A DNA stretch of 64,000 nucleotides from Treponema ruminis (GTDB lineage: Bacteria > Spirochaetota > Spirochaetia > Treponematales > Treponemataceae), in contig CP031518.1 of NCBI GenBank assembly GCA_017161305.1, positions 496,001 through 560,000 on the forward strand. Direction: 5' to 3'. The translations under genes and the position numbers were made by a program. Below are positions 1 through 64,000 of the stretch, one piece after another. Within the stretch, counting starts at the first letter, position 1; the number at the start of each line of letters is the position of its first letter. The notes under the pieces were generated by a model. It did no database searches. It had not been told where the DNA came from and saw only the letters and a list, made by a program, of their open reading frames with translations.

Positions 1-376
1 ACTTGACTGTAAGGGTGTCGTAGTCTGTCCAGCCTATGTCGAATTCGATTTTGCCAGGAGTGTCAAAGTAAAGGCCGGAGATTTTTTCGCCAAAAATGAC
101 GATGAAATTGTGGGCACCGTAAAGTGATGAGTCAGATTCGTTTCCGCCCGGCTTGTCTGAGCACCAGCTTGTGTAGTGGAAGCCCCGCTTGTTGATTCCG
201 CGGACATTTTCGCCGAGACCAAAAATCATGTCCTCTTTGGCCATTTTGTATTCAAAAGCGAAAGGCCAGTCTGATTTTACAGCTCCCTGGCTGAGAGAAT
301 TTGTGCTCAAAGAAAGGTCATTTACGACTGCGTCGGTCTGGATAATCGGATTACCGAATCTGAATTTATTAATCAT
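1..376 (-). CDS. Glycoside hydrolase family 31 alpha-glucosidase, N-terminal part (gene runs off the window)
   Basis: About 125 N-terminal residues of a reverse-strand gene that starts at 376 and continues beyond position 1. The segment FGLGENVRGINKRG, followed by LYGAHNF and GLYFDTPGKIEFDIG, is typical of the N-terminal beta-sandwich of GH31 enzymes, which release glucose or xylose from the non-reducing ends of oligosaccharides. The catalytic barrel lies outside the window, so substrate cannot be told. No signal peptide is visible, so a cytoplasmic enzyme working on imported sugars is likely. The ATG chosen is the only one before the conserved region that gives a usual N-terminus; its upstream region is AT-rich with no strong Shine-Dalgarno. 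Confidence 0.8.
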   Translation of the reverse strand, partial: MINKFRFGNPIIQTDAVVNDLSLSTNSLSQGAVKSDWPFAFEYKMAKEDMIFGLGENVRGINKRGFHYTSWCSDKPGGNESDSSLYGAHNFIVIFGEKISGLYFDTPGKIEFDIGWTDYDTLTVK

Positions 377-499
377 GATTAAAAGTATATTCCCTGAAAT
401 ATCAGAAAACTATAGTTAAAAGTAGCTATTATTATAAAAATAGTATTATTTTTGGCGCAATCTACTTCCTAGGGGCTTTCCAGCCTTCGCTCACGCTCA

Positions 500-530
500 T
501 TGCCGGAAAAGTTTCCAGCTTTTCCGGCAA
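500..530. repeat. 12-bp inverted repeat hairpin between GH31 gene and pepT
   Basis: TTGCCGGAAAAG (500-511) and CTTTTCCGGCAA (519-530) form a perfect 12-bp stem with a 7-base loop, embedded in a GC-richer stretch (460-555) between two reverse-strand genes. No T-run follows on either strand, so it is more like a REP-type hairpin or 3'-end stabiliser than a standard terminator. Confidence 0.6.
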
Positions 531-558
531 CTTCGGGCTTCCAATCCCGGCGCGGAAT

Positions 559-1800
559 TTACTTTTCAATCAGATTCACGAGCACGGTCATGGCTTTTTC
601 CATCTGCTCAAGGCTGGCCCACTCAGTGCGAGAGTGATAGTTGTGGCCGCCCGTGAAGATGTTTGGGCAGGGAATTCCCATTTCCGTGAGGCGAGAACCG
701 TCCGTGCCGCCCCTGATTGGCGTAAAGACCGGCTGGACTCCGGCTTTTTTGTAGGCTGCAACGAGATTTTCGATAACGTCCGGGCGATTTTTGAAACCGT
801 CCTTCATGTTGAGGTATTGCTGGGTGTGGCAGACTTCTGCCTTGCCGCCGAAAGAGGCCGCGCTTGCTTTTGCGAGAGTTTCCACAAGTGCCTTTCGCTT
901 TTCCATGCTTTCAGAATCAAAATCGCGCAGGAAGATTACGACTTTGGCGCTTTCGATTGAGCCTTCGATTGACATGGGGGCGTAAAATCCTTCGTAGCCG
1001 CTGGTCGTTTCCGGGGATTCGTGGCGTGGAAGATTTGTGACAAAATTGCTGGCCATCGTGATTGCGTTTACAAGGATTCCTCGGGCCGTGCCGGTGTGAA
1101 CTGAAACGCCTGTAAAAGTGACCTCTGACTTGAATGCGTTGAAGCACTCTGTCTCAAGCTCGCCGATGTGGCCCCCGTCAACGGTGTAGGCGTATTTTGA
1201 CTTAATCAGATTGAGGGGAACATTGTCCATGCCGTGGCCTGTTTCTTCGTCCGGGGAGAAGCAGACTTCGATTTGGCCGTGCTTAGCCTGGGGATTTTTT
1301 GAAAAATATTCGAGGGCAGTCATGATTTCAGCGACTCCAGCCTTGTCGTCGGCTCCCAGCAAAGTGGTTCCGTCGCTTGTGATGATTGTCTCCTGATTTC
1401 GGGCACTTTCTGCCAGGGCAAGGTCTTTTTGCGGGGAAAGAATGTCGCCTGATTTGAGGACAATATCTTCTCCGCCGTAATTTTTGTGAATCTGAGGCTT
1501 AACGTCCTTTCCGCTGACTTCCTCAACCGTGTCGATGTGGGCAAGCAGGCAGAAGGGCTCGATTTTTTCCAGCCCTTTAGAAGCAGTGAGACGGCCGTAA
1601 ACATAGCAGTGGTCCGTGACCTGAACGTCTTCAAGACCGAGTGATTTCAGTTCTGATTCGAGGATGCCAGCCAGGTCAAACTGATTTTTAGTAGAAGGCT
1701 GATTTCCCCTGCCAGCCGAATTAGAATCCGAAGTAGTCCAAACCTGAACATAGCGCAAAAAGCGCTCCAAGAGCGATGAGGTCAATTCATTTTTAATCAT
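559..1800 (-). CDS. pepT: Peptidase T (tripeptide aminopeptidase, M20B)
   Basis: A 413-residue zinc-dependent aminopeptidase that removes the N-terminal residue of tripeptides in the cytoplasm. It has the M20 metal site: AHIDT (His88, Asp90), GADDKAG, the catalytic PDEETGHG, and the C-terminal HNYHSRTEW segment. SVHTGTARG is the PepT signature in the dimerisation domain. Length matches the family (about 405-415). No Shine-Dalgarno precedes the ATG; instead TATACT ends seven bases upstream of it, so the mRNA may be leaderless. The next gene upstream on this strand, the antiporter, ends 64 bp away. Confidence 0.95.
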   Translation of the reverse strand: MIKNELTSSLLERFLRYVQVWTTSDSNSAGRGNQPSTKNQFDLAGILESELKSLGLEDVQVTDHCYVYGRLTASKGLEKIEPFCLLAHIDTVEEVSGKDVKPQIHKNYGGEDIVLKSGDILSPQKDLALAESARNQETIITSDGTTLLGADDKAGVAEIMTALEYFSKNPQAKHGQIEVCFSPDEETGHGMDNVPLNLIKSKYAYTVDGGHIGELETECFNAFKSEVTFTGVSVHTGTARGILVNAITMASNFVTNLPRHESPETTSGYEGFYAPMSIEGSIESAKVVIFLRDFDSESMEKRKALVETLAKASAASFGGKAEVCHTQQYLNMKDGFKNRPDVIENLVAAYKKAGVQPVFTPIRGGTDGSRLTEMGIPCPNIFTGGHNYHSRTEWASLEQMEKAMTVLVNLIEK

Positions 1801-1864
1801 GAGAAAAGTATAACAGAAAGTATGGAGCTTTTGGAAGAAAGGTGGACTGGGGAGCCTGAAGATA

Positions 1865-3967
1865 TTACATCTTCTTTGAATCTTTTAGAATTTCTACCAC
1901 TTTATCCGCATTTTTTGCCTGGAGCAGGGCATTCCGGACTTCTTCGTGCATGAGGGAGCCTGAGAAAGCCGCCATTGCCCGCATGAGGGGATTTGCACCT
2001 TCGACAGGAGAGACCAGCATGACTATGATTTTTGCCGGCTGACCGTCGAGGGAGCCGAAATCTACGCCGCTTTTTTTGATTCCGATGGCAACGCAGGTTT
2101 CGGTTACGCCCTTTGTCTTGGTGTGGGGGATTGCTATTCCCTTGCCGATTCCTGTGCTCATTGATTTTTCACGTTCCTTGAGGGCTGCCATGACCATTGC
2201 CCGGTTTTCGACATTGCCCGACTGGCTTAAAAGTGTGAGCATTTCTTCGAGAATTTCGTCCTTTGTATTGCCCTTGAGGTCACATGAAATGCAGTTTGCC
2301 TTCAAAAATCTTGTCAGCGAATTTGTGACCCGGTTTTCAGGGCAGGCAAAGCCGTATTGCAGGGTTTCTGTGTTTTTAAGGGCTGAGAGTGAGCGCATTG
2401 ATTTGTCGAGGCGAATCATGATTTCGTAAAGTTCGCCCTTGATGAAGCCCATGTCCTTTTCGTCGGTTTCTATGATGAGTTTTGTGCCCTCTTCGCGGAG
2501 TGAAATTGCCGTGTCGCTGCGTCGGGCCGTGCAGATTCCGTCGGTGATGTTCATCATCTGGACGTAGAAGCCTTCTGCCCGCAAGTCACGGTGCAGAATA
2601 TCCATGACCAGGTGTGTGAGTTCCTGATTGTTGAAGTCCCATTCGAAAATCTGGCTTTCTTCGTTTGCGATTTCTTTTCTGGTGCCGCGTCCCTTGATTG
2701 AGAGTGAAATGTTGAGGATTGGCGGAGAAACGAGGGTTGTTACAAGTGTCATCAAAATGACGACGCCAAACAAATCCTGATTTATGATTGGAAGTCCTGC
2801 CGCATCATGAGCCGTAAGACCGATTCCCGCGATAATCAAAGCGACTTCGCCTCGCGGAATCATGCCCGAACCGATGCGGAAACAGCCCTTGAGGTTGAAG
2901 CCCAGGCCCAGTGCCGGAAGTCCACAGCCTAAAAGCTTTGAAAGAACTGCGACCAGTGTGTAGATTCCGCCGCAAATCAGGACATTCTGGCTGAAAAGTT
3001 TGGTAACATCGACGCTCATGCCTGTGACTGCGAAGAAAATCGGTACGAAGAATTTGTAGAGGGAGTGAATTTTTTCCTGAATGACCGGGGCAATATCTGT
3101 GCCTGAAAGGGCCAGGCCTGTCGTATAGGCTCCGATAATCATGGCTATGTGTTCTTTTTCAAAAAATCCTGCCAGAAGGAAGGCAACGCCCAGGGCTGCA
3201 ATTGAAAAATCTGTTGCACCGCCGAAGCAGCGGACAAAGCGGGCAATTTTTTTGGAAAGAAGGATGAATGCGACTGTTGCAAGGAGCCAGATTCCGAATG
3301 CCTTGAGGGCGATGATTCCGATGTCGCCGCCGGAAAGGGCTTTGCCTGTTCCCAGGGCCGAGACGATTCCCATGACGACGGCGAGAAGGACGATTCCGAG
3401 TACGTCATCGAAAACTGCCGCCGCAAGAATTGTAACGCCTTCCGGAGAATCCATTTTCTTTTTGTCGCTCAAAATGCGGGCCGTGATTCCGACTGATGTG
3501 GCAGTGGACATGATTCCAAGGAAAAGGCATTTTACGTCAAAAAGGCCTGCACACTCGATTCCGAGAACCGGGAGAATGAAATAGGCACAGACTGCACCGA
3601 AGAAGAATGAAATAACGACTCCACCCAAACCGATGATTCCGCCTGAGACAGAATATTTGATGAAAAGTGAAAGGTCTGTTTCAAGGCCGGAAGCAAAAAG
3701 CAGGATAATGGAAGCAATCTGGGCGAATGCGTAAAGTTCCGGGGAAACGGCGCCTGCAAGCGAGTCTGTTATGCCGAAAAGTCCGTGGGGAAAGCCGGGA
3801 AGGGCTATTCCGCCGAGCGCGAAAGGTCCGATTAAAATGCCTGCGACAAGCTCGCCTAAAACAGAAGGAATTCCGACCCGGGCAGCCATCCTGCCGAAAA
3901 TGCGGGCCATAAAAATTATGATTGCAAGCTGAAAAACCAGCTCTGTGATGATTTCAGTAATATTCAT
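1865..3967 (-). CDS. Cation/proton antiporter (CPA2) fused to a PTS EIIA (fructose/nitrogen type) domain
   Basis: 700 residues. Residues about 1-400 are a hydrophobic CPA2 Na+(K+)/H+ exchanger domain with around a dozen membrane segments and the usual AAVFDDVLGIVLLA motif (the acidic pair is part of the ion path). Residues about 405-540 form a cytoplasmic linker of unknown fold. Residues about 545-695 are a type-2 PTS EIIA domain with the phospho-histidine motif GKGIAIPHTK (His615). The EIIA domain presumably links antiport to phosphotransfer state, but that is inference; PTS partners are not in this window. A good promoter (TTCACA, 17 bp, TATTAT) sits directly before the ATG. Confidence 0.9.
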   Translation of the reverse strand: MNITEIITELVFQLAIIIFMARIFGRMAARVGIPSVLGELVAGILIGPFALGGIALPGFPHGLFGITDSLAGAVSPELYAFAQIASIILLFASGLETDLSLFIKYSVSGGIIGLGGVVISFFFGAVCAYFILPVLGIECAGLFDVKCLFLGIMSTATSVGITARILSDKKKMDSPEGVTILAAAVFDDVLGIVLLAVVMGIVSALGTGKALSGGDIGIIALKAFGIWLLATVAFILLSKKIARFVRCFGGATDFSIAALGVAFLLAGFFEKEHIAMIIGAYTTGLALSGTDIAPVIQEKIHSLYKFFVPIFFAVTGMSVDVTKLFSQNVLICGGIYTLVAVLSKLLGCGLPALGLGFNLKGCFRIGSGMIPRGEVALIIAGIGLTAHDAAGLPIINQDLFGVVILMTLVTTLVSPPILNISLSIKGRGTRKEIANEESQIFEWDFNNQELTHLVMDILHRDLRAEGFYVQMMNITDGICTARRSDTAISLREEGTKLIIETDEKDMGFIKGELYEIMIRLDKSMRSLSALKNTETLQYGFACPENRVTNSLTRFLKANCISCDLKGNTKDEILEEMLTLLSQSGNVENRAMVMAALKEREKSMSTGIGKGIAIPHTKTKGVTETCVAIGIKKSGVDFGSLDGQPAKIIVMLVSPVEGANPLMRAMAAFSGSLMHEEVRNALLQAKNADKVVEILKDSKKM

Positions 3968-3975
3968 AGGCGAGT

Positions 3976-4004
3976 ATAATACTGTAAAATGAAATAAATG
4001 TGAA
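3976..4004 (-). promoter_or_regulatory. Promoter of the antiporter gene, possibly leaderless
   Basis: On the reverse strand TTCACA (4004-3999) and TATTAT (3981-3976) are 17 bp apart. The -10 box ends eight bases before the antiporter ATG, which puts the expected transcription start within about one base of the start codon. Confidence 0.55.
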
Positions 4005-4050
4005 TAATCTTGAATTATTCACTATTGTATGGAATATTTCGCGGTATTAT

Positions 4051-5055
4051 TTATATCTGCCACTTTTTTGCGGCTTCAAGGAGAATCGTGTCGCCTATCC
4101 GCAGATTATCGCAGAAAATCGTCTCAAAATCCGCCGTTACAATTTCCTTGCTTTCGGTCGTGCTGGTCTGAATCACAAAGCGGGTCTTGCTGCCAAGGAA
4201 TTCTTCGGACAAAATCCTTCCGCCGACCAAGATTACATCTGCCGGGACAAGATTCTGGTCAGATTTTAGGGAGCCCTGGGCAAGCTTGAACCATTCCGGC
4301 CGGATCATCAGTGTCTTGCCGTCTTTTTTGATGAAATTTGCCTTGCCGACAAAGTCCGCTACAAACTTATTTTTCGGCTCAAAGTAGATTTCTCGCGGGC
4401 TTCCTTCCTGCAAAAGCTTTCCTTCGTTGAGGACTGCGATTTTTGTGGAAAGGGAGAGGGCTTCTTCCTGGTCGTGGGTTACGTAAATGGTCGTGATTTT
4501 AAGCCTCTGCTGGATTTCCTTGAGCTCTTCACGGACTTTTGAGCGGAGTTTTGTGTCCAGGGAAGAAAGGGGCTCGTCCATCAGAAGAATCTTTGGTTTT
4601 AGGACAAGGGCCCGGGCAAGGGCAACCCTCTGCTGCTGGCCGCCTGAAAGCTCGTTGGGATAGCGTGAAAGCAGTTCTTCGATTCCAAGTGAAAGCGAAA
4701 TTTCTGATACCAGCTGATTTATTTCTGCCTTTGAGAGATTTTTCTGGAGTTTTAGGCCGTATGCTATGTTCTGAGCCACCGAAAGATGGGGAAAAAGTGC
4801 GTAATCCTGAAAGACCATGCCGACTTTGCGTTCGTTTACTTCGACACCAGCCTGATTTACGCCGTCAATAAGAATCTCGCCTGACTGGGGCTCTAAAAAT
4901 CCTGAGATAAGGCGGAGAAGGGTTGTCTTTCCGCAGCCGGACGGGCCCAGAATCGTAGTAAAGCTTCCTTCCTCGACTTTGAGGGAAATGTCGTTTACGG
5001 TAAGTGAATTTCCGAAGGAGAATGAGAGGTTTTTCAGTTCAAGCTTTGATTTCAT
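4051..5055 (-). CDS. Iron(III)-type ABC transporter ATP-binding protein
   Basis: 334 residues, the ATPase of the importer encoded by the upstream genes. It has Walker A GPSGCGKTT, the Q-loop region VFQDYALFPH, signature LSGGQQQR, Walker B ILLMDEP and the switch histidine YVTHDQEEA, then a C-terminal TOBE-like region (IRPEWFKL). This arrangement is that of FbpC/PotA/MalK-type ATPases. The start at 5055 is chosen because its ATGA overlaps the stop of the lipase gene, showing translational coupling; a longer frame reaching 5190 would have a basic, low-quality N-terminus wholly inside the lipase gene. Confidence 0.9.
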   Translation of the reverse strand: MKSKLELKNLSFSFGNSLTVNDISLKVEEGSFTTILGPSGCGKTTLLRLISGFLEPQSGEILIDGVNQAGVEVNERKVGMVFQDYALFPHLSVAQNIAYGLKLQKNLSKAEINQLVSEISLSLGIEELLSRYPNELSGGQQQRVALARALVLKPKILLMDEPLSSLDTKLRSKVREELKEIQQRLKITTIYVTHDQEEALSLSTKIAVLNEGKLLQEGSPREIYFEPKNKFVADFVGKANFIKKDGKTLMIRPEWFKLAQGSLKSDQNLVPADVILVGGRILSEEFLGSKTRFVIQTSTTESKEIVTADFETIFCDNLRIGDTILLEAAKKWQI

Positions 5056-5897
5056 TTCAAAAACTCCATGACTTTCGTAAGATTTTCCTGCATTGTCAGC
5101 CGGCCTATGTCGTAGACCCGCTGAAGCTCGTCGGGATTTTTTTCGGTGCGGCCGATTCCAAGTCCTTCTTGCGGGCAGATTACAAAGCATTTGCCGGCCG
5201 CTTCCTGTTCGAAAACATATTTTTTCTGGGAATTGTAAACTTCGTGGCGGTGAAGCATTGCCTCATAAATTTTAGGGTATTTTCTCAGGGAAAATTTAAT
5301 CAGTTTGAGGGCGGATGACGCTTTTTTAACGTATTCGCGCGGCTGGGTCAGAATCACGAGATTTTTTTCGTAGCCCAGGTCTTCAAAAGCCTTGAGGGGA
5401 ATTGAATCAGTCATGCCGCCGTCCAAAAGCTCGTAGCCGTCAATTTTTACCACATGGGAAGCAAGGGGCATACTGGCGCTGGCCCGCATCCAGGTTAAAT
5501 CATTTTCGTCGCAGGTAGCAAGTTCCTTGTAGACAGGTTTTCCCGTGCGGCAGTCCGAGGCGACGGCGTAAAATTTAAGGGGATTTGAGCGGTAAGTTTC
5601 ATAGTCAAAAAGGTCGAGTCGGTTGGGAAGCTCATTGTAGCAGAAATCAGCTCCGTAAAGGTCGCCGGTCAAAATGAGGGAGCGCAAAGAGCAGTAGCGC
5701 CAGTCGTGGGAAAATCTTTTGTTGTAGCGGATGGCCCGGCCAATCTGTCTGGATTTAAAATTGCAGCCGAAAGTTGCTCCCGCAGAAACTCCGATCGCAC
5801 CGTCAAAGTCAACTCCGTTTTCAAGCAAAACATCGCAGACGCCGGCAGTGAACATTCCCCGCATTGCTCCGCCTTCCATTACCAGACCTTTTTTCAT
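5052..5897 (-). CDS. Patatin-like phospholipase / acyl hydrolase
   Basis: 281 residues of the patatin family. The oxyanion motif GGAMRGMF, nucleophile elbow GVSAG (Ser38) and the dyad aspartate LLDGG (Asp159) are all present, so it should be catalytically active as a serine acyl hydrolase on phospholipid or other esters. No signal peptide is seen, so it is probably cytoplasmic, acting at the inner membrane face. It sits 4 bp after the permease gene and overlaps the ATPase gene by 4 bp, so it is co-translated with an iron-type ABC importer; why a lipase belongs there is not clear. Confidence 0.88.
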   Translation of the reverse strand: MKKGLVMEGGAMRGMFTAGVCDVLLENGVDFDGAIGVSAGATFGCNFKSRQIGRAIRYNKRFSHDWRYCSLRSLILTGDLYGADFCYNELPNRLDLFDYETYRSNPLKFYAVASDCRTGKPVYKELATCDENDLTWMRASASMPLASHVVKIDGYELLDGGMTDSIPLKAFEDLGYEKNLVILTQPREYVKKASSALKLIKFSLRKYPKIYEAMLHRHEVYNSQKKYVFEQEAAGKCFVICPQEGLGIGRTEKNPDELQRVYDIGRLTMQENLTKVMEFLK

Positions 5898-5901
5898 AAA
5901 A

Positions 5902-7542
5902 TCATCTGCTTCCCTTTATTTTGAATTTGATTACTGCCTTTCCGATAAGGAGCAGGCCAAAGGTCAGTGTCGTGAGAACTGTGGCCAGGGCAGCGGCTTT
6001 TCCCCATTCTCCCTGCTCTGCAAGGTTGAGGATCTTTATTGAAGCAAGCGGCGTTTTGAAAGAGACGAGGAAAATTACCGAACTGATTGTACCGACTCCG
6101 CGAACAAAATCATAGATGAAAGAAGAAAAAACTCCGCCCCTGCTCAAGGGGAGCAAAACCGTGCTGAGAACCTGGATTTTGTTGGCTCCCAGAGAGAGGG
6201 ATGCGTCGTCGAGGGTGCTTTTGATTTGCGAGAAGACCGTTGAAATGATTCTGTATGAAAAGGGCATGAAAGCCACGGTCATTGCGACGATTATCATGAA
6301 TGCTGATGCGTGGATGTGCAGGAGATTTGATGCAAGAGAAAGTGCCAGACCGAAAAGTGAGCCCGGAACAGCCGCCGGAATCTGAACGCAGATGTCGAGA
6401 TATTTTTTGCAGGGCAGGCTTGTGCGGTTAACGAAGAAAACCGAAAGGCTTGCAAGAAGGGTGCTGAAAATTGCGGCTATGAATGCGAAAGTGATTGAAT
6501 TGAAAAGCTCCCGGCTGTATTTTCCCATCATTTTGAAGTGACTGGTGGTGAAAGCGGTGTTGATTCCCCAGAGTTTTTGAAAGGCGCCGATTAAAATTGA
6601 AGCGAACTGGGATAGAATCAAAAGTGAAATAAAAGCGCAGAAAATGAAGAGAAAAATTCGGGTCACAAGAGAAGATTTTTTTTCCGGCAGGGCTGAAGAT
6701 TTTGAGCCGACCGTTGCGAATTTTGCATTCTGCCTTTTCATGAAGTGGTTCTGTGCGATAAAAAGGGCGACCGAGGGCAGCACGAGGATTATTCCGAGAA
6801 CGCAGCTTGTGCCCGCACTGACCCAGCCAGTCAGCTGAGTGTAAACTTCAACGGCAAGAACCCGGAAACGGCCCGCTACAATCATTGGGTTTCCGAAGTC
6901 GCTGAGGACTGAGACTGCAATAAAAAGGGCAGCCGAAAGGATTCCGTTTGCGCAGAGGGGAAGGGTGATTGTGAGGGCGATTTTGGCCTTTGATGCTCCC
7001 ATAGCCCTTGCCGCCTGCTCTAAGCTTGGAGGAACCCGTCTTAAAACCTGGGCGCAAATTAAATAGGCAATTGGGAAAAAGCATAAAACCTGGGCAATCA
7101 AAAGTCCCCGGAATCCGTAAAGGCTCACGTCGAGGCCCAAAAGTGTCTTTGTGAAAAATCCCTGGCGGCCGAAAAGCAGGATGAAGGAAAGACCGCCGAC
7201 GAAAGGTGGTGTCATCAGGTGGAGAATCGGAATAAAGCCGAAAAACTTTTTAAAAGGAATGTCAGCCTTGATGACGGCGTAGGCAAAAAGGTAGCCGACA
7301 AGAACTGAAAGCGTGGTTGAGCAGAGGCATTCAAGCAGGGTGTTGAGCATGGCTCCCCGCCAGACGCTTGAAGTGAAAACCGAAACAAAATCTTTTGTGC
7401 GTGGTGAAATTAAAACGCAGGCAAGCGGAAAAACAACAAAAGCCGTGAGCAGAAAAATCACGGCAAGGTAGAGTGCATTTATAGAAGAAAATTTGATTCG
7501 TGCAGGGGGCTTTCCCCCCGCTGGCTGCCGGTTATTTGACAT
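5902..7542 (-). CDS. Iron(III)-type ABC transporter permease (two fused modules)
   Basis: 546 residues with about twelve predicted membrane segments in two homologous halves, each with an EAA loop that docks the ATPase (EQAARAMGASKAKIA and DDASLSLGANKIQVL). Such two-module permeases are typical of the ferric iron (FbpB/SfuB) family and its relatives for thiamine and aminoethylphosphonate. The start overlaps the binding-protein gene by 11 bp. The cytosolic N-terminus (GGKPPARIKF) is encoded across a GGGGGG/CCCCC hairpin. Confidence 0.9.
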   Translation of the reverse strand: MSNNRQPAGGKPPARIKFSSINALYLAVIFLLTAFVVFPLACVLISPRTKDFVSVFTSSVWRGAMLNTLLECLCSTTLSVLVGYLFAYAVIKADIPFKKFFGFIPILHLMTPPFVGGLSFILLFGRQGFFTKTLLGLDVSLYGFRGLLIAQVLCFFPIAYLICAQVLRRVPPSLEQAARAMGASKAKIALTITLPLCANGILSAALFIAVSVLSDFGNPMIVAGRFRVLAVEVYTQLTGWVSAGTSCVLGIILVLPSVALFIAQNHFMKRQNAKFATVGSKSSALPEKKSSLVTRIFLFIFCAFISLLILSQFASILIGAFQKLWGINTAFTTSHFKMMGKYSRELFNSITFAFIAAIFSTLLASLSVFFVNRTSLPCKKYLDICVQIPAAVPGSLFGLALSLASNLLHIHASAFMIIVAMTVAFMPFSYRIISTVFSQIKSTLDDASLSLGANKIQVLSTVLLPLSRGGVFSSFIYDFVRGVGTISSVIFLVSFKTPLASIKILNLAEQGEWGKAAALATVLTTLTFGLLLIGKAVIKFKIKGSR

Positions 7543-8524
7543 CCTTAGCCCAAGTGTAAAGAACTTTTGCTTTTTCTGAAGCGGCTTTCTGAACGTCGTA
7601 GTCGATTAAATCGATGTCTGAAACCGAGATGCTTCCCTTGATGGCCTTTGCCTCTGGATTTACCGGAGCTGTGAAAGTGAACTCGCTCATGAGTTCCTGA
7701 GCCTCAATTGAAAGCATGAAATCTACGAATTTCTTTGCAGCAGAAAGATTTTTTGAATTCTTCATGATTGAAACGCAGTCAACGTCTCCTGCTGACTGAG
7801 GCGGTGCGATTGGCTGAACATTGAAGCCCTGTGCATTGTATTTTGCCAGTGCGTGGAGGTATGAAACACCAAGAGCATATTCGCCGGTTCCAAGGAGTTT
7901 TGCAGGAGCGCTTCCTGAATCCGGGAACTGACCGACGTTTTTTGTGAGGGCAAGAAGATATTCCCAGCCCTTTTCCTCTCCCAGTCGTTGCAGCTGGTTC
8001 TGAACGAAAATATAGCCTGTACTTGAAGCCGAAGGATTGTTCAAAATGATTTCGCCTTTGAAAGCCGGATTGAGCAAATCTTCCCATGTTTTTGGAAGAG
8101 GTATGTTCGGGAATTTTTCGGCAAAGCGCTTTGTGTTTACGCCGATTCCGAGTGTGAGTACGCAGAAGCCTGTCCATGTGTTGTCGCTGGCAACTGCATA
8201 AGAAGGAAGATTTTTTGCGAGCGGTGAAGTGTAGCTTTCGAGAGCACCTTCTTTGTCAGCCTGAATGTGGTAACTTGAAGCTCCGCCGAGAAGAATGTCA
8301 GCCTGCGGGTCATTTTTTTCAGTGATGACTCGGTTTACAAGTTCGCCTGTTGTTGCTCGAAGATAGCTGACTGGAATTCCTGTTTTATCTGTGAAAAGTT
8401 TTGTAAGGGCCTCTGTTTCTTCGTCGTGGATGATTGAGTAAACGCGAAGTTCCTGAGACTGATTGTTTGTGCAGCCGAGGAAAGAAAGTGCTGCGAGAAT
8501 TGAAAGAAGTGCAAATTTTTTCAT
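7532..8524 (-). CDS. Iron(III)-type ABC transporter substrate-binding lipoprotein
   Basis: 330 residues. A signal peptide ends in the lipobox LSFLGC, followed by a periplasmic-binding-protein fold beginning LRVYSIIHDEETEALTKLF, as in extracellular solute-binding proteins of the Fe3+/2-aminoethylphosphonate group. It would capture substrate at the membrane for the permease and ATPase downstream. Start 8524 is preferred over 8584 because GGAGG lies eight bases upstream and the signal peptide begins there. Ferric iron is the most likely substrate from the family, but specificity cannot be proved from sequence. Confidence 0.88.
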   Translation of the reverse strand: MKKFALLSILAALSFLGCTNNQSQELRVYSIIHDEETEALTKLFTDKTGIPVSYLRATTGELVNRVITEKNDPQADILLGGASSYHIQADKEGALESYTSPLAKNLPSYAVASDNTWTGFCVLTLGIGVNTKRFAEKFPNIPLPKTWEDLLNPAFKGEIILNNPSASSTGYIFVQNQLQRLGEEKGWEYLLALTKNVGQFPDSGSAPAKLLGTGEYALGVSYLHALAKYNAQGFNVQPIAPPQSAGDVDCVSIMKNSKNLSAAKKFVDFMLSIEAQELMSEFTFTAPVNPEAKAIKGSISVSDIDLIDYDVQKAASEKAKVLYTWAKDVK

Positions 8525-8545
8525 GCAAGTGCCTCCGATTTTTGT

Positions 8546-8558
8546 ATTACCTAGTAAT
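8546..8558. promoter_or_regulatory. Candidate operator upstream of the iron-type ABC operon
   Basis: ATTAC-CTA-GTAAT is a short inverted repeat 22 bp before the lipoprotein start. On the reverse strand TTGAAT, 17 bp, TAAATT lies just upstream and could be the promoter. The position suits a metal-responsive repressor, but the sequence is not a classical Fur box. Confidence 0.3.
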
Positions 8559-8688
8559 TTAGTATGAAAAGATTTTTTATTCAAGTGGGGTAAAGACTTG
8601 ATTGGCAGTTAATGGATGGCTCCCTGCCCTCTGTGAAGCGGTATTTTTTTCTCTTTAAAAATAAATTCATTTCCATTAAAATCAAATT

Positions 8689-9624
8689 ATGGAAGAAAAT
8701 ATCATCGAAACTGAATCTGAAAATTCTCAGCCGCCTGTAGGCCCAAAAACAGCACTTGTAACAATTATCGGCCGTCCGTCCAGCGGAAAATCAACTTTTT
8801 TGAATACGGCGGCAGGTGAGCCTGTCTCAATCGTAAGCGCAATGCCTCAGACTACACGAAACGCAATCCGCGGAATCGTAAATACTTCGCTAGGCCAGCT
8901 CGTTTTTGTCGATACACCGGGCTACCACGATTCCGAAAAGAAAATGAACCTCAAGATGCGTGGAATCGTCGCCGATCAGCTCAAAGATTCTGATTTAATC
9001 CTCTACATCATAGACAGCACGCGAAATTGTGCCGAAGAAGAGCGTCTTATCGCCGAGCTTTTGGAAGCACATCAGGACAAAGTCGTCATCGCCCTCAATA
9101 AAATCGATGCTCCCCAGCCATTGCGTGAGCATGCCCGCAAATTCATCAAGGCAAATCTGCCGAAGGTGCCGGAAAAACGCATTCTTGAAATCTCAGCTAA
9201 AAATGACCAGGGAATCAATGAGGTTTTGAAAGCCCTTTTTGACATGGCAAAAGAGGGTCCTCATCTTTACAGCGAAGAATTTTACACTGACCAGGAAGTT
9301 GATTTCCGAATTGCAGAGGTAATCCGAGAGCAGGCAATCAACCGTCTCGATCAGGAAGTTCCTCATGCCGTTTACGTTCAGATTGCAGACATGGAAATGC
9401 GGTCTCCCACAAAAATGTGGTGCCGTGCCTTCCTCTGCGTAGAAAAAGAAAGCCAGAAGGGAATAGTAATCGGAAAAGGCGCCCAGATGATTAAAACAAT
9501 CCGCGTAGAAAGCATCAAAGCCCTCCGAAAAATTTTCGACTACAAAATAGACTTAGACTTGCAGGTAAAAGTAGATAAAAACTGGCGCCAGCGCGACGCC
9601 ACGCTGAATAAACTTTTGAAGTAG
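8689..9624 (+). CDS. era: GTPase Era
   Basis: 311 residues: an N-terminal GTPase domain (G1 GRPSSGKS, residues 28-35; G2 region PQTTRN; G3 DTPG; G4 NKID) and a C-terminal KH domain (GIVIGKGAQMIKTI) that binds the 3' end of 16S rRNA during 30S assembly. The first 20 residues are an extension before the GTPase core. No Shine-Dalgarno precedes the ATG; TAAAAT ends six bases upstream, with TTTAAA 17 bp before that, so a leaderless mRNA is possible. The gene faces rpiA across a nested inverted repeat. Confidence 0.96.
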   Translation: MEENIIETESENSQPPVGPKTALVTIIGRPSSGKSTFLNTAAGEPVSIVSAMPQTTRNAIRGIVNTSLGQLVFVDTPGYHDSEKKMNLKMRGIVADQLKDSDLILYIIDSTRNCAEEERLIAELLEAHQDKVVIALNKIDAPQPLREHARKFIKANLPKVPEKRILEISAKNDQGINEVLKALFDMAKEGPHLYSEEFYTDQEVDFRIAEVIREQAINRLDQEVPHAVYVQIADMEMRSPTKMWCRAFLCVEKESQKGIVIGKGAQMIKTIRVESIKALRKIFDYKIDLDLQVKVDKNWRQRDATLNKLLK

Positions 9625-9648
9625 TTTTACAAATTAATTGGCTGAGTC

Positions 9649-9805
9649 AAAAAAACGGCTTCCAGTCGTGATAACGGCTTATCGAAACCGCAGGCTAGCC
9701 TGCTACACGCGTTTTGTGCCTGTAACTATATACGTTTGCCGCTTGCGCGGCAGCACAAAACGAGTGTTTTCGTAAGCCGTTTCACTCCTTCGCGCCGTTT
9801 TTTTT
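9649..9805. terminator. Nested inverted repeat between convergent era and rpiA, likely bidirectional terminator
   Basis: Four nested pairs share one axis: AAAAAAACGGC (9649-9659) with GCCGTTTTTTTT (9794-9805); ACGGCTTA (9674-9681) with TAAGCCGT (9773-9780); CGTTTTGTGC (9710-9719) with GCACAAAACG (9753-9762); TGCCGC (9737-9742) with GCGGCA (9747-9752). The outer arms give a T-run on each strand, as expected of a terminator for both genes, but the 157-bp size is unusual. Confidence 0.7.
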
Positions 9806-9851
9806 GCAATATCCGGAAATTTGCAAAACTCGACATTCAGATTCAGGCTAA

Positions 9852-10571
9852 TTATCGAATTTCCACGCTTCCGTCGGCGTGAGCTATGAATGCCGTTGGC
9901 TTGAGCTTTGTGAAGAATCCTACCTCAACAACGCCTGTGATTCTGTCGATTTTGTCTTCCATTTCGACCGGGTTTACCGGGCTTTCCCATGTGCAGTCCA
10001 GAATCTGGTTGCCGTTGTCCGTGATTACAGGGCCGCATTTTCTGACGCCCTCGCGGAGAACGCATTTTGCGCCGAGCTTTTTGAGCTCTTTTTCAACAGC
10101 CCTTCTTGCTCCAGGAACGATTTCTACCGGAAGAGGAAATTTTGTTCCAACGTGGGCAACTGATTTTGATTCATCAGCTACGATTACGAGTTCCTTTGAA
10201 TTGTACTCAACGATTTTTTCGAGAAGGTGAGCAGCTCCACCGCCTTTAATCAGGTGATTTTCCGGGTCGATTTCGTCGGCTCCGTCAATTGCAAGGTCAA
10301 GCTGGCCGTCGATTTCGCGGTCATTGAGGGTGTAAACCGGGATTCCCAGGTCCTTGCAGTAATTTTCAGTCTGGAAGCTTGTTACGACTGCCTTGATGTC
10401 ATGCAGGGTACCGTCTTCGATTCGCTCTGAAAGTCTTTTGACTGCCGGAAGAGCCGTGCTTCCTGTGCCCAAACCGATTTTCATTCCAGAAAAGATTTTT
10501 TTCTGCTCGATCAAAGTGTCAACTGCGGTTTTTGCCGCCAAAGTCTTCTGTTCGCTTTGTGTAAGTGCCAT
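9852..10571 (-). CDS. rpiA: Ribose-5-phosphate isomerase A
   Basis: 239 residues. Interconverts ribose-5-phosphate and ribulose-5-phosphate in the pentose phosphate pathway, supplying ribose for nucleotides and PRPP (also used by TrpD). Motifs: GLGTGSTA (phosphate binding), DGADEID with catalytic Asp, KGGGAAHLLEK, and a family-typical length. GAGGAAA precedes the ATG. It begins 13 bp after aroDE ends on the same strand, so both are probably one transcript. Confidence 0.96.
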   Translation of the reverse strand: MALTQSEQKTLAAKTAVDTLIEQKKIFSGMKIGLGTGSTALPAVKRLSERIEDGTLHDIKAVVTSFQTENYCKDLGIPVYTLNDREIDGQLDLAIDGADEIDPENHLIKGGGAAHLLEKIVEYNSKELVIVADESKSVAHVGTKFPLPVEIVPGARRAVEKELKKLGAKCVLREGVRKCGPVITDNGNQILDCTWESPVNPVEMEDKIDRITGVVEVGFFTKLKPTAFIAHADGSVEIR

Positions 10572-10584
10572 AATTTCCTCTATT

Positions 10585-12078
10585 TTACTGTTTTACAGTT
10601 TTGAATAATCTGTATTGTTCTTCGCCCTGATACTGGAGCATGGTGTAGCCGTTGTGGACTTTGCAGCCTGCTTTTTCGGCTCTTGCCATGATCGGTGTGA
10701 CTTCCGGTTCATAAACGATGTCGTAAATCATTTCTGTGCCGGCAAAATCGTAGAACCAGAGCGGATCGTTTTCGGGATTTGAAAGCTCCGTGCTTCCCAT
10801 GCCCTTTGACGTTGTCTGGATGATAAGGTCGTTGTATTTTTTGAGGGTGATGATTGACTCAGCTCCAAGAGGGGCGTAGTCGAATCCGTACTGCTTGCCC
10901 AGAGTGCGGGCCTTTGCAATAGTTCTGTTGAAAATACAGGCCTTTCCGCCGAGTTTTTTGACGGCGTAGGCAATTGCCTTTGCGGCACCACCGGCACCGA
11001 TAATCGCAACCCTAGTTTTTTTGAGGTTTTTGAGGCCAGTGAACTTTAAGAGGGCCTTTGTGAAGCCTGTACAGTCAGTGTTGTAGCCAATCCAGAGACC
11101 GTTTTCGTTGATTACCGTGTTGCAGGCTCCGATTTCCTCGACTTTTTTGTCCACAGAGAAAAGATTTTTGATGATGTCTTCCTTGTGGGGAATCGTGACT
11201 GAAAATCCGTTGATTCCAAGCTCGTTTGCAAATTCAAAGGCTTCGCTTGCTTTTTCGGACCTGAAAGGAATGTAAACGGCGTTCTGCTTTGTATGAAGGA
11301 AGCGCTCGTTGTGAATCTTTGGGCTCGAAGTGTATTTAAGCGGCCAGCCTGTGATTCCAAAAAGCTGGGTGTCCGAATTGATTTCGTGAAAATGGTAAAT
11401 TTCTTCGAGGGTTTTTGGATCAGTGTGACCGATATCCGAAAGACTCAAATCCAGGTCTGCCGGTGAAGTGTAGCTGAGGTAAGAATTGAAGCGCTCTGCA
11501 AGAATTCTTGTTGGAAGACCGACCGCACCCATCGCGCAGACAATCTGGTCAGAATGCTTGAAATCCTGCATTTCCCTGTAAAGGTTTGTGACGTCCTTGA
11601 GGCTGTGGGGCATGAAAGCGATTTTTGGGATTTCAAAGCGAGACCCGTGCATTGAACGGAGTTTTTCGCTGATGTTCTCGACCGGATTTTTCATGTCATG
11701 GAAGGAACGGATGATTTTTGTTCCGTAGGCCATTGCCGCATCCTGAAGGGAAGAAATGTGAAAGTCTTCCTCAAAGTCAACGTAGGCGAAGTTTTTTGCG
11801 GAATCTTCGCTGGCAAAAGCAAGGGCGCGCGCAAAAAGCATGGAGCGTGAAGCCTCGCCTTCTGAAAATTTGCCGCCGTCAACAGTTCGTCGGATTGTAA
11901 GGATGCAGGGAAGTCCGGCCCTTGCAGGAAAATCGCGGATGTTAAGCCTTTCGTCATCTTCAAGCAAATCGACCCTGAGTTCAACAAGGTCAATGTATTT
12001 ACGATATTTTTCGATAAGAGCAAGGTCTTTTTCTACGGTTGATGCCGTAAGACAAAGACAGATCAATGGTTTTGACAT
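10585..12078 (-). CDS. aroDE: Fused 3-dehydroquinate dehydratase / shikimate dehydrogenase
   Basis: 497 residues, two shikimate-pathway enzymes in one chain. Residues about 1-225 are type I dehydroquinase (LVELRVDLL; SFHDM with the catalytic His; IPKIAFMP with the Schiff-base Lys). Residues about 235-497 are AroE (GWPLKYTSSPKIHN; IPHKEDI with the catalytic Lys; NADP-binding GAGGAAKAIAYAV). The fusion resembles plant DHQ-SDH and some bacterial cases. It is divergent from trpE and so shares its control region; its product leads toward chorismate, the TrpE substrate. Start 12078 is the Met before SKPLICLCL; a Met seven residues upstream is possible. Confidence 0.93.
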   Translation of the reverse strand: MSKPLICLCLTASTVEKDLALIEKYRKYIDLVELRVDLLEDDERLNIRDFPARAGLPCILTIRRTVDGGKFSEGEASRSMLFARALAFASEDSAKNFAYVDFEEDFHISSLQDAAMAYGTKIIRSFHDMKNPVENISEKLRSMHGSRFEIPKIAFMPHSLKDVTNLYREMQDFKHSDQIVCAMGAVGLPTRILAERFNSYLSYTSPADLDLSLSDIGHTDPKTLEEIYHFHEINSDTQLFGITGWPLKYTSSPKIHNERFLHTKQNAVYIPFRSEKASEAFEFANELGINGFSVTIPHKEDIIKNLFSVDKKVEEIGACNTVINENGLWIGYNTDCTGFTKALLKFTGLKNLKKTRVAIIGAGGAAKAIAYAVKKLGGKACIFNRTIAKARTLGKQYGFDYAPLGAESIITLKKYNDLIIQTTSKGMGSTELSNPENDPLWFYDFAGTEMIYDIVYEPEVTPIMARAEKAGCKVHNGYTMLQYQGEEQYRLFKTVKQ

Positions 12079-12120
12079 GGCTAAATAATACAATATCAAT
12101 AAAAAAAAATCTATATGATT

Positions 12121-12171
12121 CTATTGACAGTAACATGAAGACATGATATTCTGTTTCTATAAACAGTAACA
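12121..12171 (+). promoter_or_regulatory. trpE promoter with tandem operator repeats
   Basis: TTGACA (12124-12129), 17 bp, TATTCT (12147-12152). A 15-base direct repeat lies over it: CTATTGACAGTAACA (12121-12135) and CTATAAACAGTAACA (12157-12171), 13 of 15 bases equal, 36 bp apart, covering the -35 box and the transcription start. CTGTTT-N4-AAACAG (12151-12166) is also palindromic. A similar pair of repeats is at the trpC promoter. The short leader to trpE has no Trp codons and no attenuator, so repression is more likely than attenuation. Confidence 0.7.
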
Positions 12172-12188
12172 ATTAGAAAGAGGCAGTT

Positions 12189-13667
12189 ATGACACGAACA
12201 GATTCAATATATTTTTCACTTCCTTCTGACCGATACACGCCGTTTTCACTGGCACGAAAAATCGGAGCTTCGGCAATTCTGGAAAGTGCGAGTTTTGCGC
12301 GCGGCAAGGAAAGATATTCAATCCTCTTGCTTGAACCGGCCTTCCGTATCGTTCAGGACGAAGAGGGCGTTGCATTTTTGATTGACGGCCGAAGACTTCC
12401 TTATAAAGAAAAGAACACGACCGGCGAGACAATCGCACCTGGAAGCCGCGTTCTTCACACTCCTGACATTCTGGATGCACTTTTGTATGTCGCCCAGCAG
12501 AACGACACAAGCGTTGTCCACAACGAGGACGGAAGCGAAAGTCCCAATGCAATTCCTGTTCCGACCAGCGGCCTGGGCTATCTTAGCTACGAATTTTCTG
12601 CCCGCTGTGACACAATCATGATGGCTCCTCAGACAGACGAGCTTCACATCCCGGAAAGCGAATTCGTTGCAGGCCACATTTACGTCGTTTTTGACCACTT
12701 TACTGAAAAACTCCACATTTTCGCCCTCAACTACAACGAGCACCAGATTGATTTGGACAAGGCAGTTGCTGATTTGAAAAAACGCCTCAACGACATGGAC
12801 TTCTCTTATCTTTCGGCACCGGAAGAGCCTTGCGAAGTCCGCACAATCACAAACCTTGAGCAGAGCGAGCGTGAGTACAAGGAAAAGGTCGAGGCAATCA
12901 AAAAGGAAATCATAGCCGGAAACCTCCTGCAGGCAGTTCCGAGCCGCCGCCTCCAGCTTGAATGTGACAATTCGGCTCTGGAAATTTACCGAAGACTGAG
13001 GGCAATAAATCCAAGCCCATATCTTTTCTACATTGACTTTGGCGAGAGACAGCTGATTGGTGCAAGCCCGGAAAGCCTTGTGCGTGTCCGTGAGGGTGTC
13101 GCATCGATCCGCCCGATTGCAGGAACCCGCCGCCGTGGAAAGAACAATGCCGAGGACGAAGCTCTTAAAACTGAGCTTTTGAACGACGGAAAAGAGCGGG
13201 CTGAGCATTTGATGCTCGTTGACCTTGCCCGAAACGATTTGGGCCGAGTCTGTGCCAACGGAAGCGTTGAAGTCACACGCTTTATGGAAGTCGAAAAATT
13301 CAGCCATGTAATGCACATCGTCTCTGATGTTCAGGGAAAAGTTGCAGCAGGCTTTAAGCCGATTCAGGTTTTGCGCGCTGCCTTCCCGGCTGGAACGGTT
13401 TCAGGCGCTCCAAAAATCAGTGCAATTCAGATTTTGAGCCGCCTGGAAAAAATCAAGCGAAGGTTCTACGCGGGGGCAGTCGGCTACATTCAGTCAAACG
13501 GCGATTTGGATTTCTGTATCGCAATCCGCTGTGCCCTCAAGCAGGACAAGGTCTGGACCTTGCAGGCGGGCGGTGGAATCGTGTACGACTCAAACGCAGA
13601 CCGCGAATGGGAAGAAACCAACGAAAAGCTGGGTGCGCTCAGAAGCGTTTTTGAAGTTAGAAAGTAG
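12189..13667 (+). CDS. trpE: Anthranilate synthase component I
   Basis: 492 residues. Converts chorismate and ammonia (from the TrpG domain) to anthranilate, the first committed step to tryptophan. Seen: the N-terminal LLEPA segment, equivalent to the LLES Trp-feedback site; the chorismate-binding fold with AGTRRRGKN, DLARNDLGRV, AGTVSGAPK and GGGIVYDSN. Length fits TrpE. AGAGG six bases before the ATG is the ribosome site. The next gene, trpGD, starts 9 bp downstream, so the two are co-transcribed. PabB is the alternative, but linkage to trpGD supports TrpE. Confidence 0.95.
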   Translation: MTRTDSIYFSLPSDRYTPFSLARKIGASAILESASFARGKERYSILLLEPAFRIVQDEEGVAFLIDGRRLPYKEKNTTGETIAPGSRVLHTPDILDALLYVAQQNDTSVVHNEDGSESPNAIPVPTSGLGYLSYEFSARCDTIMMAPQTDELHIPESEFVAGHIYVVFDHFTEKLHIFALNYNEHQIDLDKAVADLKKRLNDMDFSYLSAPEEPCEVRTITNLEQSEREYKEKVEAIKKEIIAGNLLQAVPSRRLQLECDNSALEIYRRLRAINPSPYLFYIDFGERQLIGASPESLVRVREGVASIRPIAGTRRRGKNNAEDEALKTELLNDGKERAEHLMLVDLARNDLGRVCANGSVEVTRFMEVEKFSHVMHIVSDVQGKVAAGFKPIQVLRAAFPAGTVSGAPKISAIQILSRLEKIKRRFYAGAVGYIQSNGDLDFCIAIRCALKQDKVWTLQAGGGIVYDSNADREWEETNEKLGALRSVFEVRK

Positions 13668-13676
13668 GAGAAAAAT

Positions 13677-15287
13677 ATGATTGCATTTATCGATAACAAA
13701 GACAGTTTTACATTTAACATCGTTCAGAGCCTGGAGCGGGTTTCTGGAGACAAGGTTTGCGTCTTCCGTTCTGAGGAAGCCACTGTGGCTGAAATTGAGG
13801 CCGCAAAGCCAAGTCATATCGTCGTAGGACCTGGACCTGGAACTCCGGCTGAGGCAGGCATTTCTATAGAAGCAATTAAATATTTTGCCGGAAAACTTCC
13901 GATTTTGGGAATCTGCTTGGGACATCAGGCAATCGGTGCGGCTTTCGGGGCAAATATCGTTGGAGCAAAATACATCCGCCACGGAATCGTCGAGGAAATT
14001 AAGACTGACGGACGCGGAATTTTCCGAAACATCGGACTTAAAGGCAGCTTCACCCGCTATCACTCGCTTGTCGTTGATGAAAGCACTCTTCCACCGGAAT
14101 TTGAAGTTTCTGCCCGGGCAAAAGACGGCGACATCATGGGAATCCGCCACAAGGAGCTCGTAATCGAGGGCGTTCAGTTCCACCCGGAATCAATCGCAAG
14201 CGAAAAGGGCGACAATCTTTTCAAGGCATTCTTGAATTACAGCCGCGAAAACATTTCATCAGTCCTGCTTTTGAACCAGCTGATTGACAAAAAAGAACCT
14301 CTTTCACGAGAGCAGACCGCAAGTTTTATCAGTGAGCTTACTGACGGTACGATGGACGAAAAAGTTGCTTCTTCAGTCCTTACCGCAATGGCGGCGCGTG
14401 GCTTACCGACTGCGGACGAAATGGCAGGAGCTGCGGGCGTAATGCTTGCCAAAAAGACAAAATTCCCGCTGGAAAATCATGGGTTGGCAGAAATCGTCGG
14501 AACTGGCGGCGACGGAAAGGGCAGCTTCAATATTTCTTCGATGTCGGCTCTCGTGGCTTCAAGCTGCGGTCAGGTTATGGCAAAGCACGGAAACAGGGCT
14601 GTCTCTTCAAAATCTGGCGCTGCGGACTTCTTTGAGGCCCTTGGAGTCAACATCATGGCGGCTCCAGACAAAACTGCCGAACTTGTCAAAAAAACCGGCT
14701 TCGGCTTCCTCATGGCTCCGGTCTACCACTCTGCAATGCGTTTTGCGGCTCCAATCCGCAAGGCACTGGGAATCAAAACGATTTTCAACGTCCTGGGCCC
14801 TCTCTTGAATCCTGCAAACGCAGAATATGAAGTTTTGGGCGTCTATTCAAAGGATTTGCTCAAGGATTACGCTCATGCGGCAAAATCCCTGGGTGCAAAG
14901 CGAGTCATGGTCGTCAATTCAGAAGACGGATACGACGAGATTTCTCCATGTGCAAAAACTTATGTCTATCAGATTGATGAAAAGGGCAACGAAAATCAGT
15001 ATGTGATTGATCCTGCAAACTTTGGAATTTCTGGCGCAGACGAAAATGAGCTTTACGGCGGAAACGGTCCGGACAATGCAAAGCTTGCAATGGAAGTTTT
15101 GAACGGAGCCGGCCGCAAGACAATCCGTTATGCAGTCGGCCTCAATGCGGGAGCAGTCCTCTACCTCTGCGGAAAAGCCCGCACCCTTAAAGACGGTTAC
15201 GCAATGGCTCTTGAAGCAATCGATTCTGGAAAAACCCTCGCAAAACTGAAGGAAATCCAGGACGTAAGCCAGGCCCTGAGCGCATAA
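13677..15287 (+). CDS. trpGD: Fused anthranilate synthase glutaminase / anthranilate phosphoribosyltransferase
   Basis: 536 residues. Residues about 1-190 are a class I glutamine amidotransferase (GPGPGTP, nucleophile Cys80 in GICLGHQ, His-Glu in VQFHPES) giving ammonia to TrpE. Residues about 200-536 are TrpD, which joins anthranilate to PRPP (GTGGDGKGSFNISS, KHGNRAVSSKSGAAD). The same fusion is known from enteric bacteria. AGGAG precedes the ATG. The gene ends before a 13-bp hairpin that faces the amylase gene. Confidence 0.96.
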   Translation: MIAFIDNKDSFTFNIVQSLERVSGDKVCVFRSEEATVAEIEAAKPSHIVVGPGPGTPAEAGISIEAIKYFAGKLPILGICLGHQAIGAAFGANIVGAKYIRHGIVEEIKTDGRGIFRNIGLKGSFTRYHSLVVDESTLPPEFEVSARAKDGDIMGIRHKELVIEGVQFHPESIASEKGDNLFKAFLNYSRENISSVLLLNQLIDKKEPLSREQTASFISELTDGTMDEKVASSVLTAMAARGLPTADEMAGAAGVMLAKKTKFPLENHGLAEIVGTGGDGKGSFNISSMSALVASSCGQVMAKHGNRAVSSKSGAADFFEALGVNIMAAPDKTAELVKKTGFGFLMAPVYHSAMRFAAPIRKALGIKTIFNVLGPLLNPANAEYEVLGVYSKDLLKDYAHAAKSLGAKRVMVVNSEDGYDEISPCAKTYVYQIDEKGNENQYVIDPANFGISGADENELYGGNGPDNAKLAMEVLNGAGRKTIRYAVGLNAGAVLYLCGKARTLKDGYAMALEAIDSGKTLAKLKEIQDVSQALSA

Positions 15288-15308
15288 CGCATAGATTATA
15301 GAAAATTT

Positions 15309-15350
15309 GCCAAAACGCAAATCATGCGGAATCAAGGTTTGCGTTTTGGC
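15309..15350. terminator. 13-bp hairpin between convergent trpGD and amylase genes
   Basis: GCCAAAACGCAAA (15309-15321) pairs perfectly with TTTGCGTTTTGGC (15338-15350) across a 16-base loop. It fills the 68-bp gap between two converging stops and probably ends transcription from both sides, though T-runs are weak. Confidence 0.6.
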
Positions 15351-15355
15351 TGATA

Positions 15356-17098
15356 TTATTTTCCTAAATCATAAACACGGATTTCGTAAGAAGCGAAGTT
15401 TTTGAAAACCAGGTTCTTGGCTCCGTTTTCGAATCTTTCAAAATCTATCTTATAATTAGAATTTTCATCGCCAAAAATCAGTTTGCACTTGCTGCTGTCT
15501 GAAAGTCCGAAGTCTTCAAACCAGAATTTCAGCTGTTCTTTTCCTGTCAAATTCGCTACGACTAAAATTTTCTGGCTTTCGTATGAAATCGTGTAGGCTA
15601 CGGCACCTTTCCAGTGATTTCTTGTGGCGTTATCAATCATGTCGCTGTAAAGGGCCTGTACCTTTCCCTTTGCAAAAAGCTTTTTGTATTCATCTTTCTG
15701 CCTGAGTTCCAGCAATTTTTTGTTGACCTTCAGAATGGAATTTTCCTCTGTCTTTTGAGAATTTGCCATCGACCATTTAAATGGCTGCCTGAGCCTGAAA
15801 TCCCCGTCCTGACTTCCAGATTTCTGTGCAATTTCGTTTCCGTAATAAATGAAGGGAACTGTCGGGCGGAGAAGGGAAAGTTCTGTCGCCAGAATTGCGC
15901 CTTTTGTAGAGCCTTCGCCGAAGGTGTCTGCCAGCCGCCCTTGATATTCGTCATGGTTTCCCAAAAATGTTCCGTAAGACCATTCGCTTTTTGCAGGCGT
16001 AAAAAGACTTGAAGTCAGATTATCATCCCACCACTTTCTGACGTCTGTAATGCATGTCTTGCCCTGATCAAAATCAAGGACCATGTTGAATTCAGGATTT
16101 GCTTCCGTGCCGAAATAATCGTTGAGCAGCTTGCGGTTGTATTCAATCCATGCCTCGCAGACCATGAATTTTGGGCTTTCATATTCATCAATGACCTTGC
16201 GAAGTTCCTGGAACCACTCGTGAGTCTCGCTTGTGTCCGTCTGAGAAGACTTGCTTTCGATAAGATAACGCACCGCATCAATTCTTAAGCCGTCAAAACC
16301 CTTGTTGAGCCAGTAGCGGACTACGTTTTTCATTTCCTCGCGGACTTCGTAATTCCGGTAGTTCAAATCGGGCTGTGTATCTGCAAATGCCGCATAGTAA
16401 TACCTGCCGTTCTTGTAGTGCCATGCGTCTGCACCCCAGGTGTTTTTCCAGTTGTTCGGGCTGTTGCTCCACAAATACCAGTTTGACTTTCCGTTTTTGC
16501 CGTTCGAGCTGTCCAGAAACCACTTATTTTCATGTGAAGTGTGATTAGGAACGAAGTCGAATATGATTTTCATTCCTCGTGCGTGACAAGCTTCAATGAG
16601 CGATTCAAGTTCTGCTTCGGCATTCGAGCCGTCGCCAGTTCCGAAGAATTTATTGACCTTGTAAAAGTCGTTGACGTCATAGCCGTGCATGTTGATTCCG
16701 GCACTTTCGGCATTTGATCCGCCTTTGTACCAGCAATCCCAGAACGGACTGAGCCAGATTGCGTCGCAGCCCAAATCATTCTGAATGTAGTCGAGGCTGT
16801 CTTCGATTCCCCTGAAGTCGCCACAGTTTTTTGAGCAGTCGTCCAAATCAGAATCTTTGAAAGACTTAATCCAGATGTGGTAAAATGCAGAAGTTTTCCA
16901 CCAGTTTGCGCTTAGATTTTCACTTTGATTTGTGATTTCGGGAAGAGCGACCGGGCTTTTGTAGTTTTTGTCGCCGGTCCATTCGTAATAGTCAGACTGA
17001 GATTCTTTTGATTTTTCATTTTCATTGGAAGGAAGCGTACATGCAGAAAAAAAAGCAAACGAAACTAAAAGAACCGATTTAAATATATTTCTTTGCAT
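15356..17098 (-). CDS. Alpha-amylase family (GH13) lipoprotein
   Basis: 580 residues. Signal peptide with lipobox FFSAC (Cys20) and a polar linker, then a GH13 barrel with all catalytic regions: DFVPNH (181-186), GLRIDAV (nucleophile Asp274), VCEAWIE (acid/base Glu315) and GNHD (His382, Asp383). It would cut alpha-1,4-glucan or maltodextrin at the cell surface or periplasm, and with the GH31 enzyme at the window start suggests starch use. It lies on the opposite strand between the two trp blocks. A copy of the dispersed hairpin element is about 85 bp upstream of its start, in the same orientation. Confidence 0.93.
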   Translation of the reverse strand: MQRNIFKSVLLVSFAFFSACTLPSNENEKSKESQSDYYEWTGDKNYKSPVALPEITNQSENLSANWWKTSAFYHIWIKSFKDSDLDDCSKNCGDFRGIEDSLDYIQNDLGCDAIWLSPFWDCWYKGGSNAESAGINMHGYDVNDFYKVNKFFGTGDGSNAEAELESLIEACHARGMKIIFDFVPNHTSHENKWFLDSSNGKNGKSNWYLWSNSPNNWKNTWGADAWHYKNGRYYYAAFADTQPDLNYRNYEVREEMKNVVRYWLNKGFDGLRIDAVRYLIESKSSQTDTSETHEWFQELRKVIDEYESPKFMVCEAWIEYNRKLLNDYFGTEANPEFNMVLDFDQGKTCITDVRKWWDDNLTSSLFTPAKSEWSYGTFLGNHDEYQGRLADTFGEGSTKGAILATELSLLRPTVPFIYYGNEIAQKSGSQDGDFRLRQPFKWSMANSQKTEENSILKVNKKLLELRQKDEYKKLFAKGKVQALYSDMIDNATRNHWKGAVAYTISYESQKILVVANLTGKEQLKFWFEDFGLSDSSKCKLIFGDENSNYKIDFERFENGAKNLVFKNFASYEIRVYDLGK

Positions 17099-17300
17099 AG
17101 CAAGACTATTTTAACCGGAACTTGATTTTAGTGCTTGGCGTATATCCGCTTTATTTTGGTAGGATTTTCGCCTTTAAAAAAGAGGGGGAAAGCCTTCCCC
17201 CTGGTTCGCATTTCATTGCTCACACACCCCCATCTCCTAAGGGCAAGCCCTTAAAATCCCAACTTTGGCAAAACCTGTGATTTTTCTGCAACAAAATCTG
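17099..17300. other. Intergenic stretch between amylase and trpCF genes
   Basis: With the trpC promoter that follows, this makes a 313-bp gap without genes. It holds the weak amylase promoter side (TAAAAT nine bases before the amylase ATG on the reverse strand) and a divergent copy of the dispersed hairpin element at 17178-17254. No open frame with a ribosome site is seen. Confidence 0.6.
17178..17254 (-). repeat. Dispersed hairpin element, divergent copy (reverse orientation)
   Basis: Read on the reverse strand it shares GCCCTTAGG, GGGGGT, GCAAnGAAnTGCGA and the end hairpin AGGGGGA...CCCCCT with the copies at 20956-21026 and 57339-57411. Here the end hairpin is followed by CTTTTTT. Orientation matches the downstream amylase gene. 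Confidence 0.55.
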
Positions 17301-17365
17301 AGTATCAAAATTTTAGCGTTACTATTGACAGAAACGTTAAAATTTTGATACTATAAATAGAAACG
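17301..17365 (+). promoter_or_regulatory. trpC promoter with inverted repeat and tandem operator repeats
   Basis: TTGACA (17325-17330), 18 bp, TACTAT (17349-17354). The -35 lies in the loop of a long inverted repeat: 20-base arms at 17301-17320 and 17333-17352 match at 19 of 20 positions (AGTATCAAAATTTT.. and ..AAAATTTTGATACT). CTATTGACAGAAACG (17322-17336) and CTATAAATAGAAACG (17351-17365) are direct repeats (12/15) closely like the pair at the trpE promoter. Confidence 0.65.
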
Positions 17366-17411
17366 TAAAAAAGGGGGTTGTTTAAGTCCCCAAAACCCCA
17401 GCGAGATTGAT

Positions 17412-18926
17412 ATGAACATTCTTGATACAATTATAGAAAAACGTCGTGCTGACATTTCCCGGCTCGGTTTTGATTTTGGATTTTCTCTTCCTGCAAGGCG
17501 AGAGCGCGCCCTTCATCCCTTTCTCGCTCAAAAAGGCGTAATCCTCGAAGTTAAGCGAGCCTCTCCAAGCAAGGGCGATATTTCACCGGATCTGGATTCC
17601 TATGCGACTGCCTTTTCCTACGCCCAGTCCGGAGCCCGCGCGATTTCCTGCCTCACCGAGACAAATTATTTCAAAGGCACTTTAGCTGATTTGATGAAGG
17701 TTTGCCGTGCGGTTGATGATTTTGAGGCCCAGACAGGAATGCCTGCACCGGCCGTTCTACGCAAGGATTTTCTTTTGAGTGCCGATGAAGTTGAAGTCGC
17801 TTACCGGGCCGGCGCTGATGCAGTCCTTTTGATTGCCCGCATCCTTGAAAAAGACCTTTTGCTTGATATGGCCCGGACTGTGGTAAAGTTCGGCATGTCG
17901 GCTCTGGTCGAAGTCCGTGCTCAGGAAGATTTGGAAAAGCTTTCCTTTGTTTTCTCCCAGCCTGATTTTGCAGGACTTTCCGGCTCAAAGGGCAATTTCG
18001 TTTTCGGCGTAAACAGCCGGGACCTTGCTTCCTTCAAGATTGACCTTCTTCACCCCAGCATGATGACAGAAAAAATCCGCCAGGCTGTAGGCAGTGATGC
18101 GAGAATCGTTTTTGAGAGCGGAGTCACAAACACAGAATGTGCCGCTTCCGTCGCCGCAATGGGCTTTTCGGGCCTTTTACTCGGCGAGGCGGCTGCAAAA
18201 AATCCTTCAATAAGAAAGAATCTTGTAGACTCGTTCGTAAACTCAAAGGCAACAAAGAATTCAGAATTCTGGAAAAACTATGCTTGCTCTGCCGTGCAGG
18301 CTGGCCCAAAAATCAAAATCTGCGGCCTGACCCGCCTCGAAGACGCCGTTCTTGCCCAGAATCTTGGAGCGGCTTTCACAGGCTTTGTTTTTGCAGACGC
18401 TTTCCCCAGAAGCCTTACAAAGGAAGGACGGCTTGAAAAACTTCTTCCGGCTTTCTCTCAAATCAAGGCAAAAAAAGTTGCCGTCATTGTCGATGTAACT
18501 TCTTCCGAGGCAAAAAAAGCAATTCAGCTTGTAAAGGACGGAATGCTCGATTTGATTCAGTTCCACAAAGTCCGTTACGAGGACGTAAGCCCGGAGCTTC
18601 TGGAACTGCCCCATTATTTTGCGACAAACAGCCTTGAGGAATACGAAAAACTCGTCTCAAAAGGCGAAATGCGGGTTCTTCTTGATTTGCACGGAGACGG
18701 AGATTTTTCTAAAATTACAGGTGATGCGCGCTCAAGCGGCTTTGTTTACGAGGCAAAATGGCTTGCAGGCGGAATCAGTCCTGAAAATGTCGCAGAACTT
18801 GTCCAGAAATACAAGCCTGAGCTGGTCGATGTTTCAGGCGGAGTCGAGGACAAGGACAAAAACGGAATCAAAAACGAAGATAAAGTAAAAGAATTGATAA
18901 AAAATGCAGGAGCTTTTTATGAGTGA
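17412..18926 (+). CDS. trpCF: Fused indole-3-glycerol phosphate synthase / phosphoribosylanthranilate isomerase
   Basis: 504 residues. Residues about 1-265 are TrpC (EVKRASPSKGDI at 46-57, VLRKDFL, ADAVLLIARIL), closing the indole ring. Residues about 298-504 are TrpF (KICGLTRLEDAV, GFVFADAFPRSL, LAGGISPENV), isomerising phosphoribosyl anthranilate. The C-F fusion order is as in E. coli. The leader after the promoter is short and has G-run/C-run pairing but no Trp codons. It overlaps trpB by 8 bp. Confidence 0.95.
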   Translation: MNILDTIIEKRRADISRLGFDFGFSLPARRERALHPFLAQKGVILEVKRASPSKGDISPDLDSYATAFSYAQSGARAISCLTETNYFKGTLADLMKVCRAVDDFEAQTGMPAPAVLRKDFLLSADEVEVAYRAGADAVLLIARILEKDLLLDMARTVVKFGMSALVEVRAQEDLEKLSFVFSQPDFAGLSGSKGNFVFGVNSRDLASFKIDLLHPSMMTEKIRQAVGSDARIVFESGVTNTECAASVAAMGFSGLLLGEAAAKNPSIRKNLVDSFVNSKATKNSEFWKNYACSAVQAGPKIKICGLTRLEDAVLAQNLGAAFTGFVFADAFPRSLTKEGRLEKLLPAFSQIKAKKVAVIVDVTSSEAKKAIQLVKDGMLDLIQFHKVRYEDVSPELLELPHYFATNSLEEYEKLVSKGEMRVLLDLHGDGDFSKITGDARSSGFVYEAKWLAGGISPENVAELVQKYKPELVDVSGGVEDKDKNGIKNEDKVKELIKNAGAFYE

Positions 18927-20187
18927 TAAAGGATTTTTTGATAATTTCGGCGGAAAATACGTAGCGGAAGTTTTACGCCGCCCGCTTGACGAGCTTGAGG
19001 TCGCCTTTAAGGAAGCAATGGCTGACAAAGCCTTCCTTGACGAGCTTGAAATCATCCGCCGCGACTACATTGGCCGCGAAACCCCTCTTTATTTTGCCCC
19101 AACGGCGACAAAACTGCTTGGCGGTGCCCAGATCTACATCAAGCTTGAGGGACTTGCAAACACCGGTGCCCACAAAATCAACAACGCAATCGGCCAGTGC
19201 CTTCTTGCAAAAAGAATGGGCAAAAAGCGAATTATAGCCGAGACAGGAGCCGGTCAGCACGGTCTTGCAACTGCCGCTGCCTGTGCAAAACTTGGCCTTG
19301 ACTGCACGATTTACATGGGCGAAGTTGACGTCCGCCGTCAGCAGCCTAACGTTGCCGCAATGGAGCTTTACGGGGCAAAGGTTCACCCGGTTACATCGGG
19401 AAGCCGCACCCTCAAGGACGCAGTAAACGAAGCAATGCGCGACTGGGCTGCAAATCCAGACACTACGCATTATGTTTTAGGCTCAGCCCTTGGTCCTGCA
19501 CCTTTCCCAGATATTGTCCGCGAATTCCAAAGCGTAATCGGCCGCGAAGTCAAAAAACAGGCTGCCGAGCGCGGAATCAAAATCGGAGCCATGGTTGCCT
19601 GTGTAGGCGGCGGCTCAAACTCAATCGGCTTTTTCGAGCCCTTCATCAATGAAAAGGAACCCCGCTTAATCGGAGCAGAGGCTGGCGGAATCGGCCCGAA
19701 CGTTGGCGAAAACGCAAGCCGCATGACGGGAAACGCTGCCCGCGACGGAATCATGCAGGGCTACAAGAGCCGCTTCCTTCTCGACGAAGACGGACAGGCC
19801 CTGCCGACCCGCTCAATTTCAGCCGGACTCGACTACTGCGGAATCGGCCCTCAGCTTGCAGCCCTTGGACGAAGCGGACGCGTTGAGTTCACTTCAGTCC
19901 TCGACAAGGATGCCCTGGAAGCCGTAAGTTTCTTTGCAAAAAACGAAGGAATCATGTTTGCCCTTGAATCTGCCCACGCCGGAGCTGCCGCAATGAAAAT
20001 CGCAAAAGAGCTCCCGCCTGACCAGGCTGTAATCATCAACATGAGCGGCCGCGGTGACAAGGACGTCTTCATCACAAGCCCGGTTTTCCGCCCTGCAGAA
20101 TGGCTCCAGTTCCTTCACGCCGAAATCGAACGTTTGGAAAGTAACAAAGACATTCACGATGCAAAAGTAATGGGAGAAAGAAAATGA
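18919..20187 (+). CDS. trpB: Tryptophan synthase beta chain
   Basis: 422 residues. PLP enzyme that condenses indole with serine to make tryptophan. PLP lysine in HKINNA (Lys86), phosphate-binding GGGSNSIG, and the conserved ETGAGQHG are present. The start at 18919 is set by AGGAG six bases upstream and by the usual N-terminus (GFFDNFGGKYV); a Met five codons upstream lies before that Shine-Dalgarno. It overlaps trpCF by 8 bp and trpA by 4 bp. Confidence 0.97.
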   Translation: MSDKGFFDNFGGKYVAEVLRRPLDELEVAFKEAMADKAFLDELEIIRRDYIGRETPLYFAPTATKLLGGAQIYIKLEGLANTGAHKINNAIGQCLLAKRMGKKRIIAETGAGQHGLATAAACAKLGLDCTIYMGEVDVRRQQPNVAAMELYGAKVHPVTSGSRTLKDAVNEAMRDWAANPDTTHYVLGSALGPAPFPDIVREFQSVIGREVKKQAAERGIKIGAMVACVGGGSNSIGFFEPFINEKEPRLIGAEAGGIGPNVGENASRMTGNAARDGIMQGYKSRFLLDEDGQALPTRSISAGLDYCGIGPQLAALGRSGRVEFTSVLDKDALEAVSFFAKNEGIMFALESAHAGAAAMKIAKELPPDQAVIINMSGRGDKDVFITSPVFRPAEWLQFLHAEIERLESNKDIHDAKVMGERK

Positions 20188-20936
20188 ACAAAATAAAACT
20201 GATGAGCCACCTCGTTGCAGGCTACCCGACCGATGAACTTGCACTTACCGCTGCCCGCGCCTTAATCAAGGGTGGTGCCGACATACTTGAAATCCAGCTG
20301 CCATTTTCTGATCCGAGCGCGGACGGCCCTGCAATTCAGACTGCCTGTACTGAAGTTCTGAACAGAAATTACCGCACAGCCGACGGACTTAAATTCATAG
20401 CCCAGATTCACTCGGAATTCCCTGAGGTTCCGATTTACCTCATGAGCTACGGAAGCCTGATTTACACACCTGGCGTAGAAAATTTCTGCAAAAAAGCCGC
20501 AGAGGCCGGCGTAAAGGGCATGATTATTCCTGACCTGCCATTTGACTTTGACGAAGGACTTACCGCAGCCTGCAAGGCAAACGGGATGGTAAACATTCCT
20601 GTCGCAGCTCCAAGCATGAGCGAAGAGCGCCTTCACAAGCTGGCACACGCAGGCTTCCCCTACATTTACGCAGCCCTTCGGGTCGGAATCACCGGAACTG
20701 ACACCAAAATCGACGATGCAACCCTTACTTTCCTCAAAAAAGTAAGCGAGGGCGGTTCAAAAGTCTACGGCGGCTTTGGAATTTCAAACGGAGAGCAGGC
20801 AAAAGCCCTTGCAAGCTCGGTTGAGGCAATCGTCGCAGGTTCAGTTTTCGTCAGAATCATCACCGAAAACAAGAATGATGCTGCAAAACTCGCCGAAAAA
20901 GTCGAAGCAAAGGCCAGAGAGCTGACTGGGTTTTAG
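20184..20936 (+). CDS. trpA: Tryptophan synthase alpha chain
   Basis: 250 residues. Cleaves indole-3-glycerol phosphate to indole, which passes through the tunnel to TrpB. Catalytic Glu36 and Asp47 lie in EIQLPFSDPSADGP with the standard spacing of 11. The ATG overlaps the trpB stop (ATGA), so synthesis of the two subunits is coupled. Last gene of the trpCF-B-A block; a dispersed hairpin element follows and may end the transcript. Confidence 0.96.
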   Translation: MNKIKLMSHLVAGYPTDELALTAARALIKGGADILEIQLPFSDPSADGPAIQTACTEVLNRNYRTADGLKFIAQIHSEFPEVPIYLMSYGSLIYTPGVENFCKKAAEAGVKGMIIPDLPFDFDEGLTAACKANGMVNIPVAAPSMSEERLHKLAHAGFPYIYAALRVGITGTDTKIDDATLTFLKKVSEGGSKVYGGFGISNGEQAKALASSVEAIVAGSVFVRIITENKNDAAKLAEKVEAKARELTGF

Positions 20937-20955
20937 GAGTCTCGGTGAAGGCTAT

Positions 20956-21026
20956 GCCTGAACCGTGCCCTTAGGCGAGGGGGTAGGGCGCAACGAAGTG
21001 CGACCGCAGGGGGAGACTTCCCCTTT
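20956..21026 (+). repeat. Dispersed hairpin element, copy after trpA
   Basis: GCCCTTAGG...GGGTAGGGCGCAACGAAG, TGCGACCG and the end hairpin GGGGAGACTTCCCC. The core at 20981-21006 is identical for 26 bases to 57365-57390. It contains CGCA/TGCG and GGGGA/TCCCC hairpins, with TTTCTT after the second, so it may act as the trpA terminator. Confidence 0.75.
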
Positions 21027-21086
21027 CTTAAGAAATTTTTAAATTTGTTATTAAAATTCTCGCTTTTCTCGAACTTTCGGTTTATA

Positions 21087-21935
21087 ATGTCTACTATGGC
21101 ATCATCAGAAGTTGAACTTTATGGACGGAAGACATTTTTCATCGCTCCTGACACCTCATTGATTCCAAAGGCTTATTTGGAAGAATTCATGCTTTTGGGG
21201 TATCAGGCTTATGTAATCAATGATGATTATGTTTGTCCCATGCAAACGAAGGTTCGGGAAATCACCCGGCTTTATCCAGACTCAATTCTATATTTTAACA
21301 TCGATGCTTCAATTGACGGCATCGACTGGAAGAGCTACATTTCCGAACTCCAGGAATACCTGGGGCACGAAATTCTTATCGGAATTTTCTATCTTTCACG
21401 TCAAAATCCTCAGGACGAAGAAAAAATCAAAAAACTTTATGTGGACGACATTCGTGTTAAGGCAGGCTGTTTCGCCCTGTCGGCACATAACCACAACAAT
21501 TTTGATTCAATCCTTAAAGTCCTCGAAAATGCGGGAGCACGAGGCCGGCGCAATCATGTCCGCGCTTTCTGTGATTCATCAAGCTGCGTAAAATTTGAGC
21601 GCAAGGGTCAAAGCTGCACGGCAAACCTTCTGGACATAAACATATCTTATTTTCGCTGTGACCTGCAGAAAAACACCAGCACAATCGATATTTTCGAAAA
21701 AATCCGTGACGTCAGCCTTACTGTAAACGGCATCTCATTTGTTTCCGATGCTGTCCTCATCATGAAGCGAACTATGAATGACAGGGACCTCTGTATCTTC
21801 ATGTTCATCAAACGTGATGACACGCCGGATTTGGATAAAGACACGGAGAAGATTCTAAATCAGAAAATTTATCAGATTGTGTTGAACGAAAACACAGAAA
21901 AACTTCAGTCAGCATTCAGGGCTGCAGAAAAGTAA
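21087..21935 (+). CDS. Putative PilZ-like signalling protein
   Basis: 282 residues, not firmly recognised. The N-terminal half (about 1-130) is an alpha/beta region. After it come RRNHVRAFC and LLDINIS, which fit the RxxxR and (D/N)xSxxG motifs of c-di-GMP-binding PilZ domains, but the final Gly of the second is replaced. No membrane segment or signal peptide. It lies 16 bp before a chemoreceptor gene, which suits a role in motility or second-messenger signalling. Start is unsure: TATAAT at 21083-21088 overlaps the first ATG, and a leaderless start at 21096 is equally likely. Confidence 0.5.
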   Translation: MSTMASSEVELYGRKTFFIAPDTSLIPKAYLEEFMLLGYQAYVINDDYVCPMQTKVREITRLYPDSILYFNIDASIDGIDWKSYISELQEYLGHEILIGIFYLSRQNPQDEEKIKKLYVDDIRVKAGCFALSAHNHNNFDSILKVLENAGARGRRNHVRAFCDSSSCVKFERKGQSCTANLLDINISYFRCDLQKNTSTIDIFEKIRDVSLTVNGISFVSDAVLIMKRTMNDRDLCIFMFIKRDDTPDLDKDTEKILNQKIYQIVLNENTEKLQSAFRAAEK

Positions 21936-21951
21936 TCAAGGGGATTAAAAA

Positions 21952-24030
21952 ATGTTGGGTATAAAAGGAAAAATCAATCTTGCGTTTTTGAGCGTAATTT
22001 TTCTTGCTTCTGCGGGAATTGTTCTTTTTTCATATAGAAAATCTTCCAGCGAGTTAAAGACTGCCGTTGATACAGGCAACATGGCTCTGGCCCGAGCCAC
22101 GGCTTCCGACGTCTTTAACGTAAATGACCGCGAATTCAAGCAGCTTCAGGCTTTGAGTAAGCTTTCAGTTATCCGTGACCCGGAAGTTGACCTGCACGAC
22201 AAGTGGGAGCTCATCAACAGCTGTATCAGGGACGTCGACGGCTATATCGGCATGGCGATTTATGATGAAAACGGCGTTGGCTGGACAACCACCGAAGAAT
22301 ACAAGGACCTTCATGAGCGGGAGTATCTTGAGGTTTCAATGGGCGGCGAGCAGGCCATAATGGATCCTATCATGTCATCAATCAACGGCCAGCTTTCAAC
22401 ATTCTATGCCGTACCGGTTTATGACGAAGACGGAATGCAGATTGCCGAGGTTGTTTCAGTTCTTGATTCCACGGAACTTTGCCGCACGGTTGAGAACATC
22501 ACTGTCGGTGTTTACGACCATCCTTTTGTAATTAACGTCCGCACAGGAAAATACGTCGCCACATACGACATTGATCCTGTCATGGAAGGCCAGTCAGTTT
22601 ATGACGGCATTTCCGACGGCTTCAAGGAGATTATCGACAGGGTCTGTAACGGTGAGGACGTCGGCACCGGCGTTTACTACGATGAAATTGCAGACAAAAA
22701 GTTTTCCGTAGCTTATTATCCTGTTTATGATTCTGACTGGGTTGTAATTTGTCGCGCTCCATATTCAGACTTCTACAGCGGAATCACACTTCTTTTCCAC
22801 AGCATGATTGGTATCGCCCTCATCACTCTGGTAATCGCCTTTATCGTAGGTTTCTTTGTCGTCAACATGGCAATCAAGCCTCTCAACAAGGTCGGTTCTG
22901 CAATCAAGGAAATTGCAAGTGGTGATGCGGATTTGACAAGGCGACTTCCGGTAGGTTCAAAAGATGAAATCGGCCGCCTTTCTTCCGGCTTCAACGAATT
23001 CACTGAAAAGCTCAATTCAATCGTTTCCGAGCTCAAGGGCTCAAAAGACGACCTTCATATATACGGCGAGCAGCTGGGCAAAATGGTTCAGGACAATGCG
23101 GACTTCCTTGGTCAGATGGTAAATTCAATCAAGGGCGTAAACGGTGAGATTGCCAACCAGCACCTCAAGGTTGATGACTCAGTAGCCGCCGCAGACGAAA
23201 TTTCCCGCTCTGTAGAAACCTTGCGCGATGTCCTTCAAAAGCAGGAGCATGGCGTTGAGCAGGCTAGTGCGGCCGTCACCCAGATGATTGGAAACATCGG
23301 TTCCGTTTCGAATTCCGTCGAAAAAATGGCAGGAGAATTTGAAAACCTTCAGACAGACGTTGACAAGGGTATTTCACAGCAGCATGAAGTCAACACTCAG
23401 ATTCAGGAAATTGAGTCTCAGTCAAAGATGCTTAACGAGGCAAACAAGGTCATTTCGTCAATCGCTTCGGAGACCAACCTTCTTGCCATGAACGCCGCAA
23501 TTGAGGCTGCCCATGCTGGTAATGCGGGTAAGGGCTTCGCTGTAGTTGCAGATGAAATCCGTAAGCTTTCAGAAACGTCTGCCGCCGAGTCAAAGAAGAT
23601 TTCTGCCCAGCTCAAAGGCATTCTGGGAGCAATTTCAGGCGTTGTTGAGGCTTCAAGCCTTGCTGACCGTTCATTCACTGCCGTTGCCGAAAAGATTCAG
23701 GGCACGGGAAATCTCGTCCGCGAAATCAGGCATGCAATGGAAGAGCAGAGCGAAGGTTCTAAGCAGATTGGTGACGCCCTCAGTTATATGAACGATGCTA
23801 CGGCTCAGGTTCGTACTGCCAGCGACGGCGTTGACCAGTCAAGAATGGGCATTATCGGTAACATCGGCTCGCTTAAGGCTTCTTCTGATATCGTTCAGAC
23901 TCAGATTGAGGATATGTCGGGCAACATCCAGAAGATGGAAGACTCGGACAACTCCCTTCTCAATATCACTACGTCAATCAACGGCTCAATCTACCGAATC
24001 GGTAACCAGATTGACCAGTTCAAGGTCTAA
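21952..24030 (+). CDS. Methyl-accepting chemotaxis protein
   Basis: 692 residues. Membrane segment about 10-28, periplasmic sensor about 30-275 resembling a Cache domain, second membrane segment about 279-308, HAMP about 309-362, then a long coiled-coil signalling domain with the CheA/CheW-binding hairpin [17 protein letters not shown]. Cache domains often bind small molecules such as amino or organic acids; the ligand is not known. AAGGGG precedes the ATG. No CheR-tethering pentapeptide at the end. The stop is only 8 bp from the convergent radA stop. A paralogue lies at 54928-57021. Confidence 0.95.
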   Translation: MLGIKGKINLAFLSVIFLASAGIVLFSYRKSSSELKTAVDTGNMALARATASDVFNVNDREFKQLQALSKLSVIRDPEVDLHDKWELINSCIRDVDGYIGMAIYDENGVGWTTTEEYKDLHEREYLEVSMGGEQAIMDPIMSSINGQLSTFYAVPVYDEDGMQIAEVVSVLDSTELCRTVENITVGVYDHPFVINVRTGKYVATYDIDPVMEGQSVYDGISDGFKEIIDRVCNGEDVGTGVYYDEIADKKFSVAYYPVYDSDWVVICRAPYSDFYSGITLLFHSMIGIALITLVIAFIVGFFVVNMAIKPLNKVGSAIKEIASGDADLTRRLPVGSKDEIGRLSSGFNEFTEKLNSIVSELKGSKDDLHIYGEQLGKMVQDNADFLGQMVNSIKGVNGEIANQHLKVDDSVAAADEISRSVETLRDVLQKQEHGVEQASAAVTQMIGNIGSVSNSVEKMAGEFENLQTDVDKGISQQHEVNTQIQEIESQSKMLNEANKVISSIASETNLLAMNAAIEAAHAGNAGKGFAVVADEIRKLSETSAAESKKISAQLKGILGAISGVVEASSLADRSFTAVAEKIQGTGNLVREIRHAMEEQSEGSKQIGDALSYMNDATAQVRTASDGVDQSRMGIIGNIGSLKASSDIVQTQIEDMSGNIQKMEDSDNSLLNITTSINGSIYRIGNQIDQFKV

Positions 24031-24038
24031 GCCGCTTT

Positions 24039-25394
24039 TTACTTTCCGAATACGACTTTTATCATTTCACCGACGGTGCTCACTTTCTGGGCACCGTCTT
24101 CTTTTTCCGGGGCTGCAATCTGATTAAAGCCCAGCTCGCGGGCTGTTTTGATTCTCTGCTTTAATCGTGCTATAGGGCGAATTTCTCCCGCAAGGCTCAT
24201 TTCCCCAAGAATCACGTTGCTGTTTGAAAGGGGCAGGTCTGTGCGGGCAGAGTAGAGGGCAGCTGCCAAAGCTGCGTCTATTGCGCTTTCTGTGAGCTTT
24301 ACGCCGCCTGCTACGTTTACATAGATGTCCTGGTCAGAAAATTTAAGTCTGGTCTTTTTTTCAAGAACGGCTGCCACGCGTGCGACACGGTTTGAGTCAA
24401 TCTTTTCTGAATAAACCCGGCTGATGCTGGCCTTAGCCGGAACCGTAAGAGCCTGAATCTCGACCAGAAAGGCCCTGCTTCCTTCAAAAACGCATGAATT
24501 TGCAATTCCCGAAGGAATGTCCCCGCTTCTTTTTGTGATGAACATGGTGCTGGGGTCCCCCACTCCTTCCAAGCCTTTTTCAGTCATGGCAAAGATTCCA
24601 AGTTCGTCCACACTTCCGAAACGGTTTTTAATGGCCCGCAAAAATCTTACTTCATCGTCATTTCGCTCAAAGGAAACTACCGTGTCCACCATGTGCTCAA
24701 GGCTCTTCGGGCCTGCAATGGTTCCTTCCTTTGTGACGTGGGCGCTCATTACGAGAACCGAGTCCCTCTCCTTTACCCAGCCAATCAGTTCATTTGCGCA
24801 GTATTTAAGCTGATTTACGGTTCCGGGCACGATTCCGGCTTCAACTGAATAAACCGTCTGAATCGAATCGATGATGACGAAAAGGGGATTGAGGGCAAGA
24901 AGGGCATCCTTTATGTCTTCAAGCCGCATGGTGCAGAGGATTTCAATTCCGTCCGTATCAAGACCAAGCCTGTCGGCACGACCCTTAATCTGACCCGCGC
25001 TTTCCTCGCCTGAAACGTAGAGAATCTTTCCCTTTGTGTTTTTGTGAATGGCTGAACAGGCCTGAATCATCAGGGTTGACTTTCCGATTCCGGGCTCTCC
25101 GCCCAGAAGGATTGCGCTCCTTTTCATCGCTCCGCCGCCAAGAACCCGGTCAAGCTCTGAAATCTCTGTTTTGAGCCGGGAATTTTCCTGTGCTGAAACC
25201 TGAGCCAGAGGAATTGGCTTTATTTTTTCGGTCGTGGGGCTTCCAAAAGCTGCCGCGCTTGAATTGGGATCCAGAATGGCTTCCTCAAGAGTGTTCCATT
25301 CTCCGCACTGGGGACAGCGGCCCAGCCATCGTGATTGAGTGTAGCCGCATTCCGTACATTTATAAACTGTTGTTTTTGACTTACTTTTTGCCAT
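24039..25394 (-). CDS. radA: DNA repair protein RadA (Sms)
   Basis: 451 residues. N-terminal C4 zinc finger (CTECGYTQ...CPQC, residues 13-30), RecA-like ATPase with Walker A GEPGIGKST (99-107), the RadA-specific KNRFG motif, and a C-terminal Lon-like domain (AALYSARTDLPL). It acts on recombination intermediates, promoting branch migration. Start 25394 has GGTGG upstream and gives the normal MAKSK N-terminus. Its 5' end faces the promoter of a candidate small RNA. Confidence 0.96.
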   Translation of the reverse strand: MAKSKSKTTVYKCTECGYTQSRWLGRCPQCGEWNTLEEAILDPNSSAAAFGSPTTEKIKPIPLAQVSAQENSRLKTEISELDRVLGGGAMKRSAILLGGEPGIGKSTLMIQACSAIHKNTKGKILYVSGEESAGQIKGRADRLGLDTDGIEILCTMRLEDIKDALLALNPLFVIIDSIQTVYSVEAGIVPGTVNQLKYCANELIGWVKERDSVLVMSAHVTKEGTIAGPKSLEHMVDTVVSFERNDDEVRFLRAIKNRFGSVDELGIFAMTEKGLEGVGDPSTMFITKRSGDIPSGIANSCVFEGSRAFLVEIQALTVPAKASISRVYSEKIDSNRVARVAAVLEKKTRLKFSDQDIYVNVAGGVKLTESAIDAALAAALYSARTDLPLSNSNVILGEMSLAGEIRPIARLKQRIKTARELGFNQIAAPEKEDGAQKVSTVGEMIKVVFGK

Positions 25395-25411
25395 GTATCC
25401 ACCGAAAAATC

Positions 25412-25440
25412 TTGACAATTTTTATCACAGATATTATATT
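25412..25440 (+). promoter_or_regulatory. Promoter of the candidate small RNA
   Basis: TTGACA (25412-25417), 17 bp, TATATT (25435-25440). No coding gene follows on this strand, only three hairpins ending in a T-run. Confidence 0.65.
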
Positions 25441-25446
25441 TATCTC

Positions 25447-25541
25447 AGCTTGTAAAAAGCTGATAAACTCTCTCCGATGTCCAGCTTGCTGGACGGCAGG
25501 GCTTCCTTAAAGTGTCACTTCAAGGAAGCCTTGTTTTTTTT
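25447..25541 (+). ncRNA. Candidate small RNA with three hairpins
   Basis: About 95 nt from the expected start after the promoter at 25412-25440 to a strong intrinsic terminator. Hairpins: CAGCTT/AAGCTG (25446-25462), GTCCAGC/GCTGGAC (25479-25494, CTTG tetraloop possible) and AGGGCTTCCTT/AAGGAAGCCTT (25498-25532), followed by GTTTTTTTT. There is no ribosome site or convincing frame. It lacks the SRP RNA core motif and is too short for 6S or tmRNA. Function unknown; it lies between radA and cysE on the opposite strand to both. Confidence 0.55.
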
Positions 25542-25557
25542 ATTTCCAAGGCTCTTG

Positions 25558-25600
25558 CGTTTGCTTACGAGAAAACCATAGGTTTTCTCGTAAGCAAACG
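25558..25600. repeat. Perfect 20-bp inverted repeat downstream of cysE
   Basis: Arms at 25558-25577 and 25581-25600 are perfect complements with a 3-base loop (ATA). It lies 6 bp past the serine acetyltransferase stop, so it may end or protect that mRNA, though no T-run follows on the reverse strand. The arm contains CTTACGAGAAAAC, akin to CTTACGAAAAC in the era-rpiA repeat. Confidence 0.7.
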
Positions 25601-25606
25601 GCGGTT

Positions 25607-26464
25607 TTATCTGCCATTTGAGACAGATTCCGTAATCCAAGAGTTTCCGCCGATTACAGAACCCTTTCCGATTACAGTGTCTCCGCCAAGAATCGTTGCG
25701 TTTGCGTAAATGGTAACGTTATCTTCGATTGTAGGATGGCGTTTTTTATTCTGCAGGGATTTTTTGACGCTGAGGGCACCCAGAGTGACGCCCTGATAAA
25801 TCTTGACGTTATCGCCGATTACACATGTCTCGCCGACAACGACGCCTGTTCCGTGGTCAATGAAGAAACTCTTGCCGATTTTTGCGCCCGGATGAATGTC
25901 GATGCCTGTCCTTGAGTGAATGTGCTCGCTCATGATTCGTGGAATTACAGGAACTCCACACTCATGAAGGAAATGTGCGATACGGTAGACGATGATAGCC
26001 TGGAGGCCCGGATAAGAAACGATTACCTCGTCATCGCTCTTTGCCGCAGGGTCGCCGTTATAGGCTGCGATTGCGTCCAGCATGGCCATCTTGCGGATTT
26101 GGGGAATGGCTTCAATCATGGCGAAGGCTGCCTTTTCCGCAAGTCCGAAGCAGTGTGACTGCCTGACCTGGGAAGTTTCGTCGTGCTGGATTGACTTGTA
26201 GGTAAGGGCTTTTTGAATTTCTTTTGTGAGCATGACGATTATTCTGTTGACTCTCTGCCCGGTTACATAGCGCAGGTTCATGTTGTCGAGCTCCTCCGCC
26301 TTTTTGTAACCAGGGAAAATCAGACACTGGATGTCGTTCAAAATAGATACGACGTTCTCTCTGTTTGGGAAATTTTCGTTTCCGGCCTTGTTTATGCCCC
26401 CGTCTTCTTCGTAAGACTGGAGGATATTGTTTACAAGTGAATCTATGCACATATTTTCTGACAT
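25607..26464 (-). CDS. cysE: Serine O-acetyltransferase
   Basis: 285 residues. Acetylates serine with acetyl-CoA to O-acetylserine, the carbon precursor of cysteine. A helical N-terminal domain of about 165 residues precedes a left-handed beta-helix of hexapeptide repeats (IHPGAKIGKSFFIDHGTG; GETCVIGDNVKIYQGVTLGA) containing the catalytic His and the serine-site Asp. The start at 26464 has AAGGAAG upstream; a longer frame to 26497 does not. Its long N-terminus resembles the plant/EpsC-like type. It complements the metY gene at 57434 in sulfur metabolism. Confidence 0.9.
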   Translation of the reverse strand: MSENMCIDSLVNNILQSYEEDGGINKAGNENFPNRENVVSILNDIQCLIFPGYKKAEELDNMNLRYVTGQRVNRIIVMLTKEIQKALTYKSIQHDETSQVRQSHCFGLAEKAAFAMIEAIPQIRKMAMLDAIAAYNGDPAAKSDDEVIVSYPGLQAIIVYRIAHFLHECGVPVIPRIMSEHIHSRTGIDIHPGAKIGKSFFIDHGTGVVVGETCVIGDNVKIYQGVTLGALSVKKSLQNKKRHPTIEDNVTIYANATILGGDTVIGKGSVIGGNSWITESVSNGR

Positions 26465-26556
26465 TTTCGCTTCCTTTTTGTTCAAAAAGACTAGCATAAA
26501 TCAAAAGAAAATACTACAATTCTTTTAATTTATTGCTCTTTTATCGCTCTGCACTA

Positions 26557-26585
26557 TTGACACAAATTATCTTGTTAGATATATT
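26557..26585 (+). promoter_or_regulatory. Promoter of the tRNA-Thr - secE - nusG - rpl - rpoBC transcript
   Basis: TTGACA (26557-26562), 17 bp, TATATT (26580-26585). The expected start near 26592 is 14 bases before tRNA-Thr. No other equally strong promoter is seen before rplK. Confidence 0.75.
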
Positions 26586-26605
26586 TTTCAAACACATCTT
26601 TGTGT

Positions 26606-26678
26606 GCTCTTGTAGCTCAGTTGGTAGAGCACAGCATTGGTAGTGCTGAGGTCAGCGGTCCGATTCCGCTCGGGAGCT
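26606..26678 (+). tRNA. tRNA-Thr (GGT anticodon)
   Basis: Full cloverleaf: acceptor GCTCTTG/CGGGAGC, D-arm GCTC..GAGC, anticodon stem CAGCA/TGCTG with loop TTGGTAG (anticodon GGT at 26639-26641), T-arm AGCGG/CCGCT with TCCGATT loop. CCA is not encoded. It is followed directly by rpmG, a frequent arrangement in bacteria. Confidence 0.95.
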
Positions 26679-26710
26679 GTAAATTCTAAAATAATTTAGG
26701 AGTAAATAGA

Positions 26711-26887
26711 ATGGGTAGCAAGAAAAAGACATCGATTGATATTATTGCTCTTCAGTGTACAGAGTGCAAACGCAAAAATTACACAACTACAAAGAACCGC
26801 AAGAATATTCAGGGAAAACTTGAGAAGAACAAGTATTGTCCTTTCTGTCGCAAAGAGATTTTGCACAAAGAAACAAAGGCAAAATAA
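26711..26887 (+). CDS. rpmG: 50S ribosomal protein L33
   Basis: 58 residues, too short for many gene finders. Two Cys pairs (CTEC and CPFC) form the zinc ribbon of the C+ type. AGGAG lies 11 bases before the ATG. Placed between tRNA-Thr and tRNA-Trp, just as in many bacteria where L33 precedes secE-nusG. Confidence 0.93.
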
Positions 26888-26940
26888 GCCTTGTTAAAAT
26901 AAGATAATTAGGCTGTCAGTTCTGGCAGCTTGATATAAAT

Positions 26941-27013
26941 AGGCCTGTAGTTCAGTTGGTAGAGCATCGGTCTCCAAAACCGAGTGTCGCGGGTTCGAGT
27001 CCTGCCGGGCCTG
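26941..27013 (+). tRNA. tRNA-Trp (CCA anticodon)
   Basis: Cloverleaf with acceptor AGGCCTG/CGGGCCT, anticodon stem TCGGT/ACCGA, loop CTCCAAA (anticodon CCA at 26974-26976), T-arm GCGGG/CCTGC with TTCGAGT loop. CCA is not encoded. Lies 56 bp before secE. Confidence 0.96.
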
Positions 27014-27068
27014 ATATTTTAAGTCGAAGGCTTTCTCTGAAAAGCCTTTTGTTTATTGGGGTTTTGTC

Positions 27069-27254
27069 ATGGCAAAAGTTTTCGGATTTTTCAAAGAATG
27101 CGGTGTAGAGCTCAAGAAAGTTACTTGGCCAACACGCGATGATGTAGTTGCATCAGTAAAGGTTGTTCTCGTTTCTACAATTGTTATTGCTATTATCCTT
27201 GGCGCTCTTGACTTCTTGTTCAGCGCTGGAATGAGTCTCATTTTCAAGGCATAG
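27069..27254 (+). CDS. secE: Preprotein translocase subunit SecE
   Basis: 61 residues: a short amphipathic N-terminus (FFKECGVELKKVTWPTRDDV, with the conserved KVTWPT) and one membrane segment (about 32-58). It clamps SecY in the translocon. This is the minimal one-helix form usual outside enterics. nusG follows after 9 bp. Confidence 0.95.
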   Translation: MAKVFGFFKECGVELKKVTWPTRDDVVASVKVVLVSTIVIAIILGALDFLFSAGMSLIFKA

Positions 27255-27263
27255 GGGCGTTGT

Positions 27264-27827
27264 ATGGCAAAAGGCTGGTACATCGTTCATACATACACTG
27301 GTTACGAAAACAAGATTGAAAGAACAATCCGAATGAAGCTTGAAGAAGGCGAAATCGATTCTTCTGTCATTTCGGACGTAAAAGTTCCTGTTGAAGAACT
27401 TATCGAAATTAAAGACGGCAAAAAGCGTTCACGCAAAAATAAATTCCTTCCTGGTTACATCATGCTTGAAATGGATCTTCCTGATATTGGCTGGAAGGCA
27501 ATCTGTTCTTCAATCCGAAGCATTCAGGGTGTAACAGGTTTTGTCGGAACAAATCCTAATCAGCGACCACGACCAATTTCAAATGATGAAGCCCGAAACA
27601 TTCTCATGAAGTCTGGCGACATCAAGGGTGAAAAGGCTGTTCGAATCAAGCAGGCTTACGTTATCGGTGATCAGGTTAAAATCAACGAAGGACCATTTGC
27701 TTCATTCAGCGGTTCTGTCGAAGAGATTTACCCTGATAAGAGTAAGCTTCGTGTTATGGTTCAGATTTTCGGCCGTGCTACACCAGTTGAAGTTGACATC
27801 ACACAAGTTGAAAAATTGATTTCTTAG
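27264..27827 (+). CDS. nusG: Transcription termination/antitermination protein NusG
   Basis: 187 residues. NGN domain (WYIVHTYTGYENKIE, then FLPGYIMLEMDL) that contacts RNA polymerase, and a C-terminal KOW domain (GDQVKINEGPF) that binds Rho or S10. Its place right after secE and before rplK is the conserved one. Confidence 0.97.
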   Translation: MAKGWYIVHTYTGYENKIERTIRMKLEEGEIDSSVISDVKVPVEELIEIKDGKKRSRKNKFLPGYIMLEMDLPDIGWKAICSSIRSIQGVTGFVGTNPNQRPRPISNDEARNILMKSGDIKGEKAVRIKQAYVIGDQVKINEGPFASFSGSVEEIYPDKSKLRVMVQIFGRATPVEVDITQVEKLIS

Positions 27828-27950
27828 TAAAATTGAGCTGCATCAAATTTTTGGTGCGCTTTTTAATTTTGGGAGGAATATAAGTCCGTTGGATCTCTGT
27901 ATTCCGCTAGAAAACTGATTCAGTTTTCATACCAATATAGGAGCTATAAA
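27828..27950 (+). promoter_or_regulatory. Structured leader before rplK
   Basis: 123 bp holding a weak stem (GCATC/GGTGC followed by TTTTT, 27840-27865) that could attenuate, and a perfect hairpin GAAAACTG-ATT-CAGTTTTC (27910-27928) close to the rplK ribosome site. In many bacteria L1 represses rplK-rplA here; an exact L1 site was not identified. Confidence 0.4.
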
Positions 27951-28385
27951 ATGGCTACAAAAAAAATTGTTGAAGTGTTCAAAATTCAGGCGCCAGCTGG
28001 AGCTGCAACTCCTGCTCCACCGATTGGACCAGCTCTCGGACCTAAAGGTGTTTCTGCACCACAGTTCTGTCAGCAGTTCAATGAACGAACAAAGAACATG
28101 GAAAAAGGTTTGGTTATCCCAGCTGTAATCACAGTTTACCAGGATAAATCATTCACCTTCATCCTCAAAACTCCACCAGCTGCTGTTCTTATCAAGAAAG
28201 CACTCAAACTCGAGAAGGGTTCTGGAAATCCTCTCCGCGACAAGGTTGGTAAACTTACACAGGCTCAGCTTGAAGAAATTGCAAAAACAAAGATGCCTGA
28301 TGTTAACGCTAACGACCTTGAGGCAGCTAAAAAAATCATCGCCGGAACTGCTCGTTCAATGGGCGTAGAAGTGGAGGCTAACTAA
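27951..28385 (+). CDS. rplK: 50S ribosomal protein L11
   Basis: 144 residues. N-terminal proline-rich lobe ([16 protein letters not shown]) and C-terminal rRNA-binding domain ([18 protein letters not shown]). Forms the base of the factor-binding stalk with L10/L12. The TAA stop shares its last A with the rplA ATG. Confidence 0.97.
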
Positions 28386-29065
28386 TGAAACACGGTAAGA
28401 AATATACTGACGCTCTCAAAAAGTTTGATTCTACACAGGCTTATGATGTTGAGAAAGCTTGCCAGATTGTAAAAGACATTCATTTTGCAAAATTTGACGA
28501 GACTGTTGAGCTCCACGTAGCTCTCAAACTCGGCAAGAGCCAGACTGTTCGTGATACATTGGTTTTCCCAAATCAGTTCACAGCAGAGAAGAAAGTTCTC
28601 GTATTCTGTCCAGAAGAGCGCGCTAAAGAGGCTCTCGATGCAGGTGCCGCTTATGCAGGTGCTGCAGAGTACATCGACAAAGTAAAGGGCGGCTGGCTTG
28701 ATTTCGATATCGCAGTTGCTACTCCAGACATGATGAAAGATGTTGGTCGTCTTGGTATGGTTTTGGGCCGCAAAGGTCTCATGCCAAACCCAAAAACAGG
28801 CACTGTAACAAATGACATCGTATCTGCAATCAACGAGCTCAAAAAAGGTCGTACAGAATTCCGCGCAGACAAAACAGGTATCATCCACATCGCTGTAGGT
28901 AAAGTTTCTATGGACGCTGCAAAAGTTGCAGAGAACGTAAAAGTTCTTCTTACAGAATTGGATCGCAAAAAGCCTGCAGATGCAAAAGCTGATTTCGTTC
29001 GCTCAGTATCAGTAAGCTCTTCAATGGGCCCTGGTGTTTGGGTAGAGACAAAGGAGGAGGCATAA
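28385..29065 (+). CDS. rplA: 50S ribosomal protein L1
   Basis: 226 residues, stalk protein at the E site and, in many bacteria, autogenous repressor of this operon. Motifs: FDETVELHVALKLGK, the GRKGLMPNPKTGTV signature. GGAGG upstream is inside the rplK end. rplJ follows after 3 bp. Confidence 0.97.
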   Translation: MKHGKKYTDALKKFDSTQAYDVEKACQIVKDIHFAKFDETVELHVALKLGKSQTVRDTLVFPNQFTAEKKVLVFCPEERAKEALDAGAAYAGAAEYIDKVKGGWLDFDIAVATPDMMKDVGRLGMVLGRKGLMPNPKTGTVTNDIVSAINELKKGRTEFRADKTGIIHIAVGKVSMDAAKVAENVKVLLTELDRKKPADAKADFVRSVSVSSSMGPGVWVETKEEA

Positions 29066-29068
29066 TCT

Positions 29069-29584
29069 ATGGCTATCTTGGCAAAAGCACTCCAGCCTGC
29101 TAAAACACAGGCTATCGAAGAAACAAAAAAGACATTTTCTGAATATAATGACTTCATCTTCGCTGAGTACCGTGGCTTGACAGTAGAGCAGATTACAGCT
29201 CTCCGTAACAAGCTCCGTGAGCACGAGGCACCACTCAAGGTTGTTAAAAATAACTTCGCTCGTGTTGCTTTCGAAGAACTCAAAATCGAGAATGTTGCAG
29301 ACTATCTTAAAGGACCTACAGCTGTTGTAATGGCTAAAGAGGATTCTAACGAAGCTGCAAAAGTTCTTTTCGACTTCGCAAAAGACAACCAGGCTCTTGT
29401 TATCAAGGGCGGTTACATCCAGAATGAGATTTACGATCAGGCTAAAATTGAGGCTTATTCAAAAGTCCCAGGCAAAAAACAGCTTATCGCTATGCTCATG
29501 TCTACAATCAATGGCCCTGTACAGAAGCTCGCTGCTACTTTGCAGGCATATGTTGATAAAAAATCAGCAGAAGGTGCTAACTAA
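29069..29584 (+). CDS. rplJ: 50S ribosomal protein L10
   Basis: 171 residues. N-terminal rRNA-binding region (FAEYRGLTVEQITALRNKLR) and a C-terminal helix carrying L12 dimers. Unlike in E. coli there is no leader before rplJ; the structured gap is between rplJ and rplL. Confidence 0.96.
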   Translation: MAILAKALQPAKTQAIEETKKTFSEYNDFIFAEYRGLTVEQITALRNKLREHEAPLKVVKNNFARVAFEELKIENVADYLKGPTAVVMAKEDSNEAAKVLFDFAKDNQALVIKGGYIQNEIYDQAKIEAYSKVPGKKQLIAMLMSTINGPVQKLAATLQAYVDKKSAEGAN

Positions 29585-29736
29585 TATAGCCCTTTAGCTG
29601 GCAAGGTCAGGCTTCATGTGCTGTCGACTGTCCTTGCAACAATATAAAGTGCGGAAATTCGGTTCAGTTTGTTCCGCCCGCGCAAAAATTTCAGTTCAAT
29701 CAAAAGATTGAACATGCCTATTTAGGAGAAGATAAT
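29585..29736 (+). promoter_or_regulatory. Structured spacer between rplJ and rplL
   Basis: 152 bp with three stems: GCAAGG/CCTTGC (about 29599-29639), GCGGAA/TTCCGC (29651-29677) and a perfect GTTCAATC-AAAA-GATTGAAC (29694-29713). It could allow extra L12 synthesis (L12 is made in excess of L10) through processing or an internal translation signal. No clear promoter. Confidence 0.45.
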
Positions 29737-30117
29737 ATGGCAGCTCTCACAAATGATCAGATTCTTGACGCAATCGCTTCTATGACAGTTCTCGAAGCTT
29801 CAGAACTCGTTAAAGCAATGGAAGAGAAATTCGGCGTAACAGCAGCAGTTGCAGTTGCAGCAGGTCCAGCAGCTGGCGGTGCAGCAGCAGGTGGCGAGGA
29901 GCAGACTGAGTTCACAGTTTCTCTCGAGTCATTCGACGCAGCTAAAAAGATCCCAGTTATCAAAGTTGTTCGCGAAATCACAGGTCTCGGCCTTGGTGAA
30001 GCAAAAGCTCTCGTTGAAGGTGCTCCAAAAGTACTCAAAGAGGGTGTTTCTAAAGCAGATGCTGACGAGATCATCAAGAAGATCGAAGAAGCAGGCGGAA
30101 AAGCTTCTAAGAAATAA
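29737..30117 (+). CDS. rplL: 50S ribosomal protein L7/L12
   Basis: 126 residues. N-terminal dimerisation region, Ala/Gly-rich hinge (about 36-52) and the C-terminal factor-binding domain ([24 protein letters not shown]). Recruits translation GTPases. TAGGAG precedes the ATG. Confidence 0.97.
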
Positions 30118-30355
30118 CTTTATGCCGTTTGTAGCGGCGTAATTAATAGAGCCACACAGGAAAAAACTTCTGTGTGGCAAAGAAAGCTTACTTGTACGGA
30201 GCGATTCGTATGAGTAGGCTTTTTGTGCATTTTGGTACTAGTTTTTTTACATAATCGCATCCTTATCCTGTGCTGTCCTTTATCTCCTTGTATGTCATAC
30301 AAATAGAACTGTGATGTAGCAGATAAGCGAGGCAAATCCCACCTAGGAGTGATGA
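30118..30355 (+). promoter_or_regulatory. rplL-rpoB spacer with attenuator-like hairpin
   Basis: 238 bp without a gene. GCCACACAG (30151-30159) pairs with CTGTGTGGC (30170-30178), 9 bp with a 10-base loop, 34 bp after rplL. No T-run follows, so a processing site or partial attenuator is more likely than a full terminator; in other bacteria most transcripts stop or are cut here before rpoB. Nothing else clear is seen up to the rpoB ribosome site. Confidence 0.5.
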
Positions 30356-33300
30356 ATGTTCGCTAAAAGCAGAACAATCAATCGTCAGTATTACGGTAAG
30401 GATATCCACAACTTCATGGAGATTCCTAACCTCATCGACATCCAGACATCGTCTTACGAAACATTCCTTCAGAAAGACAGATTAGACCACAAACAGCCAT
30501 TGCTCAACGAGGGCTTGCAGGAAGCATTTACATCTACATTCCCAATCGAAAGCCCGGATGGCGAGATGACTCTCGAATATGAGTTCTATGAGCTCGACGA
30601 AGAAAACATCAAATTCACAGAGCTTGAGTGCAAGCAGAAAGGACAGACTTACGCAGTTCCTCTCAAAGCAAGAATTAACCTCAACTTCCTCAAATCAGGC
30701 GCAATCTTGCAGAAAGACATTTACATGGGCGATATTCCGCTCATGACTGACCGGGGAACTTTTATCATCAATGGTGCAGAGCGAGTCGTTGTTTCACAGA
30801 TTCACCGTTCTCCAGGCGTAATTTTCAACCACGAAAAAGGCGTTTATTCAAGCCGAATCATTCCGTATCGTGGTTCTTGGCTTGAGTTCGAAATCGATCA
30901 GAAAAAAGAACTCATTTATGCAAAAATCGACCGCAAAAAGAAAATCCTCGGCACAATTTTCCTTCGTGCTTTGGGATATTCTAGCCGCGAAGAAATTATC
31001 CGCTGCTTCTACCAGACAGAAAATATCACTGTTGACGAAGCAAAAAAAGAGTCTTTGGTTGACAAAGTTCTTGCTTCAGCTGTCATCATTAAAGACGGCG
31101 ACGAAGAAAAGAAATTGTTCCGTGCAGGTACAAAACTTCATCCGCATGACATCGATGATTTGCTTGCTCAGAACATCAAAGAAATCTGCGTAATCAAATT
31201 TGACGCACGCAAAAATGCCGGCGACAAAGATGAATGGAATCCTTCACTCGACAGCGAGATGATCATCAACTGTTTCGAGCGCGAGGACATCAAATACACA
31301 AAAGAAGGTGCAGAGAACGAAGAGCCAACAAAAGAAGATGCTCTTAGCGCAGTTTATGCAGTTCTTATGCCTGGCGAGCCAATGACTGTGGAGAACGCTG
31401 AGAAAGATTTGACAAGCATGTTCTTCTCAATCCGCCGCTACGATTTGGGTCGTGTTGGTCGTTACAAGCTCAACAAAAAATTCAACTACAAAGAATTGAA
31501 TGGTTCTGAGTACGAGGATTTCACTCTTGTAAAAGACGATATCATCCAGACAATGAAGCACCTTATCAACGTTTACAACGGAAACGAAAAAATCGACGAT
31601 ATTGACCACTTGGGCAATCGTCGAATCCGATCTGTTGGTGAGTTGATGACAAACCAGCTCAAAACTGCATTCTCTCGTATGGAGCGAATCGCAAAAGAGC
31701 GCATGAGCCTCAAAGAGACTGAGACAATGAAGCCACAGGATTTGATTTCTATCAAACCGATCGTTGCGGCTATCAAAGAGTTCTTCGGTTCTTCACAGCT
31801 CTCTCAGTTCATGGATCAGGTAAACCCTCTTGCAGAGCTTACACACAAACGACGTCTTAACGCTTTGGGACCTGGTGGTCTTTCTCGTGACCGCGCTGGC
31901 TTCGAAGTTCGTGATGTACACTACACTCACTACGGACGCATGTGTCCTATCGAGACTCCTGAAGGTCCGAACATCGGTCTTATCGTTTCTCTCGCTATTT
32001 ACACAAAAATCAACGACTACGGCTTCCTTGAAACTCCTTACCGCAAGGTTGAGAACGGAAAGGCAACCGACAAAGTTGAATATCTTTCTGCTATGGACGA
32101 AGACCGCTACTACATCGGTCAGGTTGCTGAAGGCATGAAAGAGGATGGTTCTTTTGCAAACGGTCCGGACACAATGGTTTCTGTCCGCCACACAGGCGAC
32201 TATACAACCCGTGCTGCAAAAGACATTCAGTACATGGACGTCTCACCACGTCAGGTTATCTCTGTTTCAGCTTCTCTCGTTCCGTTCTTGGAGCATGATG
32301 ACGCTAACCGTGCTCTCATGGGCTGTAACATGCAGCGTCAGGGCGTTCCTTTGCTCTTCCCGGAGCCACCATATGTTGGTACAGGTATGGAGCAGAAGGC
32401 TGCTTATGATTCAGGCGTTCTCGTTAAGGCTAAGCATGACGGTGAAGTTGTCTGGGTTACAAGCGACATGGTAAAAATCAAGCGTGACGAAGATGGTCTC
32501 CTTGATGAATATCCATTGCTCAAATATCAGAGAACTAACCAGGATACATGTTATCACCAGCGACCAACTGTTCAGTGTGGCGAAAAGGTTAAAAAAGGCG
32601 CTGTCCTTGCTGACGGTCCTGCTACATTTAACGGTGAGCTTTCTCTCGGCCGCAACCTTCTCGTTGGATTCGTACCTTGGAATGGATACAACTATGAGGA
32701 CGCTGTTCTTATCAGCCGCCGCGTAGTTAAAGAAGACATGTACACTTCTATCCATATTAAAGAGTTCCAGGTTGAAATCCGTGAGACTAAACTTGGTCCA
32801 GAAAAAATTACTCGCGATGTTCCAAACACAGCAGAAAAGACTCTCGATAATCTCGATGCTGAAGGTATCATCCGCGTTGGTGCAAAAGTCCGCTCTGGCG
32901 ACATCCTCGTCGGAAAAGTCACACCAAAATCAGAAACTGAAACAACTCCAGAATTCAAGCTCCTTAACTCAATCTTCGGTGAGAAGGCTAAGGAAGTTCG
33001 TGATTCTTCACTCCGCGTTCCACATGGCGTTGAAGGCGTTGTAATCGACGTTCAGCGACTCAAGAGAAGCGAAGGCGACGACTTGAACCCAGGCGTTGAC
33101 GAAGTTGTTAAAGTTCTTATCGCTAACAAACGAAAACTCCGCGAAGGTGACAAAATGGCTGGTCGACACGGAAACAAAGGTGTCGTTGCCCGAATCCTTC
33201 CAGAGGAAGACATGCCATATCTCGAAGACGGTACTCCGCTTGACGTCTGCTTGAATCCGCTTGGTGTTCCTTCTCGAATGAACATCGGTCAGATTATGGA

Positions 33301-33913
33301 ATCTGAGCTCGGTATCGCCGGCCGCTACCTCAATCAGTATTTCGAGTGTCCTGCATTCCAGACTCCTTCTCAGGAAATGATTGCAGAAAAACTCAAGGAA
33401 GCTGGTCTTTCACCAGATTCTAAACAGATTGTACGCGACGGCCGCACAGGTGAACCGTTCGTCAATCCGATTTTCGTAGGTGTCATCTACTATCTCAAAC
33501 TTCACCACTTGGTTGATGATAAGATGCATGCCCGCTCAACAGGTCCTTACTCACTCGTTACTCAGCAGCCACTCGGTGGTAAAGCTCAGTTCGGTGGTCA
33601 GCGTCTTGGTGAGATGGAGGTTTGGGCACTCGAGGCTTACGGTGCTGCAAACACATTGCAGGAGATGATGACAATTAAATCTGACGATATGAACGGTCGT
33701 TCAAAGATTTACGAGTCTATCGTTAAGGGTGATCCGGCAGCTCCAGCTGGCGTTCCAGAGTCATTCAACGTTATGGTTCAGGAATTGCGCGGTCTTGCTT
33801 TGGACTTCACAATTTATGACGCAAAGGGCAAACGAATTGCTCTTACCGAACGTGACCAGGAATTGATCGACAAGGCTAATTCTGGTTTCGACAAGGAGAA
33901 TGAAGATGCGTGA
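30356..33913 (+). CDS. rpoB: RNA polymerase beta subunit
   Basis: 1185 residues, compact for RpoB. Conserved blocks include the rifampicin region ([15 protein letters not shown], then [20 protein letters not shown]), [13 protein letters not shown] and the C-terminal [20 protein letters not shown]. Asn502 stands where E. coli has Ser531, a change linked to natural rifampicin resistance of spirochetes. TAGGAG precedes the ATG. It overlaps rpoC by 8 bp. Confidence 0.98.
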
Positions 33914-36900
33914 TATTCAGGATTTCGACTCAATCAAAATAAAATTGGCTTCACCGGATAATATCCGCGCCTGGTCTTACGGCGAGGTTAAGAAGCCAGA
34001 AACAATCAACTATCGTACACTCCGTCCGGAGAAAGACGGTCTCTTCTGTGAGCGCATTTTCGGTACTACAAAGGAATGGGAATGCTACTGCGGAAAATTC
34101 AAGTCTATCCGTTACAAGGGTGTAATCTGTGACCGCTGTGGCGTTGAGGTTACTCACTTCAAGGTTCGCCGTGAGCGTACAGGTCACATCGAGCTTGCAG
34201 CTCCGGTAAGCCACATCTGGTACTACCGCTCAGTTCCAAGCCGCATGGGTCTCTTGCTCGACCTTCAGGTTGCAGCTCTCCGCTCAGTTCTCTACTATGA
34301 GAAATATATCGTTATCGATCCGGGCGACACAGACCTTAAAAAACTCCAGCTCCTCTCAGAAGACGAGTACATGGAAGCAGAAGACCGCTACGGTCAGTCA
34401 TTCACAGCAGGTATGGGTGCAGAAGCAGTTAAAACTCTTCTCGAAAACCTCAACCTCGATGAACTGGCAGCAGAGCTTCGCGCTAAAATGATTGAAAAGG
34501 GCGCAAAATCAGACAAACGCCTGCTCAAACGCATTCAGATTGTCGAAGATTTCCGCTCTTCTGGAAACAAAGCTTCATGGATGATTCTCGACGTTATCCC
34601 TGTCATTCCGCCTGATTTGCGACCAATGGTACAGCTCGATGGTGGCCGTTTCGCAACATCTGACTTGAACGACTTGTACCGCCGTGTAATCAACCGAAAC
34701 AACCGTCTCAAGAGATTGATGCAGCTTTCTGCTCCTGACATCATCATCCGCAACGAAAAACGAATGTTGCAGGAAGCAGTTGACGCCCTCTTCGACAACT
34801 CAAAGCGCAAGCGTGTTGTTAAGGGTGCTTCAAACCGTCCGCTCAAATCAATTTCTGACATGCTCAAAGGTAAGCAGGGACGCTTCCGCCAGAACTTGCT
34901 CGGTAAGCGTGTTGATTACTCAGGACGTTCGGTTATCGTCGTTGGTCCGGAGCTCAAACTCTGGCAGTGTGGTCTTCCTACAAAAATGGCTCTTGAGCTC
35001 TTCAAGCCTTTCATCATGAAAAAGCTTGTCGACAAAGACGTTGTATTCAATATCAAAAAGGCAAAACTTCTTGTTGAGCAGGAAGCTCCTGAAGTTTACG
35101 CAATCCTCGACGAAGTAGTCCGCGAGCACCCGGTTATGCTCAACCGAGCTCCTACTTTGCACCGCTTGGGTATCCAGGCATTCGAGCCTGTTTTGGTCGA
35201 AGGAAAAGCTCTCAAACTTCACCCGCTCGCATGTAAGGCTTTCAACGCCGACTTCGATGGTGACCAGATGGCTATCCACGTTCCTTTGACACAGGCTGCT
35301 CAGATGGAATGTTGGACACTCATGCTTTCTGCCCGAAACCTTCTTGACCCTGCAAACGGAAACCCAATCGTTCTTCCGTCACAGGACATGGTTCTCGGTA
35401 TCTACTATATGACTTCAATCAAGCCTAACGCAAAGGGAACTGGCAAACGATTCTCTAGCGCAGACGAAGCTTCAATGGCTGCTGAGAATGGATTCATCGA
35501 GTGGCAGGCACTTATCAAAGTTCCGGCTCCAAAAGATTCATTCAAAGACGGCGAATTCAAGGCTGGTGACTTGATTTCTACTTCAGCAGGTCGAATCCGC
35601 TTCAATGCAGAAATGCCTGATGAGGTTGGATACATCAACCCGCACATCACAGAGGCTGACCTTGCAAAGAAGATTACAACTGGTATGGGCGACAAAGACC
35701 TCAAGAAGATGATCAAGACTGTTTACGAGGTAAAAGGTCCTTGGGTCACAATCAAAATGCTCGACGCAATCAAGGCTTGTGGTTACAAAAACGCTACATT
35801 CTTCGGTGCAACACTTTCTATGGATGACATCATCATTCCAGAAGAAAAGAAGGCAATGGTCGACGAGTCAAACAAAATCGTCGAGGAAATTGTTTCTCAG
35901 TACTCTAAGGGTGTCATCACTGCAGACGAACGCTACAACAAAGTAACCGACGTTTGGCAGCGAACAAACGAAAAACTTACCGATATCATGATGGATCAGT
36001 TCAAGGCTGACAAAGACGGCTTCAACACAATCTACATGATGGCTGACTCTGGTGCGCGAGGTTCTAAAAAACAGATTTCTCAGCTTGCAGCTATGCGTGG
36101 TTTGATGGCTAAACCAAACGGTGACATCATCGAGCTCCCTGTACGCTCAAACTTCAAAGAGGGTCTTTCGGTTATCGAATACTTCATTTCTTCAAACGGT
36201 GCCCGAAAAGGTCTTACCGATACTGCTTTGAAGACTGCGGACGCTGGTTACATGACACGACGACTTGTTGATGTTGCTCAGGACGTTGTTGTTAACGAAG
36301 ACGACTGTGGTACAATCAACGGTATTGATTACACAGCTATCAAGAACGGTGACGAAATCATCACTCCGCTCTCAGCTCGAATTGCAGGTCACTTCACAAT
36401 CGAACGTGTAATTCACCCTGTTACTGGCGAATTGCTCTGTGACGTAAATGACTACATCACAGACGAGCTTGCTAAAAAGATTGAAGACGCTGGCGTTGAG
36501 AAAGTTAAGCTCCGCACAGTTCTTACTTGTGAGGCTGAGCACGGCGTTTGTGTTAAGTGTTATGGAAAGAACCTTGCACGCAACAAGCTTGTTGAAATCG
36601 GTGAGGCTGTCGGCGTTATCGCAGCTCAGTCAATCGGTCAGCCAGGTACACAGCTTACCATGCGTACATTCCACGTCGGTGGTACTGCGTCTAAGGCAAC
36701 AGAAGATAACCGAATCGTTCTTAAATATCCGGTCATTATAGGCAAAATCGCAGGTACAAACGTTCCTACTGATGACGGCAACATGCTCTTCACTCGTAAG
36801 GGTTCTATGATGGTAACTCGTATCATCGATTCCCTCAAAGTTTCAAAGGGCGACCTTGCAGAAAATGTAGAGGACGGAAAACGAATCCTTAAGGGTAATC

Positions 36901-38228
36901 CTCTTACAACAGGCAAAAAGGCTGTTCTTGCAAAAGAAAACGGACGAATCATCATCCTCGGCGATACACTCTATCTCTGTGGTAATGAGCAGAAAGTTGA
37001 AATCTCGAACGGTTCAACAATCGTCGTAAAAGAAGGCGACATCGTAGAGGCTGGAAAAGTTCTCGGTACATTCGATCCTTCAAAAGAGCCAATCATTGCC
37101 GAAGTTTCAGGATACGTTCACTACGAAGACATCATCCTCGGTTCAACATTGGTTGAGAAGATTCTTGATAACGGTAACATCGAGCGCCACATCTCTGACT
37201 TGCACCTTGATGTTAAACAGCCACGAATCCTTATCACTGATGAGGCTGGTAACGAACTCGGTTCTTACTTCCTCCCGGCTGATGCAGTCCTTGACGTTGA
37301 TGACAAACAGCAGGTTAAGGCTGGTGACACACTTGCTCGTCTTCCAGTTGCTGCTGCTAAGACAAACGATATTACTGGTGGTTTGCCACGAGTTTCTGAA
37401 TTGTTCGAAGCCCGCAAGCCAAAAGTTCCGTGTGTTCTCGCACAGATTTCCGGCGTCGTTAAATTCAACGGTGTTACAAAAGGTAAACGAATTGTTATCG
37501 TAGAAGACGCTTACGGCAAGACATATGAGCACCTCGTTCCAATGACACGCCGCATGCTCGTTCGTGACGGTGACATTGTTGAGGCAGGTGAGCAGCTTTG
37601 TGACGGCGCACCAAGTGCACACGACATTCTTGCAATCCTTGGCGAAAACGCCCTCATGGATTACCTCATGTCAGAAATCCAGTCGGTTTACTCTGCACAG
37701 GGTGTAGCAATCGATGACAAGCACATCGGTGTTATTGTCCGCCAGATGCTCCGCAAAGTTGAGGTCGTTTCAGTTGGCGATACACGTTTCATCTTCGGTC
37801 AGCAGGTTGATAAATATCACTTCCACGAAGAAAACAAACGTGTCGTTGCAGAAGGTGGTCAGCCAGCAGTTGCCCGCCCGATGTTCCAGGGTATTACAAA
37901 AGCAGCTTTGGCAACAGACTCATTCATTTCGGCTTCTTCATTCCAGGAGACAACACGCGTTCTTACAAATGCCGCAATTTCTGGTTCAACAGATACATTG
38001 CACGGCTTGAAAGAAAACGTAATCATCGGTCACATGATTCCGGCAGGAACTGGTATCCGTGATTACCGCGATGTTAAACTCTTCGACGATTCTGATCAGG
38101 ATTTGGACATCCAGATGGAAGAAATCCTCCAGCGTCGTAAAGAAGAAAAAGAGCTTGAAATGGCAATGGCACACGCTGTTGTTGAGCCGCCGTCAGACGA
38201 CTACTCAAGCATCCTTCAGCAGGAATAA
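33906..38228 (+). CDS. rpoC: RNA polymerase beta-prime subunit
   Basis: 1440 residues. N-terminal zinc site (CYCGKF...CDRCG), active-site NADFDGD (447-453) that binds the catalytic Mg2+, bridge helix and trigger-loop region ([13 protein letters not shown]), second zinc site ([13 protein letters not shown]). Start 33906 is chosen over an ATG at 33900 because AAGGAG lies seven bases before it but only one base before the other. Ends before a strong terminator. Confidence 0.98.
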
Positions 38229-38237
38229 TTAAATAAG

Positions 38238-38270
38238 TGTCCCGCCCTAAAAAGCGGGACATTTTTTTTT
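38238..38270 (+). terminator. Intrinsic terminator after rpoC
   Basis: TGTCCCGC (38238-38245), 8-base loop, GCGGGACA (38254-38261), then nine T. Ends the long secE-rpoC transcript. Confidence 0.92.
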
Positions 38271-38291
38271 CAAATTTTATCGCAAATTCGC

Positions 38292-38320
38292 TTGAATTCA
38301 TTTTCGGAATTCTATAAGAT
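38292..38320 (+). promoter_or_regulatory. Candidate promoter of rpsL-rpsG
   Basis: TTGAAT (38292-38297), 17 bp, TAAGAT (38315-38320). The leader then has a hairpin TCGCATT/AATGCGA (38332-38354) and a CCGG-containing stem before the rpsL ribosome site, perhaps for S7 autoregulation. Confidence 0.5.
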
Positions 38321-38401
38321 ATATAGACCTATCGCATTTTGGGTTTTAATGCGAGAATTTTGTCCGGAGTGCTGACCGGCAAACTAATAGGAGAATAGGC
38401 G

Positions 38402-38776
38402 ATGCCTACAATTAATCAACTTGTTCGAAAAGGTCGACAGTCTTTGGCAAACACTACAAAAGCTCCTGCTCTTGAGTCTTGTCCACAGAAACGCGGTGTA
38501 TGTACACGTGTTATGACTGTTACACCAAAAAAACCGAACTCAGCTCTCCGAAAGGTAGCTCGTGTTCGCTTGTCAAATGGAATTGAAGTTACTGCATACA
38601 TTCCAGGTATTGGACACAACTTGCAGGAACACTCAGTTGTTCTTATCCGTGGCGGTCGTGTAAAGGATCTTCCAGGTGTTCGTTATCACATCATCCGTGG
38701 TACAAAAGATACTCTCGGTGTAGACGGACGCAAACGTGCTCGTTCTAAGTACGGTGCAAAACGACCAAAGGCATAA
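38402..38776 (+). CDS. rpsL: 30S ribosomal protein S12
   Basis: 124 residues at the decoding centre. [17 protein letters not shown] and [14 protein letters not shown] carry the lysines equivalent to E. coli Lys42 and Lys87, so no streptomycin-resistance substitution is seen. Followed by rpsG after 20 bp; fusA does not follow rpsG as it would in E. coli. Confidence 0.98.
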
Positions 38777-38796
38777 TTTAATAAAGGAGAATTACT

Positions 38797-39267
38797 ATGG
38801 GAAGACATAAGAAATCAGTAAATCGTCCTATTGTGCCTGATGTAAAATACAATAGCCCGGTTGTTACAAAATTCGTCTCACGCATGATGTTGGACGGAAA
38901 AAAAGACGCTTGTACAAAAATTGTATACAAAGCAATGGATCAGCTCAAAGCTAAAACTGACAAAGATCCACTCGAGGTATTCCTCAAAGCTCTTGACAAT
39001 GTAAAACCAATGGTAGAGGTTAAATCTCGCCGCGTTGGTGGTGCTACATATCAGGTTCCTTGTGAAATCCGTGATGCACGCAAAGAAGCTCTCGCTATGC
39101 GTTGGGTTATCGCTGCTGCTCGCGCTCGAAGCGGTCACGGTATGGCAGATACACTTGCTTCTGAATTGCTCGACGCATTCAACAACACAGGTTCTGCTTA
39201 CAAAAAGAAGGAAGATACACACAAGATGGCAGAGGCAAACAAAGCTTTTGCTCACTACCGCTGGTAG
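38797..39267 (+). CDS. rpsG: 30S ribosomal protein S7
   Basis: 156 residues, primary binder of the 3' domain of 16S rRNA. Motifs KFVSRMMLDGKK, VKSRRVGGATYQVP and RWVIAAARAR. AAAGGAG precedes the ATG. Second and last gene of a short transcript. Confidence 0.98.
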   Translation: MGRHKKSVNRPIVPDVKYNSPVVTKFVSRMMLDGKKDACTKIVYKAMDQLKAKTDKDPLEVFLKALDNVKPMVEVKSRRVGGATYQVPCEIRDARKEALAMRWVIAAARARSGHGMADTLASELLDAFNNTGSAYKKKEDTHKMAEANKAFAHYRW

Positions 39268-39308
39268 AATGTATCATGTCGGGTTTTCTGCCCGGCATCC
39301 TTACAAGG

Positions 39309-39335
39309 CTCCCGTTTAGCGCGGGAGTTTTTTTT
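39309..39335 (+). terminator. Intrinsic terminator after rpsG
   Basis: CTCCCG (39309-39314), loop, CGGGAG (39322-39327), then eight T. Confidence 0.9.
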
Positions 39336-39439
39336 ATTTCTTCTATATATATGTAAAAATTTCCGGCGTGATTATAATCCGCTTTATCTGAAAACTTTAG
39401 AAAAACTTTGCTTTTTCTGCAAAAATTCTTTTAAGTCAC

Positions 39440-39468
39440 TTGAACAAAAATCTTAAATATTATATAAA
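39440..39468 (+). promoter_or_regulatory. Promoter of the structured region before tuf
   Basis: TTGAAC (39440-39445), 17 bp, TATAAA (39463-39468). Expected start about 39475, over 400 bases before the tuf ATG. Confidence 0.55.
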
Positions 39469-39470
39469 TA

Positions 39471-39873
39471 AAGAACTTGCAATCTGCATATGTGCAGATG
39501 ATAATAGGTTCTTTGAGATTGTTGGGCAGACTTCAATTTCCTGTTAAGTCTGACGGTGCCGTAAAGTTAGCGCAAAACGCTTTCAGGTTATCGTACCTCT
39601 GTCAAAAAGAACATTCTGGTTCCGGAGGTTTTCCCAAAAGTTTCTGGATTCCAGACCAGTTGTCGAGTTTGTTTGATGATGATTCGGTGGTTCCGGTAAA
39701 AGCATTTCGAGATTATGGAGTGTTTTAGTTGATTTCTTCCGTCTTATCTTCAATCAAAATCATTATTATAGGTAATTAGTGTGTCTGCGAATGTGGCTTT
39801 TTCAGTTGAAAATGTTCATATTCTGGCTTAAAGTGCAACACATAAATTTTAATCTGCCGTAAAAGGAACGGCA
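39471..39873 (+). ncRNA. Candidate structured RNA or long tuf 5' leader
   Basis: The 618-bp gap between rpsG and tuf holds the rpsG terminator, a promoter, then a run of stems: ATCTGCA/TGCAGAT (39482-39499) inside AGAAC/GTTCT, CAGACTT/AAGTCTG (39527-39552), AGCG/CGCT near 39570-39581, TCTGG/CCAGA (39643-39655), a repeated GGTTCCGG (39618 and 39689), and TGCCGT/ACGGCA (39855-39873) abutting the tuf ribosome site. An 83-codon frame from TTG at 39477 has no Shine-Dalgarno and is not credible. It does not match tmRNA, RNase P or SRP RNA as I know them. Confidence 0.4.
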
Positions 39874-39885
39874 AAGGAGAAAAAC

Positions 39886-41073
39886 ATGGCAAAGGAGAAG
39901 TTCGTCCGAACTAAACCTCACATGAACGTTGGTACTATCGGTCACGTTGACCATGGTAAGACAACATTGTCTGCAGCTATCACTATGCACTGTGCTAAAA
40001 AGTATGGTGATAAGGCTCTCAAGTATGATGAAATCGATAACGCTCCAGAGGAAAAAGAGCGTGGTATCACAATCAACACACGTCACTTGGAGTATCAGTC
40101 AGACAAACGTCACTATGCTCACATCGACTGCCCGGGACATGCTGACTACATTAAGAACATGATCACTGGTGCTGCTCAGATGGACGGTGCTGTTCTCGTT
40201 GTTTCTGCTCCAGACTCAGTTATGCCACAGACTCGTGAGCACCTCTTGCTCGCTCGCCAGGTTGGTGTACCAAAGATTATCGTATTCTTGAACAAAGTTG
40301 ACCTCGTTGACGATCCAGATCTTCTCGAGCTCGTTGTTGAAGAGGTAAAAGATACAGTTAAAGAGTATGGCTTCTCAGAAGACACACCAATCATCAAAGG
40401 TTCAGCATTCAAAGCTTTGGCTGACGGTGCTTCTGCAGATGATACAAAATGTATCGATGAGCTCCTTGAGGCTATGGATACATGGTTCGACGATCCAGTT
40501 CGCGACGCTGATAAACCATTCTTGATGCCAATCGAGGATATCTTCACAATTTCTGGTCGTGGTACAGTAGTTACTGGTCGTATCGAGCGTGGTGTAATCA
40601 ACATGAACGACCCAGTAGAAATCGTTGGTATCCGCCCAACAGCTTCTTCAACTGTAACTGGTATCGAGATGTTCCAGAAGACTCTTGATCAGGGACAGGC
40701 TGGTGACAACGTTGGTATCCTTCTCCGTGGTGTTGAGAAGAAAGACGTTGTTCGTGGACAGGTTCTTGCAGCTCCTGGCTCAATCCACCCACACACAAAA
40801 TTCGAGGCTCAGATCTACGTTCTTTCTAAGGAAGAAGGTGGACGTCACTCACCATTCTTCACAGGTTACCGCCCACAGTTCTACTTCCGTACAACTGATA
40901 TCACTGGTACAGTTGAATTGCCAGCTGGAACAGACATGGTAAAACCTGGTGACAACACAAAGATCATTGGTGAGCTTATCCACCCAATCGCTATGGACGA
41001 GGGTCTTAAACTTGCTATCCGCGAAGGTGGTCACACAATCGCTTCTGGTCAGGTTACAAAAATCATCGAATAG
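39886..41073 (+). CDS. tuf: Elongation factor Tu
   Basis: 395 residues. GTPase that brings aminoacyl-tRNA to the ribosome: G1 GHVDHGKT (19-26), [12 protein letters not shown], then domains 2 and 3. AAAGGAG lies six bases before the ATG. It is followed by rpsJ with a 95-bp spacer. fusA is not next to it. Confidence 0.98.
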
Positions 41074-41098
41074 TCTTTTATTAGGCTAGCGATTCAAT

Positions 41099-41128
41099 AA
41101 CAGGGAGTCATTTTTATGGCTCTCTGTT
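41099..41128 (+). terminator. Hairpin between tuf and rpsJ, possible attenuator
   Basis: AACAGGGAG (41099-41107) pairs with CTCTCTGTT (41120-41128), 9 bp with one G-T, 12-base loop. Weak T content follows, so it would at most partly stop tuf transcripts before the S10 cluster. Confidence 0.45.
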
Positions 41129-41168
41129 GAAAGTTCTTTTACAAAACTTCTAATGGAGTAAAATTAAA

Positions 41169-41477
41169 ATGGCTAACAGCAAAATTCGTGTCAGACTTCG
41201 AGCATTTGATGTAGAGTTGATTGACCAGAGTGCAAAAGCCATCGTGCAGACTGTTCAGAAGGCAGGGGCAAAGGTTTCAGGACCAATTCCTCTTCCTACA
41301 AGAATCAATAAGGTAACAGTTCTCCGCTCACCACACGTTAACAAAAAGTCACGTGAGCAGTTTGAGATGAGAACACACAAACGCCTTATCGACATCATCG
41401 ATCCATCAACAGACGTTATGGATTCATTGATGAAGCTTGAATTGCCAGCCGGTGTAGATGTAGAAATCAAACAGTAA
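41169..41477 (+). CDS. rpsJ: 30S ribosomal protein S10
   Basis: 102 residues, also the NusE antitermination partner of NusB and NusG. Motifs [17 protein letters not shown] and [11 protein letters not shown]. First gene of the S10 cluster; unlike the tight genes that follow, it is separated from rplC by 137 bp. Confidence 0.97.
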
Positions 41478-41614
41478 GTCTTAAACTGCGTTGCAGCTGG
41501 ATTACTGTTAAAAAACGGTAACGGTCCTGTGGATCCAGGATGGCGGCCGACAGGGAGAAAATCTGAGTTTTTTACAGAAAAACAAAGGATTTCTTCTATA
41601 GGAGTTATATCAGA
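41478..41614 (+). promoter_or_regulatory. Structured spacer between rpsJ and rplC
   Basis: 137 bp with stems CTGC/GCAG, TTACTGTT-AAAA-AACGGTAA (about 41504-41523), CCTG/CAGG and a palindromic CGGCCG. In E. coli L4 controls the S10 operon through a leader before rpsJ; here a comparable structured segment lies after rpsJ. Role is inference. Confidence 0.4.
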
Positions 41615-42235
41615 ATGAAAGGTCTGATTGCAAAAAAAGTAGGAATGACACAGGTATTCGATGAAAACGGTAATCTGACACCAGTAACCGTGATCCATGT
41701 AGAACCGAATACAGTTATTGCTACAAAGAACAAGGAAACTCACGGTTATGATGCTGTTGTTCTTGGTCTTGAAGATTTGAAAGAATCTAAAGTCAACAAA
41801 GCATACAAAGGTCAGTTTCCAGAGAATGTTTCACCGAAACGTCATCTGAAAGAGTTCAGAGACTTCGAGAAAGAAGTTGCAGTTGGAGACCAGATTGGTC
41901 TTGAATTGTTTGAAAAAACTGCATTCCTTGATGTTACAGCAACTTCAAAAGGTAAAGGATTCCAGGGCGTTATGAAGCGCTGGGGCTTCCATGGTGGTCG
42001 TGCATCACACGGTTCAAAATTCCATCGTGAAGCTGGTGGTACAGGAAACTGTACAACACCTGGACACAGCATGAAAAATATTAAAATGGCTGGTCGCATG
42101 GGATCTGAAAGAGTTACGGTACAGAACCTCAAAGTTGTTAAAATCGATCCGGAACTCAAAGTTGTATTGGTTCGTGGCGCAGTGCCAGGAAATAAAAACG
42201 CAACTCTTATTATCAAGAATGCGGTTAAGAAATAA
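41615..42235 (+). CDS. rplC: 50S ribosomal protein L3
   Basis: 206 residues. Beta-barrel with an extended loop reaching the peptidyl transferase centre (GWGFHGGRASHGSKFHR region). AGGAG precedes the ATG. rplD begins 14 bp downstream. Confidence 0.97.
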   Translation: MKGLIAKKVGMTQVFDENGNLTPVTVIHVEPNTVIATKNKETHGYDAVVLGLEDLKESKVNKAYKGQFPENVSPKRHLKEFRDFEKEVAVGDQIGLELFEKTAFLDVTATSKGKGFQGVMKRWGFHGGRASHGSKFHREAGGTGNCTTPGHSMKNIKMAGRMGSERVTVQNLKVVKIDPELKVVLVRGAVPGNKNATLIIKNAVKK

Positions 42236-42249
42236 GGTCGAGGGATAAG

Positions 42250-42897
42250 ATGGAAAAGAAAGTCTATTCAGTCGATGGTAAAGAACTCCGCACAATCAAT
42301 CTTGATGATAAAGTGTTCGGACTTCCTGTAAACGAAGATGTCATTTACTATGCCATCACAAATGAATTAGCAAATAAGCGCGTTGGAACTGCTTGTACAA
42401 AAACTCGTGCTGAAGTTCATGGCTCAAATGCTAAGCCGTACAAACAGAAGGGTACTGGTCATGCTCGCCGTGGTGATAAAAAATCACCAATCAATGTTGG
42501 CGGCGGCACAATCTTTGGACCAAAACCACGCGATTACAGCTACTCAATTCCAAAGAAAGAAAAACGCCTTGCAATGAAATCAATCTTGAGTCTCCAGGCT
42601 CAGAGCGACCGTCTTACAGTTGTTGAAGATTTCACTGTAGAAAGCGGAAAAACAAAGGACTTGGTTAAAATCCTTAGCAACTTCGCTAAAGATGAACGCA
42701 CAGTTCTTATTTTGAAAGACGATGACAAAAAGCTTCGCCAGGCTGGAAAAAATATTCCAAACTTGCACTTCTTGTCGTTCAACCGTCTTCGCGCACATGA
42801 CCTCTTCTACGGAAGAAAGGTTATCCTCCTCGAGGGTGCTGCAAAGAATCTTTCAGAATTCTATAAAGTTGAAGAGAAAACTGCGGAGGCTAAATAA
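42250..42897 (+). CDS. rplD: 50S ribosomal protein L4
   Basis: 215 residues. Its long loop (GTACTKTRAEVHGSNAKPYK and GTGHARRGDK) lines the exit tunnel near the macrolide site. In other bacteria L4 represses its own operon. The stop TAA shares its last A with the rplW ATG. Confidence 0.97.
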   Translation: MEKKVYSVDGKELRTINLDDKVFGLPVNEDVIYYAITNELANKRVGTACTKTRAEVHGSNAKPYKQKGTGHARRGDKKSPINVGGGTIFGPKPRDYSYSIPKKEKRLAMKSILSLQAQSDRLTVVEDFTVESGKTKDLVKILSNFAKDERTVLILKDDDKKLRQAGKNIPNLHFLSFNRLRAHDLFYGRKVILLEGAAKNLSEFYKVEEKTAEAK

Positions 42898-43184
42898 TGA
42901 TTGATTTACATGATATTCTTATTGAGCCTGTGCTCTCTGAAAGTGCAACTGCTTTGCGTGAGCAGGGTAAATATGTATTCAGAGTTGCGCCTGCTGCTAC
43001 AAAGCTTCAGATTAAAGATGCTGTAGCTAAGCTCTTCAATGTAAAGGTTGTGAACTGCACAACTATTAACGTTCGTGGCAAGGAAAAACGGGTTCGTGGT
43101 AAACCTGGTAGAACTGCCAGCTGGAAGAAGGCTATTGTACGCCTTGCTCCTGGCGAAACCATTAAGGTATTCGAGGGCGTTTAA
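42897..43184 (+). CDS. rplW: 50S ribosomal protein L23
   Basis: 95 residues at the tunnel exit, docking site for trigger factor and SRP. Motifs DILIEPVLSESAT and VKVVNCTTINVRGKEKR. GGAGG in the end of rplD serves as ribosome site. Confidence 0.97.
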   Translation: MIDLHDILIEPVLSESATALREQGKYVFRVAPAATKLQIKDAVAKLFNVKVVNCTTINVRGKEKRVRGKPGRTASWKKAIVRLAPGETIKVFEGV

Positions 43185-43209
43185 GCCTTCGTGAATTAAG
43201 GGGAACCAG

Positions 43210-44034
43210 ATGGCTCTTAAAGTTTTTAAACCATATTCAGCAGGTACTCGTACTCGCATTGATTTGGTAAGAGATGAACTGACAACAGATAAACCCGAGA
43301 AAACACTGGTATCAGGTCAAAAATCTCGAGCTGGACGCAATTCTGCTGGTCGTATCACAGTACGACACCAGGGTGGCGGACACAAAAGAAAATATCGCGT
43401 AATCGATTTCAAACGCAATAAGCATGGTATTCCTGGAACAGTCAAGACAATTGAATATGATCCAAACCGCAGTGCAAACATTGCTTTGATTGCTTATGCA
43501 GATGGCGAAAAACGCTATATTATTGCTCCTAAAGGACTTATCGTAGGACAGAAAATTATGGCTGGTGAGAATGCAGCTCCAACAGTTGGAAATGCACTTC
43601 CTCTCGAAGTAATTCCTGCAGGTTTCACTATTCATAACATCGAGCTCACTCTCGGTCGCGGTGGACAGCTTGTTCGCTCTGCTGGTGCAGGTGCAACCGT
43701 TCAGGGTAAAGATGGTGACTACGTAATCATCCGCCTTCCTTCAGGTGAGACACGCCGTATCCATGGCAAATGCTATGCAACAATCGGTATTGTCGGCAAC
43801 GAAGAGCGCATGAATACTCAGCTTGGTAAAGCTGGTCGCAAACGATGGCTCGGTATTCGTCCAACAGTTCGTGGTATGGCAATGAACCCAGTCGATCATC
43901 CACTTGGTGGTGGTGAAGGCGCTGGTAAAGGACACGTTCCTGTTACTCCTTGGGGTCAGCCATGTCGTGGTTACAAAACCCGCAACAGAAGAAAGACTTC
44001 TAGCCGGTTCATTATTTCACGCCGCAAGAAGTAG
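43210..44034 (+). CDS. rplB: 50S ribosomal protein L2
   Basis: 274 residues, needed for subunit joining and peptidyl transfer. [19 protein letters not shown] and the C-terminal [16 protein letters not shown]-like segment (here [16 protein letters not shown]) are present. AAGGGGA precedes the ATG. Confidence 0.98.
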
Positions 44035-44051
44035 TTGCATAGGAGTTAACG

Positions 44052-44330
44052 GTGTCAAGATCTGTTAAGAAAGGACCTTTCATTGAAAAGAGTCTTTACA
44101 AGAAAGTTATTGAAATGAATAAAGAGTCAGACAAGAAGATGATCAAAACATATTCTCGCTGCTCTACAATCATTCCAGAGATGGTTGGCAACACAATTAG
44201 TGTTTACAACGGTAAGTCATGGATTCCTGTTTACGTAACAGAGAACCTCGTAGGCCACAAGCTTGGCGAGTTTGCTCCGACACGTACCTTCAAGGGACAT
44301 GGCGGTTCAGACAAAAAAGCTGGTAAGTAA
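44052..44330 (+). CDS. rpsS: 30S ribosomal protein S19
   Basis: 92 residues, head of the small subunit, with S13. [14 protein letters not shown] and [17 protein letters not shown]. The start is GTG at 44052, with AGGAG six bases upstream. Confidence 0.97.
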
Positions 44331-44341
44331 GGGTGGATATT

Positions 44342-44698
44342 ATGGCTGAAAAGAAAGGTTATGTAGCCACTACTAAATTCCTGATTGCATCACCAACAAA
44401 GGTTCGTCCTGTTGCTCGTGTAATCAATCAGAAGTCATGCTCAGAAGCTATGGCGATTCTTGAGAACATGCCACAGAAAGGTGCAAAGTTGATTAAAGGT
44501 ACTCTTAAATCAGCTGTAGCAAACGCTCTGTTCGCAAACAAGAAGCTTGATGAAGATATGCTCTATGTCAAAGAAATTCGTATCGACGAAGGTCCGAGAC
44601 TCAAGAGAGTTTGGTTCCGCGCTCGCGGTCGTGCTGATCAACTCTTGAAACGCATGTGTCATATCACCGTCATTGTTGACGAGAAGGCGGGGGAATAA
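44342..44698 (+). CDS. rplV: 50S ribosomal protein L22
   Basis: 118 residues. Hairpin lining the exit tunnel. [12 protein letters not shown] and [16 protein letters not shown] are typical. ATG at 44342 is preferred to a GTG nine bases upstream because of the spacing to GGGTGG and the usual MAEKKGY N-terminus. Confidence 0.95.
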
Positions 44699-44699
44699 A

Positions 44700-45461
44700 G
44701 TGGGTCAGAAAGTAAATCCAATCGGTTTGCGTCTTGGAATTAACAAGACATGGCAGTCACGCTGGTATGCTAATCCTCGTGAGTATGCAGACCTCGTTAT
44801 TGAGGATTTGAAAATCCGCAATATGGTAAAAGCTCTGCCAGAATGTCAGAATGCTGACATTGCAGAAATCGAAATTGTTCGTCATCCGCAGCGTGTTACA
44901 ATTGTTATTCATACAGCACGCCCAGGTGTAATTATTGGTGTAAAAGGTGCTAACATTGAGAAAATTAGCGCAGAGATCCAGTCTAAACTGACTAAAAAAG
45001 TTCAGATTAAGATCAAGGAAATCAAACGCGCTGACATCAATGCATCACTCATCGCACAGAATATTGGACGCCAGCTTTCTGGCCGCGGTTCATTCCGCAA
45101 GGCTCTCAAGCAGGCTTCTGCAAACGCTATGAAAGGCGGAGCACAGGGAATCAAGATTCGCTTGTCAGGTCGTCTCGGCGGAGCAGATATGAAACGCTCT
45201 GAAGAACACAAAGAGGGACGCGTTCCTCTCCACACTCTTCGTGCAGACATCGACTATGGCACATTCGAGGCACATACAACATACGGTAAAATCGGTATCA
45301 AAGTATGGGTTTTCAATGGCATGAAATATGGTCACGAGCAGAACGAAGATGCTGGTCAGCTTGTTCGCAAGCCACGCCATGAGCGCTCACAGGCTTCTGG
45401 TGATGGTGAGAAACCAAGAGCTAAAAAGCCTGCCCGTGCGGCAAATGCTTCAAAGGAGTAA
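44700..45461 (+). CDS. rpsC: 30S ribosomal protein S3
   Basis: 253 residues. KH domain ([14 protein letters not shown]) and C-terminal domain at the mRNA entry. Start is GTG at 44700, one base after the rplV stop, giving the invariant [10 protein letters not shown]-terminus. The last about 30 residues ([19 protein letters not shown]...) are a basic low-complexity tail beyond the usual end. Confidence 0.96.
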
Positions 45462-45466
45462 AGTAA

Positions 45467-45883
45467 ATGCTTAGTCCTAAAAGAGTTATTCACCGCAAGG
45501 TACAGCGCGGTAGAATTAAAGGTAACGCAACACGTGCCAACACAATCGACTTCGGCGAGATTGCTCTCGTAGCTCTCGAGCCAGTTTGGTTGAGCGCAAA
45601 GCACATCGAGGCTGCCCGTGTTGCAATCAATCGTAAGCTTGAACGAAAAGGTAACGTTTGGCTTCGTGTATATCCGGACAAACCGATAACAAAAAAGCCT
45701 GCTGATACTCGAATGGGTAAAGGTAAGGGTGCTCCAGAGTTCTGGGCAGCTGTTATTAAGCCAGGCGTAATTTTGTTTGAGGTCGGTGGTATTGATATTA
45801 AGCTTGCAGAGCGCGCTCTTGAGCTTGCTGCCAGCAAACTTCCTATCAAAACAAAAATCGCTTTCAAACCAACTAAAGACTAA
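45467..45883 (+). CDS. rplP: 50S ribosomal protein L16
   Basis: 138 residues at the A-site side of the large subunit. [15 protein letters not shown] and [15 protein letters not shown] are conserved. AGGAG precedes the ATG; 5 bp after rpsC. Confidence 0.97.
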
Positions 45884-45893
45884 GGAGTAAGAA

Positions 45894-46112
45894 ATGGCTG
45901 ATACAAAGAAATCAAAAAAGAATGTAAAAGAACTTTCTTACGCTGAGTTGGTTGCACAGCGAAATGAACTTAAACAGAAATACATGGATCTTCGATTCCA
46001 GATGGTAATCGGCCATGTAGATAACCCTATGCAGAAGCGCACAATGCGTCGCGACATTGCCCGCTTGAACACTTTCATCCGTGCAAAAGAACTTGCCGGA
46101 GAAAACAAATAG
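45894..46112 (+). CDS. rpmC: 50S ribosomal protein L29
   Basis: 72 residues, two helices at the tunnel exit. ELSYAELVAQRNELKQKYMD and the end MRRDIARLNTFIRAKEL fit the family. Lies between rplP and rpsQ as usual. Confidence 0.95.
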   Translation: MADTKKSKKNVKELSYAELVAQRNELKQKYMDLRFQMVIGHVDNPMQKRTMRRDIARLNTFIRAKELAGENK

Positions 46113-46122
46113 GAGCTGACCC

Positions 46123-46392
46123 GTGGCAGAACAGGTTAAGACAAAGGGTGGTAAACGAGCTTTTGTTGGGATTGTAACAAGCGACAAAATGGATAAAACC
46201 ATTGTTGTTTCAATCAACACCAAAAAAATGGATACCCTTTACAAAAAATATGTTACACGAACAAAGAAGTGTAAGGCACACGATGAGCAGAACGAAGCTC
46301 ACATTGGAGACACAGTTCGCATCGTAGAATGCAGTCCAATCAGCAAAGATAAATGCTGGAGACTTGCAGAAATCATCGAGAGAGCTAAATAA
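46123..46392 (+). CDS. rpsQ: 30S ribosomal protein S17
   Basis: 89 residues, an OB-fold primary 16S rRNA binder. [18 protein letters not shown] and [14 protein letters not shown]. Start is GTG at 46123 with AGGAG seven bases upstream. Confidence 0.96.
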
Positions 46393-46410
46393 GCTTAAGG
46401 AGTTAAAGAC

Positions 46411-46779
46411 ATGCTTCAGATGCAATCAAATTTGACAGTTGCCGATAACTCCGGAGCTAAAAGAGCTCAGGTAATCAAGGTACTCGGTGGCTCACACCGC
46501 CGATATGCCGGAATCGGTGATGTTGTTGTAGTAGCTATTAAGGAAGCAATTCCTACTTCTACAATCAAAGAAGGTTCAGTAGAAAAGGCTGTAATCGTTC
46601 GTGTTGCGAAAGAATACCGCCGCCCAGACGGAACATACATCCGCTTCGACGACAATGCTTGCGTTATCGTTGATGCAGACAAAAACCCGAAAGGAAAACG
46701 TATTTTTGGACCGGTAGCCCGTGAGCTTCGTGATATGGACTGTATGAAGATCGTATCACTTGCGCCGGAAGTTCTGTAA
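46411..46779 (+). CDS. rplN: 50S ribosomal protein L14
   Basis: 122 residues, subunit interface. [20 protein letters not shown] and the end [19 protein letters not shown] are signature segments. AAGGAG precedes the ATG. Confidence 0.98.
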
Positions 46780-46792
46780 GGAGAATTGAATA

Positions 46793-47107
46793 ATGAACAA
46801 GAAATTCAAAATCCATAAGGACGATACCGTCCAGGTAATTGCAGGAAAAGACAAAGGTAAGCGCGGAACAATCGTTCGCGTTATCAGCAAAAAAGATGCA
46901 GTTATCGTTTCAGGAATCAACATTGTCAAAAAGGCAATGAAAAAGCGAAGCCAGCAGGACCAGGGCGGAATCGTCGAGGTCGAGGCTCCGTTGCACATCT
47001 CTAATGTAGCCATCGTTTGCAAAAAATGTGGCCCTACTAGAGTTGGTTATAAAATCGACGGCGACAAAAAGATTCGTGTCTGCCGCAAATGTGGAGAAGC
47101 ACTGTAA
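46793..47107 (+). CDS. rplX: 50S ribosomal protein L24
   Basis: 104 residues, assembly initiator with a KOW motif ([20 protein letters not shown]). The Cys pair CKKC..CRKC near the end is typical. Shares one base with rplE. Confidence 0.97.
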
Positions 47108-47658
47108 TGGATAATTACGTACCACGGCTTAAGAAAGTCTATAAGGACCAAATCGCCCCAGAGCTCTTCAAAGAACTCGGTTACACATCCGTAATGCAGA
47201 TTCCAGCCATCAAAAAGGTTGTTGTCAGCATGGGTGTTGGCGAAGCTCTCACTAACAAGAAACTCCTTGACGCCGCAGTAGCTGATATTAGTCAGATTAC
47301 TGGACAGCATGCTGTAAAGACTAGAGCGAGAAAGAGTATTGCTAACTTCAAGCTTCGTGAGGGCAACGAAGTAGGTGTAATGGTAACATTGCGCGGTAAC
47401 AACATGTATGAATTCTTGGACCGCCTCATCAATGTTGCATTGCCTCGTGTTAAGGATTTCCGCGGAATCAAGGCTACTGGTTTTGACGGACACGGAAATT
47501 TCTCTCTTGGTATTACTGAACAGATTATCTTCCCAGAAATCGACTTTGATAAAATCACTAAGATTGCTGGTATGAATATTTCTATCGTAACTAGTGCAAA
47601 AACTGACGCTGAGGCTAAGGCACTTCTTACTAAGTTCAACATGCCGTTCAGAAAGTAG
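47107..47658 (+). CDS. rplE: 50S ribosomal protein L5
   Basis: 183 residues, 5S rRNA-binding protein. [29 protein letters not shown] and [16 protein letters not shown]. Start 47107 overlaps the rplX stop by one base; an upstream in-frame Met at 47089 lies wholly in rplX. Confidence 0.97.
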
Positions 47659-47667
47659 TGAGGAATC

Positions 47668-47853
47668 ATGGCTAAGAAATCAATGGTTATCAAGGCTGCC
47701 CGCACACCAAAATATAAGACACGAGAATACAATCGCTGTCAGATTTGCGGTCGCCCTCGCGGTTATTTGCGCAAGTTTAAGATGTGCCGTATTTGCTTCC
47801 GCAAAATGGCAAGTGAAGGCCTGTTGCCAGGCGTAACAAAATCTAGCTGGTAG
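47668..47853 (+). CDS. rpsZ: 30S ribosomal protein S14, zinc (type Z) form
   Basis: 61 residues with the two Cys pairs CQIC and CRIC that bind zinc, the short C+ form of S14. GAGGAA precedes the ATG. Same position as in other spc clusters. Confidence 0.96.
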
Positions 47854-47866
47854 TGGAGGAATAGAA

Positions 47867-48265
47867 ATGAGTGTATCAGACCCAATCGCAGACATGCTGA
47901 CTAAGGTTCGTAACGCTGTTCAGGCTCGCCACGAAAAGGTTGATGTTCCAACATCAAAACTTAAGCTGGAAATTGTTAAGATCCTGAAAACAGAAGGTTA
48001 CATTAAAAATTTCAAGAAAGTTCAGGAAGAGGGAAAAAACATCATCCGCATCTTCTTGAAGTATGATGATTCAAATAATCCGGTTATCCACGGTGTAGAG
48101 AAAATCTCAACACCAGGTCGCCGTGTTTATTCTGGTTACAAAGATTTGCCACGTATCTACAATGGCTTGGGAACATTGATTGTTTCTACTTCTGCTGGTG
48201 TTACAACTGGTAAGAAAGCAAGCGAAAAGATGGTCGGCGGCGAATTGGTTTGCAAAGTCTGGTAA
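47867..48265 (+). CDS. rpsH: 30S ribosomal protein S8
   Basis: 132 residues. Primary 16S binder and, in E. coli, repressor of the spc operon. [17 protein letters not shown] and the end [14 protein letters not shown] precedes the ATG. Confidence 0.97.
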
Positions 48266-48277
48266 TAGGAGGAAGGT

Positions 48278-48817
48278 ATGTCAAAAATTGGTAAGCTTCC
48301 TGTTGCTATTCCAGCGGGAGTTACAATCACTGTAAACCCGGGCCTTGTTACTGTTAAAGGTCCAAAAGGCGAACTCAAAGAGAAAATCAACAACCTCGTA
48401 ACTGTTGAAGTTAACGGTTCAGAGTTGTTGGTAAAACCAGTTGATGAGTCAAAAAATGCTGGTGCAGCTCACGGCTTGTACCGCAACCTCATTCATAACA
48501 TGGTCGTAGGTGTTACAACTGGATTCACAAAGACACTTGTTATCACAGGTGTTGGTTACCGTGCAGAAGTTAAAGGTAAAGAACTTGTAATGAACCTCGG
48601 ATATTCATCTGACTTCATCGCAGTTATTCCTGAAGGTCTTACTGTTACAGCAGACGCTGCTGGTAAAGTTACTATCAGCGGTATCTCTAAGCAGTTGGTA
48701 GGTGAATTTAGCGCTCAGATTCGTAAATTGCGTGCTCCAGAGCCATACAAAGGCAAAGGAATCCGCTATGAAACTGAAGTCATCAGACGCAAAGTCGGTA
48801 AAACCGGCGTTAAATAA
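48278..48817 (+). CDS. rplF: 50S ribosomal protein L6
   Basis: 179 residues, near the factor-binding centre. [14 protein letters not shown] and the C-terminal [25 protein letters not shown] precedes the ATG. Confidence 0.98.
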
Positions 48818-48831
48818 GGCGGTGTAACACA

Positions 48832-49197
48832 ATGTTCATTAAAAAGATGAATGATAAAGCAAGAAAACGCATGCATCGTAAGATTCACATCCGTAAATCA
48901 ATCTACGGAACTGCTGCTCGTCCACGCCTGACTGTGTACCGAAGCAACACAAATCTTTATATGCAGGTTATTGATGATGATAAGGGACACACCCTTGCTT
49001 CAATTTCTACATTGGAAAAAGAATTTGCTGACCTCAAGCCAAACACTGAGGGCGCAGCAAAGCTTGGTGAAGCATTCGGAAAACGCTTGCAGGATAAAAA
49101 GATTACAACAGTAGTCTTCGACCGCAACGGTTATCTGTATCATGGTGTTGTAAAGGCCCTTGCCGATGGAACCCGCAAAGCAGGTATCATTTTCTAG
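48832..49197 (+). CDS. rplR: 50S ribosomal protein L18
   Basis: 121 residues, binds 5S rRNA with L5. [20 protein letters not shown] and [18 protein letters not shown]. The ATG at 48832 has AAGGCGGTG eight bases upstream; a Met five codons later is possible. Confidence 0.96.
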
Positions 49198-49205
49198 GAG
49201 AGTCT

Positions 49206-49715
49206 ATGGAACGCCAGAATAAGTTTGAAAAAGAACAGAAAGAGTTCGTTGAAAAACTCGTAAGACTGAACCGTACTGCTAAAACTGTAAAAGGTGGACG
49301 CCGTATGTCTTTCTCAGCTCTTACAGTTGTAGGCGACGGAAAAGGCCGCGTCGGATACGGATTTGGCAAAGCTAACGATGTATCTGAGGCAATTCGAAAG
49401 AGCATTGACAAGGCAAAGAGAAGCTTGATGTTCGTTCCAGTAAAGAACGGAACTTTGCCACACGAGATGCTTGGTAACTATAAGAGTTCTTCAATTCTTC
49501 TTAAACCAGCTTGTCCAGGTACTGGAATCATCGCTGGTGGTACAGTTCGTGCTATCATGGATGCAATTGGAGCTACTGATGTTATTTCTAAGTCTTTGGG
49601 ATCTTCAAGCCCGGTAAACGTAGTTCGCGCTACATTCAACGCTCTTGAGAATCTTATGGACGCTAAAGAGATCGCATCTAACAGAGGTAAATCTCTGCAG
49701 GATATGTGGGGTTAA
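49206..49715 (+). CDS. rpsE: 30S ribosomal protein S5
   Basis: 169 residues, decoding fidelity. [20 protein letters not shown] and [24 protein letters not shown] precedes the ATG. Confidence 0.97.
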
Positions 49716-49717
49716 TT

Positions 49718-49903
49718 ATGGCTAAGAAAATTAAAGTTACTCTCGTAAAGAGCGTTATTGGTCAGAAACCTGAGAAAAAGGCAACTGTCCGCAGTCTTGG
49801 TCTTAAAAAGATTAGCTCTTCAGTTGTTCACGAAGCAACACCTGCCGTTCTTGGTATGGTAAATGCTGTTGCTCACCTTGTTAAAGTAGAGGAGGCTGAA
49901 TAA
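49718..49903 (+). CDS. rpmD: 50S ribosomal protein L30
   Basis: 61 residues. [20 protein letters not shown] then [10 protein letters not shown], typical of bacterial L30. ATG at 49718 is two bases after the rpsE stop; the frame extends upstream inside rpsE but that start is less likely. One-base overlap with rplO. Confidence 0.94.
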
Positions 49904-50364
49904 TGTCTGATTTTCTTTTGCACGCACCAGAGGGCGCTAACAAAAAGCCGAAGAGAGTAGGACGTGGTTCTTCTTCTGGACTCGGTACAACAGCTGGTAA
50001 GGGAAACAAAGGTCAGCAGTCACGCTCAGGCTCTGCTGTTCCGTATGTAGGCTTCGAAGGTGGTCAGATGCCACTTTACCGCCGCATCGCTCACCGTGGT
50101 TTCTCTAACTACCCTTTCAAGAAAGAGTATGATGTAATTAATGTCGAAGTTCTCGAGCAGAAATTCGCTGCTGGAGAAACAGTAGACAAAGCTTCACTCC
50201 TTTCAAAGGGGTTGATTAGATCAGCAAAAAGCTTGGTTAAAGTCCTCGGAAACGGTGACTTGACTAAGAACCTTACAGTTGATGTAGATAAGGTTTCTGC
50301 TTCTGCAAAAGCCAAAATCGAAAAGGCTGGTGGTTCTGTAAAGTCTGCTGAAGAAGCAAAATAA
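49903..50364 (+). CDS. rplO: 50S ribosomal protein L15
   Basis: 153 residues. Gly-rich N-terminus (KRVGRGSSSGLGTTAGKGNKG) and GFEGGQMPLYRRIAHRGF, an assembly protein of the large subunit. GAGGAGG at the rpmD end is the ribosome site. Confidence 0.96.
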   Translation: MSDFLLHAPEGANKKPKRVGRGSSSGLGTTAGKGNKGQQSRSGSAVPYVGFEGGQMPLYRRIAHRGFSNYPFKKEYDVINVEVLEQKFAAGETVDKASLLSKGLIRSAKSLVKVLGNGDLTKNLTVDVDKVSASAKAKIEKAGGSVKSAEEAK

Positions 50365-50388
50365 AAAAAGTAGGCTTTGGAGACACTC

Positions 50389-51723
50389 ATGGCAAACAAT
50401 CCAGTTGCAAATATGTTCAGAATTAAAGAATTGCGCGATCGCCTCTTCTTTACTTTTGTTGTACTCGTAGTTTTCCGTCTCGGATGCGTTCTTACAATTC
50501 CGGGAATCAATGCTCAGGTCCTCGTAAATTACTTCGAGGAACTTGCAAAGCATAACAAAAACGCGTTTGCCAGCTACATGGACTTTTTTGCCGGTGGTGC
50601 ATTCTCTAACTTTTCTGTGTTCATGCTCGGTGTAATGCCGTATGTATCAACACAGATTATATTGCAGCTTGCGTTGATCATTTTCCCATCTCTTAAGCGT
50701 GCAGCTCAGGAAGATGGCGGTCAGCGCAAAGTTGCAGCTTGGACTCGAATCGGTACAGTTTTTGTATGTCTGATTCAGTCTTTGGCTGTAACTGTTTATG
50801 CGGCAAGTATTCCAAATGCAATCGCACTTGAGAATCAGCTTGCATTTAAGTTGCTCGCAATGCTCACTGTCACAACAGGCGCAATGATTACAATCTGGCT
50901 TGGTGATCAGATTACAGCACACGGTATCGGAAACGGCATTTCAATGCTCATTTTCGCAGGTATCGTTGCCCGATTGCCACACGCTGTTCTTGAGCTCCGT
51001 AACAGAGTTGCAGACGGCTCTCTCAACCCGGTATTCGTAATCATTGTTTTGCTTATGTTCATCGGAATCATCGCTTTTGTTGTTTACGAACAGTCTGGCG
51101 AACGAAAAATTCCAGTGCACTATGCAAAGCGTGTAGTTGGTCGAAAAATGTATGGCGGTCAGAGCACATACATTCCATTCAAAATCAATCCTTCGGGAGT
51201 TATTCCGGTAATCTTCGCATCATCGTTCTTGACTTTCCCGTTGCAGATTGTTTCTAGTCTTGGTAACAATCAGAATTCAGCTCGCTGGATCGCTTCGCTC
51301 TCTGCAAAGCTCAATCCAACAGGTTGGCTCTACAATATCCTTCTCGTTCTGTTGATTATCTTCTTTGCTTACTTCTACACTCAGGTAACACTGAACCCTA
51401 CTGAAATCGCAAAGAATATCCGTGAGAACGGTGGTTCTATCCCTGGAATCAGAACAGACAAAACAGAAGAATATATGCAGAAAGTTCTGAATAGACTTGT
51501 ATTGCCAGGCTCACTTTATCTCGCTGCAATCGCAGTACTTCCAACAATCATCCAGAATCTGTTTGGCTTCCCACAGTCAATTTCTATGTTGATGGGTGGC
51601 ACCTCGCTCTTGATTTTGGTCGGTGTTGATTTGGATACAATGAGTCAGGTTGAAGCTCTTCTTAAAATGCACCATGCAGATGGTCTTGTTAAGAAAGGCA
51701 AATTGAGATCAAGAAATTTGTAA
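50389..51723 (+). CDS. secY: Preprotein translocase subunit SecY
   Basis: 444 residues with ten membrane segments, the protein-conducting channel with SecE. Motifs: RIKELRDRLFFTFVVLVVFR at TM1, GVMPYVSTQIILQL, and the cytoplasmic loop with VVGRKMYGGQSTYIPFKIN. ATG at 50389 has GGAG six bases upstream; a TTG at 50377 is unlikely. adk, map and infA, often next, are missing here. Confidence 0.97.
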   Translation: MANNPVANMFRIKELRDRLFFTFVVLVVFRLGCVLTIPGINAQVLVNYFEELAKHNKNAFASYMDFFAGGAFSNFSVFMLGVMPYVSTQIILQLALIIFPSLKRAAQEDGGQRKVAAWTRIGTVFVCLIQSLAVTVYAASIPNAIALENQLAFKLLAMLTVTTGAMITIWLGDQITAHGIGNGISMLIFAGIVARLPHAVLELRNRVADGSLNPVFVIIVLLMFIGIIAFVVYEQSGERKIPVHYAKRVVGRKMYGGQSTYIPFKINPSGVIPVIFASSFLTFPLQIVSSLGNNQNSARWIASLSAKLNPTGWLYNILLVLLIIFFAYFYTQVTLNPTEIAKNIRENGGSIPGIRTDKTEEYMQKVLNRLVLPGSLYLAAIAVLPTIIQNLFGFPQSISMLMGGTSLLILVGVDLDTMSQVEALLKMHHADGLVKKGKLRSRNL

Positions 51724-51881
51724 AATAAATTCTAAAGAATTTGCAAGAATTTTCCGAATTTTCTTGGTTTTCCTGTAGAATAAGATAGGGATTTTATGGT
51801 ATACTCATCGGACTTGGATTGTAGTTCATTGCGAACTGCCATGATTCAAGCGAAGTATACTATATCCCCAGGGGGACTTTT
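51724..51881 (+). promoter_or_regulatory. secY-rpmJ spacer
   Basis: 158 bp. Contains TATACT at 51802 as a possible -10 without a clear -35, and a stem AGTTC/GAACT (about 51824-51838). It may carry an internal promoter for rpmJ-rpsM-rpsK-rpoA-rplQ. Confidence 0.3.
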
Positions 51882-51995
51882 ATGAAAGTACGAACCAGCG
51901 TAAAGCCCATCTGCGATAAGTGTAAGGTTATCAAACGAAACGGAATCATCCGTATCATTTGTTCAAACCCAAAACATAAGCAGAAGCAGGGTTAA
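51882..51995 (+). CDS. rpmJ: 50S ribosomal protein L36
   Basis: 37 residues, easily missed for size. [20 protein letters not shown] and a final Cys/His (CSNPKH) make the C+ zinc form. GGGGGA precedes the ATG; rpsM follows after 10 bp. Confidence 0.95.
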
Positions 51996-52005
51996 GGAGT
52001 AACAG

Positions 52006-52377
52006 ATGGCTCGAATTGCGGGAGTTGATCTCCCAAATAAACATGTCTTTGTTGCATTGACCTACATTTACGGTATTGGTCGTTCATCAGCAATGACAAT
52101 TTGTGAAAAGACAAAGATTGATCCAAACAAAATGATGAATGATTTGGATCAGGACGAATTGGCTAAAATCCGTACTTTGATTGACACAGAGTATAAGGTT
52201 GAAGGTCATCTTCGCTCAGAAATCGGTCTTAACATTAAACGTCTGATGGACATCGGTTGTTACCGTGGTCTTCGTCATCGAAAAGGTTTGCCATGCCGTG
52301 GCCAGCGTACACGCACAAATGCACGCACACGAAAAGGTAAGAAGAAGACTGTTGCTAACAAGAAAAAGGCAGTCTAA
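52006..52377 (+). CDS. rpsM: 30S ribosomal protein S13
   Basis: 123 residues, bridges the subunits. [20 protein letters not shown] and the end [21 protein letters not shown] precedes the ATG. Confidence 0.98.
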
Positions 52378-52396
52378 TTAGACGGAGGAATAGTTA

Positions 52397-52777
52397 ATGG
52401 CAACCGCAAAAAAGCGAAAGGAAAAGAAGAGCGTATACGAGGGAAATGTTTATATCCAGGCTACGTTCAACAATACTATCGTAACTATTACAGATTTGAA
52501 CGGAAATGCTCTTTCATGGGCATCTTCAGGTGGACTCGGTTTCCGTGGAGCAAAAAAATCAACTCCATTTGCAGCTCAGACTGTTGCTGAAACAGCAGTT
52601 CAGAAGGCTGTAAGCTATGGTCTTCGTGAAGTCCATGTTTTTGTTAAAGGTCCAGGAATGGGTCGAGAGAACGCTGTACGTGCTCTTGGTGCTTTGGGAT
52701 TGAAAGTAAAATCAATCGCTGATACAACACCAATTCCACACAACGGATGTCGTCCTCGCAAAACACGCCGTATGTAA
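52397..52777 (+). CDS. rpsK: 30S ribosomal protein S11
   Basis: 126 residues, platform of the 30[21 protein letters not shown] and the end [11 protein letters not shown]. rpsD, which follows rpsK in E. coli, is absent; a 158-bp spacer leads to rpoA. Confidence 0.98.
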
Positions 52778-52935
52778 CTTTATTTCACCGAGGCAGGAGT
52801 TTCTTCCTGTCTTAGTGAATTATTGTGCTTTAAAAAGCATGGTTACTATCTGATAGTTGTGAAGTCAGAGGGTGAAAATCTTCTGAATGAAACAGTAGCT
52901 CCTGTATGAGCTCTAAGTTTGAAAAAGGAGTTCAG
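52778..52935 (+). promoter_or_regulatory. rpsK-rpoA spacer
   Basis: 158 bp with a stem TTCAC..CAGGA / TCCTG..GTGAA (about 52784-52818) just after rpsK, and AAGGAG before rpoA. It may adjust RNA polymerase alpha relative to ribosomal protein output. No T-run, no clear promoter. Confidence 0.35.
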
Positions 52936-53997
52936 ATGGCTCGAAAAAACTTGCTGAAAGGTTTTAAAAAACCAAAAACCGTTCAGTTCGATCCTCTTGA
53001 AACAAACCCGAATTACGGAAAGTTTACAGCTTATCCTTTTGAGACAGGATTTGGTACTACAATTGGAAATACACTCCGACGTGTACTTCTTTCTTCTATT
53101 CAGGGATACGCAATTTCCTCAGTAAGAATTACATCTTACGATCCTGACGGTGTTCCGCATGTTATTTCAAGTGAATTTGAAACAATTCCTAACGTTTCAG
53201 AAGACACTTTGGAAATCTTGAACAGTCTCAAGCTTATGCGTTTGAGATTGCCGGAAGACGTTGAGCAGGATACAATCCTTTTTGATTTCAAAGGTCCTGG
53301 CACAGTCAAGACTGATGACTTCGCAAAAGAAGGACAGCTTGAAGTTCTTACAAAAGATGTACCAGTCTTCACAATGATGGACGGTGCTCATGTCGAAATT
53401 GAGATTCAGGTTGATTTGGGAAGAGGTTATGTCCCTGCAGAAGTAAACGAGCATTATATCGAAGTTGTTGGTACAATTCCGATGGATGCAATCTTTACAC
53501 CTGTAACAAAAGTAAAATACATGATCGAACCTTGCCGAGTAGGCCAGCGTAACGATTATGACAAGCTTGTTCTTGAAGTATGGACTGATGGAACTATAGC
53601 TCCAGAAGATGCATTGGCTGAAGCTGCAAAAATTGCAAAAGATCACTTCTCAGTTTTTGTAAACTTCAATGACAGTGATATTTCTGGTGGTGATGATTTT
53701 GATGAAGGCGATGAAAAGATTCGTCAGTTGCTTAACACTCCTGTAGAGGAGCTTGAGCTTTCAGTTCGCTCATCAAATTGTCTCAAAAATGCGAATATTC
53801 GCACAATCGGCGAATTGACTAGAAAAACTGAAGATGATATTGCCAAGACACGAAACTTTGGTAAAAAATCACTTACAGAAATCAAGGAAAAGCTCCTCGA
53901 ATGGAACTTGAACTTGGGAATGACTGATTACAGCCATTTGAAAAACTCAGTCAATTTGACAAAGCCAGCACAAAAGGAAGAATCCAATGAGAAATAA
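52936..53997 (+). CDS. rpoA: RNA polymerase alpha subunit
   Basis: 353 residues. N-terminal assembly domain ([20 protein letters not shown]) and C-terminal DNA/activator-binding domain ([20 protein letters not shown]). Start 52936 follows AAGGAG by six bases; a Met ten codons upstream lacks one. Overlaps rplQ by 11 bp. Confidence 0.97.
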
Positions 53998-54493
53998 GAC
54001 GGGATTTAATCCACTTTCACGAACTGCCGCTCATCAGCGTGCAATGTCGCGAAACATGGTTACTTCACTTTTCAGATTTGAGCGCATTACAACTACAAAA
54101 GCAAAGGCTAAGGAAGTTCGTAAGGCTGCTGAAAAGTTGATTACACGCAGTAAAGTAGATTCTGTACACAACCGCCGTACTGCTGCAAAGTTTATTCAGG
54201 ACGAGAAAATCTTGAACAAACTCTTTACAGAAATTGGTCCTCGCATGAAGGATCGCAATGGTGGTTATACACGCATTCTTAAACTCGGTTTCCGTCAGGG
54301 CGATGCCGCTGATGTTGTAATCCTTGAATTGGTTGACTACAAGTTGCCATCAAGCGAAGATGAAGCACCAGCAAAGGCTAAGAAAGCTGATAAAGAAGAA
54401 AAGAAACCAGCTGCTAAAAAAGCTCCTGCAAAGAAAGCTGCATCAAAGGCTAAGACTGCAGAGAAAGCAGCTCCTGCTGAAGAAGCTAAATAA
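53987..54493 (+). CDS. rplQ: 50S ribosomal protein L17 with C-terminal extension
   Basis: 168 residues. The first about 120 are standard L17 ([38 protein letters not shown]). The last about 45 are an Ala/Lys/Glu-rich low-complexity tail ([20 protein letters not shown]) beyond the normal length of 115-130. AGGAAG inside rpoA is the ribosome site. Confidence 0.95.
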
Positions 54494-54503
54494 GGAGTTA
54501 AGT

Positions 54504-54749
54504 ATGTCTAAGGCACATCGTGGAACTGGAGTTCGCACTGAACCTAATCACGGTCGTGGAAAATGCCCACGCTGTGGAAACGAAAACATCAAAGTTCTTT
54601 ATGAGAAAGAAATTGATGGAAACACTGTAAAAATCTGCAAATTCTGCAACGCTCAGTTGAAGAACATTGCACGCAAAGAAGCTAGAGCTAGCAAAGCCGC
54701 AGCAGCTGCTGCAGCACCAGCAACAGAAGAAGCTTCTGCTGAAGCATAA
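54504..54749 (+). CDS. Small zinc-ribbon protein of unknown function, end of the alpha cluster
   Basis: 81 residues. Basic N-terminus (SKAHRGTGVRTEPNHGRGK), a single zinc ribbon CPRC-x20-CKFC (residues about 21-49), then a basic and Ala-rich tail. AAGGAG lies seven bases before the ATG, and the gene starts 10 bp after rplQ, before the terminator, so it is co-expressed with ribosomal proteins. This and its basic charge suggest an RNA- or ribosome-binding role, by inference only; I do not recognise a named family. A longer frame starting at 54324 lies in another frame of rplQ and is not the real start. Confidence 0.8.
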   Translation: MSKAHRGTGVRTEPNHGRGKCPRCGNENIKVLYEKEIDGNTVKICKFCNAQLKNIARKEARASKAAAAAAAPATEEASAEA

Positions 54750-54772
54750 TAATTAATATCTGATTATGCGTA

Positions 54773-54802
54773 GCCGCTCCTTAATACAGGGGCGGTTTTT
54801 TT
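54773..54802 (+). terminator. Intrinsic terminator ending the S10-spc-alpha cluster
   Basis: CCGCTCC (54774-54780), 8-base loop, GGGGCGG (54789-54795), then seven T. Confidence 0.9.
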
Positions 54803-54845
54803 ATTTTAAATATTTAAATTCCTTTCTAAAAAACTTAAAATAAAA

Positions 54846-54873
54846 TTGTAAAAAAATTGAAATAGTATATAAT
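54846..54873 (+). promoter_or_regulatory. Promoter of the second chemoreceptor gene
   Basis: TTGTAA (54846-54851), 16 bp, TATAAT (54868-54873) in an AT-rich stretch, 54 bp before the ATG. Confidence 0.6.
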
Positions 54874-54927
54874 AGATAGTGGCGTTCACTTTTTCACGAT
54901 CTGAATACCAAAAAATTTGAGGTATTT

Positions 54928-57021
54928 ATGAAAATTTCTAAGTTCTTTCAAACATTACAATTCCGTTTAATTGCTATCGTTTTGGCAATTTTTATAGTTT
55001 CAAATGTTGTTATTGTATCGACAACATTAAATCTTTCCACAAATTCGACATCGAAAACAGTTGCCCGCTTACTTGATTCTGTTACTGACGCTGCGGTCAA
55101 TAAAATCAGCGGTCAGACAGAAAAGCAATTCAGAATGTTACAGGCAATTGCTGAAATGGATATGATCAAAAGTGATGAAGTTCCTCTTTTGGAGAAATGT
55201 CAGCAGCTTACTCGTGTCTCAAAAATGAGCAGTGAATATGAAAATATCGGTTTTTATGACCTTGGTGGAAATAGTTTTACAGCGGCAGGCCAGAAAATTA
55301 CCTTGAAACGTGCTTATATTGATGCGGCAGGAAGAGGTGAAAGATATGTCGCAGATCCGGCAGTCAATCCTGTAACTAACGTACTTTTTCAGATTTATTC
55401 GGTTCCAGTTTTTGATTCAAATAGAAAGCCAGTAGGTTGTGTCACGGCAAATGTTTTGGGTGAGGAGCTTTCAAGGCAGATTGAGAAAATCAGTTTCGGT
55501 GTTTCAGATTCACATGTCCGAGTCGTAAGCCGAAAGACTGGTCACACTGTGGCTTCGACTGTTTTTGATAATGTCCTTGAATTTGCTGATATAACTGAAA
55601 ATGCAGATTCGAGCATTGCGCCGATCCTTAAAAAACTTATGGCGGGCGAGGTCGGAAGCGATATTTTCATAAATAAAGCTGATGGTGAAAAGATGCTTGC
55701 GGCTTATCGGCCAATTCCTAATACAGACTGGTCTGTTTTGGGCGTTTGTGATTATCAGGATTTTTATCACGAACTGACACACATGAGTTCAATTATCGGA
55801 TGGATTTCCATTTTAATGATTGTCGTTGCTTTTGTTTGCGTTGGCGCTACGATGTCAATTAGTTTAAAACCTCTCAAAAATGTCAAAAATGCAATTGAGG
55901 ATGTTGCATCTGGCGATGCAGATTTGACAAAACGAATTGAAAATCGAGGAAATGATGAAGTTTCTGATGTCGTCAAAGGCTTCAATTCGTTCATGGTTAA
56001 GCTTCAGGAGATAATTTCTCAGGTCAAAGGCTCAAAAAGCAATCTTGGAATTGCAGGTCAAAATCTTAAGGCGAGCACGGAAGATACTTCCAGTTCGATT
56101 ACTCAAATTCTTGCAAATATCGAGTCTGTTTATACACAAATTAACAATCAGGCGAACAGTGTTCATCAGACGGCTGGTGCTGTCAATCAGATTGCGTCAA
56201 ATATTGAATCTTTGGAGCGGATGATTGAGAAGCAGAGTTCGGGTGTAACGGAAGCAAGTGCGGCAGTTGAGGAGATGATTGGAAATATTCGGTCGGTCAA
56301 TGCCTCAATGGAAAAAATGTCAAGTTCTTTCATGAGATTGAGTCAGAATGCTCAGAATGGCGCGCAAATTCAGCATGAAGTGAATGACAAAATTGAACAG
56401 ATTAAAAATCAAAGCGAGACTTTGCAGGAAGCGAACGTTGCTATCGCTGCGATTGCAGAACAAACAAATCTTCTTGCGATGAATGCGGCAATTGAGGCGG
56501 CTCATGCGGGCGATGCTGGTAAAGGTTTTGCAGTAGTAGCTGATGAAATTCGTAAGCTTTCTGAGACTTCCGGGCAGCAGTCAAAAACAATTGGTGAGCA
56601 GCTGACAAATATTCAGAATTCAATTTCTGGTGTTGTATCGGCTTCGGTACAGTCGAGTGAAGCTTTTGGAGCTGTCACGGAGCAAATTAAAGAAACTGAT
56701 GAGCTTGTACGTCAGATTAAGGCTGCTATGGAAGAACAGAATGAAGGTTCACAGCAGATAAATGAAGTTCTTCATGCGATGAATGACTCAACTCTTGAAG
56801 TTCGAACGGCTGGTCAGGAGATGTCCGAGGGAAACAAGGCGATTCTTGAAGAAGTCCGTAATTTGCAGGATGCAACTGGCGTTATGCAAGACAGCATGAA
56901 TGAAATGCGGGTTGGTGCCCGAAAAATCAACGAGACCGGCGAAGCCTTGCGTGGAATTGCAAATCAAATGGAAGATTCAATTCAGGAAATTGGTGGTCAG
57001 ATTGACCAGTTCAGGGTATAG
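54928..57021 (+). CDS. Methyl-accepting chemotaxis protein
   Basis: 697 residues, paralogue of the receptor at 21952. Membrane segment about 12-34, Cache-like periplasmic sensor about 36-285, second membrane segment about 289-312, HAMP about 313-365, and signalling domain with [20 protein letters not shown]. Both receptors end in IDQFRV or IDQFKV. Its own promoter and terminator make it a single-gene unit. Ligand unknown. Confidence 0.95.
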
Positions 57022-57039
57022 AAAGACTTTTAACGGAAG

Positions 57040-57070
57040 CCGCTCCTTTTTTCAGGGAGCGGTTTTTTTT
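57040..57070 (+). terminator. Intrinsic terminator after the chemoreceptor gene
   Basis: CCGCTCC (57040-57046), loop, GGAGCGG (57056-57062), then eight T. Nearly the same stem as the terminator at 54773. Confidence 0.92.
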
Positions 57071-57101
57071 TGAAAAAAAATCAAAAAAAAATTATTACCC
57101 A

Positions 57102-57154
57102 TTGACATAGTAGGAAATACGCTTTATAGTGTAATTACCTACTAAAGAGGTAGG
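57102..57154 (+). promoter_or_regulatory. metY promoter with inverted-repeat operator
   Basis: TTGACA (57102-57107), 17 bp, TATAGT (57125-57130). TAGTAGG (57108-57114) in the spacer is the inverse of CCTACTA (57138-57144) at the start site, and CCTAC (57138-57142) also pairs with GTAGG (57150-57154). This looks like an operator. Rrf2-type regulators of sulfur genes can use CCTAC-like sites, but the regulator is not identified. Confidence 0.6.
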
Positions 57155-57184
57155 AATAGATTAACAACAGGAGGAAAAAAAATT

Positions 57185-57265
57185 ATGACGGAATTTTTTG
57201 AGAAATTAGTCAGAGAAAATTTTAGATTTGGGAGAATGATTTCCTGTTGTATGATGGCAAGTTAA
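57185..57265 (+). CDS. Leader peptide with Cys-Cys-Met-Met, upstream of metY
   Basis: A 26-codon frame, MTEFFEKLVRE then NFRFGRMISCCMMAS. It has a strong AGGAGG (57169-57174) ten bases upstream, lies about 48 bases after the expected start of the metY transcript, and stops at 57265, 168 bp before metY. Two Cys then two Met codons (57245-57256) next to the stop are what a leader peptide sensing charged Cys-tRNA or Met-tRNA would show. Hairpins follow at 57319-57339 and 57391-57410. Whether it controls transcription or translation cannot be told from sequence. Confidence 0.6.
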   Translation: MTEFFEKLVRENFRFGRMISCCMMAS

Positions 57266-57433
57266 AAAAGTTTTAAGTCCAATCGGAGAGGGTACTTAAT
57301 ATTTAGCAGGTGTTGAAGTCGAGTTTGCAAAGCAAACTCGCAGGGGCGTTTGAGCCCGCAGAGAGGGTAGGGCGCAACGAAGTGCGACCGTGGGGGGAGA
57401 CTTCCCCCTTATTTATAAAACAGGAGAAAAAAT
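57266..57433 (+). promoter_or_regulatory. metY leader region after the leader peptide
   Basis: 168 bp with a perfect hairpin CGAGTTTGC-AAA-GCAAACTCG (about 57319-57339), then a copy of the dispersed element whose final stem GGGGGA/TCCCCC is followed by TTATTTAT, a weak terminator shape. AGGAG precedes metY. The arrangement would permit attenuation, but competing anti-terminator pairing was not found by eye. Confidence 0.45.
57339..57411 (+). repeat. Dispersed hairpin element, copy before metY
   Basis: GAGCCCGCAGA, then GGGTAGGGCGCAACGAAG, TGCGACCG and the end hairpin GGGGGAGACTTCCCCC. 57365-57390 is identical to 20981-21006. Same orientation as metY. Confidence 0.75.
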
Positions 57434-58723
57434 ATGACAGATACTAAACTTCATTTCGAGACTTTACAGCTTCACGTTGGACAGGAACAGGCAGATCCTA
57501 CTACGGATTCACGCGCAGTACCTATTTATCAGACAACTTCTTATGTTTTCCATAATTCAAAGCATGCGGCTGACCGATTTGGACTTGCTGATGCAGGAAA
57601 TATTTACGGACGTCTGACAAACTCTACTCAGGACGTTTTGGAGAAGCGTGTTGCGGCATTGGAGGGAGGCGTTGCGGCTCTTGCAGTGGCTTCTGGTGCG
57701 GCTGCAATCACTTACACAATCGAGGCTCTGGCTCAGGCCGGAGACCATATCGTCGCTCAGAAAACAATCTACGGCGGTACATACAATCTTCTTGCACACA
57801 CATTGAAAGGATTCGGTGTTGAGACAACTTTCGTTGATGCCCACAATCTTGCAGAACTTGAGGGAGCAATCAAGCCGAACACAAAGGCAGTTTACCTTGA
57901 GACTTTGGGAAATCCAAACTCGGACATTCCTGACATCGATAAAATCGCTGAAATTGCACACAAACACGGACTTCCGCTTGTAATCGACAACACATTCGGA
58001 ACTCCTTACCTTATCCGGCCAATCGAGCACGGAGCTGACATCGTAGTTCACTCTGCTACAAAATTCCTGGGCGGACACGGAACAACTTTGGGCGGCGTAA
58101 TCGTTGATTCTGGAAAATTTGACTGGAAAAAATCTGGCAAATACGCTCCAATCGCAGAAGCAAACCCAAGCTACCACGGAATTTCATTCGCTGAGGCTGT
58201 AGGACCGGCTGCCTTCGTAACATATATCCGGGCAATCCTGCTCCGTGACCAGGGCGCTTCAATCAGTCCTTTCAACGCATTCCTTCTCTTGCAGGGCGTT
58301 GAGACACTTTCACTCCGACTCGACCGACATGTTGAAAATACAAAGAAAGTAGTTGAATATTTGAGCAAGCATCCTCAGGTTCAGAAAGTAAATCATCCTT
58401 CACTTGCTGACCATCCGGATCACGCCCTTTACGAGAAATATTTCCCGAACGGCGGTGCTTCAATCTTTACATTCGAAATTAAGGGTGGAAAAGATGCGGC
58501 ATGGAAATTCATCGACAATCTGAAGATTTTCAGCCTTCTTGCAAACGTCGCTGACGTTAAGTCGCTTGTAATTCATCCGGCTACAACGACACATTCCCAG
58601 CTTACTGATTCGGAACTCGCTGACCAGGGAATCACTCAGAGCACAATCCGCCTTTCAATCGGCACTGAGCATGTAGACGACATCATTGCAGATTTGGAAA
58701 ACGGTTTTAAGGCCGCAAAATAA
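57434..58723 (+). CDS. metY: O-acetylhomoserine sulfhydrylase (PLP-dependent)
   Basis: 429 residues, the usual length for MetY. It makes homocysteine (or cysteine) from the O-acetyl ester and sulfide in the cytoplasm. The PLP lysine is in HSATKFLGGHG (Lys210); TTSYVFHNSKHAADRFG and NIYGRLTNST are typical of the Cys/Met-metabolism PLP family, and the long insert around 215-245 separates MetY from MetB/MetC. Preceded by a Cys/Met leader peptide, which supports the assignment. O-acetylserine activity cannot be ruled out. Confidence 0.92.
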   Translation: MTDTKLHFETLQLHVGQEQADPTTDSRAVPIYQTTSYVFHNSKHAADRFGLADAGNIYGRLTNSTQDVLEKRVAALEGGVAALAVASGAAAITYTIEALAQAGDHIVAQKTIYGGTYNLLAHTLKGFGVETTFVDAHNLAELEGAIKPNTKAVYLETLGNPNSDIPDIDKIAEIAHKHGLPLVIDNTFGTPYLIRPIEHGADIVVHSATKFLGGHGTTLGGVIVDSGKFDWKKSGKYAPIAEANPSYHGISFAEAVGPAAFVTYIRAILLRDQGASISPFNAFLLLQGVETLSLRLDRHVENTKKVVEYLSKHPQVQKVNHPSLADHPDHALYEKYFPNGGASIFTFEIKGGKDAAWKFIDNLKIFSLLANVADVKSLVIHPATTTHSQLTDSELADQGITQSTIRLSIGTEHVDDIIADLENGFKAAK

Positions 58724-59436
58724 AATAAAAAGCCGGGCTTGTCAAAAGAGCCCGGCAAATGACTTCTAGAAATCACTATACATCTGCCCCCCCCCCTAGT
58801 ACCTAGTTTTAATAATAGTTCATTCCTTGCGCAGACTTTAGCCTTGTTGTAAATGTGGGCGATATGGTTCTCGATTGTGCGGACTGAGAGGCCTAACATT
58901 TTTGCTGAATCCTGATTTGAAAGACCGTTCTGAATGTTTTCAAGGACAACCTTTTCTCTTCTTGTTAAACGCTTGAGTATTTCCTTGATTTCCTGAGCCT
59001 GTTCCTGCAGGTAGGGCTGAATGTAAGTCTGGCCCGCCATGAGGGAATCGATTGCCTCCAGAAGAATGTGCTTTTCGGCGGTTTTTGAGACAAAGCCCTG
59101 GGCACCGTACTTTTCGGAAAGGGCTTTGAGCACGAATGAACCCCTGTCCAAATCCGTGAAGACCAGACTTTTGATGTTTAAGCCGGAATCCTTGATGGCG
59201 GAAAGAATTTTCATGCCCTTTTCGTTCCTTGCCTCGCAGGCCTTGCGGAAGTTGATTCCGATGATTGCGACCGCCTGTTCATCCTCCTCGAAACTGGCAA
59301 AATTGATGATTTCAAGGGCCTCTTCGACCGTACTTGCCTTGCCGCGAATTGTTAAATCTTTTTTTGATGAAATCCATGAGCAGATCCCTTCCATGACGAT
59401 TGGCTCTGACTCAAAAACGTAAATTATTTTCTCCAT
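58636..59436 (-). CDS. LuxR-family regulator with degenerate receiver domain; poly-G tract shifts its C-terminus
   Basis: As read, 266 residues. Residues 1-135 resemble a response-regulator receiver, but the phospho-acceptor Asp position is Gly60 (VAIIGINF), while the Lys of GFVSK is kept. Residues 157-211 are a LuxR/GerE helix-turn-helix (LTRREKVVLENIQNG, SNQDSAKMLGLSVRTIENHI). Just after it a run of ten G (58787-58796 as C on the plus strand) leads into about 49 residues that pass through the gene's own terminator and into antisense of metY. With 9 or 11 G the frame would stop at 58776 or 58766, before the terminator. It is divergent from the large lipoprotein gene and may control it. Confidence 0.85.
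   Translation of the reverse strand: MEKIIYVFESEPIVMEGICSWISSKKDLTIRGKASTVEEALEIINFASFEEDEQAVAIIGINFRKACEARNEKGMKILSAIKDSGLNIKSLVFTDLDRGSFVLKALSEKYGAQGFVSKTAEKHILLEAIDSLMAGQTYIQPYLQEQAQEIKEILKRLTRREKVVLENIQNGLSNQDSAKMLGLSVRTIENHIAHIYNKAKVCARNELLLKLGTRGGGRCIVISRSHLPGSFDKPGFLFYFAALKPFSKSAMMSSTCSVPIERRIVL
58732..58756 (-). terminator. Intrinsic terminator, mainly for the LuxR-type gene
   Basis: GCCGGGCT (58732-58739) and AGCCCGGC (58749-58756), 9-base loop. On the reverse strand it is followed by TTTTTATTTTATTTT, a good terminator for the regulator gene; on the plus strand the T-run is missing. Confidence 0.85.
58787..58796. repeat. Homopolymer of ten C (poly-G on the regulator strand)
   Basis: The longest G/C homopolymer noticed here. 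It lies in the coding sequence of the LuxR-type gene straight after the DNA-binding domain. Poly-G runs of this size are used for phase variation in Treponema pallidum. Confidence 0.9.
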
Positions 59437-59598
59437 AATCTCTATTTTTAAAAGAAAACTGCAAGAAAAGCAAGAAAAAACTTATTTTTCTTTTAGAAAA
59501 TGAGTACAACACGCATGTTTTTCTCTGTATTCAAACTTAAACTGTCACGAAGTCTCTGTTAGGGATTAAAAAAAGTTTTCGTAAAAAAGGAGAATTTT

Positions 59599-62500
59599 AT
59601 GAAAAAACTATTGCGATTAATTTCTGTCGCAACCATGCTTCTCGCAGCTACATCTTTCATGGCTTGTAGCAGCGATGATGATGACGATTCAGGTGCACGC
59701 AGCGCTTCTGAGCATGCACGTGGAGCTATCGTTGGTGTTGTTCTTGACAACAGGGGTGAACCTGTTGAAGGCGCAACAGTCACACTCGGCAATAAAACCG
59801 CTTCAACAAACCGCGGCGGTGAATTCGTACTTGAGAACGTTGATGTCAACGATCCAAAAGTAAAAGCTATCCAGACAGGTATTGGTAGTGGTTCTAGTAC
59901 TACTACTACTACTGGTTCTACTACTACTATTACTACTGCTGCTGACTCTAAGCTTGAACCAGGTGCAGCTACAGCACCTACAACTAGTCTTAGTTATGCC
60001 TATACATTAAGCGTAACAAAGGACGGATACATTTCTGGTCTTGTAGATGGTATCTATGTTACTTCTGCTGAGAACATCGGTGGAATCGAGGATGCACGTC
60101 TTTCTGCTTTGAGAAATGAATATGCAAAAATCCTCGAGGAATATGCAAAGGCTGTTGGTACATCTACTGCTCTTGCAAGTACTGGTGATGTAATTGGTGC
60201 TACTCTTAGAGATACAGAGGACAAATCAGCTACAATGACAACTGTTGCTGGTGCCCTCAAGGAAATCCAGAAGCTTTATTCAGAGCTTGGCACAACATAC
60301 AGCTCAACATGGGCAAGCGCTAAGCTCATTCCGTTGAATGCTTCTTTGAAGGGTACACTCAAACTCAACCCTTCTCCAGCAACAGCTGAAGTTTTCAATG
60401 CTACAACTTACACACCAAGCAAGGGAACTAAGGTAACTGTTACATATAACCGCGGTACTGGCTATTCTAACTACACATATAAGGCTGAGACAGACGAGAA
60501 CGGAAACTTCTCATTTGAGAAACTTCCTTCTGGCGTAACACTCGGACTTTCTGTTGAAGGATTCACAGACAAAGCTGGTGATGTTACTGCTTACTTCTCA
60601 ACAGACGTTGGTCCTACAGTGACAACTGGCACAGGTAACAATGCGACAACTTCACCTAAATATCATACAAATGCAGCAGAAATCCTCAACAACTCTTCTG
60701 CTACTCTTGGTTCATTCACAATTGATCCAAATTGTTTGAACGTTGCTGGCCTTGACATTATGCTCTTCGCTCAGCTCGAAAAAATCTGGGTTGTAAACAC
60801 AAACCTCCTCAAGAACAACGATGCAGCGCTCATCAGCGTAAAAGATGACATCACATTCGAGTTCAACAAAGAGATTTCACGTGTTTCTCTCGGGGGTTCT
60901 GGATTCCAGGATGTTACTGATAAAAACTATACAGTAACAATCGACGCTACAGATGCAAAGAAAGTTACAGTAAAAGCAAATGACGGTGTTTGGACTCCAG
61001 CTGCTACTGAAGGTGGCAAGATTAAACTCGAAGTTCTTGCAAAAGACGGAACAAAAGAGCTCCTCAACGCAGAATTCCAGGCTTGCTTTGATACAAACAT
61101 CTTCGTTTCTATCACAGAATCTTCTAAGAATGACAAACTTCTTGCACTCTCAGCTCCAGTTGTAGTCACATTCTCTAAACCAATGAGCACAGCTTCTGTA
61201 AGTGCAAAAGTTGCTAAAACAAGTGGAAGTGATCTTGCAAACAACTTCACCAAGACTTGGAGTGAGGACGGTACAACACTCACACTCACACCAACCAAGT
61301 TCTGGGACAAAGTTGATAGCGATGATGGTGCTGTTATTTTCACAGTTACTGGTGTTGCTAAAGACGAAACAACAACTATCAAATACTGGAAGACAAATTC
61401 TGATAATACAACAACAGGTGCAGATGGTGTTGACAAGTTTAGCGGTCTCAAAGTTTACTTCGACAACTATATCGATGTAACACTTGCAAAAGTTTCTGAC
61501 TCTAAGTTTACAGCAACATTCTCTAAGGCACTCAAGGCAATCCCTGCTGCTGACTTGGAGAAAAACTTCAAAGTTTACTATTCTGCAACAGTTACTGACG
61601 CAGCTACATCTACAGCTGAGGTAAAAGATGCTAAACTTTCTCTTGACGGCTCTGTCCTCACAGTAGAAGCTAAGAACGGTGACTTCGAGAACTACGGCTA
61701 CTATGCTGTAAAACTTGCTACAACAGATGTTGTTGGTGCTACTGGCGAGACAAACTTCCGCAAGTCTGGAGATGTTAAAGCTTCTACAACTAAACAGTTT
61801 GTAGCAGACTTCACTCTCGGTAAAGAGTTCAAACACGCTGGTGTAAAGATTGTTGACGCTCTCCCAGAGGGTGTAAATGCTTCACGTGCTGTTTATGCAG
61901 ACGCTGCTAAATGGATTGAAGTAACATTCACAAAAGATGTTGCTAAATCAAATCTCAAAGTTGACAATCCTGTAGTTAACTACATCAAGGGTGCTGTTGT
62001 TTACATCCCACTTGCAAAACTTGATGATGATAAAGATGTTGAGCTTTCAGGTATTGTAACTGCTACAAATGGTGAGAAAGCTTACTACGGAGAAAAGAAA
62101 CCATCAGCTACAACCCCAGAAGAAACACTCAAAACTGGCTACAAAGTTACAAAAACAACTTACAAGATGGTAGCTTCTAGTCTCTACACACAGAAAGCTT
62201 CTATCGCTGGTGGAAAAAACGACGCTACTGTTACAAAAATCAAGCCTACAGACAGTGTAACATTCACATTCGATCAGGATGTAACTGGTGCTACATGGAC
62301 AGCTGAGCTTTATGACCAGTACAACGTTGGTCAGAAAGACCTTGAGCAGACATTGTACAAGGTAAATGTTGCTAAGGCAGCAGCTGATGCTACAGCAGAG
62401 GCTAAAAAAGTTATCACTGTTTCTTTGGCAGAAGGCAGCAAGGCACTTGTAAACGATGAGAAATATTTACTCTCACTCAAGGCTGTAACAGGTTCAGGTG

Positions 62501-63915
62501 ATACAGAGATTGTACGCTACGACTCAAATGCATTTGTTACTAAAGAAACTACAGCAGGTGTTGCTGGCGACAAAAACTATGCTTGGGTTGATGGCGGTAC
62601 TGAGTATACACTTGGTAACAAAATTGTTAAATCTAATGCTGATACTGGTTATACTTCTATTATTCCTGCCCAAAAGAAATACATTGCTATCGAAACAGAA
62701 GCAGCAGATGCTAAGTATGAGAACCTCTATGTTGTAAAAGCTGGAAAGAACTCTGCAACAACAGATTTCGATGAGTTCATGAAGTCTAACACAAGCTCAA
62801 TCGTTCTCGAGTTCAACGAGGATGTTACAGGATTTACTGCTGAGCTTGCTACAAGCGATGCAAACTGGGCAACAAAGGATGATGTTGTAAAAGCTAACAC
62901 TTATGTTTCTACTGCTGTACCAGCTGGCAAAGTTCTCACAATTAAACCAACATTCGCATTCCCATCTGGAAGCAATGTTTACCCAATCGTATTCAATGCT
63001 GAAGGAAAGAAAGTTGCTTTGAAAGATGTTGCTGGTAAGGCTTTTGGCTATGTTAATGACTCAACAACTAAGCACTATACTTCATTAACTTTCGCGGGAA
63101 CTGGCAATGAAGTTAAACTTGACAAAGTAATTGCTAAAACTGAGGCAGCTACAGCATCTCCACTTGCATTGACATTGATTGATACTGCAGATACAGCTAA
63201 CGGTCAGAATCTTACATTCTCATTTAATGCAAACATCTCAAAAACTTCTGCTGATTACGGAACATATAAATTGTACCGCAAGGTTGTAAGTGCAGTTCCT
63301 GATTCTGATAAGTGGGAACCAGTAAAAAATGGTTCAGGCGATGTTATTGAATTTAAGCTTGCTTCACATAATATTTATTATGTTGACGATGTTCAGAAGA
63401 AAGCTGGTTCAAAATATGCAGAAATTGCAGACTTTGCTATTCGAAAGTTGACTCCATGTATTTCTGTAAATGCTGGTGCGAATGAATTCGACTATGCTAA
63501 AGATTCATACTACAAACTTGTTCAAACAGTTGATAATGTTGACATCTATTCGGATGCGGTCAAGGTTACAGAAAATGCTGTTATCTTCCCGACAATTACA
63601 CTTGGTATTACAACACCAACAGACGAATTTAACGAAACCCCAATTACTACGGATGCAAAAACTGTCAATATTCCAATGACAGCATATTTGAAGTCAGTTT
63701 CTGCAACTGGTGTTAAGGGGTCTGGTAAAGCCACTGATCTTGGCGAAAACAGTGTTCTTAAGGCTGGAAAAGTATCTGCTTCAGTAGGTTCAGATGGTAA
63801 ATCTATTGACCTTAAGATTGTAAAGGATGCAACAGCAGCTAAGGGTAACCAGATTAGAATTACAGTAACAAATGTCAATGGTCTTGAAGTATCAACAACT
63901 ATTGATGTTAAATAA
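59599..63915 (+). CDS. Large Ig-like repeat surface lipoprotein
   Basis: 1438 residues. Signal peptide with lipobox SFMAC (Cys23), then SSDDDDD. A carboxypeptidase-regulatory-like fold (GAIVGVVLDNRGEPVEGATV) is broken by a Thr-rich insert coded by ACT repeats (59904-59937); a second such fold is near residues 250-330. From about 400 on, at least six diverged Ig-like (SbsA/Big_5-type) units recur, each with a strand like VVVTFSKPM, IEVTFTKDV, VTFTFDQDV, IVLEFNEDV or LTFSFNANI. Probably exposed at the cell surface or periplasm, for adhesion or wall binding. AAGGAG is eight bases before the ATG; the stop is at 63915. Confidence 0.85.
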   Translation: MKKLLRLISVATMLLAATSFMACSSDDDDDSGARSASEHARGAIVGVVLDNRGEPVEGATVTLGNKTASTNRGGEFVLENVDVNDPKVKAIQTGIGSGSSTTTTTGSTTTITTAADSKLEPGAATAPTTSLSYAYTLSVTKDGYISGLVDGIYVTSAENIGGIEDARLSALRNEYAKILEEYAKAVGTSTALASTGDVIGATLRDTEDKSATMTTVAGALKEIQKLYSELGTTYSSTWASAKLIPLNASLKGTLKLNPSPATAEVFNATTYTPSKGTKVTVTYNRGTGYSNYTYKAETDENGNFSFEKLPSGVTLGLSVEGFTDKAGDVTAYFSTDVGPTVTTGTGNNATTSPKYHTNAAEILNNSSATLGSFTIDPNCLNVAGLDIMLFAQLEKIWVVNTNLLKNNDAALISVKDDITFEFNKEISRVSLGGSGFQDVTDKNYTVTIDATDAKKVTVKANDGVWTPAATEGGKIKLEVLAKDGTKELLNAEFQACFDTNIFVSITESSKNDKLLALSAPVVVTFSKPMSTASVSAKVAKTSGSDLANNFTKTWSEDGTTLTLTPTKFWDKVDSDDGAVIFTVTGVAKDETTTIKYWKTNSDNTTTGADGVDKFSGLKVYFDNYIDVTLAKVSDSKFTATFSKALKAIPAADLEKNFKVYYSATVTDAATSTAEVKDAKLSLDGSVLTVEAKNGDFENYGYYAVKLATTDVVGATGETNFRKSGDVKASTTKQFVADFTLGKEFKHAGVKIVDALPEGVNASRAVYADAAKWIEVTFTKDVAKSNLKVDNPVVNYIKGAVVYIPLAKLDDDKDVELSGIVTATNGEKAYYGEKKPSATTPEETLKTGYKVTKTTYKMVASSLYTQKASIAGGKNDATVTKIKPTDSVTFTFDQDVTGATWTAELYDQYNVGQKDLEQTLYKVNVAKAAADATAEAKKVITVSLAEGSKALVNDEKYLLSLKAVTGSGDTEIVRYDSNAFVTKETTAGVAGDKNYAWVDGGTEYTLGNKIVKSNADTGYTSIIPAQKKYIAIETEAADAKYENLYVVKAGKNSATTDFDEFMKSNTSSIVLEFNEDVTGFTAELATSDANWATKDDVVKANTYVSTAVPAGKVLTIKPTFAFPSGSNVYPIVFNAEGKKVALKDVAGKAFGYVNDSTTKHYTSLTFAGTGNEVKLDKVIAKTEAATASPLALTLIDTADTANGQNLTFSFNANISKTSADYGTYKLYRKVVSAVPDSDKWEPVKNGSGDVIEFKLASHNIYYVDDVQKKAGSKYAEIADFAIRKLTPCISVNAGANEFDYAKDSYYKLVQTVDNVDIYSDAVKVTENAVIFPTITLGITTPTDEFNETPITTDAKTVNIPMTAYLKSVSATGVKGSGKATDLGENSVLKAGKVSASVGSDGKSIDLKIVKDATAAKGNQIRITVTNVNGLEVSTTIDVK
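59904..59937 (+). repeat. ACT trinucleotide repeat in the lipoprotein gene
   Basis: ACT x5, GGT TCT, ACT x3, ATT, ACT x2, all in frame and coding Thr. Copy change would alter linker length without a frameshift. Confidence 0.85.
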
Positions 63916-64000
63916 TTCTAGTTTATCTTTTAGTCAATAAAAACTACACTTCACGGCCAAGCCGTGGGGTGTGTGTAACCCTAAACAAAGGGAGGAAGTT
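63916..64000 (+). promoter_or_regulatory. Hairpin and ribosome site before the next gene
   Basis: ACACTTCACGGC (63946-63957) pairs with GCCGTGGGGTGT (63961-63972), 12 bp with two G-T, no T-run. GGGAGGAAG at the end of the window looks like the Shine-Dalgarno of a gene that starts past 64000. Confidence 0.5.

Follow-up and report, generated by a model that had tools for sequence, protein, structure and literature searches.

Runs of Cys codons are reportedly found in the leader peptides of mycobacterial cys operons, as Canestrari is said to have described in 2020. In the available excerpts of PMC1262725 and PMC13236596, leader peptides with Cys codons are located upstream of mycobacterial cys operons, and the second source describes them as translation attenuation. 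Compared with these excerpts, the locus described here is similar in that a short ORF with Cys codons towards its 3′ end precedes sulfur genes, with no obvious terminator; it differs in phylum and in carrying the core F..LVRxNFRxG[RV]M, a distinction made without sequence comparison. Tandem Cys codons in a leader ORF are shared with uORFC-8-2 of Rhodobacterales, which, in the accessible part of PMC8632094, has a terminator stem with a U run and has cysS as its target. The LEU element of actinobacterial leuA, as presented in the passages of PMC1262725, concerns leucine, involves a pseudoknot and belongs to another phylum. The TnaC arrest peptide (excerpts of PMC8429421) is comparable in being a leader peptide whose nascent chain matters, which is putative here, and differs in that it serves tryptophanase rather than sulfur genes and in that the present family is known from sequence alone. 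Leader peptides are also reported for hisS paralogs in bacilli in the available part of PMC2965389.

The window, the whole 64,000-nucleotide stretch of the Treponema ruminis genome that was analysed, contains a candidate for this type of control upstream of metY. The preliminary description had claimed a 26-codon frame with an AGGAGG site, ending in SCCMMAS and preceded by a consensus promoter, and all of these elements are present within the following arrangement.

57098 to 57114, + strand: palindrome CCCATTGACATAGTAGG over the −35 element, one base off the family form CCTATTGACATAGTAGG; a probable operator, from sequence
57102 to 57130, + strand: promoter TTGACA-17-TATAGT, matching the consensus at 11 of 12 positions
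57138 to 57154, + strand: second palindrome, CCTACTAAAGAGGTAGG, a probable operator, from a palindrome search
57169 to 57174, + strand: Shine-Dalgarno sequence of the leader, AGGAGG
57185 to 57265, + strand: leader peptide ORF MTEFFEKLVRENFRFGRMISCCMMAS, 26 codons with an ATG start, ending SCCMMAS-stop; from the reading frame, the family profile and selection
57194 to 57238, + strand: conserved core, codons 4–18 (FFEKLVRENFRFGRM), a probable nascent-chain element, from alignment and selection
57240 to 57248, + strand: anti-Shine-Dalgarno segment TTTCCTGTT within the Ile-Ser-Cys-Cys codons, from predicted pairing
57245 to 57250, + strand: tandem Cys codons 21 and 22, the proposed stall site, from sequence and a ribosome-position scan
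57345 to 57412, + strand: dispersed repeat bearing stable hairpins, terminator-like at 57392–57408 and outside the conserved device, from a genome search
57419 to 57427, + strand: Shine-Dalgarno region of metY, AACAGGAGA, predicted partner of 57240–57248
57434 to 58723, + strand: metY, a PLP enzyme of Cys/Met metabolism (PF01053), from a Pfam match

The metY product matches PF01053 in Pfam with an E-value of 1.5e-138, and the gene name follows the preliminary description. The frame appears to be the regulatory leader-peptide gene of a conserved sulfur-control family and, in the window, most likely a translational attenuator, a reading to which we give a probability of about 0.6. Separately, a run of ten C residues on the + strand (58787–58796) lies within the end of a minus-strand ORF (58636–59436) that resembles a response regulator by eye, and slippage in this run could alter the C-terminus of its product.

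The leader belongs to a family that can be found independently of metY. A profile of 19 leader peptides (A1), searched over 145 Treponemataceae genomes without reference to metY, identified 61 places in 47 genomes at E ≤ 3.8e-7, with the next match at 0.014; two places were left out, one with a match at E 0.0165 and no start (L175) and one at a contig end with no downstream gene (L163). Several genomes carry two to four copies ahead of different operons. Once two duplicates had been removed for codon and residue counts, 59 distinct leaders remained, and the core positions F, R, N, R, G, and M are invariant in all of them, with the first invariant Arg encoded by all six of its codons and the conserved Leu by five. 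Across 34 loci, pairwise pN/pS is 0.132/0.741 in the core, compared with 0.113/0.731 in the first 120 codons of metY, and identity drops to about 0.28–0.30 on either flank of the ORF. On these figures, the leader ORF is under selection at the protein level. Conservation peaks in the core, F..LVRENFRxG[RV]M, after which the codons are Cys-rich but variable. The preliminary description had considered the Cys/Met run unlikely to arise by chance, and a chance ORF is ruled out by the gap in profile E-values together with the pN/pS values. The conserved ORF, its selection as a protein and its gene context are thus the parts of the attenuator reading that can be shown from sequence.

The distribution of the leader is patchy. 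An initial set drawn from public genomes comprised 80 metY loci; 36 of them have an upstream ORF bearing a related motif, at least one of these hits being spurious (L018), and none was seen in 44. Among the 72 metY orthologs found in the 145 genomes (E ≤ 1e-150), the leader is present in 38 and was not detected in 34, one of which (G040) starts at a contig edge, so that leader presence cannot be judged there. Three of the leaderless orthologs have 95–96% identity to the metY of the window, and the leader looks like a module that has been gained and lost. Absence of the frame from relatives had been named beforehand as an outcome that would speak against it; the frame is conserved in relatives, though with the 34 exceptions just given.

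The genes behind the leader are largely related to sulfur metabolism, and the arrangement is that of amino-acid leader peptides, with a short conserved ORF and a ribosome-binding site upstream of pathway genes. In 60 of the 61 loci a first downstream gene could be listed: metY-type (40), NlpA lipoprotein (5), LANC-like (4), URO-D (3), PALP (2), GST-like (2), ABC-ATPase with a NIL domain (2), AMP-binding (1), and unassigned (1). These Pfam names were taken from cluster representatives, and start codons were picked by a simple Shine-Dalgarno rule that may be wrong at some loci. The PALP family is that of cysK, and the methionine importer is among the NlpA and NIL-domain ABC proteins; one of the NIL-domain ABC-ATPase genes (L165) is located 1,082 nt from its leader. 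At four loci (L127, L140, L153, and L162) a LANC-like gene and then a PALP (cysK-type) gene follow the leader. The LANC-like gene is an unexpected partner for sulfur control.

The variable tail points to cysteine. Cys is present in the tails of 53 of the 59 distinct treponeme leaders, 39 of which have CC, and accounts for 151 of 508 tail residues, so that, as in amino-acid leader peptides, a run of codons for the pathway amino acid is found both in the window (Cys-Cys) and in most relatives. Met occurs in only 3 of the 59 tails, and the Met-Met of the window is therefore local and not conserved. The earlier proposal that Cys-Cys-Met-Met acts as a set of sensor codons is thus supported by conservation for Cys and not for Met; alignment of relatives, which had been suggested as a check, shows the frame core and, in most tails, Cys kept while the flanks drift, and the Met codons are not kept. 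The conserved ORF, the Cys in its tail and the downstream sulfur genes together give good support to the broader idea of a leader through which the ribosome would respond to sulfur amino acids. Six of the 59 treponeme leaders have no Cys at all, and 12 of 25 clostridial leaders end GRM-stop with no Cys codon, so the Cys codons cannot be the sole signal.

These clostridial relatives were identified with a second profile (A2), whose 25 matches at E ≤ 0.001 are spread over 23 of the 291 Clostridia genomes searched. All 25 are leader-like on reading; 23 are ahead of metY and two (L186 and L191) ahead of a lipoprotein that is MetQ-like by eye. In Spirochaetota the same profile, which is less sensitive than A1 on treponemes, matches 11 of 247 genomes at E ≤ 0.001, ten of them from Treponemataceae and one (G477) from another family. 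In the class of G152, two of 120 genomes match (E 4.2e-4 and 9.6e-4) and show no leader motif when read; in the class of G150, none of 151 genomes matches, in a search run without a positive control. Among 21 clostridial leaders with a long gap, a terminator-like hairpin is found in 17, and for 15 of the 17 its 5′ arm pairs with the leader above the 5% control. Searching by motif turned up 21 loci at which a segment such as TCCCGGGC lies in the leader, 12 nt past the start of the CGA codon, and in 17 of them at least 7 of 8 pairs form between this segment and the terminator arm, a score that is somewhat favoured because the motif fixes part of the segment and the partner is the best 8 nt near the arm. 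A G-C pair has become A-U in five of these loci, and a C-G pair has become A-U in one. In these long forms, as in trp- or his-type attenuators, a terminator and a competing antiterminator overlapping the leader are found together. A Lachnospiraceae variant (profile A3, which at E ≤ 0.01 matches 13 places spread over 10 of 291 genomes, nine of these places being read as leaders by script), MCCRM..SRA, groups with the long forms, its Ser-Arg-Ala codons being the antiterminator strand. Twenty clostridial short forms follow the same trend as the treponemes, with predicted Shine-Dalgarno access of 0.31 free, 0.49 with a stalled ribosome and 0.32 with a ribosome at early codons.

For the treponeme leaders, pairing with the next Shine-Dalgarno sequence and its release are predicted from folding. 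In the window, TTTCCTGTT is complementary to AACAGGAGA over nine pairs, one of them G-U, and this helix is included in the minimum-energy fold (z −2.87 for the whole stretch). Predicted access to the metY Shine-Dalgarno sequence is 0.03 in the free RNA, rises to 0.83 when a ribosome occupies the Cys codons and is 0.01 when it occupies early codons. When the ribosome is moved along the window's leader, access is 0.64–0.92 for P-site codons 15–25, 0.01 at codon 26 and 0.15 at the stop; an anomalous early maximum, 0.83 at codon 9, counts against the model. Filters for gap, length, identity and a visible Shine-Dalgarno sequence left 59 loci for pairing, 58 for permutation, 56 for access and 54 for the position scan, with 43 of 54 used for the tail-swap and thinned permutation tests. 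Mean access over 56 loci is 0.28 free, 0.42 stalled and 0.26 early, with a gain above 0.2 in 18 loci, compared with one under the early mask. Pairing between tail and Shine-Dalgarno sequence reaches p ≤ 0.05 singly in 16 of 59 loci. Over 58 loci, matched pairs score higher than permuted pairs (p 0.0002, compared with p 0.72 for the N-terminal control), and their advantage persists in a thinned set of 43 loci (0 of 5000 permutations).

Pairing of a leader segment with the next Shine-Dalgarno sequence, as expected of a translational attenuator, is thus predicted for the window and partly for the family. None of 12 swapped tails reached the access gain of the window, and across the family the gain with own tails was 0.134 compared with 0.070 for swapped ones (p 0.13, 43 loci), which is not significant. 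Because of these two results, the release mechanism is well predicted for the window and for only part of the family. The best reading is translational attenuation by Cys supply together with a putative conserved nascent-chain element. The leader probably lets the ribosome gauge the cysteine supply of the cell and uncovers the start site of the next gene at cysteine shortage. With plentiful cysteine, ribosomes would complete the leader and depart, the vacated Ile-Ser-Cys-Cys codons would pair with the metY Shine-Dalgarno sequence and metY would be off. With charged Cys-tRNA scarce, a ribosome would pause on the Cys codons and cover the anti-Shine-Dalgarno segment, and metY would be translated. 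In this scheme the stalling, Cys as its signal, the sense of the control, what the core does and a second layer of the Rrf2/CymR type are inferred.

Neither the anti-Shine-Dalgarno segment nor the antiterminator accounts for the conservation of F..LVRENFRxG[RV]M at the amino-acid level. RNA structure is disfavoured as its cause, given the free variation of synonymous codons. An exception is the codon immediately preceding M18, which is CGA in all 22 clostridial sequences and, where treponemes have Val, GTC in each of the 29 cases. At one Faecalibacterium locus (L047), the leader upstream of metY has three CGA-ATG pairs, two of which are followed by TGT or TGA. The core ends where the ribosome would sit on the anti-Shine-Dalgarno segment, a position that hints at slowing or arrest of the ribosome at M18 by the nascent chain. 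With the ribosome at M18 or the Cys codons, the core would be in the upper exit tunnel and probably slows the ribosome there. A wider version of this idea, which we hold only tentatively, is that the chain F..LVRxNFRxG[RV]M is itself an exit-tunnel sensor of a sulfur metabolite or of Cys/Met-tRNA supply in a cross-phylum family with host-specific outputs: treponemes and the short forms of clostridia would use release of the Shine-Dalgarno sequence, and the clostridial long forms antitermination. If true, it would to our knowledge have no bacterial precedent among arrest peptides for sulfur amino acids, the parallel being plant CGS1.

It is conceivable, if rather doubtful, that a sulfur metabolite (Cys, Met, SAM or a relative) triggers arrest at M18 through the core, as particular residues of TnaC serve in the response to tryptophan, with the Cys codons merely tuning the effect. 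As in arrest peptides, amino-acid conservation extends to residues close to the putative stall site; the core makes up the 15 residues leading up to the proposed stall and is kept as protein in two phyla with synonymous change free. The clostridial leaders that stop directly after GRM fit this explanation, as does the predicted access of 0.79 in the window for a stall at M18. Against it, the enrichment of Cys in the tail suits codon sensing, and an end product that switches on its own biosynthesis gene would invert the expected logic, and the arrest ligand would then have to be a starvation signal.

Explanations other than Cys-dependent release of the Shine-Dalgarno sequence place the decision in the spacer or in the peptide product. 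Rho-dependent polarity, in which translation of the leader or a stall decides whether Rho terminates in the spacer, is consistent with spacers that vary widely in length and share no common structure, and excerpts of PMC1262725 propose a Rho mechanism for mycobacterial Cys leaders; it is nevertheless improbable here, leaving the complementarity between tail and Shine-Dalgarno sequence unexplained. The preliminary description had compared the stable hairpins with trp, his, and leu leaders, and the clostridial long forms do carry terminators and antiterminators. In treponemes the comparison is not supported, and transcription attenuation through the intrinsic terminator-like hairpin at 57392–57408 is highly improbable. 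The hairpins overlap a dispersed repeat that occurs at 15 places in this genome, including the copy in the window, and that is absent from the sister locus in G124, where the spacer is 47 nt compared with 168 nt. Across 60 treponeme regions, the mean best terminator-like energy of −4.9 kcal/mol shows no excess over shuffles (−4.5 kcal/mol), and none of 19 terminator candidates has an arm complementary to the leader, so that the pairing of intrinsic terminator and leader-overlapping antiterminator typical of trp or his leaders was not found. Similar hairpin-rich stretches can be seen by eye in other treponeme spacers, for example L054. For treponemes the evidence points to Shine-Dalgarno sequestration in preference to terminator logic. 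A small protein acting in trans, which conservation at the protein level might suggest, is scarcely credible given two to four copies per genome ahead of different operons, as fits cis control, a variable C-terminus, and no match among the leaders tried in NCBIfam (six) or Pfam (five).

Control of the metY promoter may add to Shine-Dalgarno release. A CCTA..TAGG palindrome is located within 260 nt upstream in 55 of 61 leader loci, compared with 0.16% in shuffles, and by eye several leaderless relatives retain it. The palindromes are probable operators of the Rrf2/CymR type. A CymR-like repressor is likely, because this genome has two Rrf2 matches above the family cut-off; such a repressor would form a second layer at the promoter. 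Elsewhere in the same genome, outside the window, an Rrf2-family gene (G000:C1:1992807-1993184) adjoins matches to the metY protein at 1991567-1992682, and the likely regulator therefore adjoins a second gene for a Cys/Met-type enzyme.

Known RNA regulators were searched for with Rfam covariance models. At gathering score the window contains only two tRNAs, both elsewhere, and no match upstream of metY. Two sets of 20 loci, one with a leader of the clostridial type and one lacking it, yielded no SAM riboswitch or T-box, and the matches seen were a purine riboswitch on the minus strand (L050), a tmRNA (L039), and a c-di-GMP-I riboswitch (L070). The two groups of 20 are alike in this respect, and the scan thus does not separate a swap of leader for riboswitch in leaderless loci from the alternatives.

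The leader family is not described in the literature as covered by title, opening of the abstract or passage, a scope outside which most subscription papers and bioRxiv preprints fall. Judged by conservation, the leader is real; leaders with Cys codons are already known, the core family appears to be new, and the nascent-chain question is testable. If the proposed function is true, treponemes and many clostridia would have a ribosome-based sulfur sensor ahead of genes of the metY, cysK and methionine-import types, at sites that gave no SAM riboswitch or T-box match in the Rfam scans. With one core, two phyla, and two RNA outputs, the family would provide a clean test case for the way in which nascent-chain effects are combined with codon supply in attenuation.
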